Part shown: one piece after another, positions 1 through 64,000 of the stretch
How the letters are laid out: each line of letters begins with the position of its first letter
Numbering within the stretch: the stretch's first letter is position 1
NCBI RefSeq assembly: GCF_004300825.1
Contig: NZ_CP036250.1
Location: forward strand, 3,173,001 to 3,237,000
Origin: Egicoccus halophilus
Lineage (GTDB): Bacteria; Actinomycetota; Nitriliruptoria; Nitriliruptorales; Nitriliruptoraceae
DNA: 64,000 bases
Direction: 5' to 3'
Notes under the pieces: model-generated
Database searches by the model: none
What the model was told of the DNA's origin: nothing
Seen by the model: the letters and a program-made list of their open reading frames with translations, nothing else
Made by a program: the position numbers and the translations under genes

Positions 1-244
1 CGGCGTCCTCCTTGCGGGGCACGGCGACGCGCACGGCGTCGGCACCGGCGGCCTGCGCCGCCGCGATCGCCTGCAGGGTGAGGTCCGCCTCGTGGGTGGG
101 CGTCACGGTCATGGTCTGCACGCTGACCGGCGCGTCCCCACCGACCTCGATCGGGCCGAGGGTGATCTTGCGGGTCGCACGACGGGTCGGGCCGGTGGGT
201 GCCGGCGCCGGCGCGGAGGAGACGATGGGCAGCTGCGTGGTCAC
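1..244 (-). CDS. ispG: IspG, 4-hydroxy-3-methylbut-2-en-1-yl diphosphate synthase, N-terminal part
   Basis: The gene runs off the left edge; only the first 81 codons are present. IspG is an Fe-S enzyme of the MEP isoprenoid pathway. The visible part has the family's opening pattern: a basic stretch (RRATRKITLG), then GGDAPVSVQTMT, then an alternating helix ending in VRVAVP. The GTG at 242-244 is preceded by GGAG at a six-base spacing. It is the last visible gene of the rlmN-dxr-rseP-ispG run, so two MEP enzymes share one transcription unit. A 6-bp hairpin (about 316-330) sits in the gap to rseP. The active-site cysteines lie outside the window. Confidence 0.93.
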   Translation of the reverse strand, partial: MTTQLPIVSSAPAPAPTGPTRRATRKITLGPIEVGGDAPVSVQTMTVTPTHEADLTLQAIAAAQAAGADAVRVAVPRKEDA

Positions 245-344
245 GTGGAACTCCGGACGAACGCGGAGGGCGTCAGGCCGCCACGGTACCCCGGGCGGTT
301 CCGACGGGTTCGGTGCCCGCCCCCGGCGGGATGCCGGGACGCGG

Positions 345-1814
345 TCATCCCGGCAGGCGGATCGGGTTGGTGATGTCCAGCCACAACAACGCCACGAACA
401 CCACGCCGAGGACCGCGAGCACCGGTACCGCGACCGCAGCCACCGCCCGGGGGTCGACGCTGAAGTCCTGCGGCTGTCCCCGGACCCGTCGCACGGCGTT
501 GACGCTGCGCTCGATGCCGAGCACGGCGAGGTGCCCACCGTCGAGCGGCGGGAGCGGCACCAGGTTGAAGATGCCGATGAACACGTTGACCGAGACGATC
601 AGCAGCAGCAGCGTCAGCAGGCCGCGGACCCCGGCGCTGGCCTGTCCGGCCAGCGACGCGGCACCGACCAGCGACACGGCCCCGTCGACGGCGCGGTCCT
701 CGGTGCCCGACGCCTGCGAGAGCAGGTTGGCCAGCCCCGCGGGCGAGAACACGGTGGCCAGGCCGGTCAGCGAGGCCACGAACAGGGTGACGAACCCGAC
801 CGGACCGACGAAGGACTCCTCGATGGCCCGGCTGACCGAGTAGCGCTCGGTGATCTCGGCCGGCAGGAACCCGACCTGACCGATCGTCTCGCCGGACTCC
901 GGATCGGTCGCCTCGGCCGGCGTGATCGTCAGCGCGAGCTCCGCGCCGTCGCGCGACACGACGAACTCGGTGGGCTGACCCGGCCGGTCGCGGATCACCT
1001 CGCGCAGTTCGAGGTAGTCGTCGGACGCCACGCCCTGCACCGCCAGGATCCGGTCACCGGCCTGCAACCCCCCACGGTCGGCGGGCTGTCCCGCGACGAC
1101 CGTGTCCACGGTCGTGCCGATCTCGCCGGTCGGCTGCGGCAGGAACAGGAACATCCCGAGCAGGACGACGATCGCGATCAGGAAGTGCATCACCGATCCG
1201 GCCACGAGCACGATCGCGCGCTGCCAGGCCGGGCGGTCGGCGAAGAAGCGGCCGCGGTCGCCCTCCATGATGCGGTGATGGAGGTCCCCGACCCGGCCGG
1301 TGTCGCTGACCTCGCCGGTGACGACCTCGGCGAACACCGAGCGCGCGAGTCCGAGGTCGCTGCTCGATCCGAGGTTGAGGCGGGTGCGCTGCACGAGGCG
1401 TTCGGTCAGCTCCCGCCCCGCACCGCGTCGGCGCAACTCGTCCTCGAGCCGTCGCCAGGTGTCGGGCGGCAGTCCCTCCCCCACCCCGCTGGCGCCGGCG
1501 GGCACGAGCTCGACCTCGCGGGTGCGGTCCTCGGCCACGGCCGCCGGATCGAAGGCCTGGTCGGCGACCGGCGCCAGCCGCTCGTCGAGCGGGGACATCC
1601 CCTTGATGCTGACGAACCCACCCAGCGGCAGCGCCTTGACGCCGTACTCGGTCTCGCCGCGGCGCGTCGACCACAGCGTGGGACCGAAGCCGAGGAAGTA
1701 CCGCTCGGCCCGCATCCCGAACCAGCGGGCGGTCAGGAAGTGACCGGCCTCGTGGATCATGATCGCCACGATGATGCTCACGACGAACACGGTGATGGCG
1801 GTTCCACCGCTCAT
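345..1814 (-). CDS. rseP: RseP-type site-2 membrane metalloprotease (M50)
   Basis: This is an inner-membrane zinc protease that cuts transmembrane anti-sigma factors or other membrane segments (family knowledge). The zinc motif HEAGH is at residues 21-25 in the first membrane helix. A PDZ domain lies around residues 225-300, and the second metal site NLVPLPPLDGG is near the C terminus, followed by more membrane helices. The 489-residue length exceeds the roughly 400-450 usual for actinobacteria, because about 110 charged residues separate the first helix pair from the second membrane segment (about 75-190). Its ATG overlaps the dxr stop by four bases (ATGA), so the two are translationally coupled. 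ispG follows downstream. Confidence 0.95.
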   Translation of the reverse strand: MSGGTAITVFVVSIIVAIMIHEAGHFLTARWFGMRAERYFLGFGPTLWSTRRGETEYGVKALPLGGFVSIKGMSPLDERLAPVADQAFDPAAVAEDRTREVELVPAGASGVGEGLPPDTWRRLEDELRRRGAGRELTERLVQRTRLNLGSSSDLGLARSVFAEVVTGEVSDTGRVGDLHHRIMEGDRGRFFADRPAWQRAIVLVAGSVMHFLIAIVVLLGMFLFLPQPTGEIGTTVDTVVAGQPADRGGLQAGDRILAVQGVASDDYLELREVIRDRPGQPTEFVVSRDGAELALTITPAEATDPESGETIGQVGFLPAEITERYSVSRAIEESFVGPVGFVTLFVASLTGLATVFSPAGLANLLSQASGTEDRAVDGAVSLVGAASLAGQASAGVRGLLTLLLLIVSVNVFIGIFNLVPLPPLDGGHLAVLGIERSVNAVRRVRGQPQDFSVDPRAVAAVAVPVLAVLGVVFVALLWLDITNPIRLPG

Positions 1815-3004
1815 GTCGAACCTCCGTCGACGCTCGGCGAGACGTTGCGCGGCTGGCCGGCGAAGCGCCGCGCCCAGGCGTCGGCGGCAAGCACGTCGTC
1901 CAGGTCCCGCGGGTGACCTGGCGAGGTCGCCCCCCAGGCCTCGAGGGTGCGCTCGACCAGCTCGGGGATGGCGAGGAAGCCGAGCCGACCGGCGAAGAAG
2001 TGGTCCACGGCGACCTCGTTGGCGGCGTTGAGGACGGCCGGCCAGGTCCCGCGGCGCCGTCCGGCGAACTCGGCCAGGTCCAGGGCACGGAACGTCTCGC
2101 GGTCGACCGGCTCGAACGTCAGCTGTGACGGCTGCGTCCAGTCACAGGCGGTGAACGCGTGCGGGAGCCGCTCCGGCCAGGCCAGCGCGAGCTGGATCGG
2201 CAGGCGCATGTCGGGCGGCGAGAGCTGCGCGAGCGTGGAGCCGTCGACGAACTCGACCATCGAGTGCACCACCGACTGGGGATGGACCACGACGTCGAGC
2301 CGGTCCCACGGGATGCCGAACAGCTCGTGGGCCTCGATCAGCTCGTGTCCCTTGTTCATCAGGGTCGCCGAGTTGCAGGTGATGACCGGCCCCATCGCCC
2401 AGGTCGGGTGCGCCAGGGCGTCGTCGACGGTGACCTCGCGCAACTCGTCGGCGGTGCGGCCCCGGAACGGTCCGCCGCTGGCGGTGAGCACGAGCCGGCC
2501 GACCTCGTCGCGACGTCCGCCACGCAGGCACTGCGCGAGGGCCGAGTGCTCCGAGTCGACGGGGACGAGGTGGCTCTCGCGACCACCGGCGGCCTCGGCG
2601 GCCGCGACCACCAGCTCGCCACCGACGATCAGGCTCTCCTTGTTGGCGAGCCCGACGGGCGTGCCGGCGTGCAGGGCGGCCAGCGTCGGCTCGAGACCGA
2701 CGGCGCCGGTGATGCCGTTGAGCACCAGGTCGGCGTCGAGGCGCGCGAGTTCGGCGACCCCCGCGGTGCCGTCGAGCACCTCGAGGTCGGGACGCTCGGC
2801 ACGCAGGGTGCGGGCCGCCTCGACGTCGGCGAGGGCGACCGTGCGCACCCCGAGGTCGCGTGCCTGGGCCGACACGGCGGCGGCGTCGCGTCCGGCGGCG
2901 AGCCCGACGACCTCGAAGCGCTCGGGATGGGCGCGCACGACCTCGAGGGCCTGCGTGCCGATCGAGCCGGTGGCGCCGAGCAGGACCACGCGACGGCGGG
3001 TCAC
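1811..3004 (-). CDS. dxr: 1-deoxy-D-xylulose 5-phosphate reductoisomerase
   Basis: The enzyme performs the first committed step of the MEP pathway, NADPH- and metal-dependent conversion of DXP to 2-C-methyl-D-erythritol 4-phosphate in the cytosol. The N terminus carries the dinucleotide-binding motif LLGATGSIGTQAL. The middle holds the substrate-binding blocks around ASGGPFRG and HPTWAMG, then the helix pattern MNKGHELIEAHELF and VHPQSVVHSMVE. The 397 residues are typical. It starts with GTG overlapping the rlmN stop (GTGA) and ends overlapping the rseP start, so it sits in a tightly coupled operon with rlmN, rseP and ispG. Confidence 0.97.
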   Translation of the reverse strand: MTRRRVVLLGATGSIGTQALEVVRAHPERFEVVGLAAGRDAAAVSAQARDLGVRTVALADVEAARTLRAERPDLEVLDGTAGVAELARLDADLVLNGITGAVGLEPTLAALHAGTPVGLANKESLIVGGELVVAAAEAAGGRESHLVPVDSEHSALAQCLRGGRRDEVGRLVLTASGGPFRGRTADELREVTVDDALAHPTWAMGPVITCNSATLMNKGHELIEAHELFGIPWDRLDVVVHPQSVVHSMVEFVDGSTLAQLSPPDMRLPIQLALAWPERLPHAFTACDWTQPSQLTFEPVDRETFRALDLAEFAGRRRGTWPAVLNAANEVAVDHFFAGRLGFLAIPELVERTLEAWGATSPGHPRDLDDVLAADAWARRFAGQPRNVSPSVDGGST

Positions 3005-4161
3005 GGACGCGGTCCGTCGGGAACCTGGAGCAGGTCCACACGGTCCGCCGCCCCGACGGCGGCCGGCAGTCGACTGCCGGCGCCGAGCGTGTACGTGGCC
3101 AACAGCTGCCCGCAGGCGGCGTCGGCGTCACGTCCGCGGGTGTCGCGCAGGGTGATCTCCACCCCACCGCGACGGACCCGGTCGACGAACGCCCTGGTGC
3201 GCCCTCGCGAGGGTTCCTTCCAGCGCACGCCCGGGGTCGGGTTCATCGGGATCACGTTGACGTGGGCGCGCAGGCGGCGGGCGATGCGGGCCAGCTCGTC
3301 GGCCTGGCGGTCGTCGTCGTTGACGTCGCCGATCAGGCACCACTCGATGGTGACACGCCGGTTGGTGCGCTCGCGGTACTCGCGCACGGTCGCCTCGAGC
3401 TCGGCCAGCGGATGGCTGACGTTGACCGGCACGAGCTCGTCGCGCAGGTCGTCGGTGGCGGCGTGCAGGCTCACCGCCAGCGTCAACGGCAGACCGAGGT
3501 CGGCGAGCTTGCGGATGCCCGGGACCAGCCCGACCGTGGAGACGGTGATGCCACGCGCCGAGAGGTTGAAGCCGTCGGGGTCGTGCAGCCAACGCACCGT
3601 CGCCAACGTCGCCGACAGGTTGGCCAGCGGCTCCCCCATGCCCATGAAGACCACGTTCGTGACGTGGTCGGGGGCGCCGTCGGGGATCTGCTGGTCGCCG
3701 ATGCCGCCGCCGCGCAGCGCCGCGTCGGCGACCACGACCTGGCGCACGACCTCGCCCGCGGTGAGCTGACGCCGGAACCCGGCCTGGCCGGTCGCGCAGA
3801 ACGGGCAGCCCATGGCACAACCGGCCTGGGTGGAGATGCACACCGTCGCACGCTTCGGGTAGAGCATCAGGACGGTCTCGATCGCCTCACCGTCCGGGTA
3901 GCGCAGCAGCAGCTTGTGGGTGTGGCCGTCGTCGGCGACGGTGTGCGCGACGAGCTCGGGTCGGGCGGGTGCGAAGCGCTCGGCGAGCTGCTCGCGCAAC
4001 GCCACGGGCAGGTCGGTCATCTCCTGTGGGTCGTCGATGCCACGCACCAGCCAGGCGTGCAGCTGGTCGGCGCGGTAGCGCGGCTGGTCGAGGTCGGCCA
4101 GCAACGCGGTCAGCTCGTCACGCGAGAGCGCGTACGGGTCGACGGCGGCGGACTCGGACAC
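3001..4161 (-). CDS. rlmN: RlmN, 23S rRNA A2503 / tRNA A37 C2-methyltransferase
   Basis: This radical-SAM enzyme methylates C2 of adenine in 23S rRNA and some tRNAs. The Fe-S cluster cysteines are visible as C115-X3-C119-X2-C122 in QAGCAMGCPFCATG. The conserved near-C-terminal cysteine that forms the methyl-transfer intermediate is in RDADAACGQL. Length (386 residues) is normal. The GTG start at 4159-4161 is preceded by GAGGT about nine bases upstream. It is the first gene of the rlmN-dxr-rseP-ispG unit, with a promoter-like TACCCT box about 55 bases upstream. Confidence 0.96.
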   Translation of the reverse strand: MSESAAVDPYALSRDELTALLADLDQPRYRADQLHAWLVRGIDDPQEMTDLPVALREQLAERFAPARPELVAHTVADDGHTHKLLLRYPDGEAIETVLMLYPKRATVCISTQAGCAMGCPFCATGQAGFRRQLTAGEVVRQVVVADAALRGGGIGDQQIPDGAPDHVTNVVFMGMGEPLANLSATLATVRWLHDPDGFNLSARGITVSTVGLVPGIRKLADLGLPLTLAVSLHAATDDLRDELVPVNVSHPLAELEATVREYRERTNRRVTIEWCLIGDVNDDDRQADELARIARRLRAHVNVIPMNPTPGVRWKEPSRGRTRAFVDRVRRGGVEITLRDTRGRDADAACGQLLATYTLGAGSRLPAAVGAADRVDLLQVPDGPRP

Positions 4162-4216
4162 GTTTCACGACCTCGGACAGCGGGCGATCGACGACGTGGG
4201 ACCACGCCGAGCCAGC

Positions 4217-4222
4217 AGGGTA
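4217..4222 (-). promoter_or_regulatory. Putative -10 box for the rlmN operon
   Basis: On the minus strand these bases read TACCCT, matching the TAnnnT -10 form used repeatedly in this window. A start about seven bases downstream would give a leader of roughly 50 bases carrying the rlmN ribosome-binding site. The 193-base gap to cdsA (4162-4354) holds nothing else I can identify. Confidence 0.45.
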
Positions 4223-4354
4223 CGACAGCCGACCACGTGTGGCACCGCGTCGTCGCCCGGCGACGACCGCGAGGCGCGAAGCGCGGTGGCGCGCCGGGCG
4301 GCGGGGACCACCCGCTCCCCCACCCTGCCGACGAGCGGCCGCCAGCAGCGCGGG

Positions 4355-5227
4355 TCAGACCAGCAGTTCCACGACGTAGTAGCCGACGGGGAGGGCCAGC
4401 AGGATGCCGTCGACCCGGTCGAGCACGCCGCCGTGGCCGGGGAGCACCTCGCCGAGGTCCTTCACGCCGAGGTCGCGCTTGATCATCGACTCGGTCAGGT
4501 CGCCGACGAACGAGGCCACGCCGCAGGCGGCACCCAGGACGGCGGCGGTCTGCCAGGTGAACAGCCCACCGAATCGCGGCAGCAGCACGGCCAGCAGCAC
4601 GACGCAGGTCAGCACGCCGCCGAGCAGCCCCTCCCAGGTCTTGTTGGGGCTGACCGAGGGCGCGATCCGGTGGCGACCGACGGCGACCCCGAAGGCGTAC
4701 CCGCCGATGTCGGTGAAGATGGCCGCGCCGACGACGGCGAACCCGACGAGCGTCCCGCCGCTGGGCCGGTTGACGAGCAGGACGGCGTAGGAGGCCAGGA
4801 AACCCACCCACAACCCGAGCAGGGTGGTGACCCCCAGCGTGCGCACGACGTCCTGGCGTCCACCGTCGGCGAGCTGGGCGAGGATGCCGCCGACGAGCAG
4901 CACGGCGACGCCGACGGCCTGGCCGGCGTGCCCGGCCTGGTACGCGCCGAACAGCATCACGAGGGTGGCCACGACGGCGACCGCGACCTCGAGGTGCAGG
5001 TCGACGGTGCGCAGGACCCGTCCGGTCTCCACGTAGCCGATGACGGTCAGGCCACCGACGACGATCGTGAAGGCGGCCGGGTGCCACACCAGCGAGCCGA
5101 GGAAGAGGAAGGCGAGCAGCGCCCCGACGGCGATCGCCTGCGGCAGATCGCGTCCGCCGACGATGCGTCGACGCGTCGTCGAGGACGGGCTGGTGCCGTC
5201 CGACGACGGTTCGGTGGCGTCCGACAC
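4355..5227 (-). CDS. cdsA: Phosphatidate cytidylyltransferase
   Basis: CdsA is an integral membrane enzyme that makes CDP-diacylglycerol from phosphatidate and CTP, the precursor of all major phospholipids. The protein has about seven hydrophobic segments and ends in the family signature: SMIKRDLGVKDLG followed by PGHGGVLDRVDG (near residues 245-275). SPNKTWEGLLGG, the second conserved block, precedes it. The first 30 residues are polar. The GTG start lies four bases after the frr stop, so it is cotranscribed with frr. Length of 290 residues is typical. Confidence 0.96.
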   Translation of the reverse strand: MSDATEPSSDGTSPSSTTRRRIVGGRDLPQAIAVGALLAFLFLGSLVWHPAAFTIVVGGLTVIGYVETGRVLRTVDLHLEVAVAVVATLVMLFGAYQAGHAGQAVGVAVLLVGGILAQLADGGRQDVVRTLGVTTLLGLWVGFLASYAVLLVNRPSGGTLVGFAVVGAAIFTDIGGYAFGVAVGRHRIAPSVSPNKTWEGLLGGVLTCVVLLAVLLPRFGGLFTWQTAAVLGAACGVASFVGDLTESMIKRDLGVKDLGEVLPGHGGVLDRVDGILLALPVGYYVVELLV

Positions 5228-5231
5228 GGGC

Positions 5232-5792
5232 TCAGACCTCGAGGAGGTCCTTCTCCTTCTGTTCGAGCAGCTTGTCGATCTTGGCGACGTGCTGGGCGGT
5301 GAGCTCCTCGAGCTGCTTGGCGTAGCGGTCGTGCTCGTCCTGGCCCACCTCGCCGCTGTCCTCGAGCTTCTGCATCTGGTCGCGGGCGTTGCGGCGCACG
5401 TTGCGCACGGCGACCTTGCCGTCCTCGGCGGCCTGCTTGGCCATGCGGATGAAGTCCTTGCGCCGTTCCTCGGTGAGCTCGGGGAACACGCACCGGATGG
5501 TCCCGCCGTCGGAGGACGGGTTCAGGCCGAGGTCGGACTCGCGGATCGCCTTCTCGATCTGGTTGACCGAGCCCTTGTCGAACGGGTTGACGACGAGGAT
5601 CCGCGGTTCGGGCACCGAGAAGTTCGCGAGCTGCTGCAGGGGGGTCGGCGCGCCGTAGTAGTCGACCTGGATGCGATTGAGCAGCTGGGGGTTCGCGCGG
5701 CCGGTACGGATCGAGCCGAAGTCCTGGCCGACCTTGTCCACCGCCTGGTCCATCCGGTACTCGGCGTCGAGGGCGATGTCGTCGAGGCTCAT
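5232..5792 (-). CDS. frr: Ribosome recycling factor
   Basis: RRF works with EF-G to split post-termination ribosomes. The 186-residue protein has the full family pattern: an N-terminal helix, IRTGRANPQLLNRIQVDYYG, the beta domain with TPLQQLANFSVPEPRILVV, and the C-terminal helix rich in Glu and Lys. It starts with ATG at 5790-5792. pyrH lies 79 bases upstream and cdsA directly downstream, the normal actinobacterial order. A TACGAT box at 5830-5835 could give it a promoter of its own. Confidence 0.98.
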   Translation of the reverse strand: MSLDDIALDAEYRMDQAVDKVGQDFGSIRTGRANPQLLNRIQVDYYGAPTPLQQLANFSVPEPRILVVNPFDKGSVNQIEKAIRESDLGLNPSSDGGTIRCVFPELTEERRKDFIRMAKQAAEDGKVAVRNVRRNARDQMQKLEDSGEVGQDEHDRYAKQLEELTAQHVAKIDKLLEQKEKDLLEV

Positions 5793-5871
5793 GGGTGTCC
5801 CTGTCGTGTGCGGGCGGGCTCGCCCGGCGATCGTAGGTGTCGTGGAGCGGTCGCGGTCGCCGCGGCGCCGG

Positions 5872-6606
5872 TCACTCCCGCTCGGCGGTCACCAGCGTGC
5901 CGACCGGTTCGCCCCTCACGACCCGGCGGATGTTGCCCTCGCACAGCAGCTCGAAGACCACGATCGGCATGCCGTTGTCCATGCACAGCGAGATGGCGGT
6001 GGCGTCCATCACCCCGAGGCCCTGGTTGAGCGCCGACATCGCGGCGATCTCGTCGTAGCGGGTGGCGTCGGGGTTGACCTTGGGGTCGCTGTCGTAGACG
6101 CCGTCGACGCCGGTCCCCTTGAGGATGGCCTCGGCACCGATCTCCAGTGCCCGCTGCGCGGCCGTGGTGTCGGTGGTGAAGTAGGGCGCGCCGAGGCCGG
6201 CCGCGAAGATGACGACGCGGCCCTTCTCGAGGTGGCGCATGGCGCGACGCCGGATGTAGGGCTCGGCGAGTTCCTGCATCGACACGGCGGACTGCACCCG
6301 GGTCTCGGCACCGGCCTTCTCGAGCGCGTCCTGCAGGGCGAGGGCGTTGATGACGGTGGCGAGCATGCCCATGTGGTCGGCGCTGCTGCGGTCCATGCCG
6401 GTCGCGGACAGCGAGTTGCCACGGAAGATGTTGCCGCCACCGACGACGATGCCGATCTCGGTGCCGTCGGAGGCCTGCAGGTCGGCGATCTCCCGGGCGA
6501 CCTGGCGGACGATCGACGGGTCGATGCCGCCCTTGACCTTCGGGTCGGAGAACGCCTCGCCGGAGAGCTTCAGGAGCACGCGCTTGTAGGGGGTGCGGTT
6601 GGTCAC
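5872..6606 (-). CDS. pyrH: UMP kinase
   Basis: PyrH phosphorylates UMP to UDP with ATP and, as a hexamer of the amino-acid-kinase fold, is commonly controlled by UTP and GTP. Diagnostic blocks are [12 protein letters not shown] at the N terminus, [12 protein letters not shown], and the uridylate-binding [20 protein letters not shown]. Length is 244 residues. The GTG start at 6604-6606 has GGGAG six bases upstream and a TAGGCT promoter box further up, so it can be transcribed separately from tsf. Confidence 0.97.
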
Positions 6607-6642
6607 GACAGGCTCCCGGTCGGCAGGGCTGGCCGGGTCGAC

Positions 6643-6648
6643 AGCCTA
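6643..6648 (-). promoter_or_regulatory. Putative -10 box (TAGGCT) for pyrH
   Basis: On the minus strand these bases read TAGGCT. Transcription would start near 6636, giving a leader of about 30 bases that contains the GGGAG ribosome-binding site of pyrH. It lies just downstream of the tsf terminator hairpin. Confidence 0.5.
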
Positions 6649-6691
6649 GCGACCACCACCGGTCCGCCCGGACGGCCGCGCGCCGACGCGC

Positions 6692-6722
6692 GACGCCCCC
6701 GGCGAGCGGAGCCGGGGGCGTC
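6692..6722 (-). terminator. Hairpin terminator after tsf
   Basis: A perfect 12-bp stem (GACGCCCCCGGC paired with GCCGGGGGCGTC) closes a seven-base loop 25 bases past the tsf stop. There is no T-tract, as with the other hairpins in this window. Confidence 0.7.
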
Positions 6723-6746
6723 GTGGTTGCGTGGGAACGCGACGGG

Positions 6747-7358
6747 TCAGGCGCCGACCTCGTAGCGGGCGAAGCGAGCGACCTCGATCTTCTCCCCGAG
6801 GATGCCCTGCACGTCGACGATCTTCTGCTGGACGGTCTTGTCGGGGTCCAGGACGAAGGGCTGGTTGAGCAGCACCCAGTCCTCGTAGACCTTCTTGACC
6901 TTGCCCTCGACGATCCGGTCGACGATGTTCTCGGGCTTGCCCTGCTCGAGCGCTTCCTTGCGGGCGAACTCCTTCTCCTTCTCGAGGAGCGCGGGGTCCA
7001 CCTGGTCCTCGCGGACGACCATGGGCTTCACGGCCGCGATGTGCATCGCGAGGTCCTTGGCGAGCTTCTGGAACTGCTCGTTCTTGGCCACGAAGTCGGT
7101 CTCGCACGACAGCTGCAGCATCACGCCGACCTTGGGCGGCATGCCCGGGGTCGGGGTGTGCAGGTAGGCGTGGACGAAGCCCTCGGACGCGGTGCGCTCG
7201 GCGGCGCGGGCGTCCATCTTGGCACCGGTGCGCTCGCGGACGAGCTCGGCGGCCTTCTCGAAGTTCCCGTCGGCGTCGTCGAGGGCCTTCTTGCAGGCCA
7301 TCATCGGCGCGTTGGTGAGCTCGCGCAGCTTCTTGACGTCAGCAGCGGTCACGGCCAC
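6747..7358 (-). CDS. tsf: Elongation factor Ts, short form
   Basis: EF-Ts recycles EF-Tu by exchanging GDP for GTP. The N-terminal UBA-like domain and its signature are clear (VKKLRELTNAPMMACKKAL), followed by the core block with SCETDFVAKN. I chose the GTG at 7356-7358 because it gives the canonical MAVTAADVKK start and has GGAAGGA about six bases upstream. Upstream in-frame codons only read through the end of the rpsB repeat region. The protein is 203 residues, similar to the short EF-Ts of Thermus and clearly shorter than the roughly 270-280 residues of Streptomyces. Confidence 0.95.
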   Translation of the reverse strand: MAVTAADVKKLRELTNAPMMACKKALDDADGNFEKAAELVRERTGAKMDARAAERTASEGFVHAYLHTPTPGMPPKVGVMLQLSCETDFVAKNEQFQKLAKDLAMHIAAVKPMVVREDQVDPALLEKEKEFARKEALEQGKPENIVDRIVEGKVKKVYEDWVLLNQPFVLDPDKTVQQKIVDVQGILGEKIEVARFARYEVGA

Positions 7359-7384
7359 GGCTGTTCCTTCCTGATCCGTCTGGT

Positions 7385-7411
7385 CGGCGTCGCCCAGCGG
7401 GGGCGACGCCG
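7385..7411 (-). other. Hairpin between rpsB and tsf
   Basis: An 11-bp perfect stem (CGGCGTCGCCC with GGGCGACGCCG) closes a five-base loop in the 121-base gap. A second, looser inverted repeat spans 7430-7470. These may attenuate or process the rpsB-tsf transcript; which is not visible. Confidence 0.5.
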
Positions 7412-7479
7412 GCGTACATGTGCAGGGCGGCGACGCCGGCGGCCGTCGGGGAACGGGACACCGGCGTCGCGAGGCGACT

Positions 7480-8490
7480 TCAGGCGCCGGTGCTGCCGTC
7501 CTCGGCAGGGGCGTCCGCCGCGGGGGCGTCGGAAGCCGGAGCATCGGCAGCAGGAGCGTCGGAAGCCGGAGCGTCGGAAGCCGGAGCGTCGGCAGCAGGA
7601 GCGTCGGCAGCAGGAGCGTCGGCAGCAGGGGCGTTGGCCCCCGGGGCGTCGCCGGCGCTGGCCTTGCTGGCCTGCTCCTGGGCCTGCTGGCGCTCGAGCT
7701 CGATCTCCCACTCCGCCTTGGGCTCGGAGACGTCGAGGCCGCCACCGGCGGACGCGGCCGCCTGCATGGCCTGCACACGCAGCTCCTCGTCGGGCGAGCG
7801 CGACGCCCGGAGCAGCAGCCCGTCGGCGCACGCGTCGGCGATGATGCGGGTCAACAGCGCAGAGCTGCGGATCGCGTCGTCGTTGCCGGGGATCGGGTAC
7901 TGGACCAGATCGGGGTCGCAGTTGGTGTCGAGGATGCCGACCACCGGGATCTTGAGGCGGTTGGCTTCCTTGACCGCGATCTCCTCGATGACGGTGTCGA
8001 CGACCCAGATCGCGTCGGGCAGCTTGCCCATCTCGCGGATGCCGCCGAGGGTGTTCTGCAGCTTCTCGTGCTCACGATTGAGCTGCAGGACCTCCTTCTT
8101 GGGCAGCAGTTCGAAGGTGCCGGAGGCCTCCATGGCCTCGAGCTCCTTGAGCCGGGCGACGCGGCCCTTGATGGTCTGGAAGTTGGTGAGCATGCCGCCC
8201 ATCCAACGTTCCGTGACGTAGGGCATGCCGACGCGGTTGGCCTGCCACTCGATGGTTTCCTGGGCCTGCTTCTTGGTGCCCACGAACATCACGGTGCCAC
8301 CCTTGGCGACGAGGTCGCGCGTGAAGGAGTAGGCCCGTTCGATGTATCCGACGGTCTGGCGCAGGTCGATGACGTAGATGCCGTTGCGCTCGCCGTAGAT
8401 GAAGCGACGCATCTTGGGGTTCCAGCGCCGGGTCTGGTGTCCGAAGTGGACACCGGCCTCGAGCAGCTGGCGCATGGTGACGACGGCCAC
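7480..8490 (-). CDS. rpsB: Ribosomal protein S2 with repeat-encoded C-terminal tail
   Basis: S2 binds late to the 30S head and helps recruit S1. The core is canonical, from [22 protein letters not shown] through [14 protein letters not shown] to [27 protein letters not shown]. The GTG at 8488-8490 is chosen because it has AGAGG seven bases upstream. The 336-residue protein is longer than the usual 230-300. The last ~85 residues form a low-complexity tail, mostly xDAPA units, encoded by nine 15-bp tandem repeats. tsf follows downstream, as usual. Confidence 0.96.
7511..7645 (-). repeat. Nine tandem 15-bp repeats inside rpsB
   Basis: Nine in-frame 15-bp units, mostly GCGTCGGCAGCAGGA or GCGTCGGAAGCCGGA on the plus strand, encode five-residue A/S-DAPA steps of the S2 tail. 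The two versions alternate irregularly, which suggests recent duplication and exchange. Unit number can vary without breaking the frame. Confidence 0.9.
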
Positions 8491-8692
8491 GAAGGATCCT
8501 CTCGGGTTCGGTTCGGCCTCCGCTCGCGTCCTCCGGGGCCGTGGTCGCGCGTGGGCGCGGCGACGGCGACGAGATCCGACCCACCCCGTGGACGTCACGG
8601 GGCACCGGGGTCGCCCGTCGGCGAGCGTGTGGAATGAAATGATGGGAACGAAACGAGGCGGACCCACCGTGTGGTGGACCCGCACGCCCGGG

Positions 8693-8698
8693 AGGGTA
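8693..8698 (-). promoter_or_regulatory. Putative -10 box (TACCCT) for rpsB-tsf
   Basis: The minus strand reads TACCCT. Transcription starting near 8686 would give a leader of about 195 bases before the S2 start. The leader contains a small CCACC/GGTGG hairpin near 8664-8677. A long S2 leader would fit autogenous control, but no known S2-binding motif is recognised. Confidence 0.4.
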
Positions 8699-8719
8699 GC
8701 CGCTGGGCGGGTGGCGCGT

Positions 8720-10423
8720 CTACCGGCCGGGAATCGTCGGTGGCGTTCGCCGCAGGCGCAGCACCTGTCGCACGAGCAGCACCCGGTCGTGGACGTCGAG
8801 CGCGATGCCCACCTCGTCGAGGGTCGTGCCGACGACCCGGCCGAACTCGGTCGCGACCTCGCCCGGGCTCTCCGGCAGGGCCTCGCGCCGCAGGAACCCG
8901 TGCAGCACCTGGCGTACCGCCTCGGTGTGCAGCACCGCGTCGTGGCCGCCCGGCAGGACCCGGTGCTGGGCCGTGACGCCGCTGTCGGGCTCCGGCTCGC
9001 CCGTCAGGCGGGCACGGTCGGCCGTGACCGTCATGTCGCGCGAGCCACTGACCGTGAGCACGTCGATGCCGGCGAGCGGCCCCGCGTACCCCGCGTCCAG
9101 GGCGCTGCGGTAGTCCTCGGCCAGTCCGCGCAGACGCGGCGAGCCCGTGCGCAACTCGTCGACGGGGCGGCCGAACATCCCCGACCAGGCGGTGCCCCCG
9201 GGATCGAACAGCGCGGCCGCCAGGCCCACGGCAGCCGAGGTGAGGCTGTGGTCGCGAGCGGCGCGCCCGACGCTGGCTGCACCGGACCCCTGGTGGGGGG
9301 AGGCGATCGTCACCACGGAACCGAGGCCCGGCAGGGTCGGATCGTGCGGGTCGTGGTAGGCGAGCAGGTAGCGCATGATCACGATCCCGCCCTGGGAGTG
9401 ACCGACCAGGTCCACGGGCCGGAACGGCTGGCGGCGCTGCTGTTCCCGCAGTTGCTCGGCGAGTGCGCGGGCGGCGGCGTCCACGCCCTCCCAGGTGTCG
9501 GGTCCGGAGTAGGGCAGCGGATCGCCGCGCTCGTCCAGGCCCGCGTAGGAGAACCGGGTGGTGCTGTCGGGGTCGTAGCCGAGGTGGTCGGCGTCGAGCA
9601 GTGGGCTCCGCGTGGTCGAGTTGAGCCCGGCGACCAGCACCAGGTGGTGGGCGTTGGGAGCGAGCGCGTACCCGGGCCGCCGGGCGACCGGGCTGCCGGC
9701 GACGAACCAGCCCCGCGCCCGACCGCCGGGCCAGGGCGCGTAGGACGGCGCGCGGTGCTCGGTCCCGTGCCACGGGTCGTGTCCGACCAGCGACGGGACC
9801 TTGTCGGGGGCGAACAGCGTCAACGGGTCGACGTAGACCCCCGCGACCCGGGCGCCGAGGTGCAGGCCGTCGTCGCCGTTGCCGTGCCCGCCGGCGGCGA
9901 GCCGGCCGAGCAGCTGTCCGTCCGCGACCCGCTCGCCCGCGTCGACCCGCAGGTCGGTCAGCGGCCCGTAGGAGGTCACCACGCCGTCAGGATGCGCGAC
10001 GCTCACCCAACGGGTGCCCGCCACCGTGCCGGCGAAGCGGACCGTGCCCGCCGCGGCGGTCGGGATCGCCGTTCCCGGCGCGGCGGCCAGGTCCACGCCG
10101 CGGTGTCCGGCGCCGTAGGGCGAGCCCGGAGCGTCGAAGGGCCGCCGGACGACCAACGGCACCGGCGGGGTGTAGACCACCCGGGCTCGCCGGACGCCGG
10201 CCGCGGCTGCCGCCACCGGGCGGTCGGGTGGCGGGGACGGAGGACCGTGCTCGAACCCATCCGGCGCCGACTGCGCCCACCCGGGCGCTCCCGGCAGCAG
10301 CAGCAGCGCCAGCAGCGCCAGCAGCGCCGGTCCGGTGCCGACCGTGACCACCGGACGGGGCGAGGCAGCTCGGGTGTCGACGGCCGTCGGTCGACGATCG
10401 TGCCGTGGTGCGCAGGTGGACAC
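8720..10423 (-). CDS. Secreted M23-like domain fused to an alpha/beta-hydrolase (lipase-like)
   Basis: The protein has an N-terminal hydrophobic signal segment (about residues 31-50), an M23/LytM-like domain (about 90-205) and an alpha/beta-hydrolase domain (about 260-525). In the M23 part the zinc-ligand pattern is seen as H107-x3-D111 (GHRGVDLA) and H188. The first His of the usual HxH is glycine 186, so peptidase activity is doubtful. The second part has the nucleophile elbow GHSQGG (S343) and candidate D463 and H494, as in lipases and esterases. The GTG at 10421-10423 is chosen: it has a GGAG site and lies downstream of the putative -10 box, which excludes longer starts. Streptomyces carries a plain M23 gene at this position, between rpsB and whiG. 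The substrate is unknown. Confidence 0.82.
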
Positions 10424-10466
10424 GGTCTGACATCTCCACGCCCCCACGTGGTCGCTGGACGCCGCC

Positions 10467-10472
10467 ACCCTA
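10467..10472 (-). promoter_or_regulatory. Putative -10 box (TAGGGT) for the M23/hydrolase fusion gene
   Basis: The minus strand reads TAGGGT. A start near 10459 leaves a leader of about 35 bases with a GGAG site before the GTG at 10423, which supports that start codon. Confidence 0.45.
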
Positions 10473-10535
10473 CGGCGACCGGGACGCGGCCGGTCGGCGC
10501 GTGTCGCCGGAGCTGTGGACGCCGGCCCGGCGCGG

Positions 10536-11312
10536 TCAGACGGCGCGGTCGACCAGCTTGGCGCGAAGCGAGAGCACCGCCTTCGTGTGGATCTGGCAGA
10601 TGCGCGACTCGGTGACGCCGAGCACGTCGCCGACCTGCCCCAGGGTCATGCCCTCGAAGTAGTACAGGCCGAGCACGGTCTGTTCCCGGTCGCTGAGGCG
10701 GGTGATGGCCTCATGCAGGCGCTGCTTGGTCTCGGCGTCCTCGAAGGAGGCGTCGGGCGCCACCGTGGTCAGGTCCTGCAGCGTGTCGACGAGCGAGACC
10801 CGGTCGCCCTCACCGGCGTCGAACACCTCGTCGAGCGCCGCGACCGAGGTGAGCGAGATCTTCTGCAAGGTCTGCTGGAGCTCGTCCACCGTCAGGTCGA
10901 GCTCGGCCGCGAGCTCCTCCTCGGTGGGGCTGCGGTGCAGGCGGGACTCGAGCTGCTGCATGGCGGTCTCGAGGCGTCGCGCCTTGGAGCGCACCGAACG
11001 TGGCACCCAGTCGATCGAGCGCAGCTCGTCGATGATCGCCCCGCGGATGCGGGTGATCGCGTACGTCTCGAACTTGTAACCCTTGGTGAGGTCGAACTTC
11101 TCGATCGCGTCGAGCAGCCCGAAGATGCCGTAGGACACCAGGTCGGCGTGATCGACGCTGGCGGGCATGCCGACGGCCACCCGGCCGGCGACGTACTTGA
11201 CCAGCGGCGAGTAGTGCAGGATCAGCCGTTCACGCACCTCGGGGTCGTGGTCGGCGCGGTAGCGCTCCCACAGCGCGTGGACCTCGGCCTCCGCGCCCCG
11301 CTGCGTCTCCAT
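10536..11312 (-). CDS. whiG: Sigma factor of the FliA/WhiG (sigma-28) family
   Basis: This is an alternative sigma factor directing RNA polymerase to a special promoter set; in Streptomyces WhiG starts sporulation and elsewhere FliA drives flagellar genes. Region 2 is clear (LVSYGIFGLLDAIEKFD, then the region 2.4 helix RIRGAIIDELRSIDWVPRSVR). Region 3 follows, and region 4 ends in a helix-turn-helix (MTLGQVGDVLGVTESRICQIH). Length 258 residues is typical. No flagellar gene is nearby, and the position next to xerC and dprA matches actinobacterial whiG. The start ATG has AAGGG six bases upstream. What it controls in this organism cannot be seen. Confidence 0.9.
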   Translation of the reverse strand: METQRGAEAEVHALWERYRADHDPEVRERLILHYSPLVKYVAGRVAVGMPASVDHADLVSYGIFGLLDAIEKFDLTKGYKFETYAITRIRGAIIDELRSIDWVPRSVRSKARRLETAMQQLESRLHRSPTEEELAAELDLTVDELQQTLQKISLTSVAALDEVFDAGEGDRVSLVDTLQDLTTVAPDASFEDAETKQRLHEAITRLSDREQTVLGLYYFEGMTLGQVGDVLGVTESRICQIHTKAVLSLRAKLVDRAV

Positions 11313-11343
11313 CGGGGGCCCTTCGTCTCAGCGGTCGCCCATG

Positions 11344-12390
11344 CTAGGAGTCGGTCGACCGGGTCCGGTTGGCCCGGGCACGCGGATGGGCGAGGGCGTG
11401 CACCTCTCGCAGTCGGCCGCGGGAGAGGTGGGTATAGCGCTGCGTGGTCGCCAGCGAGGCGTGCCCGAGCAGCTCCTGGACCACCCGGATGTCGGCACCG
11501 CTCTCGAGCAGGTGCGTGGCGAACGAGTGCCGCAGCGTGTGCGGCGTGACGTGTCCGACGCCCGCGGCCCGGCCCGCCCGTTCCACGGCGGTGCGCGCGT
11601 CACGGGTCCCGAGCCGGTCGCCACGGGTGTTGAGCAGCAGCGCGTCCTGGGTCCGGGCTCCGGCGAGCTCGGGCCGCGCCCGGTCGAGGTAGACGCGCAG
11701 GGCCTCGACGGCGGGGCGGCCGAGCGGCGTGAGCCGTTCCTTGGCGCCCTTGCCGAACAGTCGGACCTGTGCCTGCGCGAGGTCGACGCCGCCGACGTCG
11801 AGGCCGCACGCTTCCCCGATCCGGGCACCGGAGGCGTACAGCAGTTCCAGCAGCGCGCGATCGCGTCGGCCGACCGCGGTGTCGGGGTCGGGGGCGTCGA
11901 GCAGTCGGTCGACCTCGTCGACCCGCAGGACCCGCGGCAGGTGCCGGCCCTGGCGGGGCGAGGCGAGCAGCGCCGCGGGGTCGGTGTCGACGATGCCCCG
12001 GCGTTCGAGCAGTGCGAACAGCCGACGCACCACGCTCGCCCGCCGGGCGATGGTCGAGCGGGCATAGCCCTCGTCGGCCAGTGCGGCGAGGTAGCGCCGC
12101 AACGTCAGCAGTTCCACCTCGCCGGGCGCCACGACCCCCCAGCCGGTGCAGGTCCGACCCAGGTGCAGCGCATCGCGCCGGTAGGCGTCGACGGTGTGGT
12201 CGCTGCGACCCTGCTCGAAGGCGAGGTGCTCGACCAACAGCTCCACGGCGGCTGCCCACGGCGGCGCCAGCGTCGGGCCATCGGCCTCGGCGTCGGGCGC
12301 GGGTCCGCCGGCCGCGTCGCACGCGACGGGCCCGGTGGGGGCGGGCGGTGCGGCACGGTCGTCACCGGTGGCGTCCGCAGAGGTCGTCAT
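11344..12390 (-). CDS. xerC: Tyrosine recombinase XerC-like
   Basis: This site-specific recombinase probably resolves chromosome dimers at dif. The catalytic residues of the tyrosine recombinase family are all present: R190 (ASGARIGEACGL), K217 or K214 in GKGAKER, H284 and R287 (HTLRHSF), H310 (LLGHAS) and nucleophile Y319. A SAM-like N-terminal domain covers roughly residues 45-130. An Ala/Pro/Asp-rich extension of about 45 residues precedes it. It sits 31 bases upstream of whiG on the same strand. Its chromosomal context, not mobile-element context, argues for a housekeeping Xer enzyme. Confidence 0.92.
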   Translation of the reverse strand: MTTSADATGDDRAAPPAPTGPVACDAAGGPAPDAEADGPTLAPPWAAAVELLVEHLAFEQGRSDHTVDAYRRDALHLGRTCTGWGVVAPGEVELLTLRRYLAALADEGYARSTIARRASVVRRLFALLERRGIVDTDPAALLASPRQGRHLPRVLRVDEVDRLLDAPDPDTAVGRRDRALLELLYASGARIGEACGLDVGGVDLAQAQVRLFGKGAKERLTPLGRPAVEALRVYLDRARPELAGARTQDALLLNTRGDRLGTRDARTAVERAGRAAGVGHVTPHTLRHSFATHLLESGADIRVVQELLGHASLATTQRYTHLSRGRLREVHALAHPRARANRTRSTDS

Positions 12391-12455
12391 GGCGGCGCAC
12401 CGTGGCGGGGGCGCGGACGGGTGTCAAGCACCCTGGACGTGGGGGTGGCGCCGGG

Positions 12456-13595
12456 TCAGGAGAACGTGCGCTGCAGGAAGCTGGCCATCTGGGCGCGACT
12501 GACCGGCTCGGATGGCCGGTAGCTGCCGTCGGTGTCGCCGTGCACGATGTTGCGGGCGTGCAACGCGAGGATCGCCGGCGCGTGCTTCGACCCCGGCGGG
12601 ACGTCCGGGAACGGCGTGCTCGCGGCCGTGGGACCGGGTTCGATGCCGGCGGCGGCGGTCAGCAGCGACGCCATCTGTTCCCGGGTCACGGGCCGGTCCG
12701 GGCCGAAGGTGCCGTCCGCGGCGCCGTGTGCGATGCCAGCCGCGTGCAGGGCCGCGATCGACGCCGCGTGGGTGTGGGTGGCCGTGACGTCGGAGAAGGG
12801 TCCGGGGCCGGCGGCCGGCGCCAGACGCAGGGCGCGGGCCAGGAACGACGAAAGCTGCCCACGGGTGACCCGGTCGGCCGGGCAGAAGCGCCGGTCCGTG
12901 CAGCCGAAGGCGATGCGTGCGTCGGCCGTCCACAGGATCGCGTCGTGGTGGGCGGCCGTGGGTGGGACGTCGAGGAAGCGGCGTCCGTCGAGCGGGAGAT
13001 CCCCCCGCTGCTGGGCGGCGAGCAGGCTCGGGTACGGGTTCATGCGCCGGCTGCCGTAGGGATCGGTGACCGCGGGATCCTCGATCTCGAAGTGCAGGTG
13101 CGGCCAGGTCGGCGAGGCGTTGCCCGAGTAGCCGAGGTAGCCGAGCAGCTGCCCCCGTTCCACCCGCACCCCGCCGGCGATGCCGACGGCGTAGGCCTCG
13201 GTGGGCGGCCCGTCGTTGCGTCCGAGGTGCATGTAGCTGTAACGGCGTCCGTCGTCACCGGTGACCGTGACGGCGTAGCCGGCGGTGGCGTGCGGCGCGG
13301 CCCCGTTGACGCCGGTGATCCAGCTCACCCGTCCGCCCATCGACGCGTGGACGGGCAACCCGTAGGCGTTGGCCCCGCCGAGGTCGGTGGCCCGGTGCAC
13401 GCGGCTCCCGCCACCACGGGCGTCGTGGTAGTCGTCGCGGAAGGCGACGGTTCCGGCCACCGGGAAGGTGATCGACACGACGCCGTCGTAGGGCGGCGGG
13501 ACCGGCGCGGTCTGCGCCGAGGCGACGGGCGTCGTCACGGCCACGGCCAGCACGGTCGCGAGCAGGACGAACAGCGGGTGGAGGCGGCGGGTCAT
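12456..13595 (-). CDS. Secreted M23 peptidase with three SLH domains
   Basis: A signal peptide (about 1-28, ending in VASAQT) leads into an M23/LytM endopeptidase domain. The zinc ligands are H67-x3-D71 and the second His of HLH (166-168). Three S-layer-homology repeats follow (about 207-257, 267-317 and 329-379), each with the pattern of a conserved FxDV/LDV start and VTRxQ(M/L)xSxL. SLH domains bind pyruvylated secondary cell-wall polymers, so the enzyme is probably held at the envelope to trim peptidoglycan. All expected catalytic residues are present, unlike the fusion protein at 8720. The ATG is chosen because the signal peptide begins there; the ribosome site is weak. Confidence 0.9.
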   Translation of the reverse strand: MTRRLHPLFVLLATVLAVAVTTPVASAQTAPVPPPYDGVVSITFPVAGTVAFRDDYHDARGGGSRVHRATDLGGANAYGLPVHASMGGRVSWITGVNGAAPHATAGYAVTVTGDDGRRYSYMHLGRNDGPPTEAYAVGIAGGVRVERGQLLGYLGYSGNASPTWPHLHFEIEDPAVTDPYGSRRMNPYPSLLAAQQRGDLPLDGRRFLDVPPTAAHHDAILWTADARIAFGCTDRRFCPADRVTRGQLSSFLARALRLAPAAGPGPFSDVTATHTHAASIAALHAAGIAHGAADGTFGPDRPVTREQMASLLTAAAGIEPGPTAASTPFPDVPPGSKHAPAILALHARNIVHGDTDGSYRPSEPVSRAQMASFLQRTFS

Positions 13596-13659
13596 GCGCG
13601 GGCTTTCGACACGGCGGACGGACACGTGCGGCCGCCCCCGCTGGTCGGCCGTCGCGTCC

Positions 13660-14919
13660 TCAGTCGCAGCGTTCGGGCGCCGGGCGGTCGGGCACCGCTC
13701 GCCCCGTCCGACCGGGGCGCGCCTCCGGCGGCGGCCGACGCAGGCGCACCCCGTCGGTGGACTGGGCGACGAGACCGAGCACTCTGGCACGGGTGAGCGC
13801 GGCGAGCAACGGGCCCGCGGCGAGATCGGCACGACGGGCGAGGTCGTCGAGGCGCACGGGACGCGGCCACGACGCGCGCAACACCTGCTCGACCGCCGCC
13901 GGCAACGGTGACGGCGTCGCGGCCGCACCCGCGGTCGCCGTCGCGCCCGGGGTCGCGGTCGGCGATCGGGTGTCCGGCACGCCGAGGACGCCGCCGCGTC
14001 CGACCACCGTGAGCAGGTCGGCGGGTGAGGTGCACGGGGCCGCGCCCTCGCCCAGCAGCCGGTGCGGTGCGGCCGAACCGGCCAGCCGCACGTCACCCGG
14101 CACGGCGAGCACGGGCCGGTCGAGGTCGGCGGCGGCGGAGGCGGTGAGCAGCGACCCGCTGCGTTCGCCGCCCTCCACGACGACCACCGCGTCGGCCAGC
14201 CCCGCCACGATGCGATTGCGGGCCCGTACCGTGCCCGGGTGCACCGACTGGTGGGGCAGCAGTTCGCTCAGCAGCGTGCCGCCGTGGTCGAGGACGCGGT
14301 CGAACAGGCCGCCGGGTGCGGCGTGCGGGCGCGGGTAGTCGACGGCGTGCCCACAGCCGAGGACCACGCTGGTGCCCCCCGGCGCCTCGAGGGCGGCCTC
14401 GTGTGCGGCGGCGTCGATGCCCTGGGCGCCGCCGGAGACGACCCGGACGCCGGCGTCGGCGGCCGCCTCGGCCAGCCACGCCGCCACCCCGAGGCCGTAG
14501 CCGCTGGCCCGCCGGGCACCGACCACGGCGACGGCCGGGTCGTCGTCCGGGGGCTGCCCACGCCAGGCGAGCAGGCCCGGTGCCGGCGTGGTCGGCCACC
14601 CCTGCGACAGCCGCCGGGGATAGGCCGGGTCGCCCACCAGGGCGACCCGGACGCCGAGGCGGCGCCAGACGCCCGCGAGCTCCGCGGCCGCGGCGGCGAG
14701 GTGGGCGGCCGGGAGCCCGGCGGCCGCGGCCAGCGCCGCCGACGGGTCGGAGACGTCGAGTCCGACGGACTCCTGCGGGTCGGCGCACCGTCGGCGTAGC
14801 CCCTCGACCGTGCGGCGCGGACGCACGGCCCAGCACAGCACCGCCAGGAGCCGGTCGGGATCGGTCCCGGGGGCCGCGACCGCACCCACGACGCGGGCGG
14901 CGTCCTGACAGGCGCTCAT
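13660..14919 (-). CDS. dprA: DNA-processing protein DprA
   Basis: DprA loads RecA on incoming single-stranded DNA during transformation. The Rossmann-like core is clear: VAVVGARRASGYG, then VVSGGAQGIDAAAHEAAL, then VLGCGHAVDYPRPH, LLSELLPHQSVHPGTVRARNRIVAGLADAVVVVEG and SGSLLTA. A C-terminal winged-helix-like domain (about residues 340-400) follows an Ala/Thr/Pro linker. The ATG at 14917-14919 shares one base with the comM stop, so both are made from one mRNA. Length 419 is longer than the common 360-390 because of the linker and an Arg/Pro tail. Confidence 0.93.
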   Translation of the reverse strand: MSACQDAARVVGAVAAPGTDPDRLLAVLCWAVRPRRTVEGLRRRCADPQESVGLDVSDPSAALAAAAGLPAAHLAAAAAELAGVWRRLGVRVALVGDPAYPRRLSQGWPTTPAPGLLAWRGQPPDDDPAVAVVGARRASGYGLGVAAWLAEAAADAGVRVVSGGAQGIDAAAHEAALEAPGGTSVVLGCGHAVDYPRPHAAPGGLFDRVLDHGGTLLSELLPHQSVHPGTVRARNRIVAGLADAVVVVEGGERSGSLLTASAAADLDRPVLAVPGDVRLAGSAAPHRLLGEGAAPCTSPADLLTVVGRGGVLGVPDTRSPTATPGATATAGAAATPSPLPAAVEQVLRASWPRPVRLDDLARRADLAAGPLLAALTRARVLGLVAQSTDGVRLRRPPPEARPGRTGRAVPDRPAPERCD

Positions 14920-16445
14920 CAGACGGCCACCGCGTCGGCCAGCCGGTAGGCCACCGCCTCCTCGACGTGGACGGTGTCGACCCGTTCCGCGTCGTCGAGG
15001 TCGGCGATGGTCCGCGCGACCCGCAGGGAGCGGTCGAAGCTGCGGGCCGACAGCCCGAGGTCCTCGACCGCGCGCGCGAGTGCGCGCAGGGCCGTCGGTC
15101 GACAGGTGCTGCGCAGCTGCTCCGCGGGCGCGTCCCGGTTCCAAACGCCCTCGCCCCACCGTCGGGCGGCGAGCTCGCGAGCGTCGGCGACCCGGGCGGC
15201 GACCGTCGCCGTGTCCTCGCCGTCGGGCGGCCCGGCGAGCTGGTCGCGCTCGACCGGTCGCAGCTCGACCTGCAGGTCGAGCCGGTCGAGCAGCGGCCCC
15301 GACAGCCGGGCGCGGTAGCGCTCGATGCGGTCCGGCCGGCAGGTGCAGGCCCGTGTCGGGCTGCCCAGGTAGCCGCACGGACACGGGTTGGTGGCCGCCA
15401 CCAGCAGCACCGAGGCCGGATAGCGCACCGCGGCGCGGGCACGGGTGATCAGGACCTCGCCGCGCTCCAGCGGCTGACGCAACGCATCGAGGACCCAGCG
15501 TGGCGTCTCGAGCAGCTCGTCGAGCAGCAGCAGACCGTGATGGGCGAGTGAGAGCTCACCGGGGCGTGGGATGCCGCTGCCACCACCGATCAGTCCGGCG
15601 GCCGAGACCGAGTGGTGCGGTTCACGCAGTGGTGGTTCGAGCGAGAGCGGGTCCTCCGCGGCCCGCTCCCCCGCCAACGAGGCCAGCGAGGCGACCTCGA
15701 GGGCGGCCGGCAACGACAGCGGCGGGAGCAGCCCGTGCAGCCGGCGGGCCAGCATCGTCTTGCCGCATCCGGGCGGGCCGGCCAGCAGCAGGTGGTGACC
15801 GCCCGCGGCCGCCAGTTCGACCGCGCGCCGGGCGACGGCCTGACCGCGCACGTCACGCAGGTCCGGACCGTTCCCGGGGAGCACGTACGGGGCCGGGCTC
15901 GCCCGTCGGGCTCGCTGCTCGTCGGCCAACACCGAGCGCAGCTCGCCGAGGTCGCGGACGGGCAGGACGTCGGGCCCGTCGACCAGGGCCGCCTCGGGCG
16001 CGGCGGGGTCGCCGACGACGAGGCGTGCGGCGCCGGCGCGGCGGGCACCCTCGGCGGCCGGCAACACCCCGGGCACGGCCCGCACGCTGCCGTCGAGTCC
16101 GACCTCACCGAACAGCCACGCGCCGTCCAGTGCCGCTGCGGGCACCTGCCGGGTGGCCACGAGCACGGCGGCGGCGATCGCGAGGTCGAACCCGCTGCCG
16201 AACTTGGGCAGGTCGGCCGGCGCGAGGTTCACCACGATCCGCTCGCGTGGCCAGTGGAGTCGACTGCGGGCGAAGGCGGTCCGGACGCGGTCCCCCGCCT
16301 CCCGCACGGCCGCGTCGGGGAGACCGACCAGCCGCAGGCTCGGGATGCCCGGCGCCAGCGCACACTCGATGCGCACGGTGCGGGCCCGCAGGCCGACCAG
16401 GGCGAGCCCGTGGGTCACGGCCAGGACACCGTGGGGCGCGTTCAC
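14919..16445 (-). CDS. comM: ComM/YifB family AAA+ ATPase (Mg-chelatase-like)
   Basis: ComM is a helicase-like AAA+ protein that promotes branch migration in natural transformation. An N-terminal Lon-protease-like fold (about residues 20-165) precedes the ATPase with Walker A GPPGCGKT, Walker B LLLLDEL and the sensor region LLVAATNPCPCGYLG. It ends in the typical C-terminal domain. The GTG at 16443-16445 overlaps the yraN stop (GTGA) and gives 508 residues, the family length. yraN, comM and dprA thus form one overlapping unit. Confidence 0.95.
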   Translation of the reverse strand: MNAPHGVLAVTHGLALVGLRARTVRIECALAPGIPSLRLVGLPDAAVREAGDRVRTAFARSRLHWPRERIVVNLAPADLPKFGSGFDLAIAAAVLVATRQVPAAALDGAWLFGEVGLDGSVRAVPGVLPAAEGARRAGAARLVVGDPAAPEAALVDGPDVLPVRDLGELRSVLADEQRARRASPAPYVLPGNGPDLRDVRGQAVARRAVELAAAGGHHLLLAGPPGCGKTMLARRLHGLLPPLSLPAALEVASLASLAGERAAEDPLSLEPPLREPHHSVSAAGLIGGGSGIPRPGELSLAHHGLLLLDELLETPRWVLDALRQPLERGEVLITRARAAVRYPASVLLVAATNPCPCGYLGSPTRACTCRPDRIERYRARLSGPLLDRLDLQVELRPVERDQLAGPPDGEDTATVAARVADARELAARRWGEGVWNRDAPAEQLRSTCRPTALRALARAVEDLGLSARSFDRSLRVARTIADLDDAERVDTVHVEEAVAYRLADAVAV

Positions 16446-16864
16446 AGCGCGTCCCGGACGTGGTGCAGGACCGGGTGACGCCCGAGGTCGACGGCGACGA
16501 GGTCGATGCGCGCATGGGGCAGACCGAGACCGGCCTCGCACAGGAACGCGCCGGTCAGCGCCCGCAGCCGGGCCCGCTTGCGGGGTCCGACCGCCTGCAG
16601 CGCACCGCCGAAGTGCTGCGCGTCGCGGCGGGTCTTGACCTCGCAGACGACGACGGTGCCGGTCCGGTGGTCGAGGGCGACCAGGTCGAGCTCTCCGCGC
16701 AGCTCACCGGCGCTCAGGCGCCAGTTGCGGGCCACGATCTCGAGCCGGTCGTCGGCCTGCAGGTGCTGGGCGGCCAGGTCCTCGCCGAGCCGGCCCAGCG
16801 CGCGGGTGCCTCCGGCGAGCGCGGTCGCGGGCAGCGGGCGGGTGCAGGTGCCGTTGGTGTCCAT
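16442..16864 (-). CDS. yraN: YraN/UPF0102 family nuclease-like protein
   Basis: UPF0102 proteins have a restriction-endonuclease-like fold but no settled function. The active-site-like residues are visible as E and D in GELDLVALD and the E-x-K of VVVCEVKTRR. Length is 140 residues. The ATG lies only seven bases from a TAGCGT -10 box and no Shine-Dalgarno sequence is present, so the mRNA is probably leaderless. It heads the yraN-comM-dprA unit, linking it by context to DNA uptake or repair. Confidence 0.93.
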   Translation of the reverse strand: MDTNGTCTRPLPATALAGGTRALGRLGEDLAAQHLQADDRLEIVARNWRLSAGELRGELDLVALDHRTGTVVVCEVKTRRDAQHFGGALQAVGPRKRARLRALTGAFLCEAGLGLPHARIDLVAVDLGRHPVLHHVRDAL

Positions 16865-16871
16865 GCCGGCG

Positions 16872-16877
16872 ACGCTA
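16872..16877 (-). promoter_or_regulatory. -10 box (TAGCGT) of a probable leaderless yraN promoter
   Basis: The minus strand reads TAGCGT with seven bases to the yraN ATG, placing transcription start at or next to the A of ATG. Confidence 0.55.
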
Positions 16878-16933
16878 CGTGCCGCTCGGGTGCCCCCGGC
16901 CGACGAATCGCGGCGGAGCTGTGGACGAGCGGT

Positions 16934-17050
16934 CTAGAAGATCCCGAACGCCCACAACAGCCCGGCGCCGACCAGCACGGCGAACACGACCAGCAGCCAG
17001 AGGTCGTTGCGCTTGTCGTCGCGGTAGCGGCGGGTCGCGTTGAAGCCCAT
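16934..17050 (-). CDS. 38-residue single-span membrane protein
   Basis: This small frame has a basic, polar N terminus (MGFNATRRYRDDKRND) followed by a hydrophobic helix of about 20 residues and a short end (WAFGIF). An AGGAG site lies ten bases before the ATG, and it sits 21 bases after the DUF2469 stop on the same strand, so it is probably cotranscribed with it. Positively charged residues before the helix predict a cytoplasmic N terminus. Not recognised as a named family. Confidence 0.7.
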   Translation of the reverse strand: MGFNATRRYRDDKRNDLWLLVVFAVLVGAGLLWAFGIF

Positions 17051-17071
17051 GGTCGGCTCGCTCCTGATCCG

Positions 17072-17380
17072 TCACTCGAAGGGCGGGACGTCCTGGTCGT
17101 CGTGGACCAGTTCCTCGACGTTGACGTCGCGGAAGGTCAACACCCGCACGTGCTTGATGAACCGTGCCGGGCGGTACATGTCCCACACCCAGGCGTCGGC
17201 GAGCCGCAGTTCGAACCACAGGTCGCGACCCTCGTGGGGCACCACCTCGACCTCGTTGCAGAGGTAGAAGCGCCGCTCGGTCTCCACGACGTACCGGAAC
17301 ATCCGCACGACGTCGCGGTACTCGCGGTACAGCGAGAGCTCGAGGTCCGTCTCGTAGGCGTCGAGGTCGTCGGGGTTCAT
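17072..17380 (-). CDS. DUF2469 family protein
   Basis: A 102-residue acidic protein that matches the actinobacterial DUF2469 family: it opens with the signature of a DLDAYETDLELSLYREYRDVV type and continues through RFYLCNEVEVVP and WDMYRPARFIKHVRVLTFRDVNVEEL. In many Actinobacteria it sits between rnhB and yraN, as here. Its function is unknown. The ATG at 17378-17380 is chosen because it gives the family N terminus; the ribosome site is weak. Confidence 0.9.
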   Translation of the reverse strand: MNPDDLDAYETDLELSLYREYRDVVRMFRYVVETERRFYLCNEVEVVPHEGRDLWFELRLADAWVWDMYRPARFIKHVRVLTFRDVNVEELVHDDQDVPPFE

Positions 17381-17537
17381 CTCAGGTGGCTTTCCTGGCG
17401 GTGGCGGGCACGCGCGAGCCGGGCGATCGGCGGGATGGCGCGCCGCGCCACGACGGCCCGCCTCCTCGCGGACGCGGGCGGGGCGGGCCGGCAGCGTACC
17501 GGCCGCCGTGGCGCCACCCCGGGACGACGCCGACGGG

Positions 17538-17543
17538 TACGGT
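17538..17543 (+). promoter_or_regulatory. -10 box (TACGGT) of a probable leaderless rnhB promoter
   Basis: TACGGT lies eight bases before the rnhB GTG. With no Shine-Dalgarno sequence nearby, the mRNA probably starts at the GTG. Confidence 0.45.
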
Positions 17544-17551
17544 CTCGCGCC

Positions 17552-18253
17552 GTGTCCGCCCCCGCCACCACCCCGAGCTCGCCGCCGACGACCGCGTCGC
17601 GTCGCCGGCGCACGCGTCGGGTGCCGGTGCCCGGTGTCGCCGCCGAGCGACCCCACTGGGATGCCGGCGCGGTCGTGGCCGGCGTGGACGAGGTCGGCTG
17701 CGGCGCGTGGGCGGGGCCGGTGACCTACGCCGCGGTCGTGCTGCCGCGTGACCGCCGTGTCTACAAGTTGCGGGACTCCAAGGTGCTCGCCCCGTCCGAT
17801 CGCGAGCACCTCGCGGCCAGGGTGCGGCGGGTCGCGCTGGGCATCGGGGTCGGTCACGCCGGCAACGACGAGGTCGACCGGCTCGGGCTCAGCGAGGCGC
17901 GCCGCCGCGCCGCGCGACGGGCGGTGGACGCGCTGCCGTTGCGCCCCGACGTGGTGTTGCTCGACGGCAACTGGGACTTCCTCGCCGGCTACGGCACGCA
18001 CAACGAGCGGTTGGTGCGGGGTGACGGGCGCAGTGTGTCGATCGCGGCCGCGTCGATCGTGGCCAAGGTCACCCGGGACGCGATGATGGCCGAGTTCGCG
18101 GCCGGCTACCCCGCCTACGCCTTCGCGGCCAACAAGGGCTATCCGTCACCCGACCACGTCGCCGCACTCGACGTCCACGGGCCGTGTGCGTTGCACCGCC
18201 ACAGCTGGGCACCGATCGCCGGACGCAACCAGCTGCGGCTGTTCGACGCCTGA
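17552..18253 (+). CDS. rnhB: Ribonuclease HII
   Basis: RNase HII removes single ribonucleotides and RNA from RNA-DNA hybrids. Catalytic acids D46 and E47 are in AGVDEVGCGAWAGP, a third Asp is in VVLLDGNWDF, and SVSIAAASIVAKVTRD is the family block near the fourth acid. The usual Gly-Arg-Gly next to DExG is Gly-Cys-Gly (residues 49-51), an unusual change at the motif that senses the RNA-DNA junction. The first ~35 residues are a basic Ser/Thr/Pro extension. The GTG start is supported by a leaderless-type -10 box. It is the only plus-strand gene in this stretch and converges on lepB with nine bases between. Confidence 0.9.
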   Translation: MSAPATTPSSPPTTASRRRRTRRVPVPGVAAERPHWDAGAVVAGVDEVGCGAWAGPVTYAAVVLPRDRRVYKLRDSKVLAPSDREHLAARVRRVALGIGVGHAGNDEVDRLGLSEARRRAARRAVDALPLRPDVVLLDGNWDFLAGYGTHNERLVRGDGRSVSIAAASIVAKVTRDAMMAEFAAGYPAYAFAANKGYPSPDHVAALDVHGPCALHRHSWAPIAGRNQLRLFDA

Positions 18254-18262
18254 CGCGATGCG

Positions 18263-19255
18263 TCAGTCGGCGGCGGCCGCATCGGGGCCGGCGGCGGCCG
18301 CATCGGGGTCGGCGGCGGCCGTCTCGGCGACCTCGTGGTGGACCCCGGTGAGCCCGCCGGCGTTGTCGAAGGGCCAGATGATGACCACGGCGCGGCCGAC
18401 CACGTGGTCGGCCGGCACCATGCCCAGCGAGCGGCGCGAGTCCGACGAGTTGGGTCGGTTGTCCCCGAGGAAGAACAGGTGGTCCTCGGGCACCGTGACC
18501 GGCCCGTAGTCGGACAGGTCCGGATAGACCACGTAGGGCTCGTCGAGCGCCTCGCCGTTGACGAACACCTGCCCGTCCACGATCACGACCTCGTCGCCCG
18601 GCAGGCCGATGACCCGCTTGACGAAGTCGCGGGCGTTGGCCGGGACGACACCGAGGAACTGTCCCACGCCCCGCACGATGCGGGCGCCGGTCCCCTGGTC
18701 GAGGCTCGGGTCGACGAACGTCTCGCCCTCGAAGACGACGACCTCACCGCGCCGCGGCTCGCGAGCCAGGTAGCTCAGCTTCTCGACCACCATCCGGTCG
18801 TCGATCTGCAGGGTCGGCGCCATCGAGGTCGACGGGATGTAGAAGACCTGGAGCACGAACGTCCGCAGCAGGAACGCCAGCACGAAGGCGACCAGGAGCA
18901 GGACCGGCAGTTCGCGGAAGAACGACCCGGCGCCGCCGCCGCTGCCCGCGCGGGTGTCGTCGTCGGCCGGCAACTCCGCGGGCGTCGCGGCGTCCCGCGG
19001 CTCCCCCGTTCCGCGCGCGTCGGTGCTGCCGTGCCCGCTTCCGGCGGGCCCCGCGGCCTCATCGGCACCGAGCGGGCGGTCGCCGTCGGGCGACGGGACG
19101 CCGGGGTTCGAAGGCGTGTCCGAGGAGGTCGGCATGGCGGGATCCGGGGCGGTCGGGTGGCCCGGCGCAGGCCCAGCGTGCCCCGGACCCCCGAACGTCG
19201 TCTTCGAGGTGTCGTCCGGGGCGCCGTCGGCGGGGAACGGGTCGCGGTCAGACAT
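18263..19255 (-). CDS. lepB: Signal peptidase I
   Basis: LepB cleaves signal peptides from exported proteins. After a disordered Pro/Gly/Ser N-terminal region of about 110 residues comes one membrane helix (about 115-140) and then the catalytic domain. Nucleophile S144 is in IPSTSMAPTL and general-base K213 in FVKRVIGLPGD; GDNRPNSSDSR is the third family block. The C terminus is a short Ala/Asp/Pro repeat tail. The ATG at 19255 lies nine bases after a TAGGCT -10 box, so translation is probably near-leaderless. Confidence 0.95.
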   Translation of the reverse strand: MSDRDPFPADGAPDDTSKTTFGGPGHAGPAPGHPTAPDPAMPTSSDTPSNPGVPSPDGDRPLGADEAAGPAGSGHGSTDARGTGEPRDAATPAELPADDDTRAGSGGGAGSFFRELPVLLLVAFVLAFLLRTFVLQVFYIPSTSMAPTLQIDDRMVVEKLSYLAREPRRGEVVVFEGETFVDPSLDQGTGARIVRGVGQFLGVVPANARDFVKRVIGLPGDEVVIVDGQVFVNGEALDEPYVVYPDLSDYGPVTVPEDHLFFLGDNRPNSSDSRRSLGMVPADHVVGRAVVIIWPFDNAGGLTGVHHEVAETAAADPDAAAAGPDAAAAD

Positions 19256-19264
19256 ACAGCGCCA

Positions 19265-19270
19265 AGCCTA
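19265..19270 (-). promoter_or_regulatory. -10 box (TAGGCT) of lepB
   Basis: The minus strand reads TAGGCT nine bases before the lepB ATG, leaving a leader of at most two or three bases. Confidence 0.5.
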
Positions 19271-19358
19271 CCGCCGGGCGCGGGCGCGCCCGCGGTCGAT
19301 GTCGCCCGCCGTGCCCGTCGACCGTGCTGACCGTCGTGCCCACGTCGGCCGGACACGC

Positions 19359-19390
19359 GTCGAGGGTGCCGCGATGGCGGCACCCTCGAC
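19359..19390 (-). terminator. Hairpin terminator after rplS
   Basis: A perfect 13-bp stem (GTCGAGGGTGCCG with CGGCACCCTCGAC) closes a six-base loop 32 bases past the rplS stop. No T-tract follows. Confidence 0.75.
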
Positions 19391-19422
19391 GTCGACAGCG
19401 CTCGGGGAGGTCTCGCTTCGGC

Positions 19423-19773
19423 TCAGACGGCCTCGCGCTTCTCCTTGATGCGGGCCTTCTTGCCGACACGGTCGCGCAGGTAGTACAGCTTGGCGCGACG
19501 CACCTTGCCCCGGCGGGTGACCTCGATCTGCTCGATGACCGGGCTGTGCACCGGGAAGGTGCGCTCCACGCCGACGCCGAACGAGATCTTGCGGACGGTG
19601 AAGGTCTCGCGCAGGCCGCCGTTCTTGCGGGCGAGCACGACGCCCTCGAAGACCTGGATGCGGGAGCGGGTGCCCTCGACGACGCGGACGTGCACCTTCA
19701 CGGTGTCCCCGGGCGCGAAGTCGGGCACGTCGTCGCGGAGGCGCGACTTCTCGACAAGGTCGACCTTGTTCAT
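19423..19773 (-). CDS. rplS: Ribosomal protein L19
   Basis: L19 lies at the 30S-50S interface. The 116-residue protein has the whole family pattern: [56 protein letters not shown] and the basic tail [18 protein letters not shown]. It is transcribed on its own from the promoter at about 19949-19978 and ends at a strong hairpin, apart from trmD-rimM, which in many bacteria are joined to it. Confidence 0.98.
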
Positions 19774-19948
19774 GGCAGTTTCCCGTCGGTGAGAGTGGGT
19801 GGCGCGGCAGTGCTGGCGGTGGCACCGCGGCGAGCGATCGCGTCGGAGGGCCGCTCGAACGGTGGAGGGTCGCTCCCGACGGCGAGGCGTCGAGGATGCG
19901 GGCGTGCGCGAGCGCGGTGGGACCAGCCAGCATGCGCTGCGACCGCCG

Positions 19949-19978
19949 AGGATACGGTCCCCCGCCCGTGGCGGTCAA
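19949..19978 (-). promoter_or_regulatory. Sigma-70-type promoter for rplS
   Basis: On the minus strand TTGACC (plus 19973-19978) and TATCCT (plus 19949-19954) are separated by 18 bases, the clearest two-part promoter in the window. The resulting leader would be about 170 bases. Confidence 0.7.
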
Positions 19979-20000
19979 CCCGCCTGCGCAGGGCCGCCCG

Positions 20001-20783
20001 TCAGCCGTTCCCGCGTGGTCCGTGGTCGTCCGGCGCGGCGAGCAGGTCCGGTCGGCGCCGGCGGGTGAGCTCCTCGGCCCGCTCGGTCCGCCACCGTGCC
20101 ACGGCGCCGTGGTCGCCCGAGGTGAGCACCTCCGGCACGCCGTGCCCGCGCAGCGTCGCGGGACGCGTGTAGTGGGGATACTCGAGCAGCCCGGAGGAGA
20201 ACGACTCGTCCTCGGGCGAGGCGTGGTTGCCGAGCACGCCGGGCACCAGGCGGGTGACCGTCTCGATGACGACGGCTGCTGCCACCTCGCCGCCGAACAG
20301 CACGTAGTCCCCGATCGAGACCTCGTCGGTCGCGACCAGGTCGTGGGCGCGCTCGTCGATGCCCTCGTAGCGGCCGCAGCAGAGCACCAGCCGGGGCTCG
20401 GCGGCCAACTCGCGGGCATAGGCCTGCGTCAGCGGCCGCCCCCGCGGGGTCAGCAACAGCGTCCGGGGCCGCTCACCGCCGGCCACGAACGGCGCGTCGG
20501 CCGGCGGCGCGTGCGCACCGGCGGTCGTGGCCGGCGGCAGGTCGTTCCAGACCGCCTCGGCGGCGTTGACCCAGACGTCGGCGCGCATCACCATGCCGGC
20601 ACCACCGCCGTAGGGGGTCGCGTCGACCGTGCGGTGACGGTCGGTGGTGAACGCCCGCAGGTCGTGCACCCGCAGGTCGAGCAGCCCGGCGGCGTGCGCC
20701 TTCGCCAGCAGCGAGGTGGTCAGCGGTCCGTCGAACCAGTCGGGGAAGATCGTCAGGACGTCGATGCGCATCCCGGCGCTCAC
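20001..20783 (-). CDS. trmD: tRNA (guanine-37-N1)-methyltransferase
   Basis: TrmD makes m1G37 in tRNAs reading CNN codons, using SAM in a trefoil-knot fold. Conserved blocks are [70 protein letters not shown] and [11 protein letters not shown]. Start: either the GTG at 20783, which overlaps the rimM stop (GTGA), or the ATG four codons in (20771), which gives the usual [11 protein letters not shown] terminus. Length is 260 or 256 residues. It follows KH-rimM in one overlapping operon. Confidence 0.97.
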
Positions 20784-21322
20784 GCGTCGGGCGCGGCGTT
20801 GGCGGCCTCGCCCGAGACCAGACCCTCGGGCGGGTCGACCAGCCGCAGCCGTTCGGTGCCCTGCTCGTCCTCGGCGATCTCGACGAAGTCGTCGACGGCC
20901 GGCAGCAGCCAGGTGCCGCCATCGGCGCGGGTCACCTCGAGCAGGTCGTAACCGGCCGCCTCGGGCAGCTCGATCAGCCCGCTCACGGCGCCCAGCGAGG
21001 CTCCCTGCTCGTCGACGACGGCCATGCCGACCAGCTCGTGGGCGTAGTAGGTCTCCTCGTCGGAGACGTCCGCCGCGGGCGCGAGCAGTTCCGCGCCCCG
21101 CAACCGCTCGGCGGCCGTGCGGTCGGACACACCGTCCAGACGCACGAGCAGCCGCCCCTGGTGGGGGCGGCTGCCGGTGATGGTCCGTCGGGCGCCGGCG
21201 AGGACGACCGATCCGCCGGTGTCGAACCGTCCCGGGACGTCCGAGAGCACGTCGATGACGAGTTCCCCGCGGATGCCGTGGGCCTTCACCACACGGCCCA
21301 CGACGACCAGGTCAGCAGTCAC
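20780..21322 (-). CDS. rimM: Ribosome maturation factor RimM
   Basis: RimM helps the 30S head assemble by binding S19. The protein opens with the family pattern [20 protein letters not shown] and contains the PRC-barrel half with [27 protein letters not shown] and LLPAVDDFV. It is 180 residues long and ends in an Ala/Asp tail. The GTG start lies nine bases after the KH-protein stop, and the stop overlaps trmD. Confidence 0.95.
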
Positions 21323-21331
21323 GACACGCGC

Positions 21332-21568
21332 CTAGTCCACGATCTCGACGGTGACGTTCTCGTCGTCGAGCGAGCCGGCGGCCTTCACCAGGCTGCGCAG
21401 CGCCTTGGCGGTGCGGCCACGCTTGCCGATGACCTTGCCGAGGTCGTCGTCGTGGACGTGCAGCTCGAGCACGACCTCACGGTCGTCCTCGTCCACCTCG
21501 ATGCGCACCTCGTCCGGATGGTCGACGAGCTGCTTGGCGACGAACTCGAGGACGCGCTCGGCCCTCAC
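21332..21568 (-). CDS. khpA: KH-domain RNA-binding protein (KhpA type)
   Basis: A 78-residue single KH domain with the GxxG loop as GKVIGKRG. KhpA-type proteins bind RNA, often with KhpB/Jag, and in firmicutes influence cell division; function in Actinobacteria is less clear. The GTG overlaps the S16 stop (GTGA), tying expression to rpsP, rimM and trmD. Confidence 0.93.
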
Positions 21569-21957
21569 TCGCCGCCCTCCGTGGCCTCCTCGGGCGCCGC
21601 GTTCGCGGCAGCCTCGGCAGCCTCGGCGGCCTTGGCGCGGGCCTTCTTCGACAGCTTGGGCTGCTCGTTCTGCGCCGAGCGGTCACGCGCCGGCCGGTCG
21701 CCGGGCTTGAACTCCTCCCAGGCGCCGGAGATGCGCAGGAGGTTCTCGACGGCCTCGGTGGGCTGGGCGCCGTTGCGCAGCCAGTGCAGGGCGCGCTCGT
21801 TGTCGATCTCGATGCCCGACGGGTTCTCGAGCGGGCGGTACTGCCCGATGATCTCGATGAAGCGGCCGTCGCGCGGCGAGCGCGAGTCGGCGGCGACGAC
21901 GCGGTAGAACGGACGCTTCTTGGTGCCTTCGCGGCGCAGGCGGAGCTTGACGGCCAT
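21565..21957 (-). CDS. rpsP: Ribosomal protein S16 with acidic Ala-rich tail
   Basis: S16 supports early 30S assembly. The first ~85 residues are canonical ([19 protein letters not shown], then [17 protein letters not shown] and [14 protein letters not shown]). A tail of about 45 residues, first basic and then Ala/Glu-rich, extends it to 130 residues. The ATG at 21955-21957 is chosen over an ATG three codons upstream because the AGGA site lies nine bases from it. First gene of the rpsP-KH-rimM-trmD operon. Confidence 0.96.
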
Positions 21958-22123
21958 GGGTGCCATTCCTGTGCTGGGCCGGGCGCACGGGCGCACACCG
22001 GCAGTGGGGACGATCCGGACCCTCGCGGACCGACGCGCGTGGCGTGCGGGTAGCGGGGCAGAGACCGTCGGGACGAGGTCGGGCGCGGCAGGAGCGAGGG
22101 CTCGAACCGCGCGCACGGCAGCG

Positions 22124-22129
22124 AGACTA
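22124..22129 (-). promoter_or_regulatory. Putative -10 box (TAGTCT) for the rpsP operon
   Basis: The minus strand reads TAGTCT. Transcription would begin near 22117, giving a leader of about 160 bases in the gap before S16, long enough for ribosomal-protein feedback, though no specific structure was recognised. Confidence 0.4.
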
Positions 22130-22177
22130 CCGCAGCGCCCACCCGGAACGCGACCCGGGCGCTAGCGTGCCCACGTC

Positions 22178-22195
22178 GCGGACCGATCGGTCCGC
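22178..22195. promoter_or_regulatory. 18-bp perfect palindrome, possible operator
   Basis: GCGGACCGATCGGTCCGC is a perfect dyad. It sits between a TAGCGT box (22162-22167, plus strand) and the start of the small membrane-protein gene at 22218, a position where a repressor dimer could bind. The regulator is unknown. Confidence 0.4.
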
Positions 22196-22217
22196 ACCGA
22201 CACGCGGGGGAACCACG

Positions 22218-22364
22218 ATGGCCATCGGTCTGGGGCTCGGGCTGCTCGCGCTCGTGCTGCTCGGGCTGGCGACGGTCGGCCTGGTCGCCGGCGGGATCGC
22301 GCTCAACCGTCGCCACCGGCGCGAGGACGCCGCCCGGTCGGCCGATCGGGTCAACGGCCCCTAG
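22218..22364 (+). CDS. 48-residue membrane protein
   Basis: One hydrophobic segment of about 25 residues rich in Leu, Val and Gly follows the ATG, then a basic, cytoplasm-type tail (LNRRHRREDAARSADRVNGP). The ATG has GGGGGA seven bases upstream. Its TAG stop overlaps the TAG stop of ffh on the other strand through a shared CTAG. No family recognised. The Lys/Arg-rich tail suggests an Nout-Cin topology. Confidence 0.6.
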   Translation: MAIGLGLGLLALVLLGLATVGLVAGGIALNRRHRREDAARSADRVNGP

Positions 22365-23839
22365 CGGCGCTTGCCCTTCTTCGGCGCCGGCTGGAGGCCG
22401 GCGAACCCACCGAGGCCGCCGCCGGCCGCGCCGCCACCGCCGAGGCCCGGGGGCATGCCGCCGGGCAGCTGGCCACCCGACTGCAACTGGCGCAGCGCCG
22501 CGGCCTGGGCCTTCGCGCCCTTGACGCCCTTGGGCTTGGTCCCCTGCATGCCGGCCATCTTCGAGGCCGACTTCATGATCTTCTGCACCTCGGCGAACTG
22601 CTTCACGAGGCGGTTGACCTCCGGGACCGTCGTGCCCGACCCGGCGGCGATGCGCTTGCGACGCCGGCCGTTGAGGATCTTTGGCTCGCGGCGTTCCTTG
22701 GGCGTCATCGACCGGATGATGGCCTCCACCCGGGCGACCTGCTTGTCGTCGACGTCGACGTCCTTGAGCTGCTTGCCCATGCCCGGCATCATCCCGAGCA
22801 GGCCCTGCAGCGGCCCCATCCGCTTGAGCATCTGCATCTGCTCGAGGAAGTCCTCGAGGGTGAACTCGCCCGACATCAGGGCGGTCTCGGCCTTCTGCGC
22901 CTCCTCCTCGGAGTAGGTCGCCTCGGCCTTCTCGATGAGCGTCATCACGTCGCCCATCCCGAGGATGCGCGACGCCATGCGATCGGGGTGGAACGCCTCG
23001 AAGTCCTCCATCTTCTCGCCGATGGAGGCGAACTTGATCGGCTTGCCGGTCACCTCGCGGACCGACAGCGCCGCACCACCGCGCGCGTCACCGTCGAGCT
23101 TCGACAGGATCACGCCGTCGAAGCCGACCCCGTCGAGGAAGGCGCGCGCGACGTTGACGGCCTCCTGGCCGATCATCGCGTCGATGACGAACAGGGTCTC
23201 GTCGGGCTGGACCGCCTCGCGGATGGCGGCGGCCTGCCCCATCAGCTCCTCGTCGACGTGCAGGCGACCGGCCGTGTCGACGATCACGACGTCGCAGCCC
23301 GACTCGCGGGCCTTGGCGATCGACTCGCGCGCGACCGGGACGGGGTCGCCGGCGGTCACCGGGGCGTAGACGTGCACGCCGACCCGCTCGGCGTTGACCT
23401 TCAGCTGCTGCACCGCGGCCGGGCGCTGCAGGTCGCAGGCGACCAGCATCGGGTGGCGACCCTTCGACTTGAGCAGCTTGGCGAGCTTGCCCGCAGCGGT
23501 CGTCTTGCCGGAGCCCTGCAGGCCCGCGAGCATGATCACCGCCGGCTTGCCCGTCAGCGCGAGGCCGGCCGACTCGCCACCCAGCGCGCGCTCGAGCTCC
23601 TGGCTGACGGCCTTGACGACCTGCTGCGCCGGGTTGAGCGCCTTGGCGACCTCCTCGCCGACCAGCCGCTCGCGCAGCCGCTCGACGATGCCCTTGACGA
23701 CCTTGAAGTTGACGTCCGCCTCGAGCAGGGCGAGTCGGATCTCCTTCAGCGTCGCGTCGACGGTGGCCGCATCGAGCCGGCCGCGGCCGCGCACGCGGTC
23801 GAGGGCGATCTCGAGCTTGCTGGACAGGGCGTCGAACAC
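22361..23839 (-). CDS. ffh: Signal recognition particle GTPase Ffh
   Basis: Ffh binds signal sequences of nascent membrane proteins and targets them through FtsY. The N domain leads to the GTPase G domain with GLQGSGKTT, DTAGRLHVDEELM and LSKLDGDARGGAAL. The Met- and Gly-rich M domain ends the protein, with many Met in QMQMLKRMGPLQGLLGMMPGMGKQ. Length of 492 is normal plus a Gly/Pro tail. It starts with GTG at 23839. A TACCCT box about 40 bases upstream is its likely promoter. Confidence 0.97.
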   Translation of the reverse strand: MFDALSSKLEIALDRVRGRGRLDAATVDATLKEIRLALLEADVNFKVVKGIVERLRERLVGEEVAKALNPAQQVVKAVSQELERALGGESAGLALTGKPAVIMLAGLQGSGKTTAAGKLAKLLKSKGRHPMLVACDLQRPAAVQQLKVNAERVGVHVYAPVTAGDPVPVARESIAKARESGCDVVIVDTAGRLHVDEELMGQAAAIREAVQPDETLFVIDAMIGQEAVNVARAFLDGVGFDGVILSKLDGDARGGAALSVREVTGKPIKFASIGEKMEDFEAFHPDRMASRILGMGDVMTLIEKAEATYSEEEAQKAETALMSGEFTLEDFLEQMQMLKRMGPLQGLLGMMPGMGKQLKDVDVDDKQVARVEAIIRSMTPKERREPKILNGRRRKRIAAGSGTTVPEVNRLVKQFAEVQKIMKSASKMAGMQGTKPKGVKGAKAQAAALRQLQSGGQLPGGMPPGLGGGGAAGGGLGGFAGLQPAPKKGKRR

Positions 23840-23878
23840 GGGCGGCCTCGGCTTGCCGTCGGGCGGGTACGGCCGCCG

Positions 23879-23884
23879 AGGGTA
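23879..23884 (-). promoter_or_regulatory. Putative -10 box (TACCCT) for ffh
   Basis: The minus strand reads TACCCT, which would give a leader of about 33 bases before the ffh GTG. Confidence 0.4.
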
Positions 23885-23989
23885 GCGGTCGCGTTCCGCC
23901 GCTCACCGGGGCGACGCGGACCTGGCCCGTGGGCGGGCGGCCGGTGGGCGTGGCAGACTGCCGGTACGCCGGACGCGAGGGGGCCAACG

Positions 23990-24427
23990 GTGGCGAGGAT
24001 CCAGCGCTTCACGAGTCGCACGGAGGCGGAACTGGCCCGCTCGGCGCTCGAGTCGGAGGGCATCGCCGCCTACGTCTCCGGCGACGACGCCGGCGGGCTG
24101 CACCCCGAGATCCCCTACGGCGTCGGTGGCACCGCGGTCGTGGTCCCCGACGAGGACCATGCACGTGCCCTGGCGCTGCTCGACGAGCAGTTCGGGACCG
24201 ACGCCGCCGACCTCGCGGCCCTGGAGGCCGCCGCGTTGTCCGCCGCCCCGGCCGGGGGGCTCGAGGCTGGTCTCTCCCGCGACCTCGCGGCATCACCGCC
24301 ACCCGCCGGCGACGACGCCGCGTCGCCGCTCAGCGGGCGTCGGCCGGTCGTCGCCACGCTGGTGGTCGCGGTCCTGGTGCTCGTGCTCGTCGTCGCGCTC
24401 TCCGACGCGCTGGCCTTCGCCGCCTGA
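23990..24427 (+). CDS. DUF2007-type protein with C-terminal membrane helix
   Basis: The N-terminal ~70 residues match the DUF2007 (putative signal-transducing, PII-like fold) pattern: a basic start, then EAELARSALESEGIAAYVSGDD, then GGTAVVVPDEDHARALALLDE. An Ala/Pro linker leads to a hydrophobic segment at the C terminus (about 120-140), so the domain is probably held on the cytoplasmic face. The GTG start has GAGGGGG six bases upstream. It lies between divergent ffh and convergent ftsY. Role unknown. Confidence 0.8.
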   Translation: MARIQRFTSRTEAELARSALESEGIAAYVSGDDAGGLHPEIPYGVGGTAVVVPDEDHARALALLDEQFGTDAADLAALEAAALSAAPAGGLEAGLSRDLAASPPPAGDDAASPLSGRRPVVATLVVAVLVLVLVVALSDALAFAA

Positions 24428-24461
24428 CGGTGCTGGCGCGCCGACCGGCCCGCCTCACCGG

Positions 24462-25646
24462 TTACAGCTGCTCGAACAGCCCGTCGACGAACAGGTCCGG
24501 GTCGAACGGGGCGAGGTCGTCGATCTCCTCCCCGAGGCCGACGAGCTTGACGGGCAGCCCGAGCTCACGCTGCACGGCCACCACGATGCCACCCTTGGAC
24601 GAGCCGTCGAGCTTGGTCAGGGCGATGCCGGTCACCTCGACGGCCTCGAGGAACGCGCGCGCCTGGCTGATGCCGTTCTGGCCGGTGGTGGCGTCCAGGA
24701 CCAGCAGCGTCTCCTCGAGCGGTCCGGCCTGCTTCTCGAGCACCCGCTTGACCTTGCCGAGCTCGTCCATCAGCTCCCGCTTGTTGTGCAGGCGTCCGGC
24801 GGTGTCGACGATGAGCAGGTCCGCCTCGCGCTCGTTGGCGGCCGCGTAGCCCTCGAAGGCGACCGACGCCGGGTCCGCACCCTCGTCCTTGCGGACCAGG
24901 GCAGCGCCGGTGCGCTCGGCCCAGATGCCGAGCTGTTCGGCCGCCGCCGCGCGGAAGGTGTCCGCCGCCGCGAGCACGACCTGACGCTGCTCGCGCTGTT
25001 CCACGGCCGCGAGCTTGCCGATCGTGGTGGTCTTGCCGGTGCCGTTGACCCCGGTCACCAGCCACACGGTCGGCCCCTCGTCGTCGGCTCGACCCAGCGA
25101 ACGGTCGGTGGAGCCCAGCGCGTCGCGCAGCTCCTGCTTGAGCAGCGCCACGACGCCCTCGGCGGTGACCACGCCCTCCTCGCGGCTGCGGCGCTTGAGG
25201 TCCTCGACGATCTCGAGCGTGGCGGTGACGCCGACGTCGGCGCTGATCAGCGCCTCCTCGAGGCCGTCCCAGGCCTCGTCGGTGATCCCGCGCCCGAACA
25301 GGTCGGCGACCGACGCACCGAGCACGTTGCGCGTGCGCGACAGCCGCTGGCGGAAGCGCTCCCGGGGGGTGAGGGTCGGCGCCGGCGGCGGCTCCTCGAG
25401 CAGCTCCGCCGGGGTGTCGGGCACCTCCGGCAGGTCGAGGACGTCGGTGGAACCGGTGTCGCCGGAGACCTCCCGGATCTCCTCGATCGACATCTCCCGC
25501 GTGGCGACGTCGGTCGCGTCCTGCGGGGGCGCCGTCGTGTCGGTCTCGTCCGAACGGCGTCGGGCGAGCCCGACCCCGCCGACCAGGCCGGCGGCGCCGA
25601 CGACCAGCGCGATGAGCAGTTCGGGACTCTCGAAGAGAAATTCCAT
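24462..25646 (-). CDS. ftsY: SRP receptor FtsY
   Basis: FtsY docks the SRP-ribosome complex at the membrane. A hydrophobic helix at residues 8-28 is followed by an acidic linker (about 30-90), then the NG domain with GVNGTGKTTTIGKLA, DTFRAAAAEQL, DTAGRLHNKRELMDEL and TKLDGSSKGG. The N-terminal membrane helix is an actinobacterial feature. Length 394. A TAGCGT box about 50 bases upstream is a likely promoter, so it is transcribed apart from smc. Confidence 0.97.
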   Translation of the reverse strand: MEFLFESPELLIALVVGAAGLVGGVGLARRRSDETDTTAPPQDATDVATREMSIEEIREVSGDTGSTDVLDLPEVPDTPAELLEEPPPAPTLTPRERFRQRLSRTRNVLGASVADLFGRGITDEAWDGLEEALISADVGVTATLEIVEDLKRRSREEGVVTAEGVVALLKQELRDALGSTDRSLGRADDEGPTVWLVTGVNGTGKTTTIGKLAAVEQREQRQVVLAAADTFRAAAAEQLGIWAERTGAALVRKDEGADPASVAFEGYAAANEREADLLIVDTAGRLHNKRELMDELGKVKRVLEKQAGPLEETLLVLDATTGQNGISQARAFLEAVEVTGIALTKLDGSSKGGIVVAVQRELGLPVKLVGLGEEIDDLAPFDPDLFVDGLFEQL

Positions 25647-25694
25647 CGACTCGTTCCTGGACGTCGCTGGTCAGCAAGAGGACACGGCACCGGC

Positions 25695-25700
25695 ACGCTA
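25695..25700 (-). promoter_or_regulatory. Putative -10 box (TAGCGT) for ftsY
   Basis: The minus strand reads TAGCGT in the 74-base gap between smc and ftsY and would yield a leader of about 40 bases. Confidence 0.4.
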
Positions 25701-25720
25701 CCGGCGGCGTGGAGGGACGG

Positions 25721-28700
25721 TCAGCCGCCCACCGGCTCCCCGACGGTCTCGGGACGGCCCGGCTCGGCGGCCGGGCCGTCCTGCACCGCCTGGGTCGGTG
25801 CGGCGCTGGCCCGCTGCTCGAGCGCTTCCACCGCAGCCTGGTCGCGCAGTCGTTCGGCGACGACCTTGGTCACCGCGTCGGGCCCCATGGTGACCCCGTA
25901 GAGGACGTCGGCGATCTCCATGGACCGCTTCTGATGGGTGACCATGATGATCTGCGCGTGACCGCGGAAGCTGCGCACGACCCGCAGCAGACGCTGCAGG
26001 TTGACGTCGTCGAGGGCGGCGTCCACCTCGTCGAGCACGTAGAAGGGGCTCGGCCGGGCGCGGAAGATGGCGAAGACGAAGGCGAGCACCGTCAGCGACC
26101 GCTCACCGCCCGACAGCAGCGACAGGCGGGTGACCTTCTTGCCGGGCGGCCGGGCCTCGACCTCGATGCCCGTGACGAGCAGGTCGTCGGGCTCGGTGAG
26201 CACCAGTCGCCCGTGCCCACCGGGGAACACGGTGGCGAACGTCAGCTGGAACTCCCGGGCGATGTCGTCGAAGGCCTCGCGGAAGACGGCCCGGATGCGG
26301 TCGTCGACCGCGACGACGACCTCCTCGAGGTCCTTCTTCGACCGGCGAAGGTCGTCGAGCTGGTCCGAGAGGAACGCGTGCCGCTCCTCGAGCGCCTTGA
26401 ACTCCTCGAGCGCCAGCGGGTTGACCCGGCCGAGCAATCCGAGCTTGCGCACCAGCACGTCCTCGCGCTCGGCCAGCGCGGCCTCGTCGTAGGAGACGGC
26501 GTCGGGGTGCTCGGCGCGGACCTCGGCGGGCGAGAGCGAGAACTCGCCGCGCAGGCGATCGGTGAGCTGCTGCAGCCGGTTGGTGACCTCGGCCCGCCGC
26601 AGTTCGGCGGCATGGCGCCGTTCCCGGAGTACCTCGAGCGCCTTGGCCGCGCGGCCCGCCTCGTCGCGCACCTGACCGAGCTGACTCCGCGCGCGCCCGA
26701 GCTCGGCCTGCACCCGGTCCCGCTCGGCGGCCGCGGACTGCACGGCCCGCGTCAACGCCTCGGTGGCCGTGCGGGCCACCAGCGCCAGCTCACCACAGCG
26801 CACGATGGCCTGTCGGCGCAGCTCGCGTCGGCGGGCGGCCTCGGCCAGCTCGGCCTCGACCTCGTCCGCCTCGGCCCGCAGCCCCTGTGCCTGCAGCTCG
26901 AGATGACGGACCTGCTCGGTGGTGCGCTCGAGGTGGACGCGGGCCTCGAGCTCGCGTTCGCGGGCGAGCTCGACCCGGTCGTCGAGCTCGATGGCGGTCT
27001 CGTCGGGCCCCTCGTCGAGCTCCTCGTCGTCGAGCTCGGCGTCGGGGCCGCGGCCGTGCAGCTCGGACAGGGCCGCGCGGTCGCGCTCGAGGACGGTCGC
27101 CAGCTCCTCGCGCTGCCCGGCCACGACGGCCCGCTGGCTCGCGAGCGCATCGAGCTCCTTGTGCAGGCGCGCGAGCCGCTCGGCGGCGCCGGTGATCGCC
27201 GCGTCGGACTCGTTGATGCGCTCGGTCGCCGCCGCCAGACGGCCGCGCGCCTCGCGCAGGCGTCGCTCGGCACCGTCGCGCTGCCCGCGCAGCTCGTCGA
27301 GCTCGGCCGCCGAGGCCGCCGCGTCGCGCTCCGCGTCGTCGGCGGCCGTCGCGGTCACGACCGCCGAGCGTTCCGGGGACGCACCACCGCGGAAGCCCGC
27401 GGGGCCGGCGACGTCGCCCTCGGGGGTGACGAAGGTCAGCGCCGGCTCGTCGCCGTGCAGGCGCACCGCGAGGTGCCAGTCGGGCACCATCCAGGTGTCG
27501 GCCAGGACCTGCCGCAGCGCGTCGACGACCGTCTCGGCGTCCTCGACACCGGCCGCCGGGGCGAGCAGGTCGGACACCGCCTCGGCGCCTGCGTCGTGTA
27601 GGCGTTGTCGGCGTGCCGGGCCGGTGTCGCGCGGTGCGCGTGGTGCCCGGGCGGCGAGGACGGTCGCCGGGCCGGGCGCGGCGGCGCGCAACCAGGCGAC
27701 GGCGTCGGCCGCGTCCTGGCCCGTGCGGACCACGACCGCCTCGCCCAACGCCCCCAGCGCGGCGGCGAGTGCCGCGTCGTTGCCGCCCTCGACCCGCACG
27801 TGGTCGGCGAGGTGTCCGAGCAGGCCGTCGAGCCCGGCGGCGAGCAGCGCCGCCGTCCCGCCCCCGGTCTCGGCCAGTGCGGCCCGCAGGGCCTCGGCCC
27901 GCGCCGCCTGCGAGGACCGGCGGGCGTCGACCTCGCGGAGCCGGGTGACCAGGTCGTCGACCACCTGCTGGGCCTCGGCCACCTCGTGCTCGGCGGCCTC
28001 GAGGGTGTCGGTGAGCGCGACCTCGGAGACGTCGAGCTGCTGGACCTCGCCCTGGACGGTGGCGACCTCGGCCTCGGCCTCGGCGACGCGGGTGTCGAGG
28101 CCGTCGAGGGTCGAGGCGACCCGGCCGAGCTCGCCCTCGGCCGACGCCACGGCGCCGCGCAGGGCCGACACCTCCCCCTCCCAGCGCAGGACCCGTTCGC
28201 GTTGCTCCGCGCGCCGGCGCCGCTGGGCCTGCACGGCCTGCTCGTGGGCACGCCGGGCCTGCTCGGCCTCGCGTCGGGCGGCCGCCGCGGCCTCGAAGCG
28301 CTGCCGGTCGGCGTCCCGGTCACGGCCACGTTCGACCCGTTGGGCCTCGAGACGCTCCGCCTGGGCGCGCAGCTCGGCCGGAGGTCGACCCGCCAGTGGC
28401 TCCTCGGCGTACTCGACCAGGTGGCGCCGCTTGGCCTCGACGAGGTCGCTGGTCCCCTTCAACCGCTCCTGCAGCGACGTCAGCCGGTAGTAGGTCCGCT
28501 GCGCCTGCTCGGCGGCGGGACCGAGGCGGGCGAGCTCGCGTTCGAGGCCCCCCTGACGCTCGCGGAGCGTGGCCAGCTGGCGATCGGCCTGCTGCAGAGC
28601 GGTCGTCGTCTCGCCGTCGTCGGTCGCCTCCGAGGCGGCGAGGCGGGTCAACCGGTCGAGCTCGCGTGCGGCCCGCCGCACCTTGACGTCGCGCAGCTCC

Positions 28701-29389
28701 GCCTGCAGCTGCGCGTAGCGGTCGGCCGCCTCGGCCTGCCGCTCCAGCGGCCGCAACTGCCGGCGCAGCTCGCGCAGCACGGTCCGCAGCTTGTCGATGT
28801 GGCCGTCGACCTGGTCGAGCTTGCGCAGGGCCCGCTCGCGGCGACGCCGGTGCTTGAGGATGCCGGCCGCCTCCTCGATGTAGCGGCGGCGCTCCTCGGG
28901 CTTGGCGTTGAGGATCTCGTCGAGCTGCCCCTGCCCCACGATCGTGTGCAGCTCCCGGCCGAGTCCCGTGTCGCTGAGCAGCTCCTGGACGTCGAGCGCA
29001 CGGACGTCCTGCCCGTTGATCTGGTAGGCGGCGTCCCCGTCGGCGTGGATGGTGCGCGCGACCCGGACCTCGCTGAACTCGGCGGCACTCGCCGCGGTGC
29101 CCAGCCCCGCGCCCGACAGGCGACCGTCGGCGTTGTCGATGACGATCTCGACCCGGGCCTGGTTCGCGCGGTTGCGCGTCGGCGATCCGGCGAAGATGAC
29201 GTCGGACATCGACCCGCCGCGGACCTTCTTGGCCGAGTGGGTGCCCAGCACCCAGGCCAACGCGTCGACGACGTTGGACTTGCCCGAGCCGTTGGGGCCG
29301 ACGATGACCGTGATCCCCGGCTCGACCTCGAGCAGGGTCTTGTCGGCGAACGACTTGAAGCCGCGCATGGTCAGGGACCTGAGAAACAC
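25721..29389 (-). CDS. smc: Chromosome segregation ATPase SMC
   Basis: SMC condenses and segregates chromosomes with ScpA and ScpB. The ABC-type head is split: Walker A GPNGSGKSN near residue 35 at the N end, and the signature LLSGGERSL and Walker B FYVLDEVDAALDD near the C end. Two long Ala/Glu/Arg/Leu coiled coils flank a globular hinge in the middle (roughly 510-680). The 1222 residues match the family. The GTG start gives the usual hydrophobic N terminus (MFLRSLTMRGFKSFADKT) and has GGAGG four bases upstream. ftsY follows; a small coiled-coil gene precedes it. Confidence 0.97.
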   Translation of the reverse strand: MFLRSLTMRGFKSFADKTLLEVEPGITVIVGPNGSGKSNVVDALAWVLGTHSAKKVRGGSMSDVIFAGSPTRNRANQARVEIVIDNADGRLSGAGLGTAASAAEFSEVRVARTIHADGDAAYQINGQDVRALDVQELLSDTGLGRELHTIVGQGQLDEILNAKPEERRRYIEEAAGILKHRRRRERALRKLDQVDGHIDKLRTVLRELRRQLRPLERQAEAADRYAQLQAELRDVKVRRAARELDRLTRLAASEATDDGETTTALQQADRQLATLRERQGGLERELARLGPAAEQAQRTYYRLTSLQERLKGTSDLVEAKRRHLVEYAEEPLAGRPPAELRAQAERLEAQRVERGRDRDADRQRFEAAAAARREAEQARRAHEQAVQAQRRRRAEQRERVLRWEGEVSALRGAVASAEGELGRVASTLDGLDTRVAEAEAEVATVQGEVQQLDVSEVALTDTLEAAEHEVAEAQQVVDDLVTRLREVDARRSSQAARAEALRAALAETGGGTAALLAAGLDGLLGHLADHVRVEGGNDAALAAALGALGEAVVVRTGQDAADAVAWLRAAAPGPATVLAARAPRAPRDTGPARRQRLHDAGAEAVSDLLAPAAGVEDAETVVDALRQVLADTWMVPDWHLAVRLHGDEPALTFVTPEGDVAGPAGFRGGASPERSAVVTATAADDAERDAAASAAELDELRGQRDGAERRLREARGRLAAATERINESDAAITGAAERLARLHKELDALASQRAVVAGQREELATVLERDRAALSELHGRGPDAELDDEELDEGPDETAIELDDRVELARERELEARVHLERTTEQVRHLELQAQGLRAEADEVEAELAEAARRRELRRQAIVRCGELALVARTATEALTRAVQSAAAERDRVQAELGRARSQLGQVRDEAGRAAKALEVLRERRHAAELRRAEVTNRLQQLTDRLRGEFSLSPAEVRAEHPDAVSYDEAALAEREDVLVRKLGLLGRVNPLALEEFKALEERHAFLSDQLDDLRRSKKDLEEVVVAVDDRIRAVFREAFDDIAREFQLTFATVFPGGHGRLVLTEPDDLLVTGIEVEARPPGKKVTRLSLLSGGERSLTVLAFVFAIFRARPSPFYVLDEVDAALDDVNLQRLLRVVRSFRGHAQIIMVTHQKRSMEIADVLYGVTMGPDAVTKVVAERLRDQAAVEALEQRASAAPTQAVQDGPAAEPGRPETVGEPVGG

Positions 29390-29434
29390 GCTTCCTCCGT
29401 CCCGGGCGCGCCCCGGACGCGACGCGCGACCGCG

Positions 29435-29623
29435 TCAGGTCCGGGCAGGCTCGCGGGCGTCGACCTCGCGGCGGGCGTCGACCGACGTCACGCGGTCTCC
29501 CAGCGCCTCGGCCTCCGCGAGCGCCCGCTCGAGTTCCGCGACCCGCTGACGCAGGGCCCGGACCTCGTCGAGGAGCCGGAGGCTCGACGGAGACGCATGG
29601 GTGCCGAGCAGGGCCTTGCCCAT
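29435..29623 (-). CDS. 62-residue coiled-coil protein upstream of smc
   Basis: The frame begins MGKALLGTHASPSSLRLLDEV and continues as a Leu/Ala/Glu/Arg heptad helix (about 20-45) with a charged end. The ATG has an excellent GGAGG site seven bases upstream, better than most genes here. It sits 45 bases upstream of smc on the same strand. I do not recognise a named family. The coiled coil and the position suggest a small structural or SMC-linked partner, which is inference. Confidence 0.75.
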   Translation of the reverse strand: MGKALLGTHASPSSLRLLDEVRALRQRVAELERALAEAEALGDRVTSVDARREVDAREPART

Positions 29624-29847
29624 GCCTTCTCCTCCCGGTGCACACCGAATCGTGGCGACTTCGTGGCGGGTGTCGCGTCGTGTCGCGGGTCGACGGAGGA
29701 CCACCGGACGCGCGCAGGCCACCTCGGGCCGTTGGTGCACGAATGGTACCCGACCCCTCGCGGGGAGGGAAACGACCGGACGCCCCGGTCGGCCCCGGTC
29801 AACCGCGAGCGGCGAGGCCGGAGCCGGCGCCCGGTGGCGACACGGCG

Positions 29848-30693
29848 TCAGATCATGCACTGAGGACAGTGGAAGGTGTGCACGCCCTTGCGGATGCGCG
29901 TGCGCGCGATCGGCTTGCGGCAGCGGTGACAGGGCAGTCCCTCGCGCCCGTAGACGTGCAGGTGCTCGGCCGCCTCGCCGTCGTCGTCGCTGGAGACGTC
30001 GGCGTCGGACTCGTCGAGGCCGGAGCCGGCCGCCTTCATGGCCGCCTGCAGCACCTCCTGCATCGCGCGGTAGAGCCGGCGGACCTCCTGGGTGGACAGC
30101 GACGCCGACTGGCGGTCGTGGCGCAGCCCCGCCTCCCAGAGGATCTCGTCGCTGTAGACGGGCCCGATACCGGCGATCACCGTCGGGTCCATCAGCAGCA
30201 GCTTCAGCGGCTGGTCGGCCGCGTGCAGGAACCGCCCGAACTCCATCCACGTGGGGTTGTCGTCGAGTGGGTCGAGCGCGTCCGGCGCGACCTCGGCCGC
30301 CTCGAGGGCCTGGTCGGCCGCCACCACACCCGTGCGTGCGCTGACCTGTCCCCCCGGTTCGGTCAGGTGCAGGGCGTAGTCCACCGTGAAGTCGACCGTC
30401 AGGTGCGTGTCGGCCCCGGCGGTCTCGGCCGCGGCCTGACGGTGCAGGTAGCCCTGTTCCCCCGGGTCCAGCAGCCAGGTGTGCGCGTCGTCGAGGTCCA
30501 GGAACAGCACCCGCCCCCGCCGGCGGACGGCTTCGATCGTGCGACCCGACAGCGCCGTGACGAAGTCCTTCGCCCGGCCGTGCAGGGACGTGACCAGGGC
30601 GTCGGTCTCGACGACGACGTCCTTGACCTTCTTGCCGACGACCTCTTTCTCCAGGTCCTTGCGCAGCACCTCGACCTCGGGCAGCTCGAGCAC
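29848..30693 (-). CDS. Fpg/MutM-fold protein lacking key catalytic residues
   Basis: The length (281), N-terminal ELPEVEVLRKDLE block, helix-two-turn-helix region and C-terminal zinc finger (C255, C258, C276, C279) place it in the Fpg/Nei glycosylase family, and it occupies the mutM position between rnc and smc. In canonical Fpg the nucleophile is the proline after Met; here residue 2 is leucine (GTG-CTC). The Lys of RRGK is R61, the Asn of GIGN is P178, and the zinc-finger Arg that holds the DNA phosphate is V271. Only the Glu at position 3 remains. The GTG start has GGGAGG five to six bases upstream, and no alternative start restores a Pro. It is probably a DNA-binding protein without classic glycosylase chemistry. 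Confidence 0.85.
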   Translation of the reverse strand: MLELPEVEVLRKDLEKEVVGKKVKDVVVETDALVTSLHGRAKDFVTALSGRTIEAVRRRGRVLFLDLDDAHTWLLDPGEQGYLHRQAAAETAGADTHLTVDFTVDYALHLTEPGGQVSARTGVVAADQALEAAEVAPDALDPLDDNPTWMEFGRFLHAADQPLKLLLMDPTVIAGIGPVYSDEILWEAGLRHDRQSASLSTQEVRRLYRAMQEVLQAAMKAAGSGLDESDADVSSDDDGEAAEHLHVYGREGLPCHRCRKPIARTRIRKGVHTFHCPQCMI

Positions 30694-30757
30694 CGGGTCC
30701 TCCCTTCGTCGGCACGGGACGCGACGCCCTCGACGCCCGTCCCGGATCGGCGGGAAA

Positions 30758-31489
30758 CTAGCCGACCCGGTCGCGTCCGTCGGTGTCGACGCGCTCCACG
30801 AGCGATCGGTACGCCTCGCGGGCGGCGGTCTGTTCCGCCTGCTTCTTGCTGCGGCCGCTCCCACGGCCGACCACGTCGCCGTCGACGAGAACGGTGGCCT
30901 CGAACGTTTTCTCGTGGTCGGGACCGCTGTCGGCCACCTCGTAGCGCGGCAGCATGTCGAAGCGCGCCGCGCTCAACTCCTGCAGGGCGGTCTTGTAGTC
31001 CAGGGCCGCGTCGCGTCGCGCCAGCTCGGCCAGGCGCGTCGAGAACAGGCGCTGCACCAGGTCGTACGCGGTCGCGAAACCGCCGTCGAGGTAGGTCGCA
31101 CCGATGACCGCCTCGAGGGTGTCGGCCAGGATCGAGTCCTTGTCGGCCCCGCCGGAGCCGGCCTCGCCGCGCCCCAGGCGCACGAAGCGACCCAGCCCCA
31201 GCTGGCGCGCGATGCCGGCCAGCGAGCCGGTCTTCACCGCCGCCGAGCGCACCTTGGCCAGCCGCCCCTCCTGCTCGTCGGGGTGGGCGGAGTAGATCTC
31301 GTCGGTGACCACGAGCGCCAGCACCGCGTCACCGAGGAACTCGAGACGCTCGTTGGTCCGTGCCCCACCGTTCTCGAACGCCCACGACCGGTGCACCAAC
31401 GCCTGCTCGAGCAGCGCCGGATCGTCGAAGTGGACGTCGAGGAGCGCCGCGAGCTCGGCCGCCGGCGGGAACCCGGCCGGCGAGCTCAT
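30758..31489 (-). CDS. rnc: Ribonuclease III
   Basis: RNase III cleaves double-stranded RNA in rRNA and mRNA processing. The catalytic signature NERLEFLGDAVLALVV is near residues 45-60, the second acidic cluster is in DTLEAVIGATYLDGG, and the C-terminal double-strand-binding domain has DYKTALQELSAARF and GSGRSKKQAEQTAAREAY. Length 243. The ATG at 31487-31489 follows a GGGGTGG stretch; a GTG two codons upstream is an alternative. rpmF and DUF177 lie upstream, the usual rpmF-rnc order. Confidence 0.96.
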   Translation of the reverse strand: MSSPAGFPPAAELAALLDVHFDDPALLEQALVHRSWAFENGGARTNERLEFLGDAVLALVVTDEIYSAHPDEQEGRLAKVRSAAVKTGSLAGIARQLGLGRFVRLGRGEAGSGGADKDSILADTLEAVIGATYLDGGFATAYDLVQRLFSTRLAELARRDAALDYKTALQELSAARFDMLPRYEVADSGPDHEKTFEATVLVDGDVVGRGSGRSKKQAEQTAAREAYRSLVERVDTDGRDRVG

Positions 31490-31604
31490 CGCCACCCCGG
31501 GTGCGCGCACGACGAGACCGGCTCCCGACGGGAGCCGGTCCCCACACGCGCCGGTCCGGATGCTCGGGGAACGGGCCCCGGCGTCGGCACCGTGCGCGCT
31601 CCCA

Positions 31605-31784
31605 CTACTCGACCTCGAGCACCGTCCGGCCGCCGTAGGCGCCGCAGGTGCCACAGACCGTGTGCGGACGCACCGGTGCCTTGCAGCGCTTGCAGTTGGC
31701 GTTGGTCGGCGCGGCGGTGCGCAGCCACTGGGCCTTGCGGTGGCGCGTGCGCGAACGCGACATCTTCCGCTTCGGAACGGCCAT
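31605..31784 (-). CDS. rpmF: Ribosomal protein L32, zinc-binding form
   Basis: A 59-residue protein with the L32 start MAVPKRKMSRSRTRHRKAQW and four cysteines as C-x2-C and C-x2-C (NCKRCK and CGTCG), the zinc-containing version. The ATG has AGGAG six bases upstream. An ATG eight codons further up is in frame but lacks a site. It is paired with the DUF177 gene upstream, the standard arrangement. Confidence 0.96.
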   Translation of the reverse strand: MAVPKRKMSRSRTRHRKAQWLRTAAPTNANCKRCKAPVRPHTVCGTCGAYGGRTVLEVE

Positions 31785-31889
31785 CGGACTCTCCTGGTGC
31801 TCGGCCACCCGCGCCGGGTGGCGGGGCGTGCGATCGGTCGGGGACGCACGCCGGGCGGAAGCGCGGCGAACGCGTCGTTACAGGGAAGG

Positions 31890-32453
31890 CTACTCGTTGG
31901 GCAGATCGAGGTCCGCCAGTGCGGCCCAGCGTGGATCGGGGGCCTCGTCGGGCCGGTGCCCGCAGTCGCGCTGGTTGCGGTCGGTGCCGCACTCCTCGCA
32001 CAGGCCCTGGCAGTCCTCGCGGCACAGCACGCGCAGGGGCAGGTCGATGAGCAGCGCGTCACGCACCATGACCGACAGGTCGATCGCGGTGCGGTCGTCG
32101 ATCAGCTCGTAGCCGGGGTCCTCCTCGTCGTCCTCCTCGCGCTTGGCGGGGTCGACGAAGAGTTCGGCGACGTCGCTGTCGACGCGCACGGCCTGGTCCA
32201 CCAGGCAGCGGCTGCAGGGCAGCTCGAGGTCGGCGCCGACCCGTCCCCGGACCAGGATGCCGTCGACGACGGCATCGAGGTGCAGGTCGAGGTCGATGTC
32301 ACTGCGGATGGCACCGTCGGCGGCGCCCCACGACTCCTCGCCGAACTCCTCCACCGCGGCGGCATGCGACAACGCCCGGGTGGCACCCGGGTGGTCGACG
32401 AGCTCGATGACGGGGACGCGCACGAACGAAGGCCTTGCTCGGAGGACGGACAT
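31890..32453 (-). CDS. DUF177/YceD family protein
   Basis: YceD-type proteins are encoded next to rpmF across bacteria and are linked to 23S rRNA or L32 homeostasis. The 187-residue protein has the family's RGRVGADLELPCSRCL pattern with two conserved Cys, an acidic middle, and a C-terminal Cys cluster (CREDCQGLCEECG, then DCGH) that looks metal-binding. The ATG at 32451-32453 is chosen, but its ribosome site is weak and a GTG about ten codons in is possible. The 268-base gap upstream holds a set of short GGGCGAC repeats and a possible TACCGT box at 32601-32606. Confidence 0.88.
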   Translation of the reverse strand: MSVLRARPSFVRVPVIELVDHPGATRALSHAAAVEEFGEESWGAADGAIRSDIDLDLHLDAVVDGILVRGRVGADLELPCSRCLVDQAVRVDSDVAELFVDPAKREEDDEEDPGYELIDDRTAIDLSVMVRDALLIDLPLRVLCREDCQGLCEECGTDRNQRDCGHRPDEAPDPRWAALADLDLPNE

Positions 32454-32503
32454 CGTCGCCGGACACCGGACCCATCGCGGTCGTGCCGTGGGCGAGGTCG
32501 TCG

Positions 32504-32554
32504 GGGCGACACGGCCCGGGCGACCGACACCTGGGCGACCGGTACCGGGGCGAC
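32504..32554. repeat. Four short direct repeats (GGGCGAC) upstream of DUF177
   Basis: GGGCGAC occurs at 32504, 32518, 32533 and 32548, spaced 14-15 bases. The flanks are also similar (each followed by AC or ACC). They lie 50-100 bases before the DUF177 start. Function not visible; a protein-binding array or leader structure is possible. Confidence 0.5.
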
Positions 32555-32721
32555 ACGCAGGACGGCCCGGCAGGGCCGGGGCACGTCGACGCGAACGGCC
32601 ACGGTACCACACCGGTGCGCCGCCGGCCGGGGGCGCACCGGGGGCGGCGCGGGGCGGACAGGCAGAGCGAGGCGAGGCGGCGTGGCACGGCCGACGGCGA
32701 GGCGACCGGGAGTGCGTCCGG

Positions 32722-33243
32722 TCAGTCCCCGGTGCGGACGTCGAACTCGTCGAAGTCCTCGGCGAGCTGGTCGGTGTCGAGCCGGCCGCGCAGCCGCTGC
32801 CGGCCCTTCTCGACCGCGGTCAGCGTCTTCTGCAGCACCACCTCGAAGTTGGCCAGCTTGGCGTCGACGTAGTCCTCGGCCTCGAGCCGCATCTGGCGGG
32901 CCTGCTCCCGGGCCTCCTCGACGACCTGGTCCGCCGTGCGGTCGGCGGAGCGCACGACCTGCTCGTGGGAGACCAGCCGGGCGGCGTCCTCGCGCGCGTC
33001 CTCGACGATGTGCTCGGCGTCGGCGCGGGCGCGTTCGAGGATGTCGTCGCGCTCGCGCAGGATCCGTCGGGCCTGCGTCAGCTCGTCGGGCAGGGCGTCG
33101 CGGACGTCGGCGACCAACCCGTCGATCTCCGCCCGGTTGAGCATGATCGACGCGGACAGCGGCACCGCCTTCGCCTCCGCGACGAGGCGCTCGAGCTGGT
33201 GCAGCTTGGCCTCGACGTCGAGGGGCACACCGCGGTCGGTCAT
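32722..33243 (-). CDS. SepIVA-like coiled-coil division/septation protein
   Basis: The 173-residue protein is almost all Ala/Glu/Arg coiled coil. It shares with mycobacterial SepIVA (Rv2927c) the pattern of an N-terminal helix, then VPLSASIMLNRAEIDGLVADVRDALPDEL, a long coil and a closing YVDAKLANFEVVLQKTL..GRQRLRG. It also occupies the same neighbourhood (coaD side of rnc-rpmF-DUF177). SepIVA is a DivIVA-family protein required for septation in mycobacteria. The ATG at 33241-33243 has GAGG six bases upstream and fits the TACCCT box at 33284-33289. An ATP synthase b-subunit-like protein is the alternative reading of the coil. Confidence 0.8.
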   Translation of the reverse strand: MTDRGVPLDVEAKLHQLERLVAEAKAVPLSASIMLNRAEIDGLVADVRDALPDELTQARRILRERDDILERARADAEHIVEDAREDAARLVSHEQVVRSADRTADQVVEEAREQARQMRLEAEDYVDAKLANFEVVLQKTLTAVEKGRQRLRGRLDTDQLAEDFDEFDVRTGD

Positions 33244-33283
33244 CGTCAGCCTCGCGGGGGGTACGGGGACGGGGCGCTCGCGG

Positions 33284-33289
33284 AGGGTA
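33284..33289 (-). promoter_or_regulatory. Putative -10 box (TACCCT) for the SepIVA-like gene
   Basis: The minus strand reads TACCCT, giving a leader of about 34 bases with a GAGG site. It supports the start at 33243. Confidence 0.4.
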
Positions 33290-33342
33290 GCGCTGCGGAT
33301 GCGCGCGTCGTCAGGCACGTGGCGGCGGGGGCCGGCACCCCG

Positions 33343-33831
33343 TCAGGCCGCCGGACCGGCGAACCTCCCGCGCAGCGCCTCGGCCACGACGTCGGGCACG
33401 GTGCCGTCGAGGGGCCCGCCGAAGCGCGCCACCTCCTTGACCAGCGAGCTCGACAGGTAGGAGTGTTCCGGCGAGGTCGACAGGAACACCGTCTCGACGT
33501 CGCCGATGCGGTGGTTCATCTGCGCCATCTGCAACTCGTACTCGAAGTCGCTGACCGCCCGCAAGCCCTTGCACACGATCCCGATGTCGCGCGCGTTGCA
33601 GAAGTCGACCAGCAAGCCCTCGAAGCGGTCGACCTCGAGGTTGTCGAGATCCCCGGTGACGGCGTGGATCAGCGACACCCGCTCGTCGACCGTGAACAGC
33701 CCCTGCTTGCGGGGGTTCTCCAGCACGGCGACGACGACGCGGTCGAAACGGGCACACGCCCGGGCGACGATGTCGAGATGCCCCAGCGTGATCGGGTCGA
33801 AGCTGCCGGGCACGACCGCGGCGACCGTCAT
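33343..33831 (-). CDS. coaD: Phosphopantetheine adenylyltransferase
   Basis: CoaD makes dephospho-CoA from 4'-phosphopantetheine and ATP. The nucleotidyltransferase signature GSFDPITLGHLDI (TxGH) is at the N terminus, KGLRAVSDFEYELQMAQMN in the middle and YLSSSLVKEVA near the end. It is 162 residues. The ATG overlaps the rsmD stop by four bases (ATGA), so the two are coupled. Confidence 0.97.
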   Translation of the reverse strand: MTVAAVVPGSFDPITLGHLDIVARACARFDRVVVAVLENPRKQGLFTVDERVSLIHAVTGDLDNLEVDRFEGLLVDFCNARDIGIVCKGLRAVSDFEYELQMAQMNHRIGDVETVFLSTSPEHSYLSSSLVKEVARFGGPLDGTVPDVVAEALRGRFAGPAA

Positions 33832-34412
33832 GGCGCCCTCCTCGACGGGCTCGGATCGGCGTCCGGGGTGGCCCGGGACGCACGGTGCAACGCCGTGCCA
33901 CCGTAGCGGCGGGGCTCCTCGGGCAGCAGTTCGGCGGGCCAGCGCGGTGCCGCGTCGCGGGCGGCCCGCTCGATCACGACCGTGGCGTGCCCCGCGAGGT
34001 GGCCGACCAGGACGTCGAGGACGGTCGTGAGCTCGTCGTCGGTCAGCTCGTAGGGCGGGTCGGCCAGCACCAGGTCGTACGGTGCACCGGGCAGTGGTCC
34101 CTCGAGGGCCCGGTGGACGTCGCCGGTCACGACGTGCCCGCCCGGCAGCCCGACCGCGTCGAGGTTGCGGCGCAGGGCCTCGAGCGCCGGTCGGGCGCGC
34201 TCGACGAAGGTCACCGTGGCGGCCCCGCGCGAGAGCGCCTCGAGCCCCAGTCCCCCAGCGCCGGCGAACAGGTCGAGGACGGCAGCGTCGGGCAGGCGCG
34301 GCTGCAGGGAGGAGAACAGCGCCTCCTTGACCCGGTCGGTGGTCGGACGCACGTCCAGCCCGCGGGGCGCCACGAGTCGTCGACCGCGTGCGGCTCCGGC
34401 GACGACGCGCAC
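33828..34412 (-). CDS. rsmD: 16S rRNA (guanine-966-N2)-methyltransferase RsmD
   Basis: RsmD methylates G966 of 16S rRNA with SAM. The SAM site is VLDLFAGAGGLGLEALSRGA and the catalytic DPPY motif is LVLADPPYELT. Length 194 residues. The GTG at 34410-34412 overlaps the oligopeptidase stop by one base (TAGTG), so it can be read from the upstream mRNA, and its own stop overlaps coaD. Confidence 0.95.
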   Translation of the reverse strand: MRVVAGAARGRRLVAPRGLDVRPTTDRVKEALFSSLQPRLPDAAVLDLFAGAGGLGLEALSRGAATVTFVERARPALEALRRNLDAVGLPGGHVVTGDVHRALEGPLPGAPYDLVLADPPYELTDDELTTVLDVLVGHLAGHATVVIERAARDAAPRWPAELLPEEPRRYGGTALHRASRATPDADPSPSRRAP

Positions 34413-36553
34413 TAGGCCGGCTCGTCGGTGACGGGCGCGACGTCCGGGTGCACCCGGTCGATCACGAACGCGAGCACCCGCGCCTCGTCGCGCCACGCGT
34501 CGTAGCGGCCCGAGCGGCCCGCATGCCCCGCGCCGAGCTCGGTGTGCAGCAGGATCGGTCCGCCACCGGTGGCGGTGGTGCGCAGCTTGGCGACCCACTT
34601 GGCCGGTTCCCAGTACTGCACCCGGGGGTCGTTGAGGCCGGCCGTCACGAACATCGCCGGGTACTCGGCGGCCTGCACGTTGTCGTAGGGCGAGTAGGAG
34701 CGCATGACCTCGTGGTAGGCCGGGTCCTCGGGGTTGCCCCACTCGTCGTACTCGATGACGGTGAGCGGGATCGAGGGGTCGGACATGGTGTTGACCACGT
34801 CGACGAAGGGCACCTCGGCGACGGCGGCGGCGGCCAGGTCCGGACGCAGGTTGAGCGCGGCGCCGATCAACATCCCGCCGGCGGATCCGCCGCGGACCGC
34901 GAGCCGGTCGCGCGCGGTGATCGCCTGCCCGACGAGGTGGTCGGCGCACGCCACGAAGTCGGCGAAGGTGTTGGGCTTGGCGAGGAACTTGCCGTCCTCG
35001 TACCAACGCCGGCCGAGCTCCCCGCCGCCGCGGACGTGGGCGATGGCGAACACGAACCCGCGGTCGAGCAACGACAGTCGTACCGGCGAGAAGCCCGGGT
35101 CGATCGAGATCTCGTAGGACCCGTAGCCGTAGAGCAGGCAGGGGGCGGTGCCGTCGAGCGCGGTGTCGACCCGACGCACGAGGCTGATCGGGACGCGGGT
35201 GCCGTCGGCGGCGGTGGCCCACTCGCGCCACGAGACGTACTGGTCGCGGTCGTAGCCACCACGGACGGGTTGCTGCTTGAGCACGACCCGTTCGCCGGTG
35301 TCGAGGTCGAGGTCGATCACCTGGGTCGGGGTGGTCATCGAGGTGTAGGCCAGGCGCAGCACGCGGGTGTCGAACGAGGGGTTGGACGCAGTGGCGGCGG
35401 TGTAGACCTCCTCGTCCATGGCCAGCACCTCGCCGTCCCCCGTCGTCGGGTCGACCACCCGCAGCTGCGTGCGGGCCTGGGTGCGCTCGTGCAGCACGAG
35501 ATGGGAGGCGAAGGCCTCGACGCCCTCGAGCCGGACGCCGGCACGGTGCCCGACGAGCTCGGTCCAGTGTTCCCGGCCCGGTGAGGCGACCGGTGCGGTG
35601 ACGAGCTTGAAGTCCTCGGCGCCGTCGGCGTTGGTGACGATCAACAGCTGGTCACCGCGATGGTCGAGGTCGTACTCGACACCGTGCTCGCGCTCGGCGA
35701 CCAGCCGCGGCGCCGCGGACGCGTCGTCGGCGTCGAGCAGGTACCACTCGCTGGTGACCTTGCTCCCCACGGAGATCGCGAGGAAACGTTCCGAGCGCGT
35801 GCGACCCACGCCGCACCAGAACCGCTCGTCGTCCTCCTGGTGGAGCAGCTCGTCGGTCGCCGGGTCGGTACCGAGCCGGTGCCGCTTGATCTGGAACGGG
35901 CGCCAGGCGTCGTCGGGGACGGCGTACAGGAACGTCTGCGAGTCCCCGAACCAGGCCAGCGAGTACGCCACGCCCTCGATGCGGTCGTCGAGCAGCTCCC
36001 CGGTCGCCAGGTCACGGACCCGGATGGTGAAGCGCTCGGAGCCGTCGGTGTCGACCAGTTCGGCGGCCAGCCGGTGGTCGGGGCTGACGGCGTAGCCGCC
36101 GAGACGGAAGAAGTCGTGGGCCGCGGCCTCGACGTTCTCGTCGAGGAGCACCACCTCGTCCTCGGGCGGGGCGGTGGGGTCGACCGGGCGACGCCGTTCG
36201 TCGGGCAGTTCGCGCACGTCGCCGACGCCCTCGGGCGCCGGACGCCGGCAACGGATGCCGTACTGCTGGCCCTCGAGCGTGCGCCGGTAGTAGAGCCAGC
36301 CGCCGTCGAGCGACGGGACCGAGGCGTCGGTCTCCTGCACCCGCTGCCTGATCTCGTCGAAGACGCGGTCGATCAGCGGCTCCAGCGGGCCGAGGTGGGC
36401 ATCGGTGTAGGCGTTCTCGGCCTCGAGGTGGGCCCGCACGGCGGGGTCCTCACGTTCGCGCAGCCAGAACCAGGGGTCGTCGAAGGTCTCACCGTGGCGC
36501 GTGACCTCGTGGGATCGGCGTTCGGCGACGGGTGGGACGACGGACTCGGACAC
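34412..36553 (-). CDS. ptrB: Oligopeptidase B-like prolyl oligopeptidase family peptidase (S9A)
   Basis: This family cuts short peptides after basic residues. The N-terminal part is a beta-propeller that gates access; the C-terminal alpha/beta-hydrolase holds the triad: Ser in RGGSAGGMLIG, Asp in GLNDPRVQYWEPAKW and His in GAGHAGRSGR. Length 713 fits oligopeptidase B. There is no signal peptide, so it should act in the cytoplasm. The GTG at 36551-36553 has GAGGT about eight bases upstream. It is transcribed toward rsmD and coaD. Substrate range is inferred from the family only. Confidence 0.93.
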   Translation of the reverse strand: MSESVVPPVAERRSHEVTRHGETFDDPWFWLREREDPAVRAHLEAENAYTDAHLGPLEPLIDRVFDEIRQRVQETDASVPSLDGGWLYYRRTLEGQQYGIRCRRPAPEGVGDVRELPDERRRPVDPTAPPEDEVVLLDENVEAAAHDFFRLGGYAVSPDHRLAAELVDTDGSERFTIRVRDLATGELLDDRIEGVAYSLAWFGDSQTFLYAVPDDAWRPFQIKRHRLGTDPATDELLHQEDDERFWCGVGRTRSERFLAISVGSKVTSEWYLLDADDASAAPRLVAEREHGVEYDLDHRGDQLLIVTNADGAEDFKLVTAPVASPGREHWTELVGHRAGVRLEGVEAFASHLVLHERTQARTQLRVVDPTTGDGEVLAMDEEVYTAATASNPSFDTRVLRLAYTSMTTPTQVIDLDLDTGERVVLKQQPVRGGYDRDQYVSWREWATAADGTRVPISLVRRVDTALDGTAPCLLYGYGSYEISIDPGFSPVRLSLLDRGFVFAIAHVRGGGELGRRWYEDGKFLAKPNTFADFVACADHLVGQAITARDRLAVRGGSAGGMLIGAALNLRPDLAAAAVAEVPFVDVVNTMSDPSIPLTVIEYDEWGNPEDPAYHEVMRSYSPYDNVQAAEYPAMFVTAGLNDPRVQYWEPAKWVAKLRTTATGGGPILLHTELGAGHAGRSGRYDAWRDEARVLAFVIDRVHPDVAPVTDEPA

Positions 36554-36578
36554 GGGGGGCGACCTCGACGCAACGACG

Positions 36579-36610
36579 ACACGGACCCGCCATCGTAGGC
36601 GGGTCCGTGT
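36579..36610 (-). terminator. Hairpin terminator after the SLH-Rpf gene
   Basis: A perfect 13-bp stem (ACACGGACCCGCC with GGCGGGTCCGTGT) closes a six-base loop about 77 bases past the SLH-Rpf stop. No T-tract. Confidence 0.72.
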
Positions 36611-36686
36611 GGTGACCGGGGAGTCGAGCCCCCGCTCGCCCGCTCGGCCCCGGGCCGCGGGCGAGAAGGAAGCGGCGGCAGTTCGA

Positions 36687-37712
36687 TCAACGCAGCCCGA
36701 GCTTGCGCGAGCACGCGGGCCAGGCACCCCAACCCTGACGCTCGAGGAGCATCTCGGCGCGGCGGATCTGCTCGTCACGACTGTGGTGGTGGGGGTAGCC
36801 GCTGCCACCGACCCAGCGCCACGAGCTCAGCGAGAACTGCAGGCCGCCGTAGTAGCCGTTGCCGGTGTTGATGGACCAGTTGCCGCCGGACTCGCACTGG
36901 GCGAGACGGTCCCAGACGGCGTTGCGCTCGGACTGGGCACTGGCGCGGGCCTCCTCCTCGGCGCGACGGCGGGCCTCCTCCTCGGCGCGACGGCGGGCCT
37001 CCTCCTCGGCGCGGCGCTGGGCCTCGCGCTCGGCGGCGAGCTGGGCCTGACGCTCGGCCTCCTGGGTCTGGCGCTGCGCGAGCGGTGCGAGCTGGACCCG
37101 GTCGACGAGGTCGAGCGCACGGGCGACGAAGTACGCCGACTGCCAGCGCAGCACCTCGTCGGTGGGGCAGAAGCCACTCACCGGGGTGGTGCAGCCGGCG
37201 GCGATGCCGACCTCGGCGAGCGCGTGGATCGAGGCCTCGTGGACGCCACCACCGTCGTCGAAGTGCCGGTTGCCGGTGGGGGCGACGTCGAAGCCGCGCA
37301 CGAGCAGCGTGGCGAGCGCGGCGCGGGTGATCGGGGCGTCGGGGCAGAACGCCCCGTCGCCGCACCCGTCGGTGACGCCGGCCTCGGCGAGCGCGGCGAT
37401 CCCCGCCTCGTGTGCGTGACCGGCGGTGTCGTCGAACGGCGCCGTCCCGGCCGCGGGGAGGTCGAGTGCGGCGGCGAGGATGCTCGCCATCTGACCGCGG
37501 GTCAGCTGGGCCTCGGGGTTGAACCGGCCCTGCCGGTCGCCCTGGACGACACCGCGGTCGGCCAGCGCGTCGACGGCGGGAGCGAAGCCGCGGCCGGCGG
37601 TGTCGGGGAAGGTCGCGGCGTGCGCCGGCGAGCTCGAGGTCAGCACGGTGGTCGCGGCGAGGACCGCCGCCAGGCCGAGGGTGAGGGTCGTACGGGCGTG
37701 GCGAAGCAGCAC
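36687..37712 (-). CDS. Secreted SLH-domain protein with C-terminal Rpf (resuscitation-promoting factor-like) transglycosylase
   Basis: A signal peptide (about 1-33) is followed by three SLH repeats (about 35-85, 92-142 and 150-200), a charged coiled coil (about 213-260) containing three RRAEEEAR-type repeats, and a C-terminal Rpf-like lysozyme-fold domain (about 264-341). The catalytic Glu is expected to be E274 in [24 protein letters not shown]. Rpf enzymes cut peptidoglycan and promote regrowth of dormant actinobacteria; SLH repeats would pin it to the wall polymer. The GTG at 37712 has GGAG seven bases upstream. A long structured leader precedes it. Confidence 0.92.
36945..37016 (-). repeat. 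Three tandem 24-bp repeats in the SLH-Rpf gene
   Basis: Three nearly identical 24-bp units (one mismatch in the last) encode RRAEEEAR-type steps of the coiled-coil stalk. The coil length can change by eight residues per unit. Confidence 0.85.
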
Positions 37713-38070
37713 GGAGGAACTCCGGTTCGGGGACGCCGAGACGTGGGTCGGCTCGAGGGGCGCTGCGTGCCCGGGGTGCGGACACCCCGGCGGCGCGGCG
37801 GCGAACGGTGGCGACGCGCTCGCGACGGCGCAACCCCGTTGCCCTCGGGACGGGGCGCGCGACCAGCGCGCGCGAACGGGTCCGGAGGCGCCGGACCTCG
37901 GCTGGTCAACCCTGCACGATCGGCCCCGTACGACCGACTCCGCCCTGGGACTGGATTCTCGGAATTCCCCCGTGATCGGGCGTTGTCGGCCTGTACGAAG
38001 GGGAGGAAAGGGCCCGGCAGATCCGACCTCGACACCGTGCGTTCAGCGCGCGAAAACCGGGCGTTTCGTA
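37713..38070 (-). promoter_or_regulatory. Long hairpin-rich leader of the SLH-Rpf gene
   Basis: The 358-base gap between the acetoacetyl-CoA synthetase stop and the SLH-Rpf start holds no gene. It has at least four stems: 37879-37897 (7 bp, loop 5), 37855-37871 (6 bp, loop 5), 37834-37855 (6 bp, with inner GC pairs) and 37771-37790 (8 bp, loop 4). The last lies close to the gene, where a terminator or attenuator would act. Rpf genes of other Actinobacteria often carry c-di-AMP riboswitches; the conserved boxes of that riboswitch were not found here. Confidence 0.5.
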
Positions 38071-40044
38071 TCAGGCCGGATCCGCCGCGAGTGCCGCGAA
38101 GGCGTCGAGACTCTCCGGGTTGGCCATGGCGCCCGGGTTGGCGACCCGGTCCAGTGGCTCGCCCGCCAACAGCCGCTTCACCGGGACCTCCATCTTCTTG
38201 TTGGAGATCGTGCGCGGCACGGCCGGCACGGCCAGCAGCTGGTCGGGGACGTGTCGCGGCGAGAGCTGGGCCCGGACGGCGCCGGCCAGGCGCCCACGCA
38301 GCGCGTCGTCGAGCGCCTGCCCCTCGGCGAGCACGACGAACAACACCAGACGGTCGGGCTGCTGGTCGCGTTCGGGCAGGTGGACCACCAGCGAGTCGAG
38401 GATCCCCTCGACGTCCTCGACCACGGCGTAGAACTCCGAGGTCCCCATGCGCACACCACCGCGGTTGAGGGTGGCGTCGGAGCGACCGGTGATGATGCAC
38501 GTGCCGCGCTCGGTGACCTCGAGCCAGTCGCCGTGGCGCCACACGCCGGGGAAGTCCTCGAAGTAGGCCGCGCGGTAGCGCTCGCCGTCGGGGTCGTTCC
38601 AGAACCCGACCGGCATCGAGGGCATCGGCCGCGTGACGACGAGCTCGCCCCGTTCGCCGACGACCGAGGTGCCGTCGGGCGCGAACGCCTGCACGTCGGC
38701 GCCGAGGCAGCGACACGGGATCTCCCCGGCGTGGACCGGGAGCAGCGGTGCGGCGGCGACGAACGCGGTGCACACGTCGGTCCCGCCGGAGGCGGAGACC
38801 ACCTGGACGTGCTCCCCCACCGCCTCACGCACCCAGCCGAAGCCCTCGGCCGGCAGCGGCGAGCCGGTCGAGCCGATCTGGCGCAGGTGCGACAGATCGA
38901 ACGAGTCGCGTGGTCGCAGGCCGGCCTTGCGGCAACCCATCAGGAACGGGGCCCCGACCCCGAGGACGTCCACCTCGGTGTCCGCCGCCAGCTGCCACAG
39001 CGTCGTGAGGTCGGGGTGGCCAGGGTCGCCGTCGAACAACACCAGGGTGGCACCGACCGTGAGCCCGGACACCAGGTAGTTCCACATCATCCACCCGGTG
39101 GTGGTGAACCAGCTGAACGCGTTCCCCTCACCGAGGTCGTGGTGCAGGCCGAGCATCTTGACGTGCTCGAGCAGGATGCCGCCGTGGCCGTGCACGATGG
39201 CCTTGGGCAGACCGGTCGTCCCGGAGCTGTAGAGCACGTAGAGCGGGTGATCGAACGGCAGCGGCTCGACGTGCAGCTCCCCGGGCTCGGCGAGCAGCTC
39301 GTCCCAGCTGGTCACTCCCGGGAAGTCCTCGCGGGCGACGCTCCCACCGAGCTGCGGAAGCACCACCGTGGCCCGCAGGCTGGGCAGACCGTCACGGATC
39401 TCGGCCACCTCGGCGGCACGCCGTACCGTGCGGCGACCGTAGACGTAGCCGTCCACCGCCAACAGCACGGTCGGCTCGATCTGGCGGACCCGGTCGACGA
39501 CCGCCTTGACCCCGAACTCGGGTGCGCACGAGGACCACACCGCCCCGAGCGCGGCACAGGCCAGGAACGCGACCACCGTCTCGGGCACGTTGGGCAGGTA
39601 GCCCACGACCCGGTCGCCGCGCCCGACGCCCAACCGGCGCAGCCCTGCGGCCGCGCGGGCGACCTGGTCGCGCAACTCCTCACGCGAGAGCACCAACTCG
39701 TCGCGGGTCTGCGAGCGGGCCACGATCGCCGGCGCGTCCCCGCGCCAGCGCAGCGCCTGCGCGGCGTAGTTGAGCCGTGCTCCCGGCAGCCACACCGCAC
39801 CGGGCATGGCGTCGTCGGCCAGCACCCGCTCGTAGGGGGTCGTCAACGGCAGGTCGAACCAGTCGACGACCGCGGCCCAGAACTCCTCGAGGTCCTCGAC
39901 CGACCACTGCCAGGCGTCGGCGTAGGTCGGCAGCTGCCGTCCCGTGCGCGTCTGCGCCCAATCGAGGAAGCGCCCCATCGTGGTGCACGCGCGCGCGTCC
40001 TCGGGCGGCTCCCACAGTCGTGTCCCGAGCCCGACCTCATCCAC
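38071..40044 (-). CDS. Acetoacetyl-CoA synthetase
   Basis: This adenylate-forming ligase activates acetoacetate to acetoacetyl-CoA with ATP. It has the AMP-binding motif [40 protein letters not shown] and the C-terminal lysine block [16 protein letters not shown]. The opening [20 protein letters not shown] and the 657-residue length separate it from acetyl-CoA synthetase. The GTG at 40042-40044 has GGGAG six bases upstream. It may help use or recycle polyhydroxybutyrate-derived acetoacetate or leucine breakdown products, which is family inference. It lies 47 bases after recG. Confidence 0.92.
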
Positions 40045-40074
40045 GCGCCGCTCCCGTCCTCGCGTCCGGCGCGC

Positions 40075-40080
40075 ACGGTA
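40075..40080 (-). promoter_or_regulatory. Putative -10 box (TACCGT) for acetoacetyl-CoA synthetase
   Basis: The minus strand reads TACCGT in the 47-base gap after recG; the leader would be about 22 bases with the GGGAG site. Confidence 0.35.
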
Positions 40081-40091
40081 GTCGCCGGGGG

Positions 40092-42334
40092 TCAGCCGGT
40101 CTCGAGCGCGGCGAAGGCCGCCAGCTCGTCGGTGTCGTCGACCTCCACGACCTCGGTCCCGCGCCCCTCGAAGCGGCGGGTCACCTCGTCGCGCAGCGGC
40201 CGGTTCGCCGGTGCCTGCAGGTCGGGGTCGCGGGAGACGACCTCGCGCGCGCGCCGGCGGGTCTCCTCGATCAGCGGGCGGTCGCCGACGATGTCGGCCA
40301 GCCTGATGTCGGACATCGCCCCCGACTGGGTCCGACCGAACAGCGTGCCGGTACCACGCAGGGCGAGGTCCTTCTCGGCGAGCGCGAACCCGTCGTTGGT
40401 GGCGGCGACCGCCTCGAGACGCTCGAGGCTCTGCTCGGGCAGCTCCGGACCGGACCAGCCGGCGAACAGCACGCAGTAGCTCTGCCCGCCGCCCCTGCCC
40501 ACGCGGCCGCGCAACTGGTGCAGCTGGCTGATGCCGAACCGCTCGGCGTCCTCGATCACCATGATGGTGGCCTCGGGGACGTCGACCCCCACCTCGATGA
40601 CGGTGGTGGCGACCAGCACCTGGGCCTCCCCCGAGCGGAAGCGCCGCATCGCCGCCTCCTTGGCGTCGGGACGCAGGCGGCCGTGGATCAGCTCGACCGT
40701 CAGCTCCGGGAAGACCTCCCCGGCCAGCCGCCGGTGCTCGCCCGTGACGTCCTTCGCCGGCAGCTCGCCCTCCTCGACCAGGGGGCAGACGACGTACGCC
40801 CGTCGGCCGGCGGCCGCCTCGCGTCGGACGAACTCGTAGAGCCGGGCGCGCCGGTCGGCCTGCGACGGGGTGATCAACTGGGTGGTGATCGGCTCGCGTC
40901 CCGGCGGCAGTTCGTCGAGCACGGTGACGTCGAGGTCGCCGTAGACGGTCAGTGCCAGCGAGCGCGGGATCGGCGTGGCCGTCATCACCAGCACGTCGGG
41001 CAGGACGTCGGGTGCGTCGGGGTCCAGCGACGGGCCTCCCGCCTTCTCCTTGAGCCGGACCCGCTGGGCCACGCCGAAGCGGTGCTGTTCGTCGATGACC
41101 ACGACGCCGAGGTCGGCGAAGCGCACCCCCTCCTCGAGCAGCGCATGCGTGCCGACCAGCACGTCGAGCTGGCCGGCGAGCAGCTCGCCCAGGATGCGCT
41201 GCCGTTCCCGCTTCGTCGTCGACGAGGTGAGCAGCTCGATGCGCAGGCCGTCGAGCACGTTGACGCCCAGGGGAGCGAGCAGGTTCGTCAGTGTGCGGAA
41301 GTGCTGCTCGGCCAGCACCTCGGTCGGGACCATGAACGCCGCCTGCCGGCCGTGGTCGACCGCGTTGAGCAGCGTCCAGACCGCGACGACGGTCTTGCCC
41401 GAACCGACGTCGCCCTGCAGCAGCCGGTGCATCGGCCGGGGTCCGCCGAGGTCCTGCGCGAGTTCGGCGAAGGCCCGCTGCTGCGCCCCGGTCGGCGGGA
41501 ACGGCAGGGCGTCGACGAACGCCTGTGCACGGCCGTCGACGACCGGCGCGTTGTCGACACCGACGACCTCGGCCTCGAGCCGGGCGCGGCGGCGCTGCAC
41601 CCCGAGCTGCAGCGCGAACAGCTCGTCGAACACCAGGCGACGGCGCGCCGCCGTGCGGGTCGCGTGGTCCGGTGGCTGGTGGATCCCCCGGACGGCGGCG
41701 TCGTAGGTCACCAGGTCGAGCTCGTCGAGCAACGACTCGGGCAGCCAGTCGGGCAGCTCGGGCAGGCTCCCGAGGGCGGTCTCGACGAGGTTCGCGAGCT
41801 TGAACGACGGCCAGGCCTCCGTCGCCGGGTACACCGCCAGCAGCCGCTGGTGACGAAGCCGCTCGGCCGCGGCGTCGGTGTCGACGCCCGCGCCGACGCG
41901 GCCGAGGACCTCGACGTCGGGGCTGGCCAACTGCAGCTCGTTGCGGAAGCGCTTGACCTTGCCGCTGAAGGCCGCGACCGTGCCCGGGGCGAGCTGACCG
42001 GCGCGCCAGTTCTGGTTGAAGAAGGTGGCCGTGAACGTGCGACCGCTGGCCTGCCGGACCGTTCCCTCGGCGACCTCGAGCGGGCGCCGCTGCCCGCGCT
42101 TCGGGATCCGTCGGGTGTTCCAGGTGAGCACCTCGCCGATCAGCGTGGCCGGCTCGCCGGCGCGGACCTCGGCGAGGTCGAGCACCTCGCCGGCGTCCTG
42201 GTACCTGCGCGGGTAGTGTTCGAGCAGGTCGCGCACGGTCCGGATGCCGAACGACTCCTCCAGCGCGCCGCGCGCCTTGGCGCCGACACCCGGCAGGGCG
42301 TCGACGCGGTCGTCGAGGGCGAGGGGACGCTCGC

Positions 42335-42338
<4 letters not shown>
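40092..42338 (-). CDS. recG: ATP-dependent DNA helicase RecG
   Basis: RecG regresses stalled replication forks and branch-migrates Holliday junctions. The wedge OB domain at the N terminus (about 50-140) is followed by helicase motifs: I LLQGDVGSGKTVVA, II VVVIDEQHRFG, III MTATPIPRSLALT, VI QLRGRVGRGGGQSYC, and the TRG-like end. Length 748. The ATG overlaps the stop of the DAK gene (ATGA), the usual pairing in Gram-positive bacteria. Confidence 0.97.
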
Positions 42339-44002
<1,664 letters not shown>

Positions 44003-44036
44003 GCCACGTCCTTCGCCTCGCCGTTCCTGGCCGCGG

Positions 44037-44042
44037 AGGCTA
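44037..44042 (-). promoter_or_regulatory. Putative -10 box (TAGCCT) for the DAK/DegV-recG unit
   Basis: The minus strand reads TAGCCT in the divergent gap to rpmB, giving a leader of about 28 bases. Confidence 0.35.
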
Positions 44043-44292
44043 GCGTCGGCACGGCGCCGCGGTCGCGGCTCTGGACGGACGCTGGTAGGCTGGCGCGGTC
44101 GCCTCGCGGTGCGGGGTGATGCAGCAGTGCCCCGCACGACGTCGCAACGGTGCCGTCGCCGGGGCGAAGGACCCGCGACCGCCCATGGTGGCCGGTGCGG
44201 CTTCGAAGGACCACCCGGTCGGACCCCGCCAGGGAAGGCGCCCACGCGCGGCGCCGCAGCCCGGGTCCGACGCACTCGAGAAGGACTTCATC

Positions 44293-44499
44293 ATGGCCTC
44301 CGTCTGCAGCTACTGCGGCAAGAAGCCCTGGGTCGGCAAGCAGGTCAGCCACTCGCACCGCCGCTCGAGCAAGCGCTGGAGCCCGAACATCCAGCGGGTG
44401 AAGGCGTTCGTGAACGGACGGACCGTCAAGGTCGACGTCTGCACCGGTTGCCTGAAGGCCGGCAAGGTGACCCGTCCGCCGGTCAAGACCGCCGGCTGA
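44293..44499 (+). CDS. rpmB: Ribosomal protein L28, zinc-binding form
   Basis: A 68-residue L28 with two CxxC pairs (CSYCGKK and CTGCLKAG), the zinc-containing version, and the core HSHRRSSKRWSPNIQRVKAFVNG. The ATG has AAGGA seven bases upstream. It is transcribed away from the DAK-recG unit; the 290-base gap between them holds the two opposing promoters and nothing else recognised. Confidence 0.97.
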   Translation: MASVCSYCGKKPWVGKQVSHSHRRSSKRWSPNIQRVKAFVNGRTVKVDVCTGCLKAGKVTRPPVKTAG

Positions 44500-44540
44500 C
44501 ACGTCCCGGGGCCACCGACCCCGAGGCACGCACCGTCGCG

Positions 44541-44573
44541 AACGCCGTGTCGAGCACCGCTCGACACGGCGTT
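44541..44573 (+). terminator. Hairpin terminator after rpmB
   Basis: A perfect 14-bp stem (AACGCCGTGTCGAG with CTCGACACGGCGTT) closes a five-base loop 42 bases past the rpmB stop, followed by a T-containing TCGTCGT. Confidence 0.8.
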
Positions 44574-44698
44574 TCGTCGTGTGCGCGCACGTCGGGGGTC
44601 GTGACCGCACGCGTCGAACCCGACTCCGTCGGCGACCGCCACCCGGCGACGACTAGCGTGGCATGCTCGCGCACGGTGCCGAGCGAAGGGAGCCTGCC

Positions 44699-44938
44699 GT
44701 GGTCGACGTCTCGGCCTACATCCTGATCCAGACCGAACTCGGGAAGGCAGCGGCCGTGGCCCGCGCCGCGGGCGAGCTCCCCGGTGTCACCGAGGCCGCC
44801 GACGTCACCGGCCCCTACGACGTGATCGTCAAGGCGTCGGCCGGCAACGTCGACGAGCTCGGTCGCATGGTCGTCAGCCGGATCCAGGCCATCGACGGCA
44901 TCACCCGGACACTGACCTGCCCCATCGTCAACCTGTGA
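44699..44938 (+). CDS. Stand-alone Lrp/AsnC ligand-binding (RAM) domain protein
   Basis: The 79-residue protein is only the ligand-binding RAM half of Lrp/AsnC regulators, with no helix-turn-helix: VSAYILIQTELGKAAAVARAA, LPGVTEAADVTGPYDVIVKASA and RIQAIDGITRTLTCPIV. Such short proteins form rings and may sense amino acids. The GTG start has GGGAG six bases upstream. A TAG-type box (TAGCGT) at 44654-44659 is a possible -10. It converges on ectD with three bases between. Confidence 0.85.
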   Translation: MVDVSAYILIQTELGKAAAVARAAGELPGVTEAADVTGPYDVIVKASAGNVDELGRMVVSRIQAIDGITRTLTCPIVNL

Positions 44939-44941
44939 CCG

Positions 44942-45853
44942 TCACGCGCGTGGCACGGGGGTCCACTCGGTCGCGGCGGCGAACTCGGGACGCCGGCTCG
45001 GCGCGGCGAATGGCTCCTCGAGTGCGTTGTCGACCGAGTTGTAGACCAGGAACACGTTGCTGCGCGGGAACGGGGTCTGGTTCTCCGACGAGGCGTGCAT
45101 GAGGTTGCAGTCGAAGAACACGACCGAGCCGGCCCTGCCGGTCAACTGACGGATCTCCCGTCCCTGGCCGACGATGAGCTCGTGCAGGCTGTCGTGATCG
45201 GGGGTGCCGACCTCCTGCTTCTTGAGCGAGGCCTTGTAGTGGTCCTCGGGCGTCTGCCCGACGGTCGTGACGAAGGTGCGGTGTGATCCGGGGACGACCA
45301 TCAGCGGACCGTTGTGCGGATAGTTGTCCGTCAGCGTGATCGAGGCCGACAGGCACCGCATCCGCGGCATGCCGTCCTCGGCGTGCCAGGTCTCGAAGTC
45401 CGAGTGCCACCAGAAGCCCTTGCCGACGAAGCCGGGCTTGACGTTGATGCGGCTCTGGTGGATGTAGACGTCCGAGCCGAGCAGCTGCCGGGCGACGTCG
45501 GCGACCCGCGGGTCGGCCGACAACTCGGCGAACGTCGGGTCGGTCTTGTGGATCTCGAAGATCGAGCGGACCTCGTCGGACTCGAGCTCGGTGATGGTCC
45601 GCTCGTCGGCCCGCACCGTCGGGTCGGCCGACAGCTCGTCGAGCCGGCCACGGATCCCGGCGATCTCCTCGGTGGAGAACACCTCGGGCAGGACGAGGTA
45701 GCCGTCGCGGTCGAAGGCGTCGAGCGCCGCACGGTCGAGCGGACCGTCGTCGACGCCGCCACGGGTCACGGGCTCGTTCCGCTCGAGCAGCTGTGGCCGG
45801 TCGCTGACGCGGGTGGGGTAGAAGTCCTGGCGGGCGGTCTCGGTGCTAGCCAT
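44942..45853 (-). CDS. ectD: Ectoine hydroxylase
   Basis: EctD turns ectoine into 5-hydroxyectoine with O2, Fe(II) and 2-oxoglutarate. The Fe ligands are H150 and D152 in the signature FWWHSDFETWHAEDGMP and H253 in LMHASSEN. N-terminal FDRDGYLVLPEVFS and QSRINVKPGF also match EctD. Length 303. The ATG has AAGGAG seven bases upstream and overlaps the end of ectC by eight bases, so it is the last gene of the ectABCD operon. Confidence 0.97.
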   Translation of the reverse strand: MASTETARQDFYPTRVSDRPQLLERNEPVTRGGVDDGPLDRAALDAFDRDGYLVLPEVFSTEEIAGIRGRLDELSADPTVRADERTITELESDEVRSIFEIHKTDPTFAELSADPRVADVARQLLGSDVYIHQSRINVKPGFVGKGFWWHSDFETWHAEDGMPRMRCLSASITLTDNYPHNGPLMVVPGSHRTFVTTVGQTPEDHYKASLKKQEVGTPDHDSLHELIVGQGREIRQLTGRAGSVVFFDCNLMHASSENQTPFPRSNVFLVYNSVDNALEEPFAAPSRRPEFAAATEWTPVPRA

Positions 45854-46295
45854 GCGCGAGCTCCTTGCTGGATACGCTGGGGTCGTTCGCGTCGCCGGCC
45901 GCGGCGTCGTCGACCGTCGCCGGCGGGTACGCGCCGTCGGGACCATGGACCTCGCGGCCGGTCAGGGCCGGGGTGAAGACACAGACCATGCGCAGGTCGG
46001 TGTCGGCGCGCAGCGCGTGCCGCTCGTGTTCGTTCAGCACGTACAGGGTCCCGGGCGCGATCGGGTGCTCCTCCCCCGTCTCGAGGTTCGTGAGCACCCC
46101 ACTGCCCTCGATGCAGTACACGGACTCCCGGTGGTGCTTGTAGTGCATCCGGGTGGTCGTGCCGGCGTGCAGCACCGTGTCGTTGAGCGAGTAGCCGAGG
46201 CCGTCCTGCGCGAGCAGGAAGCGGCGGCTGGACCACGTCTCGGCGACGACGTCGCGGTCGGTGCCGACGAGGTCGTCGAGGCTGCGGACGATCAT
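45846..46295 (-). CDS. ectC: L-ectoine synthase
   Basis: EctC, a cupin, closes N-gamma-acetyl-diaminobutyrate to ectoine. The pattern MIVRSLDDLVGTDRDV, FLLAQDGLGYSLNDTVLHAGTTTRMHYKHHRESVYCIEG and LYVLNEHERHALRA is characteristic, with the His/Glu cupin ligands. The 149 residues include an acidic Asp/Ala C-terminal tail of about 25. The ATG at 46293-46295 follows GGGAG four bases away and starts 23 bases after ectB. Confidence 0.96.
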   Translation of the reverse strand: MIVRSLDDLVGTDRDVVAETWSSRRFLLAQDGLGYSLNDTVLHAGTTTRMHYKHHRESVYCIEGSGVLTNLETGEEHPIAPGTLYVLNEHERHALRADTDLRMVCVFTPALTGREVHGPDGAYPPATVDDAAAGDANDPSVSSKELAHG

Positions 46296-46318
46296 GGATC
46301 TCCCTTTCACCGGCCGTG

Positions 46319-47611
46319 TCAGGCCGGCTGGGTGGCGGTGGCGGCGGTCGCCGGGGCGGTGGCGGGAACGGCGGCGACGACCGCCCGGACGAGCAACTCC
46401 AGTCCCTCGTCGAGGTCCTCGTCGCTGATGGTGAGTGCCGGCAACAGTTTGACCACCTCGTCGCGCGGGCCGGACGTCTCGAGGATCAGTCCGAGCTCGA
46501 ACGCCGCCGCGCAGATGCGTGTGGCGAAGCCCTCGGCACAGGCCAGACCCTGCACCATGCCGCGCCCGCGACGCTCCACCTCCAGCACCGGGTGCGCCAC
46601 GGCCAGACGGTCCAGCGTCTGCGCGATCATCGCCGCCTTGCGGTCCACCTCCCGCGTGAGGGTGTCGTCCTCCCAGAAGCGCAGGGCCTCGGTCGCCGTC
46701 ACGAACGCCGGGTTGTGCCCGCGGAAGGTGCCGTTGTGCTCACCCGGCTCCCACACGTCGAGTTCCGGTCGGAACAGGGTGAGCGCCATGGGCAGCCCGA
46801 AGCCCGACAGCGACTTCGACAGCGTCACGATGTCCGGGGTGACACCCGCCGGCTCGAAGCTGAAGAAGGTGCCGGTCCGGCCACAGCCGGCCTGGATGTC
46901 GTCGACGATGAGCAGGACGTCGTGGCGGCGGCAGACCGCCTGCAGGTCGCGCAGCCACGTCATCGAGGCGGTGTGCAGGCCGCCCTCGGCCTGCACGGTC
47001 TCGACGATCACGGCCGCCGGCTTGTCGAGTCCGCTGCCGGTGTCCTCCAGCAACGAGTCGAGGTAGCCGACCGTGTCCACGTCGGGGCCGAAGTAGCCGT
47101 CGTAGGGCAGGTTGGTCCCGGCACCGAGCATGATGCCGGCGCCGCCGCGCTTGCCGAGGTTGCCCGACACCGCCAGCGAACCGACCGTCATGCCGTGGAA
47201 GGCGTTGGTGAAGCCGATGACCCGGTCGCGGCCGGTCACCTTGCGGGCGAGCTTCATCGCCGCCTCGACGGCGTTGGTCCCGGTCGGTCCGGGGAACTGC
47301 ACCTTGAACGCCCCCATGCCGCGCGGGGCGAGGACGACCTCGACGAAGCGGGCCAGGAAGCGTTCCTTGGCCGGGGTGTAGGTGTCGAGGCTGTGCACGA
47401 CGTGGTCGGCGAGCAGGTAGTCGACGACCGCCTGCCGCATCGCCGGGTCGTTGTGTCCGTAGTTGAGCGCACCGGCGCCGGCGAAGAAGTCGAGGTAGCG
47501 GCGCCCCTCGGTGTCCCACACCTGCGAACCCCGGGCGCGTTCGAAGGTGGCCGGCCAGGACCGGCAGTACGACCGGACCTGGGACTCGTGACGGTCGATG
47601 ATCAGGTTCAC
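46319..47611 (-). CDS. ectB: L-2,4-diaminobutyrate-2-oxoglutarate transaminase
   Basis: EctB, a class III PLP aminotransferase, converts aspartate semialdehyde to diaminobutyrate. PLP-binding K266 is in TLSKSLSGFGLPMA, preceded by D238 in IVDDIQAGCGRTG. HESQVRSYCRSWP and FFAGAGALNYGHN are typical of EctB. The 430 residues end in an Ala/Thr tail. The GTG at 47611 has AAGGAG five bases upstream. A 14-bp perfect palindrome at 47703-47716 lies in the gap to ectA. Confidence 0.97.
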   Translation of the reverse strand: MNLIIDRHESQVRSYCRSWPATFERARGSQVWDTEGRRYLDFFAGAGALNYGHNDPAMRQAVVDYLLADHVVHSLDTYTPAKERFLARFVEVVLAPRGMGAFKVQFPGPTGTNAVEAAMKLARKVTGRDRVIGFTNAFHGMTVGSLAVSGNLGKRGGAGIMLGAGTNLPYDGYFGPDVDTVGYLDSLLEDTGSGLDKPAAVIVETVQAEGGLHTASMTWLRDLQAVCRRHDVLLIVDDIQAGCGRTGTFFSFEPAGVTPDIVTLSKSLSGFGLPMALTLFRPELDVWEPGEHNGTFRGHNPAFVTATEALRFWEDDTLTREVDRKAAMIAQTLDRLAVAHPVLEVERRGRGMVQGLACAEGFATRICAAAFELGLILETSGPRDEVVKLLPALTISDEDLDEGLELLVRAVVAAVPATAPATAATATQPA

Positions 47612-47743
47612 GCAAACTCCTTGCCGTGTCGAACGGTGGTCTCGGGTGGAGGTTCGGGCGGGGAAGGTCGGCGTGGTCGGGTCCGGGGGGGACCATGGCA
47701 GTCCACGCCGGCGTGGCGCCGACCCGCCACGACGTCGGGGCGT

Positions 47744-48247
47744 TCAGCGCGGCGGCAACGGCCCGATGCGCAGCGCCAGCTCGGGCTCGTGCACGCCCGC
47801 CTCGGCCGGGAAGACCTCGGCGGGGAACCGCTCGTGCTCGTCGCAGCCGACGCCTCGGGCGTCGGCGTAGCCGCGGAACAGCGCCAGCGAGGCCGCGTTG
47901 GACGGCGTGACCGTGGCGGTCAGCCAGCGGCCGTCTCGGGTGCCCGGACGGGACAGGAACGCGTCGAGCAGACGGCGCCCGAGCCCGCGTCCGCGCTGGT
48001 CGGCGGCGACGGCGACCTGCCACACGAACGCGGCCTCGGGGTCGGTCGGCGGCCGGTAGCCGCCGACGAAACCGACGCGTCGGTCGGTCGCGTCCTCGGC
48101 GAGCACGGTCGTCGTCGCGAAGTCGGTGCACCACAGCAGGTAGGCGTAGGGCGAGTTCAGGTCCAGCGCGCCGCTGTCACGGGCCAATCGCCACACGTCC
48201 GCGGCGTCGGACGCCGCGGGGCCTCGGAACCGGATGGGATCGGACAT
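47744..48247 (-). CDS. ectA: L-2,4-diaminobutyrate N-gamma-acetyltransferase
   Basis: EctA, a GNAT enzyme, acetylates diaminobutyrate. It opens IRFRGPAASDAADVWRLARDSGALDLNSPYAYLLWCTDF, the EctA signature of a short helix followed by LNSPYAYLL, and has the acetyl-CoA loop QRGRGLGRRLLDAF. The 167-residue length is normal. The ATG at 48245-48247 has only a weak ribosome site. An upstream GTG (48331) is in frame and lies 14 bases from a perfect GGAGGTGATC, so the start is uncertain. It is the first gene of ectABCD; no aspartokinase gene accompanies it. Confidence 0.92.
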   Translation of the reverse strand: MSDPIRFRGPAASDAADVWRLARDSGALDLNSPYAYLLWCTDFATTTVLAEDATDRRVGFVGGYRPPTDPEAAFVWQVAVAADQRGRGLGRRLLDAFLSRPGTRDGRWLTATVTPSNAASLALFRGYADARGVGCDEHERFPAEVFPAEAGVHEPELALRIGPLPPR

Positions 48248-48604
48248 GACGGCCGCCGGGGGAAACGCCGCCGGGTCCCCGGTCGCGCAGGGACCACGAG
48301 CCGGCGTCGGGGCCGCTCGGGCTGGCCCCACCAGCGTGGAGATCACCTCCCGCAAGGTTGCCGATCACGGCGCCACACCCGCCAGGTACCGGGGGTCGCC
48401 GTGCACGGGCACCGTACGCAGGTCCCCCCCGGCCGGCGCAAGCCCGGACCCGACACCGATCGGACGAGTCGCGCCCTTGCGATCCGTGCCGGTAGCCGAC
48501 TATGCGGTCGCGGCGACCGCCCGTCCCGCTGCTGCGCGGACCACTCCACGGACCACGCCACGGCCCTTCCGGGTGCCTGCCGCTCCGGATCGCTCGCGAG
48601 CGAC
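48248..48604 (-). promoter_or_regulatory. Intergenic region upstream of ectA
   Basis: A 357-base gap after ddl must contain the ect operon promoter. A full match to the 16S anti-Shine-Dalgarno pairing sequence (GGAGGTGATC on the minus strand, 48341-48350) lies about 95 bases before the chosen ectA ATG. A 14-bp palindrome (48590-48603) sits just after the ddl stop. I see no strong -35/-10 pair; a weak CATAGT lies near 48500 on the minus strand. Confidence 0.4.
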
Positions 48605-49675
48605 TCAGCCGCGCTCGAGCGCGAGGTCGAGCAGCCGGTCGACCAGCTGCGGGTACGCCAGGTCCTGGGCGTCCCACAGCCGCGGGAACATCGAGTTGGG
48701 GGTGAAGCCGGGGATCGTGTTGATCTCGTTGACCAACAGCTCACCGGCGTCGGTGAGGAAGAAGTCGACCCGGGCCATGCCGGCGCAGCCGATGGCCCGG
48801 TAGGCCTCGCGGGCGAGGTGGTCGATGCGCTCGGCCACGTCGGCAGGGACCTCGGCCGGGACCACCAGCTCCGACTCGTCGAGGTACTTGGCCTCGAAGT
48901 CGTAGAACTCGTGCGACGGGCGGATCTCCCCCGGCGCGGTCACGGCCAGCTCCTCGTTGCCCAGTACCCCGACCTCGAGCTCGCGGGGCGCGGCGAACCC
49001 CTGCTCGACGATCGCCACGTCGTCGTAGCGGTAGGCCTCCTCGAACGCGGCGGCCAGGCCGTCACGGTCGGCGACCCGGCCGATCCCGATCGACGAACCC
49101 TGCCGGGCCGGCTTGACGAACCAGGGGTAGGCGAGCTGGTCCTCGAGCGACGCCGCGACCAGCTGCGGGTCGGCGCTCCACCGGCGCCGGTGCACGCTCA
49201 CGTAGGGCCCCTGCGGCAGGCCACGCGCCGCGAACGCCGCTTTCATCGCCCCCTTGTCGACCCCGATCGACGACGCGGTCACGTCGGCGCCGACGTAGGG
49301 AACCCCGACCGTGGCGAGCAGCCCCTGCACGGTGCCGTCCTCGCCCCAAGGGCCGTGCAGCACCGGGAACGCCACGTCGATCCGGCCGAGCACCCGGGCG
49401 GTGTCGTCACGCTCGTCGACCTCCACGAGGCGGGCGCCGTCGGCACCGCCGACGAGCGCGACCGTCGGACCGGCGTCGGCGACCTCGGGCAGCGCCCGGC
49501 CGGCGGCCGGTTGGACGACCCCGTCGGTCAACGTCCAGCGCCCGTCGCGGGTGATGCCCACCGGGACGATCTCGTACCGCTCGCGGTCCACCGCCGCGAG
49601 CACCGACCGCGCCGACAGACAGGACACCTCGTGCTCCGAGGACCGGCCCCCGAACAACAGCAGGACACGCTTCAT
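48605..49675 (-). CDS. ddl: D-alanine-D-alanine ligase
   Basis: Ddl makes the D-Ala-D-Ala end of peptidoglycan precursors. The ATP-grasp pattern is clear: GGRSSEHEVSCLSARSV, VAFPVLHGPWGEDGTVQGLL, PWFVKPARQGSSIGI, and the metal site ELLVNEINTIPGFTPNSMFPRL. Length 356. The ATG overlaps the stop of the upstream Cys/Met gene by four bases (ATGA). It should be sensitive to D-cycloserine like other Ddl enzymes (family property). Confidence 0.96.
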   Translation of the reverse strand: MKRVLLLFGGRSSEHEVSCLSARSVLAAVDRERYEIVPVGITRDGRWTLTDGVVQPAAGRALPEVADAGPTVALVGGADGARLVEVDERDDTARVLGRIDVAFPVLHGPWGEDGTVQGLLATVGVPYVGADVTASSIGVDKGAMKAAFAARGLPQGPYVSVHRRRWSADPQLVAASLEDQLAYPWFVKPARQGSSIGIGRVADRDGLAAAFEEAYRYDDVAIVEQGFAAPRELEVGVLGNEELAVTAPGEIRPSHEFYDFEAKYLDESELVVPAEVPADVAERIDHLAREAYRAIGCAGMARVDFFLTDAGELLVNEINTIPGFTPNSMFPRLWDAQDLAYPQLVDRLLDLALERG

Positions 49676-50886
49676 CGGGAACCTCCCTCGGTGGCGGTCG
49701 CCAGGGCCTGACGTACGTCGGCGACCAGATCGTCCTCGTCCTCGATCCCGACCGCGAGCCGCACCGTTCCGGGCCCGAGACCGGCCGCAGCCAGCGCGGC
49801 GTCGTCGAGTTGACGGTGGCTGGTCGAGGCCGGATGGAGCACCAACGAGTGGGTGCCACCCAGCGACGCCGCCCGGGCGAACACCCGGCAGGCGTCGGCG
49901 AACACCTCGGCCGCCGCCCGGTGGGGCAGGTCGAACGACAACACCCCGCCGTAGCCGCGCCCGCCGAACAGCTCGCGCGACAACAGGTGGTGCGGATGAT
50001 CCTCCAGGCCCGGATAGCGGACCGGACCGACGACACCGGTGGCCGACAGCGCGCGGGCGATCGCGAGCGCGTTCGCGCCCGCGGCCCGCATCCGCAGCGG
50101 CAGGGTCTGGATGCCGCGCACGACCAGCCAGGCCTCGAAGGGCCCCAGCGACCCCCCGAGCTCGAACACGTGCTCCCGGACCGCGGCGACCAGTGACTCG
50201 CTGCCGGCCACCACGCCCGCGACCACGTCACCGTGGCCGGCGAGGTACTTCGTCGCCGACTCGACCACCGCCGTCGCCCCCAACGTCAGGGGCCGGCACA
50301 GGAAGGGCGAGGCGAACGTGTTGTCGACGACCAGCGCGACCCCGCGTTCACGGCACACCGCCGCCATGCCGGCGAGGTCGGCGACCGCGGTCGACGGGTT
50401 CGCGATCGTCTCGACGTGCACGACCGTGTGCTCGTCGCGCAGCGCGGCACGCAACTGCTCGGCGGTGAGCAGGTCGGCGTGGTCGACCTCCCAGCCGGAC
50501 TCGGCCGCCAACCGCCGCAGCAGCGCCCACGTGCCGCCGTACAACCGCGAGGTCGCCAGGATCCGGCCACGGCCCCGCAGTACCGACAGCACCGCGTGGA
50601 TCGCGGCGGTCCCCGATGCCGACGCCCACGCCGCCGGAGCCTCGTGCAGCGAGGCGACCAGCCCGTGCAGCGTCGTCGCGGTCGGGTTGTCGTAGCGGCC
50701 GTAGGCGTAGCCGGGCGTCGCGTCGACCAGCAGGTCACCGACCTCGGCGGAGGTCGGGGTCGCCCAGGTCGCCGACGGCCAGATCGCCGGCGACACCGGC
50801 TGCTGCACCACCTCGGGGACGATCGTGGCACCGCGCACCGCACGGGTCGCGAAGCCGCCCTCGGGGCGAGGCAGGGACGGTTCCAC
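49672..50886 (-). CDS. Cys/Met metabolism PLP-dependent enzyme
   Basis: A 404-residue fold-type I enzyme of the cystathionine gamma-synthase/O-acylhomoserine sulfhydrylase/methionine gamma-lyase family. PLP Lys is K213 in VESATKYLAGHGD, the Asp in VVDNTFASP, and the Tyr/Arg block is YGRYDNPTATTL. The exact reaction (gamma-synthase, sulfhydrylase or lyase) cannot be told from the sequence. The GTG start at 50886 has a TAGGCT box about 40 bases upstream. Operon with ddl. Confidence 0.85.
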   Translation of the reverse strand: MEPSLPRPEGGFATRAVRGATIVPEVVQQPVSPAIWPSATWATPTSAEVGDLLVDATPGYAYGRYDNPTATTLHGLVASLHEAPAAWASASGTAAIHAVLSVLRGRGRILATSRLYGGTWALLRRLAAESGWEVDHADLLTAEQLRAALRDEHTVVHVETIANPSTAVADLAGMAAVCRERGVALVVDNTFASPFLCRPLTLGATAVVESATKYLAGHGDVVAGVVAGSESLVAAVREHVFELGGSLGPFEAWLVVRGIQTLPLRMRAAGANALAIARALSATGVVGPVRYPGLEDHPHHLLSRELFGGRGYGGVLSFDLPHRAAAEVFADACRVFARAASLGGTHSLVLHPASTSHRQLDDAALAAAGLGPGTVRLAVGIEDEDDLVADVRQALATATEGGSR

Positions 50887-50924
50887 GGCTTCTCGCCAGA
50901 CGTCGGGGGCAGCAGGCCGCCGGC

Positions 50925-50980
50925 AGCCTAGCGACGGCCACCGGAACGGTTCCGTCGCCGCCGTCTCCCCTGGCTAGGGT
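50925..50980. promoter_or_regulatory. Divergent promoter region between the Cys/Met gene and the SDR gene
   Basis: TAGGCT on the minus strand (50925-50930) drives the Cys/Met-ddl pair with a leader of about 32 bases. TAGGGT on the plus strand (50975-50980) serves the SDR gene with a leader of about 57 bases. Confidence 0.45.
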
Positions 50981-51043
50981 GCGGCCCGATGAGCGAGGAA
51001 CCGGTGGCCGCGGAGCGGTCACCCGGATCGAGGGAGTCTCCCC

Positions 51044-51961
51044 GTGGCCCAGATCGACTTCGACGGACGCGTCGCCATCGTCACCGGCGCCGGTGGCGGT
51101 CTCGGCCGCAGCCATGCGCTGCTGCTGGCCGGCCGGGGCGCCAAGGTGGTCGTCAACGACCTCGGCGGCAACCGTGCCGGGGAGGGCGGCGGCTCGGAGA
51201 TGGCCGATGCCGTCGTCGACGAGATCCGCGCCACCGGTGGTGAGGCGGTCGCCAACTACGACGGCGTGCACACCTGGGAGGGCGGCCAGGCCATCGTCCA
51301 GTCCGCCATCGACGCGTTCGGGCGCGTCGACGTCGTCGTCAACAACGCCGGCATCCTGCGCGACGTCTCGTTCGCCAAGCTCGAGCAGGACCAGCTCGAC
51401 CTGGTGCTCAAGGTCCACCTCTACGGCGGCTTCCACGTCGCCCGCGCCGCCTGGCCGCACCTGCGCGAACAGGGCTACGGCCGCATCGTCAACACCACCT
51501 CCGGGTCCGGGCTGTACGGCAACTTCGGTCAGTCCAACTACTCGGCGGCCAAGCTCGGCCTGGTCGGCCTGACCCGCACGCTGGCGATCGAGGGCGCCAA
51601 GTACGGCATCACTGCCAACGTCATCGCCCCCGTCGCCGCCTCGCGCATGACCGAGGACATCATGCCGCCGCAGCTGCTGGAGCGGCTCGAGCCCGACTAC
51701 GTCTCGCCGCTGGTGGCCTACCTCGCCGCCGAGGCCTGCACCGACACCGGACGCATCTACTCGGTCGGCGGGGGCTACATGGCCCGCGTCGCCATCCTCG
51801 AGGGCGAGGGCGCCACCTTCGACAGCGTGCCGTCACCCGACGAGGTCGCCGACGCCTGGGACCGCATCCAGCAGGTCGGACCCGACGCGGCCGAGTTCAC
51901 GCAGGGCGTGATGGAGCAGACCGGCAAGATCGTGCAGGCGCTGGGCATCGACGTCGGCTGA
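51044..51961 (+). CDS. SDR-family 3-hydroxyacyl-CoA dehydrogenase-like (HSD17B4-like)
   Basis: The Rossmann start is VAIVTGAGGGLGRSHALLLAGRGAKVVVNDLGG, close to the dehydrogenase domain of peroxisomal multifunctional enzyme 2. The catalytic Ser, Tyr and Lys are in NTTSGSGLYGNFGQSNYSAAKLG. NNAGILRDVSFAKL is the usual third block. Length 305. The GTG start has GGGAG seven bases upstream. It probably oxidises 3-hydroxyacyl-CoA or steroid-like substrates with NAD; the physiological substrate is not visible. It converges on gpsA with a bidirectional hairpin between. Confidence 0.88.
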   Translation: MAQIDFDGRVAIVTGAGGGLGRSHALLLAGRGAKVVVNDLGGNRAGEGGGSEMADAVVDEIRATGGEAVANYDGVHTWEGGQAIVQSAIDAFGRVDVVVNNAGILRDVSFAKLEQDQLDLVLKVHLYGGFHVARAAWPHLREQGYGRIVNTTSGSGLYGNFGQSNYSAAKLGLVGLTRTLAIEGAKYGITANVIAPVAASRMTEDIMPPQLLERLEPDYVSPLVAYLAAEACTDTGRIYSVGGGYMARVAILEGEGATFDSVPSPDEVADAWDRIQQVGPDAAEFTQGVMEQTGKIVQALGIDVG

Positions 51962-51982
51962 CCCCGCCGCCGACCGACCCGA

Positions 51983-52013
51983 ACGAGCGGCCGCGCCCGG
52001 CGCGGCCGCTCGT
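51983..52013. terminator. Bidirectional hairpin terminator between the SDR gene and gpsA
   Basis: A perfect 13-bp stem (ACGAGCGGCCGCG with CGCGGCCGCTCGT) closes a five-base loop between two converging genes. Confidence 0.75.
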
Positions 52014-52023
52014 CGCGTCACCG

Positions 52024-53031
52024 TCAGAGCCCGTACAGCTCCGGCTTGGCCGAACGCTGCAGCAACCCGTCGACGAGCTCGCTCGGGTGGTGCCCCGCAT
52101 GACAGACGGCGACCACGCCCTGGGTGATCGGCATCTCCACCCCGGCCCGCTCGGCCAGTCCGAGGATCGCCCGCGACGACTTCACGCCCTCGGCGACCAT
52201 GTTCATCGACGCGACCACCTCGTCGAGACGCTCGCCGCGACCGAGTCGGTCCCCCACGGTCCGGTTGCGCGACTTCGGCGACGTGCAGGTGGCCACCAGG
52301 TCACCGACGCCCGCCAGGCCCGAGAACGTCAGCGCCTGCCCGCCCAGCGCCGCGCCCAACCGCACCATCTCGGCCAGCCCGCGGGTGATCACCGCCGCCA
52401 TCGTGTTGTCCCCGAACCCCAACCCGTGGGCCATGCCGGCCGCCAGGGCGATCACGTTCTTCACCGCGCCGCCGACCTCGACCCCCGTCTGGTCCGGGTT
52501 GGTGTAGACCCGGAAGTAGGGCGCCATCACCGCCCGCTGCACGCGCTCCGTGCGCGCCTCGACCGACCCGGCCGCCACCGTCGCCGCCGGCAGCCGTTGG
52601 GCACACTCGCTGGCCAGGTTCGGGCCCGACACGACCACGACCCGGGCCGGATCGCAGTCCAGCGACTCGGACACCAACTGGCTGCCGAAGCGCAGGGTCT
52701 CGACGTCGACCCCCTTGATCAGGCTCACCAGCGTCGCGTCGCGGGGGATGGCCGGCCCCCAGGCGGCCAGTTGCGCCTCGATGCCGACCGACGGGACCGC
52801 CAGCACCACCACGTCGGCACCGTCGAGCGCCCGCTCCGGATCCACCGTCGCCTCGAGCGCGTCCGGCAACCGGGTCTCGGGAAGGTAGGCGCCGTTGGTG
52901 TGCTGTTCGCAGATCTCCGTCGCGATCTCCTCGCGGCGCGCCCACAGCGTCGTCGGCTCCCCCGCGTCCACACACATCACGCCGAAGGCGGTGCCCCACG
53001 AGCCGGCACCCATCACCGCGGTCCTGCCCAC
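52024..53031 (-). CDS. gpsA: Glycerol-3-phosphate dehydrogenase [NAD(P)+]
   Basis: GpsA reduces dihydroxyacetone phosphate to sn-glycerol 3-phosphate for phospholipids. Dinucleotide site AVMGAGSWGTAFG, then KGVDVETLRFGSQLV, catalytic-lysine block VGGAVKNVIALAAGMAHGLGFGDN and GLAGVGDLVATCTSPKSRN. The GTG at 53029-53031 gives 335 residues and has GGGAG nine bases upstream; longer starts are possible but not needed. It is divergent from cofC. Confidence 0.95.
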   Translation of the reverse strand: MGRTAVMGAGSWGTAFGVMCVDAGEPTTLWARREEIATEICEQHTNGAYLPETRLPDALEATVDPERALDGADVVVLAVPSVGIEAQLAAWGPAIPRDATLVSLIKGVDVETLRFGSQLVSESLDCDPARVVVVSGPNLASECAQRLPAATVAAGSVEARTERVQRAVMAPYFRVYTNPDQTGVEVGGAVKNVIALAAGMAHGLGFGDNTMAAVITRGLAEMVRLGAALGGQALTFSGLAGVGDLVATCTSPKSRNRTVGDRLGRGERLDEVVASMNMVAEGVKSSRAILGLAERAGVEMPITQGVVAVCHAGHHPSELVDGLLQRSAKPELYGL

Positions 53032-53095
53032 GAAGACGCTCTCCCGTCGTCGTCGATGCCGCACCGACCCGCCATGCCGGGCGACCTGCGTCCGA

Positions 53096-53113
53096 ACCCT
53101 ACCTCGCTAGGCT
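53096..53113. promoter_or_regulatory. Face-to-face -10 boxes for gpsA and cofC
   Basis: TAGGGT on the minus strand (53096-53101, gpsA) and TAGGCT on the plus strand (53108-53113, cofC) are six bases apart. The cofC box lies seven bases before its ATG, so its mRNA would be leaderless and the two promoters overlap. Confidence 0.5.
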
Positions 53114-53120
53114 CCCACCG

Positions 53121-53765
53121 ATGTCCCCGCCCACCGTCGCGCTCGTCCCCCTCCGCGCCCCCGGCACGGGCAAGACCCGCCTGGCCGCGACGCTGAGCCC
53201 GCAGCAACGGGCGGCGCTGGCCGGTGCCATGCTCGCCGACGTCTGCGCCACCCTCGCCGCTGCACCCGTCGACCGGCTCCTGGTGGTGGCCGGCGGGGAT
53301 GCCGCCGCAGCCGCCGCGTCCGCACTCGGCGCCGAGGTCGTCCACGATCCGCCCGGCACCCGAGGGCTCGACGCCGCGTTGCGTCATGCGCAGGGCGCCC
53401 TCGAGGGGAACCCGGCGCTGCTGGTCGTTCCCGCCGATCTGCCACGCCTCACCGTCGCCGACGTCCGCGCCGTCCTCGACGTCGACGCCGACGTCGTCGT
53501 CGCCCCCACCGACGACGGCGGGACCGGCGCGTTGCTGCGGCGCCCCGGCAGCATCCTGCCGACGGCCTACGGGCCGTTCTCCGCCCGGCGCCACCGTGCC
53601 GAGGCGCGCCGTCGCGGCCTCGACGTGGTCACCGTCCGGCGCGCCGGCTTCGCGGCCGACGTCGACACCGCCGGCGACCTGGAGTCGTTGGCCACCGGGC
53701 CGCTGGGTCCCGCCACCCGCGCCGTGCTCGTCGGCTGGTCACGGCGCGAGGCAGAAGCCGGTTGA
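53121..53765 (+). CDS. cofC: CofC/FbiD-like 2-phospho-L-lactate (phosphoenolpyruvate) guanylyltransferase
   Basis: This nucleotidyltransferase activates 2-phospholactate or PEP with GTP in coenzyme F420 synthesis. Family blocks are ALVPLRAPGTGKTRLA at the N terminus, LLVVPADLPRLTVADV, and VVVAPTDDGGTGALLRRPG followed by TAYGPFSARRHRAEA. Length 214. No Shine-Dalgarno sequence precedes the ATG; it starts seven bases after a TAGGCT box. Other F420 genes are not in the window. Confidence 0.88.
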   Translation: MSPPTVALVPLRAPGTGKTRLAATLSPQQRAALAGAMLADVCATLAAAPVDRLLVVAGGDAAAAAASALGAEVVHDPPGTRGLDAALRHAQGALEGNPALLVVPADLPRLTVADVRAVLDVDADVVVAPTDDGGTGALLRRPGSILPTAYGPFSARRHRAEARRRGLDVVTVRRAGFAADVDTAGDLESLATGPLGPATRAVLVGWSRREAEAG

Positions 53766-53827
53766 CGGCGCGTGCGCGGCTATCCTCGCCCGCCACACCG
53801 CACGCCAGCGCCAGGAGAGGGCCGGCC

Positions 53828-54034
53828 ATGCCGCAGGGCACCGTCCGCAGCTACGACCCCGCGACCCGTACCGGCACGGTGCTCGACGACCGGCTGCGCG
53901 AGTACCGCTACGACCGGGAGACCTTCGACGCCTCCGGCCTGTTCGAGCTGCGCGTCGGACAGCGGATCCGCTTCGAGCTCCAGGGGGACGAGGACGATCC
54001 CCACCTCACCCGCCTCGGCATCGTGAGTCTGTAG
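53828..54034 (+). CDS. Cold-shock-domain-like small protein
   Basis: A 68-residue protein with an OB-like pattern: GTVRSYDPATRTGTVLDDRLREYRYD, then an internal turn, then VGQRIRFELQGDEDDPHLTRLGI. The typical RNA-binding aromatics of CspA are not all seen, so it is CSD-like rather than a classic Csp. The ATG has AGGAG about ten bases upstream. It is 62 bases after cofC and is followed by the 53-bp direct repeats. Confidence 0.75.
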   Translation: MPQGTVRSYDPATRTGTVLDDRLREYRYDRETFDASGLFELRVGQRIRFELQGDEDDPHLTRLGIVSL

Positions 54035-54043
54035 CCGTTGCGG

Positions 54044-54096
54044 CCGCTTCCGTAGCGGCGGGGGCGCCGAACCGACCGGTCGCGAACACCGAACCG
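54044..54096. repeat. 53-bp direct repeat, copy 1
   Basis: A perfect copy of 54145-54197, offset 101 bases, in the gap between two converging genes. Each copy begins with a CCGCT-TCCGT-AGCGG mini-hairpin and ends with CCGAACCG. Confidence 0.92.
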
Positions 54097-54144
54097 TCAG
54101 CGGCCGCCCACGCCACCGGCAACGCGCACACGGACGACGGCGAA

Positions 54145-54197
54145 CCGCTTCCGTAGCGGCGGGGGCGCCGAACCGACCGGTCGCGAACACCGAACCG
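54145..54197. repeat. 53-bp direct repeat, copy 2
   Basis: Identical to copy 1 over all 53 bases, with a 48-base spacer between the two. It ends five bases before the stop of the unknown minus-strand gene. No gene lies inside the spacer. Confidence 0.92.
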
Positions 54198-54202
54198 ACC
54201 GG

Positions 54203-55003
54203 TCAGGCGTTGGCGGGCAGCTCGTCGAGGATCAGTGCCGTTCGCGCGAACAACCCCTGACCGTGGTCGACCCCGTTCTGGTCCGACCACTCGCGGGTCT
54301 CGTCCAGCGCCGCGCGCAGCACCGCGACCGCGTCGGGAGCCGTGGCCCCGTGCTCGGCCAGCGCCGCCGAGGCGACCTTGTCCGGGTCGGTCTCGATCAG
54401 CTCGCGAACGATCCGGTCCGGGTCCGGCTCGTCACGCCAGGCGAGTGCGCACGCGGCGGTGAAGGCCTCGGAGTCGAAGTCACCGTTTGAGGCGATCACG
54501 GCCAGGTGCATCAGGGCCTTCGCCGACAGCCGGTCCTCGTCCGCCACCGCCGCGACCAGCGGGGCGTACGGACCCAGCTCGTCCTCGCCGACCAACGGTG
54601 CGTGCAGGTGCAGGTACTTCACGCGCACCGGCAGGTTCTGGTGGACCTCGAGGTCGTCGGGCACGTCACCGTCCAGCCACTCCTTGAGCGGCTTGGCCTC
54701 GGCCCAGTACGTCTCCGGGTCGGCGGAGGCGCGCAGCGACGCCGGGGCGGCGAGCGTCTTGGCCGGGTCGACCGTGTAGCTGATCAGGCCTCGGCCGTAC
54801 TCGTCGGCGGTGGCCTTGGCGTGGTCGAGCGACAGCCACGCGCTGACCCGCTTGCCGTGGGCGAAGGTGCCCGGCGCGGCCGCGTCGAACTCGCTGGGCG
54901 GGCCGTACAGGCCGGACAGGTCCGCGCGCGTACGCAGGCCGTCCTCCTCGATGAGGGGCAGTCGGCGGGTGGGGGTCAGGTGGTGGACGGCGACGCGGGG
55001 CAC
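54203..55003 (-). CDS. Protein of unknown function (possible ADP-ribosyltransferase-like N terminus)
   Basis: Not recognised. The 266-residue protein opens with VAVHHLTPTRRLPLIEEDGL and then VSAWLSLDHAKA and GLISYTVDP, a spacing that vaguely resembles ART-type folds (His in strand one, a xxxLxxIxxxGL helix, then a second strand). No catalytic Glu could be assigned with confidence. The C-terminal half is acidic, Ala-rich and helical. The GTG at 55001-55003 has CAGGAG ten bases upstream and fits a TACCCT box at 55044-55049. It is divergent from the GNAT gene. Confidence 0.8.
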   Translation of the reverse strand: MPRVAVHHLTPTRRLPLIEEDGLRTRADLSGLYGPPSEFDAAAPGTFAHGKRVSAWLSLDHAKATADEYGRGLISYTVDPAKTLAAPASLRASADPETYWAEAKPLKEWLDGDVPDDLEVHQNLPVRVKYLHLHAPLVGEDELGPYAPLVAAVADEDRLSAKALMHLAVIASNGDFDSEAFTAACALAWRDEPDPDRIVRELIETDPDKVASAALAEHGATAPDAVAVLRAALDETREWSDQNGVDHGQGLFARTALILDELPANA

Positions 55004-55043
55004 GACAGATGCGCTCCTGGCAGGGGCGGGTGACAGCTCCCGC

Positions 55044-55063
55044 AGGGTAGTCGCCCCTAGCAT
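55044..55063. promoter_or_regulatory. Divergent -10 boxes for the unknown gene and the GNAT gene
   Basis: TACCCT on the minus strand (55044-55049) gives a 34-base leader for the gene at 55003. TAGCAT on the plus strand (55058-55063) lies six bases before the GNAT GTG, so that mRNA should be leaderless. Confidence 0.5.
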
Positions 55064-55069
55064 GGTCAC

Positions 55070-56161
55070 GTGTCCGACGACCTGCCCACCCTCGCCCTCC
55101 CGACGCCGCCGGACGGGTTCTCGCTGCGGCGTGCGACCTGGGACGACGTGTTCGCCGTCGCCGGGCTGTACGCGGCGTGCTCGACCGCACGCATCGGCGG
55201 CGCCACGATCCGCCCCGCCGACCTGCGGGTCCGCTGGCTGGAACTGGGCGGCCCGCAGGACGTGCTGCTGGTGGAGCGTCCGGGCGAGGCCGCTCCGCTG
55301 GTCGCGGCGCTCGAGTTCCAGGTCGACGTCGACCCGTGGACCGACGAACTGGACCTGCACGTCGAGGGTGCCGTCCGTCCCGACTGGGAGGGACACGGGC
55401 TGGCGAGCTACCTCCTCGACCACGCCGAGGACCGCGCCCGCCACGAGGCCTGGGCCGCAGGACAGGCGACCGCCGTGCTGCGCACGACCGTCGTCGACGG
55501 CGACGCCCGTGCGCGGGCCTTCTACGCCGCCCGGGGGTTCGTGCCGGTCCGCCACCTGCTCGAGCTGCGCCTGGACCTGCACGCCGCCCCGCCGGCACCC
55601 GACTGGCCCGACGGCGTGCGCTGCCGGCCCTTCGTGCCGGGCCGCGACGACGCCGCCGTGTGGGGCGTCCACCTGGACGCGTTCGCCGACAACCCGGAGT
55701 TCCTGCCCCTCGAGCTCGACGAGTGGGTCGAGTCCCACGTGCGGCGCGACCCGGGGCTCGACCCCTCGCTCGTGCTGGTCGCCGAGGCCGCGCCGGGCCT
55801 GGGCGTCACCGACGACGGCCCCCTCGACCGTCCGAGCGTGATCGGGTTCGCCTGGTGCCGCGCGGGTGCCCAGGGCGCCGCCGAGGAAGGCTGGATCCGC
55901 GACCTCGCGGTCGCCCCGGCCTGGCAGGGCCACGGCGTGGGCATGGCGCTGCTGCGGGCGGCGTTCGCGGCCTTCCGTCAGCGCGGACTCACCGGCGTAC
56001 GCCTCGAGGTGGACGACGTCTCGCTCGACGGAGCGGTGCAGCTCTACCGCCGTGCCGGTATGCGCATCTCCCGGCGGACCGACGTGCTGGAGCAGTTGCT
56101 GGTCGCCGACGCCCCGGTCGACGACCCCGACCCTCCCCCCGAGCTGCCCCCGGCCGCCTGA
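55070..56161 (+). CDS. Two-domain GNAT acetyltransferase
   Basis: Two GNAT folds in tandem (about residues 18-165 and 175-345). The acetyl-CoA loops are GHGLASYLLDHAED in the first and WQGHGVGMALLRAAF in the second. The second copy is more complete (YRRAGM near the end). Tandem GNATs include MshD of mycothiol synthesis, but the exact substrate is unknown. The GTG start is leaderless-type (TAGCAT box six bases upstream). Confidence 0.85.
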   Translation: MSDDLPTLALPTPPDGFSLRRATWDDVFAVAGLYAACSTARIGGATIRPADLRVRWLELGGPQDVLLVERPGEAAPLVAALEFQVDVDPWTDELDLHVEGAVRPDWEGHGLASYLLDHAEDRARHEAWAAGQATAVLRTTVVDGDARARAFYAARGFVPVRHLLELRLDLHAAPPAPDWPDGVRCRPFVPGRDDAAVWGVHLDAFADNPEFLPLELDEWVESHVRRDPGLDPSLVLVAEAAPGLGVTDDGPLDRPSVIGFAWCRAGAQGAAEEGWIRDLAVAPAWQGHGVGMALLRAAFAAFRQRGLTGVRLEVDDVSLDGAVQLYRRAGMRISRRTDVLEQLLVADAPVDDPDPPPELPPAA

Positions 56162-56175
56162 CGCGCTCGCCCGCC

Positions 56176-56193
56176 GCCGGGTTTCCGCCCGGC
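56176..56193. terminator. Short hairpin between the GNAT gene and serB
   Basis: A 6-bp GCCGGG/CCCGGC stem with a six-base TTTCCG loop lies in the 76-base gap between the two converging genes. It could end either transcript. Confidence 0.45.
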
Positions 56194-56237
56194 CCGCGCC
56201 CACCGCCCCCGGCAGCAGGAACCGACGGCAACTCGAC

Positions 56238-57470
56238 TCAGACCGGTGGGGTCCCGGGGACGGGGATGAGGCCGTCACGGACGAGGCCGGGATCCTTCTC
56301 GTCCGCGGCCTCGACCTCCTCGCGCCGGATCCCGAGCAGGAACAGGATCGCGTCGAGGTACGGGACGGACACGGCGGTGTCGGCAGCGTCGCGCACGACG
56401 GGCTTGGCGTTGAAGGCGATCCCGAGCCCGGCGGTGGCGAGCATGTCGAGGTCGTTGGCGCCGTCGCCCACGGCCACGGTCTGCTCGAGCGGGATGTGCT
56501 CGGCCTCGGCGATGCGGCGCAGGACGGCCGCCTTGCCCGCACGGTCGACGACCTGGCCCACGACCCGTCCGGTGAGCACGCCGTCGACGATCTCGAGCTC
56601 GTTGGCGACGGCGTGGTCGAGGTCGAGGTCGCGGGCGAGTTCGTCGGTGACCGCCGTGAAGCCACCGGAGACGATCGCGACGGTGTAGCCGAGCCGCTTG
56701 AGGGTGCGCACGAAGGTCCGCGCGCCCGGGGTGAGTCGGAGCCGGTCGCGGACCTCGCCCAAAGCGGCGACGGGCGTTCCTGCCAGCTTCGCGACCCGTT
56801 CGCGCAGCGAGGCCTCGAAGTCGAGTTCCCCGTTCATCGCCCGCGCGGTGATGTCGGCGACCTCCTGCGCGCAGCCGGCGATGTCGGCGAGCAGCTCGAT
56901 GACCTCGTCCTGGATGAGCGTGGAGTCGACGTCCATGATCACCAGGCGCTTGGCTCGCCGTTCGAGGCTCTCGCGCTGGATGGCGACGTCCACGCCGTGC
57001 CGTCGGGAGGCGGCCACGAGTGCGTGCCGCATCGTCTCGACGTCGCCGTCGACGACCACGAACTCGTAGGACACGACCGGGTAGCGCGACAGCCGCAGGA
57101 TGCGGTCGATGTTCCCGCCGCCCTCGGCGATGGCGCCGGTCACGCCGGCCAGCGCCGCCGGCAGCAGCGTCTGTCCGATCACGGTGACCACGAAGCGTGG
57201 CTTGGTGGCCCGCTGCGAGGCCTCCTCGACCACCTCGAAGTCGAGTTGGAAGCCCTGTTCCCAACCGTGGAACAACAGGTCCTTGAGCGCGTTGTCCCCG
57301 GTGCTGACGCCGATCAGCAGGTCGAGGGTGAGGCGTTCGCGGACGACGACCTGCTCCATGTCGTAGAGGTGGGCACCGGTGTCGGCGAGCACCCCGAGCA
57401 GCCCCGTCGTGATGCCGGGGCGGTCGCGCCCCGTGCAGCGCACCAGGATCGTCCGAAGCGAGTCGTCCAT
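56238..57470 (-). CDS. serB: Phosphoserine phosphatase with N-terminal ACT domains
   Basis: SerB removes phosphate from L-phosphoserine, the last step of serine synthesis. The N-terminal ~160 residues are ACT-type (RPGITTGLLGVLADTGAHLYDMEQ), a likely serine sensor as in Mycobacterium SerB2. The HAD domain has nucleophile motif DVDSTL (DxDxT) and the later GDGANDLDML. Length 410. The ATG is seven bases after a TAGGCT box, so the mRNA is leaderless. Confidence 0.95.
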   Translation of the reverse strand: MDDSLRTILVRCTGRDRPGITTGLLGVLADTGAHLYDMEQVVVRERLTLDLLIGVSTGDNALKDLLFHGWEQGFQLDFEVVEEASQRATKPRFVVTVIGQTLLPAALAGVTGAIAEGGGNIDRILRLSRYPVVSYEFVVVDGDVETMRHALVAASRRHGVDVAIQRESLERRAKRLVIMDVDSTLIQDEVIELLADIAGCAQEVADITARAMNGELDFEASLRERVAKLAGTPVAALGEVRDRLRLTPGARTFVRTLKRLGYTVAIVSGGFTAVTDELARDLDLDHAVANELEIVDGVLTGRVVGQVVDRAGKAAVLRRIAEAEHIPLEQTVAVGDGANDLDMLATAGLGIAFNAKPVVRDAADTAVSVPYLDAILFLLGIRREEVEAADEKDPGLVRDGLIPVPGTPPV

Positions 57471-57477
57471 CGCGGGA

Positions 57478-57483
57478 AGCCTA
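57478..57483 (-). promoter_or_regulatory. -10 box (TAGGCT) of leaderless serB
   Basis: The minus strand reads TAGGCT, with seven bases to the serB ATG. Confidence 0.55.
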
Positions 57484-57562
57484 CCGAGCGTCCGTCGACC
57501 TACCCTCCGGGCCCGACGCGCGCTCGCGCGGCAGAAGGTCCGCGACCGACAGGGAGGGGCCC

Positions 57563-58741
57563 ATGGCCACCAGCAACCCGGCGCTCGACGAACTCGGCGG
57601 TTATCCGTTGGCGCGCCTGCAGGAGCTGGCCAACGCCCTGCGGGCCGACGGCGGGGTGCTGGCCGACTTCGCCATCGGCGATCCCGACGAGCCGACGCCG
57701 CCGTTCATCCGCGACGCGCTCGTCGACGCCGTGGGGCCGGTCAGCCGCTACCCCACCGCGGCCGGCCAACCGGCGTTGCGGACCGCGGTCGCCGGTTGGT
57801 TGCGCTCCCGCCACGGCGTCGAGGTGGACCCCGACGTGCACGTGCTGCCCTCGGCGGGCAGCAAGGAAGCCATCTTCCACCTCCCCCTGGCCGTGCTGGA
57901 CCCGCACGGCGCGCGCCGTGGGGTGGTGTGGGGCGATCCGGGGTATCCGGTCTACGGCCGGGGCGCGCTGTTCGCCGGCGGCGTCTCCGACCCGGTGACG
58001 CTCACGGCCGCGGACGGTTGGCGGCTCGACCTCGGCACGCTCGACGCGGACCGCCTGCGGGCGGCGTGCCTCGCCTGGGTCAACTACCCCCACAACCCGA
58101 CCGGGGCGAGCGTCGACGTCGACTACTACCGCGACCAGGTGGCGCACGCGCGGGAGCACGGCCTGCTGCTGGCCTCCGACGAGTGCTACCAGGAGATCTG
58201 GTTCGGCGAACGTCCCCCGCCGAGCGTGCTGGAAGCCTGCGACGGGGACTTCACCGACGTGTTGGCGTTCGTGTCGCTGTCCAAGCGCTCCGGGATGACC
58301 GGCTACCGCTCGGGCGCGATCGTGGGCGATCCGGAGCTGATCCGCCGGCTGCGCCTGCTGCGCCCGAACATCGGTACGGCGTCGCCGGACTTCGTGCAGG
58401 TCGCGGCCACGACGGCGTGGCGCGACCAGACCCACGTCGACGCACGCCGGGCCGTGTTCGCCGCCAAGCGCGACGTGGTGCTCGGCTTCCTGCGGGACGC
58501 AGGTATCGAGATCAGCGGGTCGGAGGCGACGTTCTACGTGTGGTTCCGGGCGCCGGGCGGAGACGATGCCGCCTACGCCGAGGCGCTGCTGGCCGAGCGC
58601 ATCGTCGCCTCCCCCGGCCGCGCGTTCGGTCCGGCCGGGGCCGGCTGGCTGCGCCTGGCCCTGGTCCCGACGGTGCAGGGCTGCCGCGAGGCCGTCGACC
58701 GGTGGGCCGCGGCGATCGACGCCGGCCGCCTGCCCGTCTGA
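57563..58741 (+). CDS. dapC: Aminotransferase, DapC-like (succinyldiaminopimelate aminotransferase)
   Basis: A 392-residue class I/II PLP aminotransferase. PLP-binding Lys is in VSLSKRSGMTGYRSG; the Asn-Pro-Thr-Gly block is NYPHNPTGASVD; LPSAGSKEAIFHLPLAVLDP is the cofactor-phosphate loop of the DapC/LL-DAP subfamily. Given dapD and dapE three kilobases away, the likely role is making N-succinyl-LL-diaminopimelate. The ATG has GGGAGG about six to seven bases upstream. It converges on DUF368 with two bases between. Confidence 0.83.
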   Translation: MATSNPALDELGGYPLARLQELANALRADGGVLADFAIGDPDEPTPPFIRDALVDAVGPVSRYPTAAGQPALRTAVAGWLRSRHGVEVDPDVHVLPSAGSKEAIFHLPLAVLDPHGARRGVVWGDPGYPVYGRGALFAGGVSDPVTLTAADGWRLDLGTLDADRLRAACLAWVNYPHNPTGASVDVDYYRDQVAHAREHGLLLASDECYQEIWFGERPPPSVLEACDGDFTDVLAFVSLSKRSGMTGYRSGAIVGDPELIRRLRLLRPNIGTASPDFVQVAATTAWRDQTHVDARRAVFAAKRDVVLGFLRDAGIEISGSEATFYVWFRAPGGDDAAYAEALLAERIVASPGRAFGPAGAGWLRLALVPTVQGCREAVDRWAAAIDAGRLPV

Positions 58742-58743
58742 GC

Positions 58744-59802
58744 TCAGGTGTCCGCAGCGACGCGCCGGGCGAGGGCGCCGAAGAGGAGCACGGTCAGGAA
58801 GGCACCCACGGCGAGGCCGGCGGTCAGCGGCAGGTCGGCAGCGACGGGCGCCCCGATGGCGGGATCCCCCACGCCGGTGGCCGACGGCCACGGCCACAGC
58901 ACCCGCGCAGAGCCGACCATCAGCCCGATCAGCCCGGCCAGGACGGCGTCGTGGTGACGACGCAGCAGCCAGTGCAGCAGGGTGGAGAAGGCGGCGAGGC
59001 CGACGACACCGCCGGCGGCGACCGCCAGCAGCGGCACCGGGTCGCGGGCACTGACCGCGCCGATGACGGGCTGATAGACGCCGAGGAGCACGAGCAGGAA
59101 CGATCCGGAGACACCGGGCAGGATCATCGCGCAGATCGCGATCGAGCCGCACAGGAACAGGTAGGCCACGGACGGCTCGGCGACGACGCCGGCGGTGAAC
59201 CCGAGACCGACCGCCGTGGCCACCGCGACGGCGAGGCCGAGCAGTGCGTGCATCGCGGACGGGGCGCGGATCTCCCGGAAGGCCAGCACCGTGGCGCCGA
59301 GCACCAGCCCGAGGAACACTGCCGAGAGTTGCACGGGACGCTGCTCGAGCAGCCGTTCGAGGGTGGCGGACAGCAGGGCGATCGCGCCGAGGATGCCGAC
59401 CAGCAGGCTGACGACGAACCCCCATTCGATGGAGGTGAACGTCCGACCGGCCGCGGGCAGCTTCCCCCGCAGCAGCAGCGACAGGACCCCGGCGCCCTGG
59501 CGGACGTTGTCGATCAGCCGCTGGTAGATGCCCGTGACGAGCGCGACGGTGCCGCCCGAGAAGCCCGGGACGATGTCGGCCGAGCCCATGCCGAAGCCGA
59601 TCAGCCCGATGGCGGCGAACTCGAACGGCCGACGTGGCGCGGTGTCGTCCCCGGCCGCCGGTGGCGGGGGCACGACGTTGCCGTCGGCGTCCGGGAGCGG
59701 CCCGAGGCCGTCGTCGGTGTCGGTGTCGGGCGGGGTGACTTCGTCCACGGTCGGTCCGGGCGCGTGAGCGGGCAGGCGGCGTCGCGCCGGTCGGGCCGGC
59801 AC
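58744..59802 (-). CDS. DUF368 membrane protein (PopT-like undecaprenyl-phosphate carrier)
   Basis: A 352-residue integral membrane protein with eight or more hydrophobic segments and the DUF368 signature GFGMGSADIVPGFSGGT near residue 70. In Vibrio the DUF368 protein PopT recycles undecaprenyl phosphate across the membrane (family knowledge). The first ~60 residues are acidic and disordered. The GTG at 59802 is chosen because a TAGCGT box lies nine bases upstream; a GTG 18 codons in is an alternative. Position among dap genes fits a cell-wall role. Confidence 0.9.
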   Translation of the reverse strand: MPARPARRRLPAHAPGPTVDEVTPPDTDTDDGLGPLPDADGNVVPPPPAAGDDTAPRRPFEFAAIGLIGFGMGSADIVPGFSGGTVALVTGIYQRLIDNVRQGAGVLSLLLRGKLPAAGRTFTSIEWGFVVSLLVGILGAIALLSATLERLLEQRPVQLSAVFLGLVLGATVLAFREIRAPSAMHALLGLAVAVATAVGLGFTAGVVAEPSVAYLFLCGSIAICAMILPGVSGSFLLVLLGVYQPVIGAVSARDPVPLLAVAAGGVVGLAAFSTLLHWLLRRHHDAVLAGLIGLMVGSARVLWPWPSATGVGDPAIGAPVAADLPLTAGLAVGAFLTVLLFGALARRVAADT

Positions 59803-59811
59803 GACCGCTGC

Positions 59812-59817
59812 ACGCTA
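59812..59817 (-). promoter_or_regulatory. -10 box (TAGCGT) of DUF368
   Basis: The minus strand reads TAGCGT, nine bases before the DUF368 GTG, again leaderless-type. Confidence 0.5.
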
Positions 59818-59836
59818 CCGGGGGCGCTCCGGGACG

Positions 59837-60598
59837 TCAGCCGGGCCAGGCGCCGCGAGCGCGCAGGACCTCGCGCAGGTCGCGGGTGCGGTCGCTGATC
59901 AGTCCGTCGACGCCCAGGTCGAGCAGTCGGTGCATCTCGGCCGGCTCGTTGACCGTCCAGACGTGCACCGGCAGGCCGGACCAGTGGGCGGCCGCGACGA
60001 ACCGCCGGTCGACGACCGGCACGCGACCGGAACGGACCGGGACCTGCAGCACGTCGGCGTGCAACGGCACCCGCCGGCCCAGTCGGCACCACGACGCCCG
60101 GCGCAGCCGCCGGACCTCGTCAGGTCCGGCCGAGGTGCACAGCCGCTCCCCCAGGGCCGCCCGTGCCCGGGCCAGTCGGTCGTCGGAGAACGAACCGAGA
60201 CACAACCGCTGCAGCAGGTCGTCGTCGCCACGCAGGCGTGCGACGAGCGGGTCGACCGCCAAGTCGTCCTTCACGTCGACGATCCAGCGCACCTGCGGGA
60301 AGGCGGCCATCGCCTCGTCGAAGCTGGCGACCGGTTCCCGGCTGGAGATCCGGGCGCGTGACACCTCGACCCAGTCGAGCCCGGCGATCGCCCCGACGGT
60401 GTCGGTGACCCGGTCCAGCGTCGGGTCGTGGTGCAGGACCGGTACCCCGTCGCGCGAGACGTGCACGTCGGTCTCCAGGCAGCGGTAGCCGAGGGCGACG
60501 GCGTCCTCGAACGCGGCCAGGCTGTTCTCCGCACCCACGTGGTCCCCGCCGCGGTGGGCGACGGCGACGGGCAGGTCGTCGAGGAAGGGATGCCGCAC
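59837..60598 (-). CDS. Glycerophosphodiester phosphodiesterase
   Basis: A TIM-barrel metal enzyme that hydrolyses glycerophosphodiesters to glycerol 3-phosphate and an alcohol. The GDPD signature is clear: [50 protein letters not shown], and WTVNEPAEM near the end. Length 253, no signal peptide, so cytoplasmic. The GTG at 60596-60598 has AAGGAGG ten bases upstream. It could recycle phospholipid headgroups or wall teichoic material; which is unknown. Confidence 0.92.
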
Positions 60599-60684
60599 GC
60601 GCGGGGTGCCTCCTTGCGGTCGTCGCGAACCGTCGCTGCTGCCACTCGGTCGGGCTTGGCCCGGAGGCAGTCTGACACAGCCGT

Positions 60685-60690
60685 TAGGCT
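60685..60690 (+). promoter_or_regulatory. Putative -10 box (TAGGCT) for dapD-dapE-comB
   Basis: TAGGCT lies about 75 bases before the dapD start and would give a leader of about 68 bases. Confidence 0.45.
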
Positions 60691-60764
60691 CGGCCCGACC
60701 CGCCCCACGCCCCACCCGGACCCGGTCCCACCCTGCTCCCGACCCGAGACCGCGAGGACCCCGC

Positions 60765-61823
60765 ATGACGACGATCGCCGCCTTCGGCATCGGCCTGGCC
60801 ACCATCTCGACCGCCGGTGAGGGCACCAAGGTGCTCGACACCTGGTACCCGCTGGTCAAGCTCGGCGACGCCCCGACGGCGGCGGCCGCGCTGGCGGCCG
60901 CCGTCGGCCACGAGGGCGGTGCCGGCACCGTCGTGCTCGACGACGCCACCGCGGAGGCGGTGACCGGGCAGCAGACCGTCTCCGACGCGGTGCGCAACGC
61001 CGTCGCGGCGGCCTCGGTGACCCCGCCGGTCGACACCCGCACGCAGCGACGTGCCGTGGTGACCTTCCTGGAGTCGCTCGAGGCACCCCCGGTGGACGCC
61101 TCCGACGTCTACCTGCGGCTGCACCTGCTCTCGCACCGGCTCGTGCGTCCGCACGACGCCTCGCTCGAGGGTGCGTTCGGGCTGCTCAACAACGTGGTGT
61201 GGACCGACCTCGGCCCGTGCGACCCGGACGGGTTCACCGATCTGCGGTTGTCGCTCGAGGCCCGCGGCCACCGGGTCCGGGTGAGCAGCGTGGACAAGTT
61301 CCCGCGCATGACCGACTACGTCGTGCCCTCCGGGGTGCGGATCGGTGACGCCGACCGGGTCCGGCTCGGCGCCCACCTCGCCGCAGGCACCACCGTGATG
61401 CACGAAGGCTTCGTCAACTTCAACGCCGGCACGCTCGGCGCGTCGATGGTCGAGGGGCGCATCTCCGCCGGGGTCGTGCTCGGCGACGGTTCCGACCTCG
61501 GCGGCAGCGCCTCGGTGATGGGCACGCTCTCGGGCGGCGGCAAGGAGGTCATCTCGATCGGTGAACAGTGCCTGATCGGCGCGAACGCCGGCATCGGGAT
61601 CTCGCTCGGTGACCGGTGCGTCGTCGAGGCCGGGCTGTACGTGACCGCCGGCACCAAGGTCACCCTCCCCGACGGGTCGGTGGTCAAGGCCAAGGAGTTG
61701 TCCGGTCAGGACGGCCTGCTGTTCCTGCGCGACTCGGTCACCGGCGCCGTGCTGGTCCGGCAGCGCGCGGGCGAGTCGGCCGACTGGGGCGGGCTCAACG
61801 CCGCCCTGCACGCCAACGACTGA
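60765..61823 (+). CDS. dapD: Tetrahydrodipicolinate N-succinyltransferase
   Basis: DapD succinylates tetrahydrodipicolinate in the succinylase branch of lysine/diaminopimelate synthesis. The left-handed beta-helix repeats run from about residue 190 ([39 protein letters not shown]) to [38 protein letters not shown]. Length 352 is the long actinobacterial form. The ATG has GAGG seven bases upstream. dapE starts nine bases after its stop region. Confidence 0.95.
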
Positions 61824-61831
61824 GGCCGACG

Positions 61832-62983
61832 ATGAGCGCCGGCACCGGCACCGACCTGTCCGCCTCCACCCGCGACGACCTCGTCGGCCGCCTGCTCGAG
61901 CACTGTGCGCAGGTGTGCACGACCGGCGACGAGGGACCGATCGCCGACACGGTGGTGGCCCGCTACACCGAGCTCGGGGAGGAGGTCCTGCGCGTCGGGC
62001 ACTCGGTGGTCGTCGACGGCCGCCGGGGCGAGCCGGCACGACCGTTGGTGCTGCTCGTCGGCCACCTCGACGTGGTCCCGCCCACCGACGCCGACCTCGA
62101 ACCCCGCGTCGAGTCCCGCGACGGGGCCGAGGTGGTCGTGGCGCGCGGCGCGTCGGACATGAAGGCCGGCAACGTGCTCGCGATGGCGGCCTTCGAGGAC
62201 CACGACCTGCGCGAGGCGTCGCCCTACGACCTGGCGCTGGTGCTCTACGCCGGTGAGGAGGGTGCGGCCGACGCCAACGAGTTGCGCGAGGTGCTCGCCG
62301 AGGTGCCCTGGCTGCGCGGGGCGGCGTTGGCGATCGTGCTCGAGCCGACCGACGGCGAGGTACAGCTCGGCTGCCTCGGCGGCCTGCACGCGGTGCTGAC
62401 CTTCGAGGGGCAGCAGGCCCACTCCGCCCGCCCCTGGCACGGCCGCAACGCGCTCACCATGGCCGGGGAGTTCCTGGCCGAGCTCGACCGTGACCACGTG
62501 CGCGACGTGGAGGTCGACGGCATCGCCTACCGCGACGTCTGGTCGGCGACCCAGGCCTGGACCCCTGGGCTCGAGCCCGGTCCGCGTCCGGCGTCGTCCC
62601 CGGTCCGCAACGTGGTCCCGGGCACATTCATGGTGAACGTCAATTTCCGCTTCGCCCCGTCGCGCGGGGTCGAGCAGGCCGAGGCGGAGCTGCGGGAGCG
62701 GGTCGACGGACGCGCGTCGGTGGAGGTCGTCGACCGCTCCCCCGAGGCGCCGCCGCGGCTCTCGGACCCGATCGTCCAGGCCTTCGTCCGCCGTGTCGAC
62801 GCGCCGGTGGCGGCCAAGCAGGCCTGGACCGACGTGGCCCGCTTCGCCGAGGTCGGGGTCCCGGCACTCAACTACGGGCCCGGACTGACCGGGCAGGCCC
62901 ACCAGCGCGGCGAGTACGTGCCCGTCGACGCGCTGGTGGCGGCCGACGTGCGCCTGCGGGCGTTCCTGCAGGCCCCGGCATGA
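61832..62983 (+). CDS. dapE: Succinyl-diaminopimelate desuccinylase
   Basis: DapE, an M20-family zinc peptidase, frees LL-diaminopimelate from its succinyl group. Metal ligands are in GHLDVVPP, GASDMKAGN and YAGEEGA, and the dimerisation domain covers about residues 185-300. Length 383. The ATG has GAGG six bases upstream; its stop overlaps the comB start by four bases. Confidence 0.95.
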   Translation: MSAGTGTDLSASTRDDLVGRLLEHCAQVCTTGDEGPIADTVVARYTELGEEVLRVGHSVVVDGRRGEPARPLVLLVGHLDVVPPTDADLEPRVESRDGAEVVVARGASDMKAGNVLAMAAFEDHDLREASPYDLALVLYAGEEGAADANELREVLAEVPWLRGAALAIVLEPTDGEVQLGCLGGLHAVLTFEGQQAHSARPWHGRNALTMAGEFLAELDRDHVRDVEVDGIAYRDVWSATQAWTPGLEPGPRPASSPVRNVVPGTFMVNVNFRFAPSRGVEQAEAELRERVDGRASVEVVDRSPEAPPRLSDPIVQAFVRRVDAPVAAKQAWTDVARFAEVGVPALNYGPGLTGQAHQRGEYVPVDALVAADVRLRAFLQAPA

Positions 62984-63675
62984 CGCGGGCCCGCTTCGTC
63001 GACCTCGACGCCGCGGCCCCCGACGACGCCGTGGTCGTGATCGACGTGCTACGCGCCTTCACGACGGTGCCCTGGGCACTGCACCGCGGCGTGACCCGGG
63101 TGTTGGCGGTCGACACGCCGCAGCGGGCACGGGCGTTGCGGAACCGTCCCGAGCTCGGCGAGGTGGTCCTCGCCGGCGAGGAGGGCGGCCGGCCGTTGGA
63201 CGGCTTCGACCTGGGCAACTCGCCCAGCGAGGTGTCCCGGACGGACCTGACCGGCCGCACCCTGGTGCACCGCACGTCCGCCGGGACCCAGGGACTGTGG
63301 CGCTGTCAGGACAGCCCGCTGCTGTTCGCCGCGTCGTTCGTCACGGCCGGGGCGACCGCCCGACGGTTGCGTGCCGCTGGCGTCGGACAGGTCACCTACG
63401 TCGTGACCGGCGCGTCGCTGGGACGCGACGGTGACGAGGACCTCGCCGCGGCCGAACTGATCGCCGCGCGGGTCGCCGGCGACGACCCCGATCCGCGCCC
63501 CTTCCTCGCCCGGGTGCCCACCAGCGACGCCGGTCGCCGCTTCGTCGACCCGCAGGGCCCCGACTGGCTGCCCGCCGTCGACGTCGAGCTGGCCTGCGAG
63601 CTCGACCGCTTCGACCTGGCCCTGCTCGCCCGTCCGGCCGCCGATCTGGCGGCGATCGAGGTGGGCGCCGGCTAG
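62980..63675 (+). CDS. 2-phosphosulfolactate phosphatase family protein (ComB-like)
   Basis: ComB of methanogens removes phosphate from 2-phosphosulfolactate; bacterial members are common but their role is unclear. The family pattern is VVVIDVLRAFTT at the N terminus, GFDLGNSPSE and HRTSAGTQGLW in the middle and LAAAELIAARVAGDDPDP. Length 231. The ATG overlaps the dapE stop (ATGA), so it is coexpressed with dapDE. A true sulfolactate role is not implied. Confidence 0.88.
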   Translation: MTRARFVDLDAAAPDDAVVVIDVLRAFTTVPWALHRGVTRVLAVDTPQRARALRNRPELGEVVLAGEEGGRPLDGFDLGNSPSEVSRTDLTGRTLVHRTSAGTQGLWRCQDSPLLFAASFVTAGATARRLRAAGVGQVTYVVTGASLGRDGDEDLAAAELIAARVAGDDPDPRPFLARVPTSDAGRRFVDPQGPDWLPAVDVELACELDRFDLALLARPAADLAAIEVGAG

Positions 63676-63706
63676 ACCTGCCCCCGTGGCGGCGAGAGGT
63701 GGGGCG

Positions 63707-64000
63707 GTGCTGTTCTCGGAGCTGGTGGCCGTGTCGGCCGAGGTCGGCGCGACCCGCAGCCGCAAGGCGAAGACGGCCCTGCTGACGGCGGCGCTGCGGC
63801 GTCTGGCGGGCGACGAACTGGCCGCCGGGGTCGCGTTCCTGTCGGGCGAACCGCGTCAGGACCGGCTCGATCTCGGTCCTTCCGCCGTGGGTGGTGTCGA
63901 GGTCGCCGCGGCGGACACGGCCACCCTGACGGTCCGTGAGGTCGACGACGTCCTGCAACGGATCGCCGACGTGGCGGCCGGCACCGGTTCGCGGGCACGC
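63707..64000 (+). CDS. ATP-dependent DNA ligase, N-terminal part
   Basis: The gene runs off the right edge. The visible 98 residues match the N-terminal domain of bacterial ATP-dependent ligases (LigB-type): LFSELVAVSAEVGATRSRKAKTALLTAALRRLAG, then VAFLSGEPRQDRLDLG. The GTG at 63707-63709 has AGAGG seven bases upstream; a GTG seven codons earlier is an alternative. The adenylation lysine lies outside the window. Confidence 0.82.
   Translation, partial: MLFSELVAVSAEVGATRSRKAKTALLTAALRRLAGDELAAGVAFLSGEPRQDRLDLGPSAVGGVEVAAADTATLTVREVDDVLQRIADVAAGTGSRAR

Follow-up and report, generated by a model that had tools for sequence, protein, structure and literature searches.

Introduction

In the 8-oxoguanine glycosylase/AP-lyase MutM (Fpg), the proline at codon 2 serves as the nucleophile. 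Lys60, His74, Asn174 and Arg264 contact the lesion phosphates, and Met77, Arg112 and Phe114 form the intercalation triad; these residues are numbered throughout as in the Bacillus MutM.

Several proteins of the same fold depart from this scheme. NEIL3, a vertebrate member of the Fpg/Nei family, carries an N-terminal valine in place of the proline and, once Met has been cleaved off, uses the Val amine for catalysis (PMC11323726). In the mycobacterial Nei2, the proline is dispensable for base excision, which needs Glu3 and Lys51 (PMC11323726). Zincless fingers are found in NEIL1 and in plant, fungal and Mimivirus members (PMC3188539), and NEIL1 has glycosylase activity despite lacking zinc. A precedent for an Fpg-type fold outside DNA base excision is set by RqcH/Rqc2, whose NFACT-N domain is akin to Fpg/MutM/Nei (PMC6514570).

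The gene described here, hereafter X, lies in a stretch of 64,000 nucleotides from Egicoccus halophilus, referred to as the window. Its product resembles MutM in fold, length, H2TH domain, finger cysteines, LPEVE motif and rnc-mutM-smc position, but lacks P2, K60, H74, M77, R112, F114, N174 and R264, is acidic instead of basic and scores below both MutM equivalog cut-offs. Like NEIL3, it has no N-terminal proline; unlike NEIL3, it begins with Met-Leu, whose trimming is unlikely, and the rest of the site is lost. Some X orthologs share with the zincless Fpg/Nei proteins the loss of all zinc cysteines and the retention of the finger arginines, but differ from the active NEIL1 in having no catalytic site. 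The NFACT-N domain differs from X in architecture, and X matches it weakly over the H2TH region, below the Pfam cut-off.

Genomic position and fold of X

X is encoded on the minus strand at 29848..30693 and specifies a 281-aa protein with the Fpg/MutM fold but without most of the catalytic residues. Its GTG start at 30693 is preceded at 5 bases by a Shine-Dalgarno motif, AGGGAGG (30699..30705, minus strand), recognized from the sequence. As the initial annotation had it, the gene occupies the mutM position: it sits between rnc (RNase III; 30758..31489, minus strand), which lies upstream across a gap of 64 bases, and smc (25721..29389, minus strand) downstream, as the intact MutM relatives do. 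With yceD (DUF177; 31890..32453, minus strand) farther upstream, the conserved gene order reads yceD-rpmF-rnc-X-smc. Because intact MutM has identical neighbours, this order, which is the only hint at RNase III or SMC as a partner, was not taken as evidence for a functional link to either. A 62-aa ORF (MGKALLGTHASPSSLRLLDEVRALRQRVAELERALAEAE...; window 29435-29623, minus strand), conserved family-wide and resembling a short coiled coil, lies between X and smc.

No alternative start restores the proline. The in-frame GTG upstream of X yields MPCRRREDPVLELPEVE, with no Pro before Glu3, and in several orthologs (e.g. L016, L018, L019, L024 and L036) a stop codon precedes the corresponding GTG-Leu start by no more than a few codons.

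The Fpg/MutM fold of X is agreed on by Pfam, a PDB sequence search, an AlphaFold2 model (pLDDT 90, pTM 0.85) and Foldseek, for which the best PDB match of the model is the MutM of B. stearothermophilus (1r2y, TM 0.83-0.85). Both the Fapy_DNA_glyco N-domain (PF01149, 6.9e-19) and the H2TH domain (PF06831, 7.1e-18) exceed the Pfam cut-offs. The H2TH domain covers residues 139-226 (30016..30279, minus strand) and contains a long helix with invariant Q202, E203, R205, R206, R209, E213 and K220. It is followed by the former lesion-capping loop (residues 226-240; 29974..30018, minus strand), which is acidic and modelled with low confidence. The zinc finger (29857..29931, minus strand) retains its four cysteines, C255, C258, C276 and C279, together with the invariant R257 and R259, yet falls short of the zf-FPG_IleRS model. 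The H2TH and zinc-finger frame that had been read from the sequence is thus present.

X falls short of family-specific models. For the two MutM equivalogs (NF002211 and TIGR00577) it scores 175.7 against a cut-off of 212 and 159.8 against 203.3, whereas an intact locus relative (L116, 307.6) and the second MutM of E. halophilus (275) pass the MutM cut-offs. Nei equivalogs are missed by far (58.6 against 252 for NF007763; 58.7 against 400 for NF040775). A weak match to Pfam NFACT_N over the H2TH domain (9e-5; 21.8 bits against a cut-off of 31) is unspecific for X, since intact MutM relatives show the same weak match, and an NFACT-type function was rejected on this ground. Ribosomal S13 is also weakly matched in the profile search (0.007).

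Loss of active-site residues across Nitriliruptoria

The four substitutions named in the initial annotation are exactly as stated. Codon 2 of X, CTC (30688..30690, minus strand), specifies Leu where MutM has its nucleophile Pro; Arg61 (30511..30513, minus strand) stands at the place of Lys60, in a column that is unconstrained in the clade; Pro178 (30160..30162, minus strand) replaces Asn174, turning GxGN into GxGP; and Val271 (29881..29883, minus strand) replaces the zinc-finger Arg264. Further losses accompany them. The phosphate-binding His74 has become Asp76 (30466..30468, minus strand), so that none of the four lesion-phosphate contacts is kept (R61, D76, P178 and V271). In the intercalation triad, M77 is replaced by E79, and EPGGQVS stands in place of DVRKFG, the reading loop that carries R112 and F114; alignment of R112 and F114 within this rebuilt loop is approximate, but the absence of the DxRxFG motif is plain. 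Glu3 and Glu6 are retained. In a conservation comparison, the old pocket showed no newly acquired acid, Lys or His that is invariant in the clade and unique to it.

Of 60 relatives within the class Nitriliruptoria, nearly all have an ortholog of X in the same gene order, and the 59 that were tabulated (33 from the family and order of the window, 26 from other families) carry the same kinds of change, a recurrence well beyond what chance would give. Many of these relatives are metagenome assemblies, so that gene absences are soft. Pro2 is missing from 58 of the 59. Residue 2 is Leu in 32 of the 33 family/order orthologs, encoded by CTC, CTG, CTT or TTG, and Thr (20/26) or Ser (5/26) in the other families. 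R112 and F114 are replaced in all 59 orthologs, N174 in 57 (Pro in 28/33 of the family/order, Asp in 21/26 elsewhere) and R264 in 57, the remaining two keeping it; the His74 position is Asp or Glu in 33/33 of the family/order. Glu3 is kept in 33/33 and Glu6 in 32/33 of these close orthologs, but Glu3 is lost in 24/26 of the others. By comparison, P2, K60, H74, M77, R112, F114, N174 and R264 are all present in each of the 19 intact Pro-bearing relatives at the locus. The view that Fpg-family members without the proline are rare does not hold here: the trait spans the class and appears again in sister lineages.

The single exception at residue 2 in the family of the window is L042 (1138-1983; genome G014), which has Pro2 but has lost all the remaining contacts. 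This is likely a chance reversion at a site that is no longer constrained.

About 25 columns of the alignment are invariant across the class, and the ORF, of 272-283 aa, is retained in nearly every class genome. The zinc cysteines are lost in Salsipaludibacter and a relative (L040/L060) and in L053, L055-L057 and L072, that is, in at least two separate Nitriliruptoria groups, as well as in L149 and in L140/L144/L157; the two finger arginines are kept in all these copies, R257 and R259 being invariant even in the Nitriliruptoria that lack the cysteines. In the main set used for comparison, none of the intact locus relatives (19 with Pro, 14 with Met-Glu) has lost a zinc cysteine.

Charge and selection

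X has a net charge of -16 and a pI of 5.1. Median net charge is -13 for the family/order orthologs and -8.5 for those of other families; intact locus MutM and the second MutM of the same class both stand at +7. A class-wide acidic proteome was therefore rejected as the source of this acidity, since the second MutM in the same class is basic. By domain, the N-lobe, H2TH domain, capping loop and finger of X carry -8, -6, -9 and +7, compared with means of +6.5, -0.8, -3.5 and +5.3 in the intact locus relatives.

Pairwise dN/dS of X ranges from 0.08 to 0.28. Between genomes G000 and G003, X gives 0.218, and the intact second MutM of the same pair gives 0.217. These estimates indicate that X is under strong purifying selection, equal to that acting on the intact paralog.

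A second, intact MutM

Five Fpg/Nei paralogs are present in the E. halophilus genome. One of them, MutM2 (L061; C1:2488614), is an intact MPELPEVESVRRQL MutM with every catalytic residue in place. Of the 61 class genomes, 53 have its counterpart, as do 32 of the 33 of high quality. Outside the class, a second intact MutM (220-359 bits) accompanies the degenerate locus copy in 10 of 11 genomes. None of such quality occurs in the 16 genomes whose locus copy is intact, where other hits reach at most 110 bits. It thus appears that repair is carried out by the second, intact MutM elsewhere in the genome. This second gene is not strictly required, because two genomes keep a degenerate copy without one having been found: G067, in which no second MutM was seen, and G036, the exception within the class (L057/L069; 2.1 Mb, 96% complete), in which the degenerate locus copy is the sole Fpg-family protein detected.

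Relatives outside the class and order of loss

Among the closest relatives beyond the class are MutM proteins that are fully intact at the rnc-smc locus (L115, L116, L128, L135 and others), copies that kept Pro but lost the other residues (L118, L125, L149, L219, L223, L225 and L226) and Acidimicrobiales copies without Pro (L140, L144 and L157). The order yceD-rpmF-rnc-X-smc is common to degenerate and intact relatives, so these locus copies are orthologs. Phylogenetic trees nest the degenerate copies among the intact locus copies and away from the second-locus MutM. In two genomes (G111 and G125), the degenerate MutM at the rnc-smc locus (L225 and L226) stands in tandem with a divergent Fpg-type gene, VPELPELDVLAENL.

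The trees were computed in quick mode, and the clades tested were picked after tree inspection. A single loss of Pro was rejected by the AU test of one Pro-less clade (p 0.0017), a group named after seeing the tree, while a single origin of degeneration was not rejected. The second MutM of the Acidimicrobiales/ATN2 group is of a different type, with 48% identity to L061 against 66-70%, which hints at two separate events of catalysis loss. The Pro-keeping but otherwise depleted lineages (L118, L125, L219 and L149) show the order of loss, of which the simplest version would be that the lesion contacts went at the outset, that Pro followed on more than one occasion, and that zinc went last and only in some lineages.

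Discussion

Judged from its sequence, X is by descent the mutM of the rnc-smc locus and lacks the functional features of MutM that we tested. Loss of the proline alone would not prove it inactive, because the mycobacterial Nei2 excises without it; the argument rests on the whole set of residues, from which we infer that X very probably neither excises 8-oxoguanine nor forms a Schiff base. It is also likely that lesion DNA is no longer docked in the old cleft. The overall picture probably corresponds to an ancient pseudo-MutM, a pseudoenzyme retained for a non-catalytic function. In an ancestor that Nitriliruptoria share with neighbouring lineages, the vertically inherited rnc-mutM-smc MutM would have ceased to recognize lesions and given up its glycosylase/AP-lyase chemistry; this loss probably came after 8-oxoguanine repair had passed to a second MutM, and X would then have been kept by strong purifying selection for its non-catalytic role.

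The nature of this role is suggested by residues that are invariant in the degenerate copies, conserved in the intact locus copies and different in the second-locus MutM: W149, Q202, E203, R205, R209, E213, K220 and R259. Because these residues of the locus lineage are conserved yet differ in the second-locus MutM, X may bind a protein partner through surfaces common to the lineage, namely the Q-E-x-R-R-x-x-R-x-x-x-E face of the long H2TH helix and the RxR of the finger, a proposal to which we give about even odds. The same helix and finger residues could instead be structural, forming salt bridges and no interface. The broader view, in which the class and its neighbouring lineages share a MutM-derived pseudoenzyme family that gave up DNA binding and catalysis and took on an acidic protein-binding role at rnc-smc, and in which the ancestral active MutM may already have had such a non-catalytic function, has an equal chance of being right or wrong.

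The initial annotation had proposed a repurposed DNA-binding protein or an enzyme with different chemistry. Repurposing fits our results, but DNA binding is weakened because the charge is inverted, and with it go the phosphate contacts and the intercalation triad. X could still dock DNA or RNA through its H2TH domain and zinc finger without cutting: both folds are predicted with high confidence, the finger carries +7, and R257 and R259 persist where the zinc cysteines are gone. H2TH-type helices also bind RNA elsewhere, and X weakly matches NFACT_N and S13, although the former match is common to intact relatives. We consider such docking unlikely, given that K60, H74, N174 and R264, which hold the phosphates, are all replaced, one of them by an acid in every family/order ortholog, that the zinc cysteines have been lost repeatedly, and that every domain but the finger, from the N-lobe through the H2TH domain to the capping loop, is negative; the acidic former cleft argues against docking in the manner of MutM. 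Some nucleic-acid binding is nevertheless possible, given Glu3, Glu6, the four cysteines and the basic finger. For a different chemistry we found no positive evidence. A glycosylase of unspecified substrate might use another nucleophile, the N-terminal Met amine here and Thr or Ser in other families (residue 2 in 25/26 of their orthologs), or a water activated by Glu3. NEIL3 sets a precedent for a non-Pro N-terminal amine (PMC11323726), and Glu3 and Glu6 are almost invariant in the family/order. This reading is very improbable: Lys60 and all residues that contact the phosphates or read the lesion are lost, the formerly positive cleft is acidic, Glu3 is missing from most of the class outside the family of the window, and no clade-specific invariant acid, Lys or His was found in the old pocket. 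Moreover, Met-Leu is a poor substrate of methionine aminopeptidase, so that Leu2 would not end up at the N-terminus and the amine is displaced by the additional residue.

Still less probable is that X is simply a MutM made redundant by the arrival of the second one and now decaying into a pseudogene. The presence of that second MutM, the loss of most catalytic residues and the disappearance of the zinc cysteines in some lineages would all suit decay, but the ORF keeps its length in nearly every genome, the invariant columns extend class-wide, and X is retained in small genomes, including the one of 2.1 Mb where it is the only Fpg-family protein found. A dN/dS equal to that of the intact MutM2 led us to reject a pseudogene. 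The chance that the changes are artefacts of sequencing or of start-codon choice is close to nil. Leu (CTC) and Pro (CCC) do lie one base apart, but seven further active-site positions are changed as well, and Leu recurs from several codons in the family/order, as Thr or Ser does elsewhere. Class-wide conservation and the upstream frames of the orthologs refute both forms of error, in line with the earlier view that the changes were no sequencing slip.

Genomes receive the annotation of MutM, a textbook enzyme, by fold, and here a class-wide clade with the fold and the locus of MutM should not carry the glycosylase label: X should not be annotated as a glycosylase because the nucleophile, the phosphate contacts, the triad and the equivalog scores all fail and the basic surface is absent. 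A search of the open-access literature returned no report of this clade. As X was retained after the loss of catalysis, under selection as strong as that on the working paralog, it can be tested directly whether MutM has a hidden non-enzymatic function in this lineage. The series of lineages, from intact copies through those that lost the contacts but kept Pro to those that lost Pro and finally zinc, is a natural experiment in the dismantling of a glycosylase.

A MutM lineage starting with Met-Glu-Leu-Pro

A separate actinobacterial lineage has an rnc-smc MutM whose other catalytic residues are essentially all intact but whose proline codon is missing, giving the N-terminus Met-Glu-Leu-Pro. 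Its members are L119, L120, L122, L123, L126, L129, L130, L142, L145, L146, L148, L150, L160 and L191-L215, from genomes G069-G074, G080 and relatives. The seven genomes of this lineage that were checked yielded no further MutM with a score comparable to this one. A stop codon lies immediately upstream of the start in several of them (e.g. L126 and L142). With such a start, the N-terminal Met amine would therefore take the place of Pro1, and these proteins are natural candidates for a MutM with a Met nucleophile.
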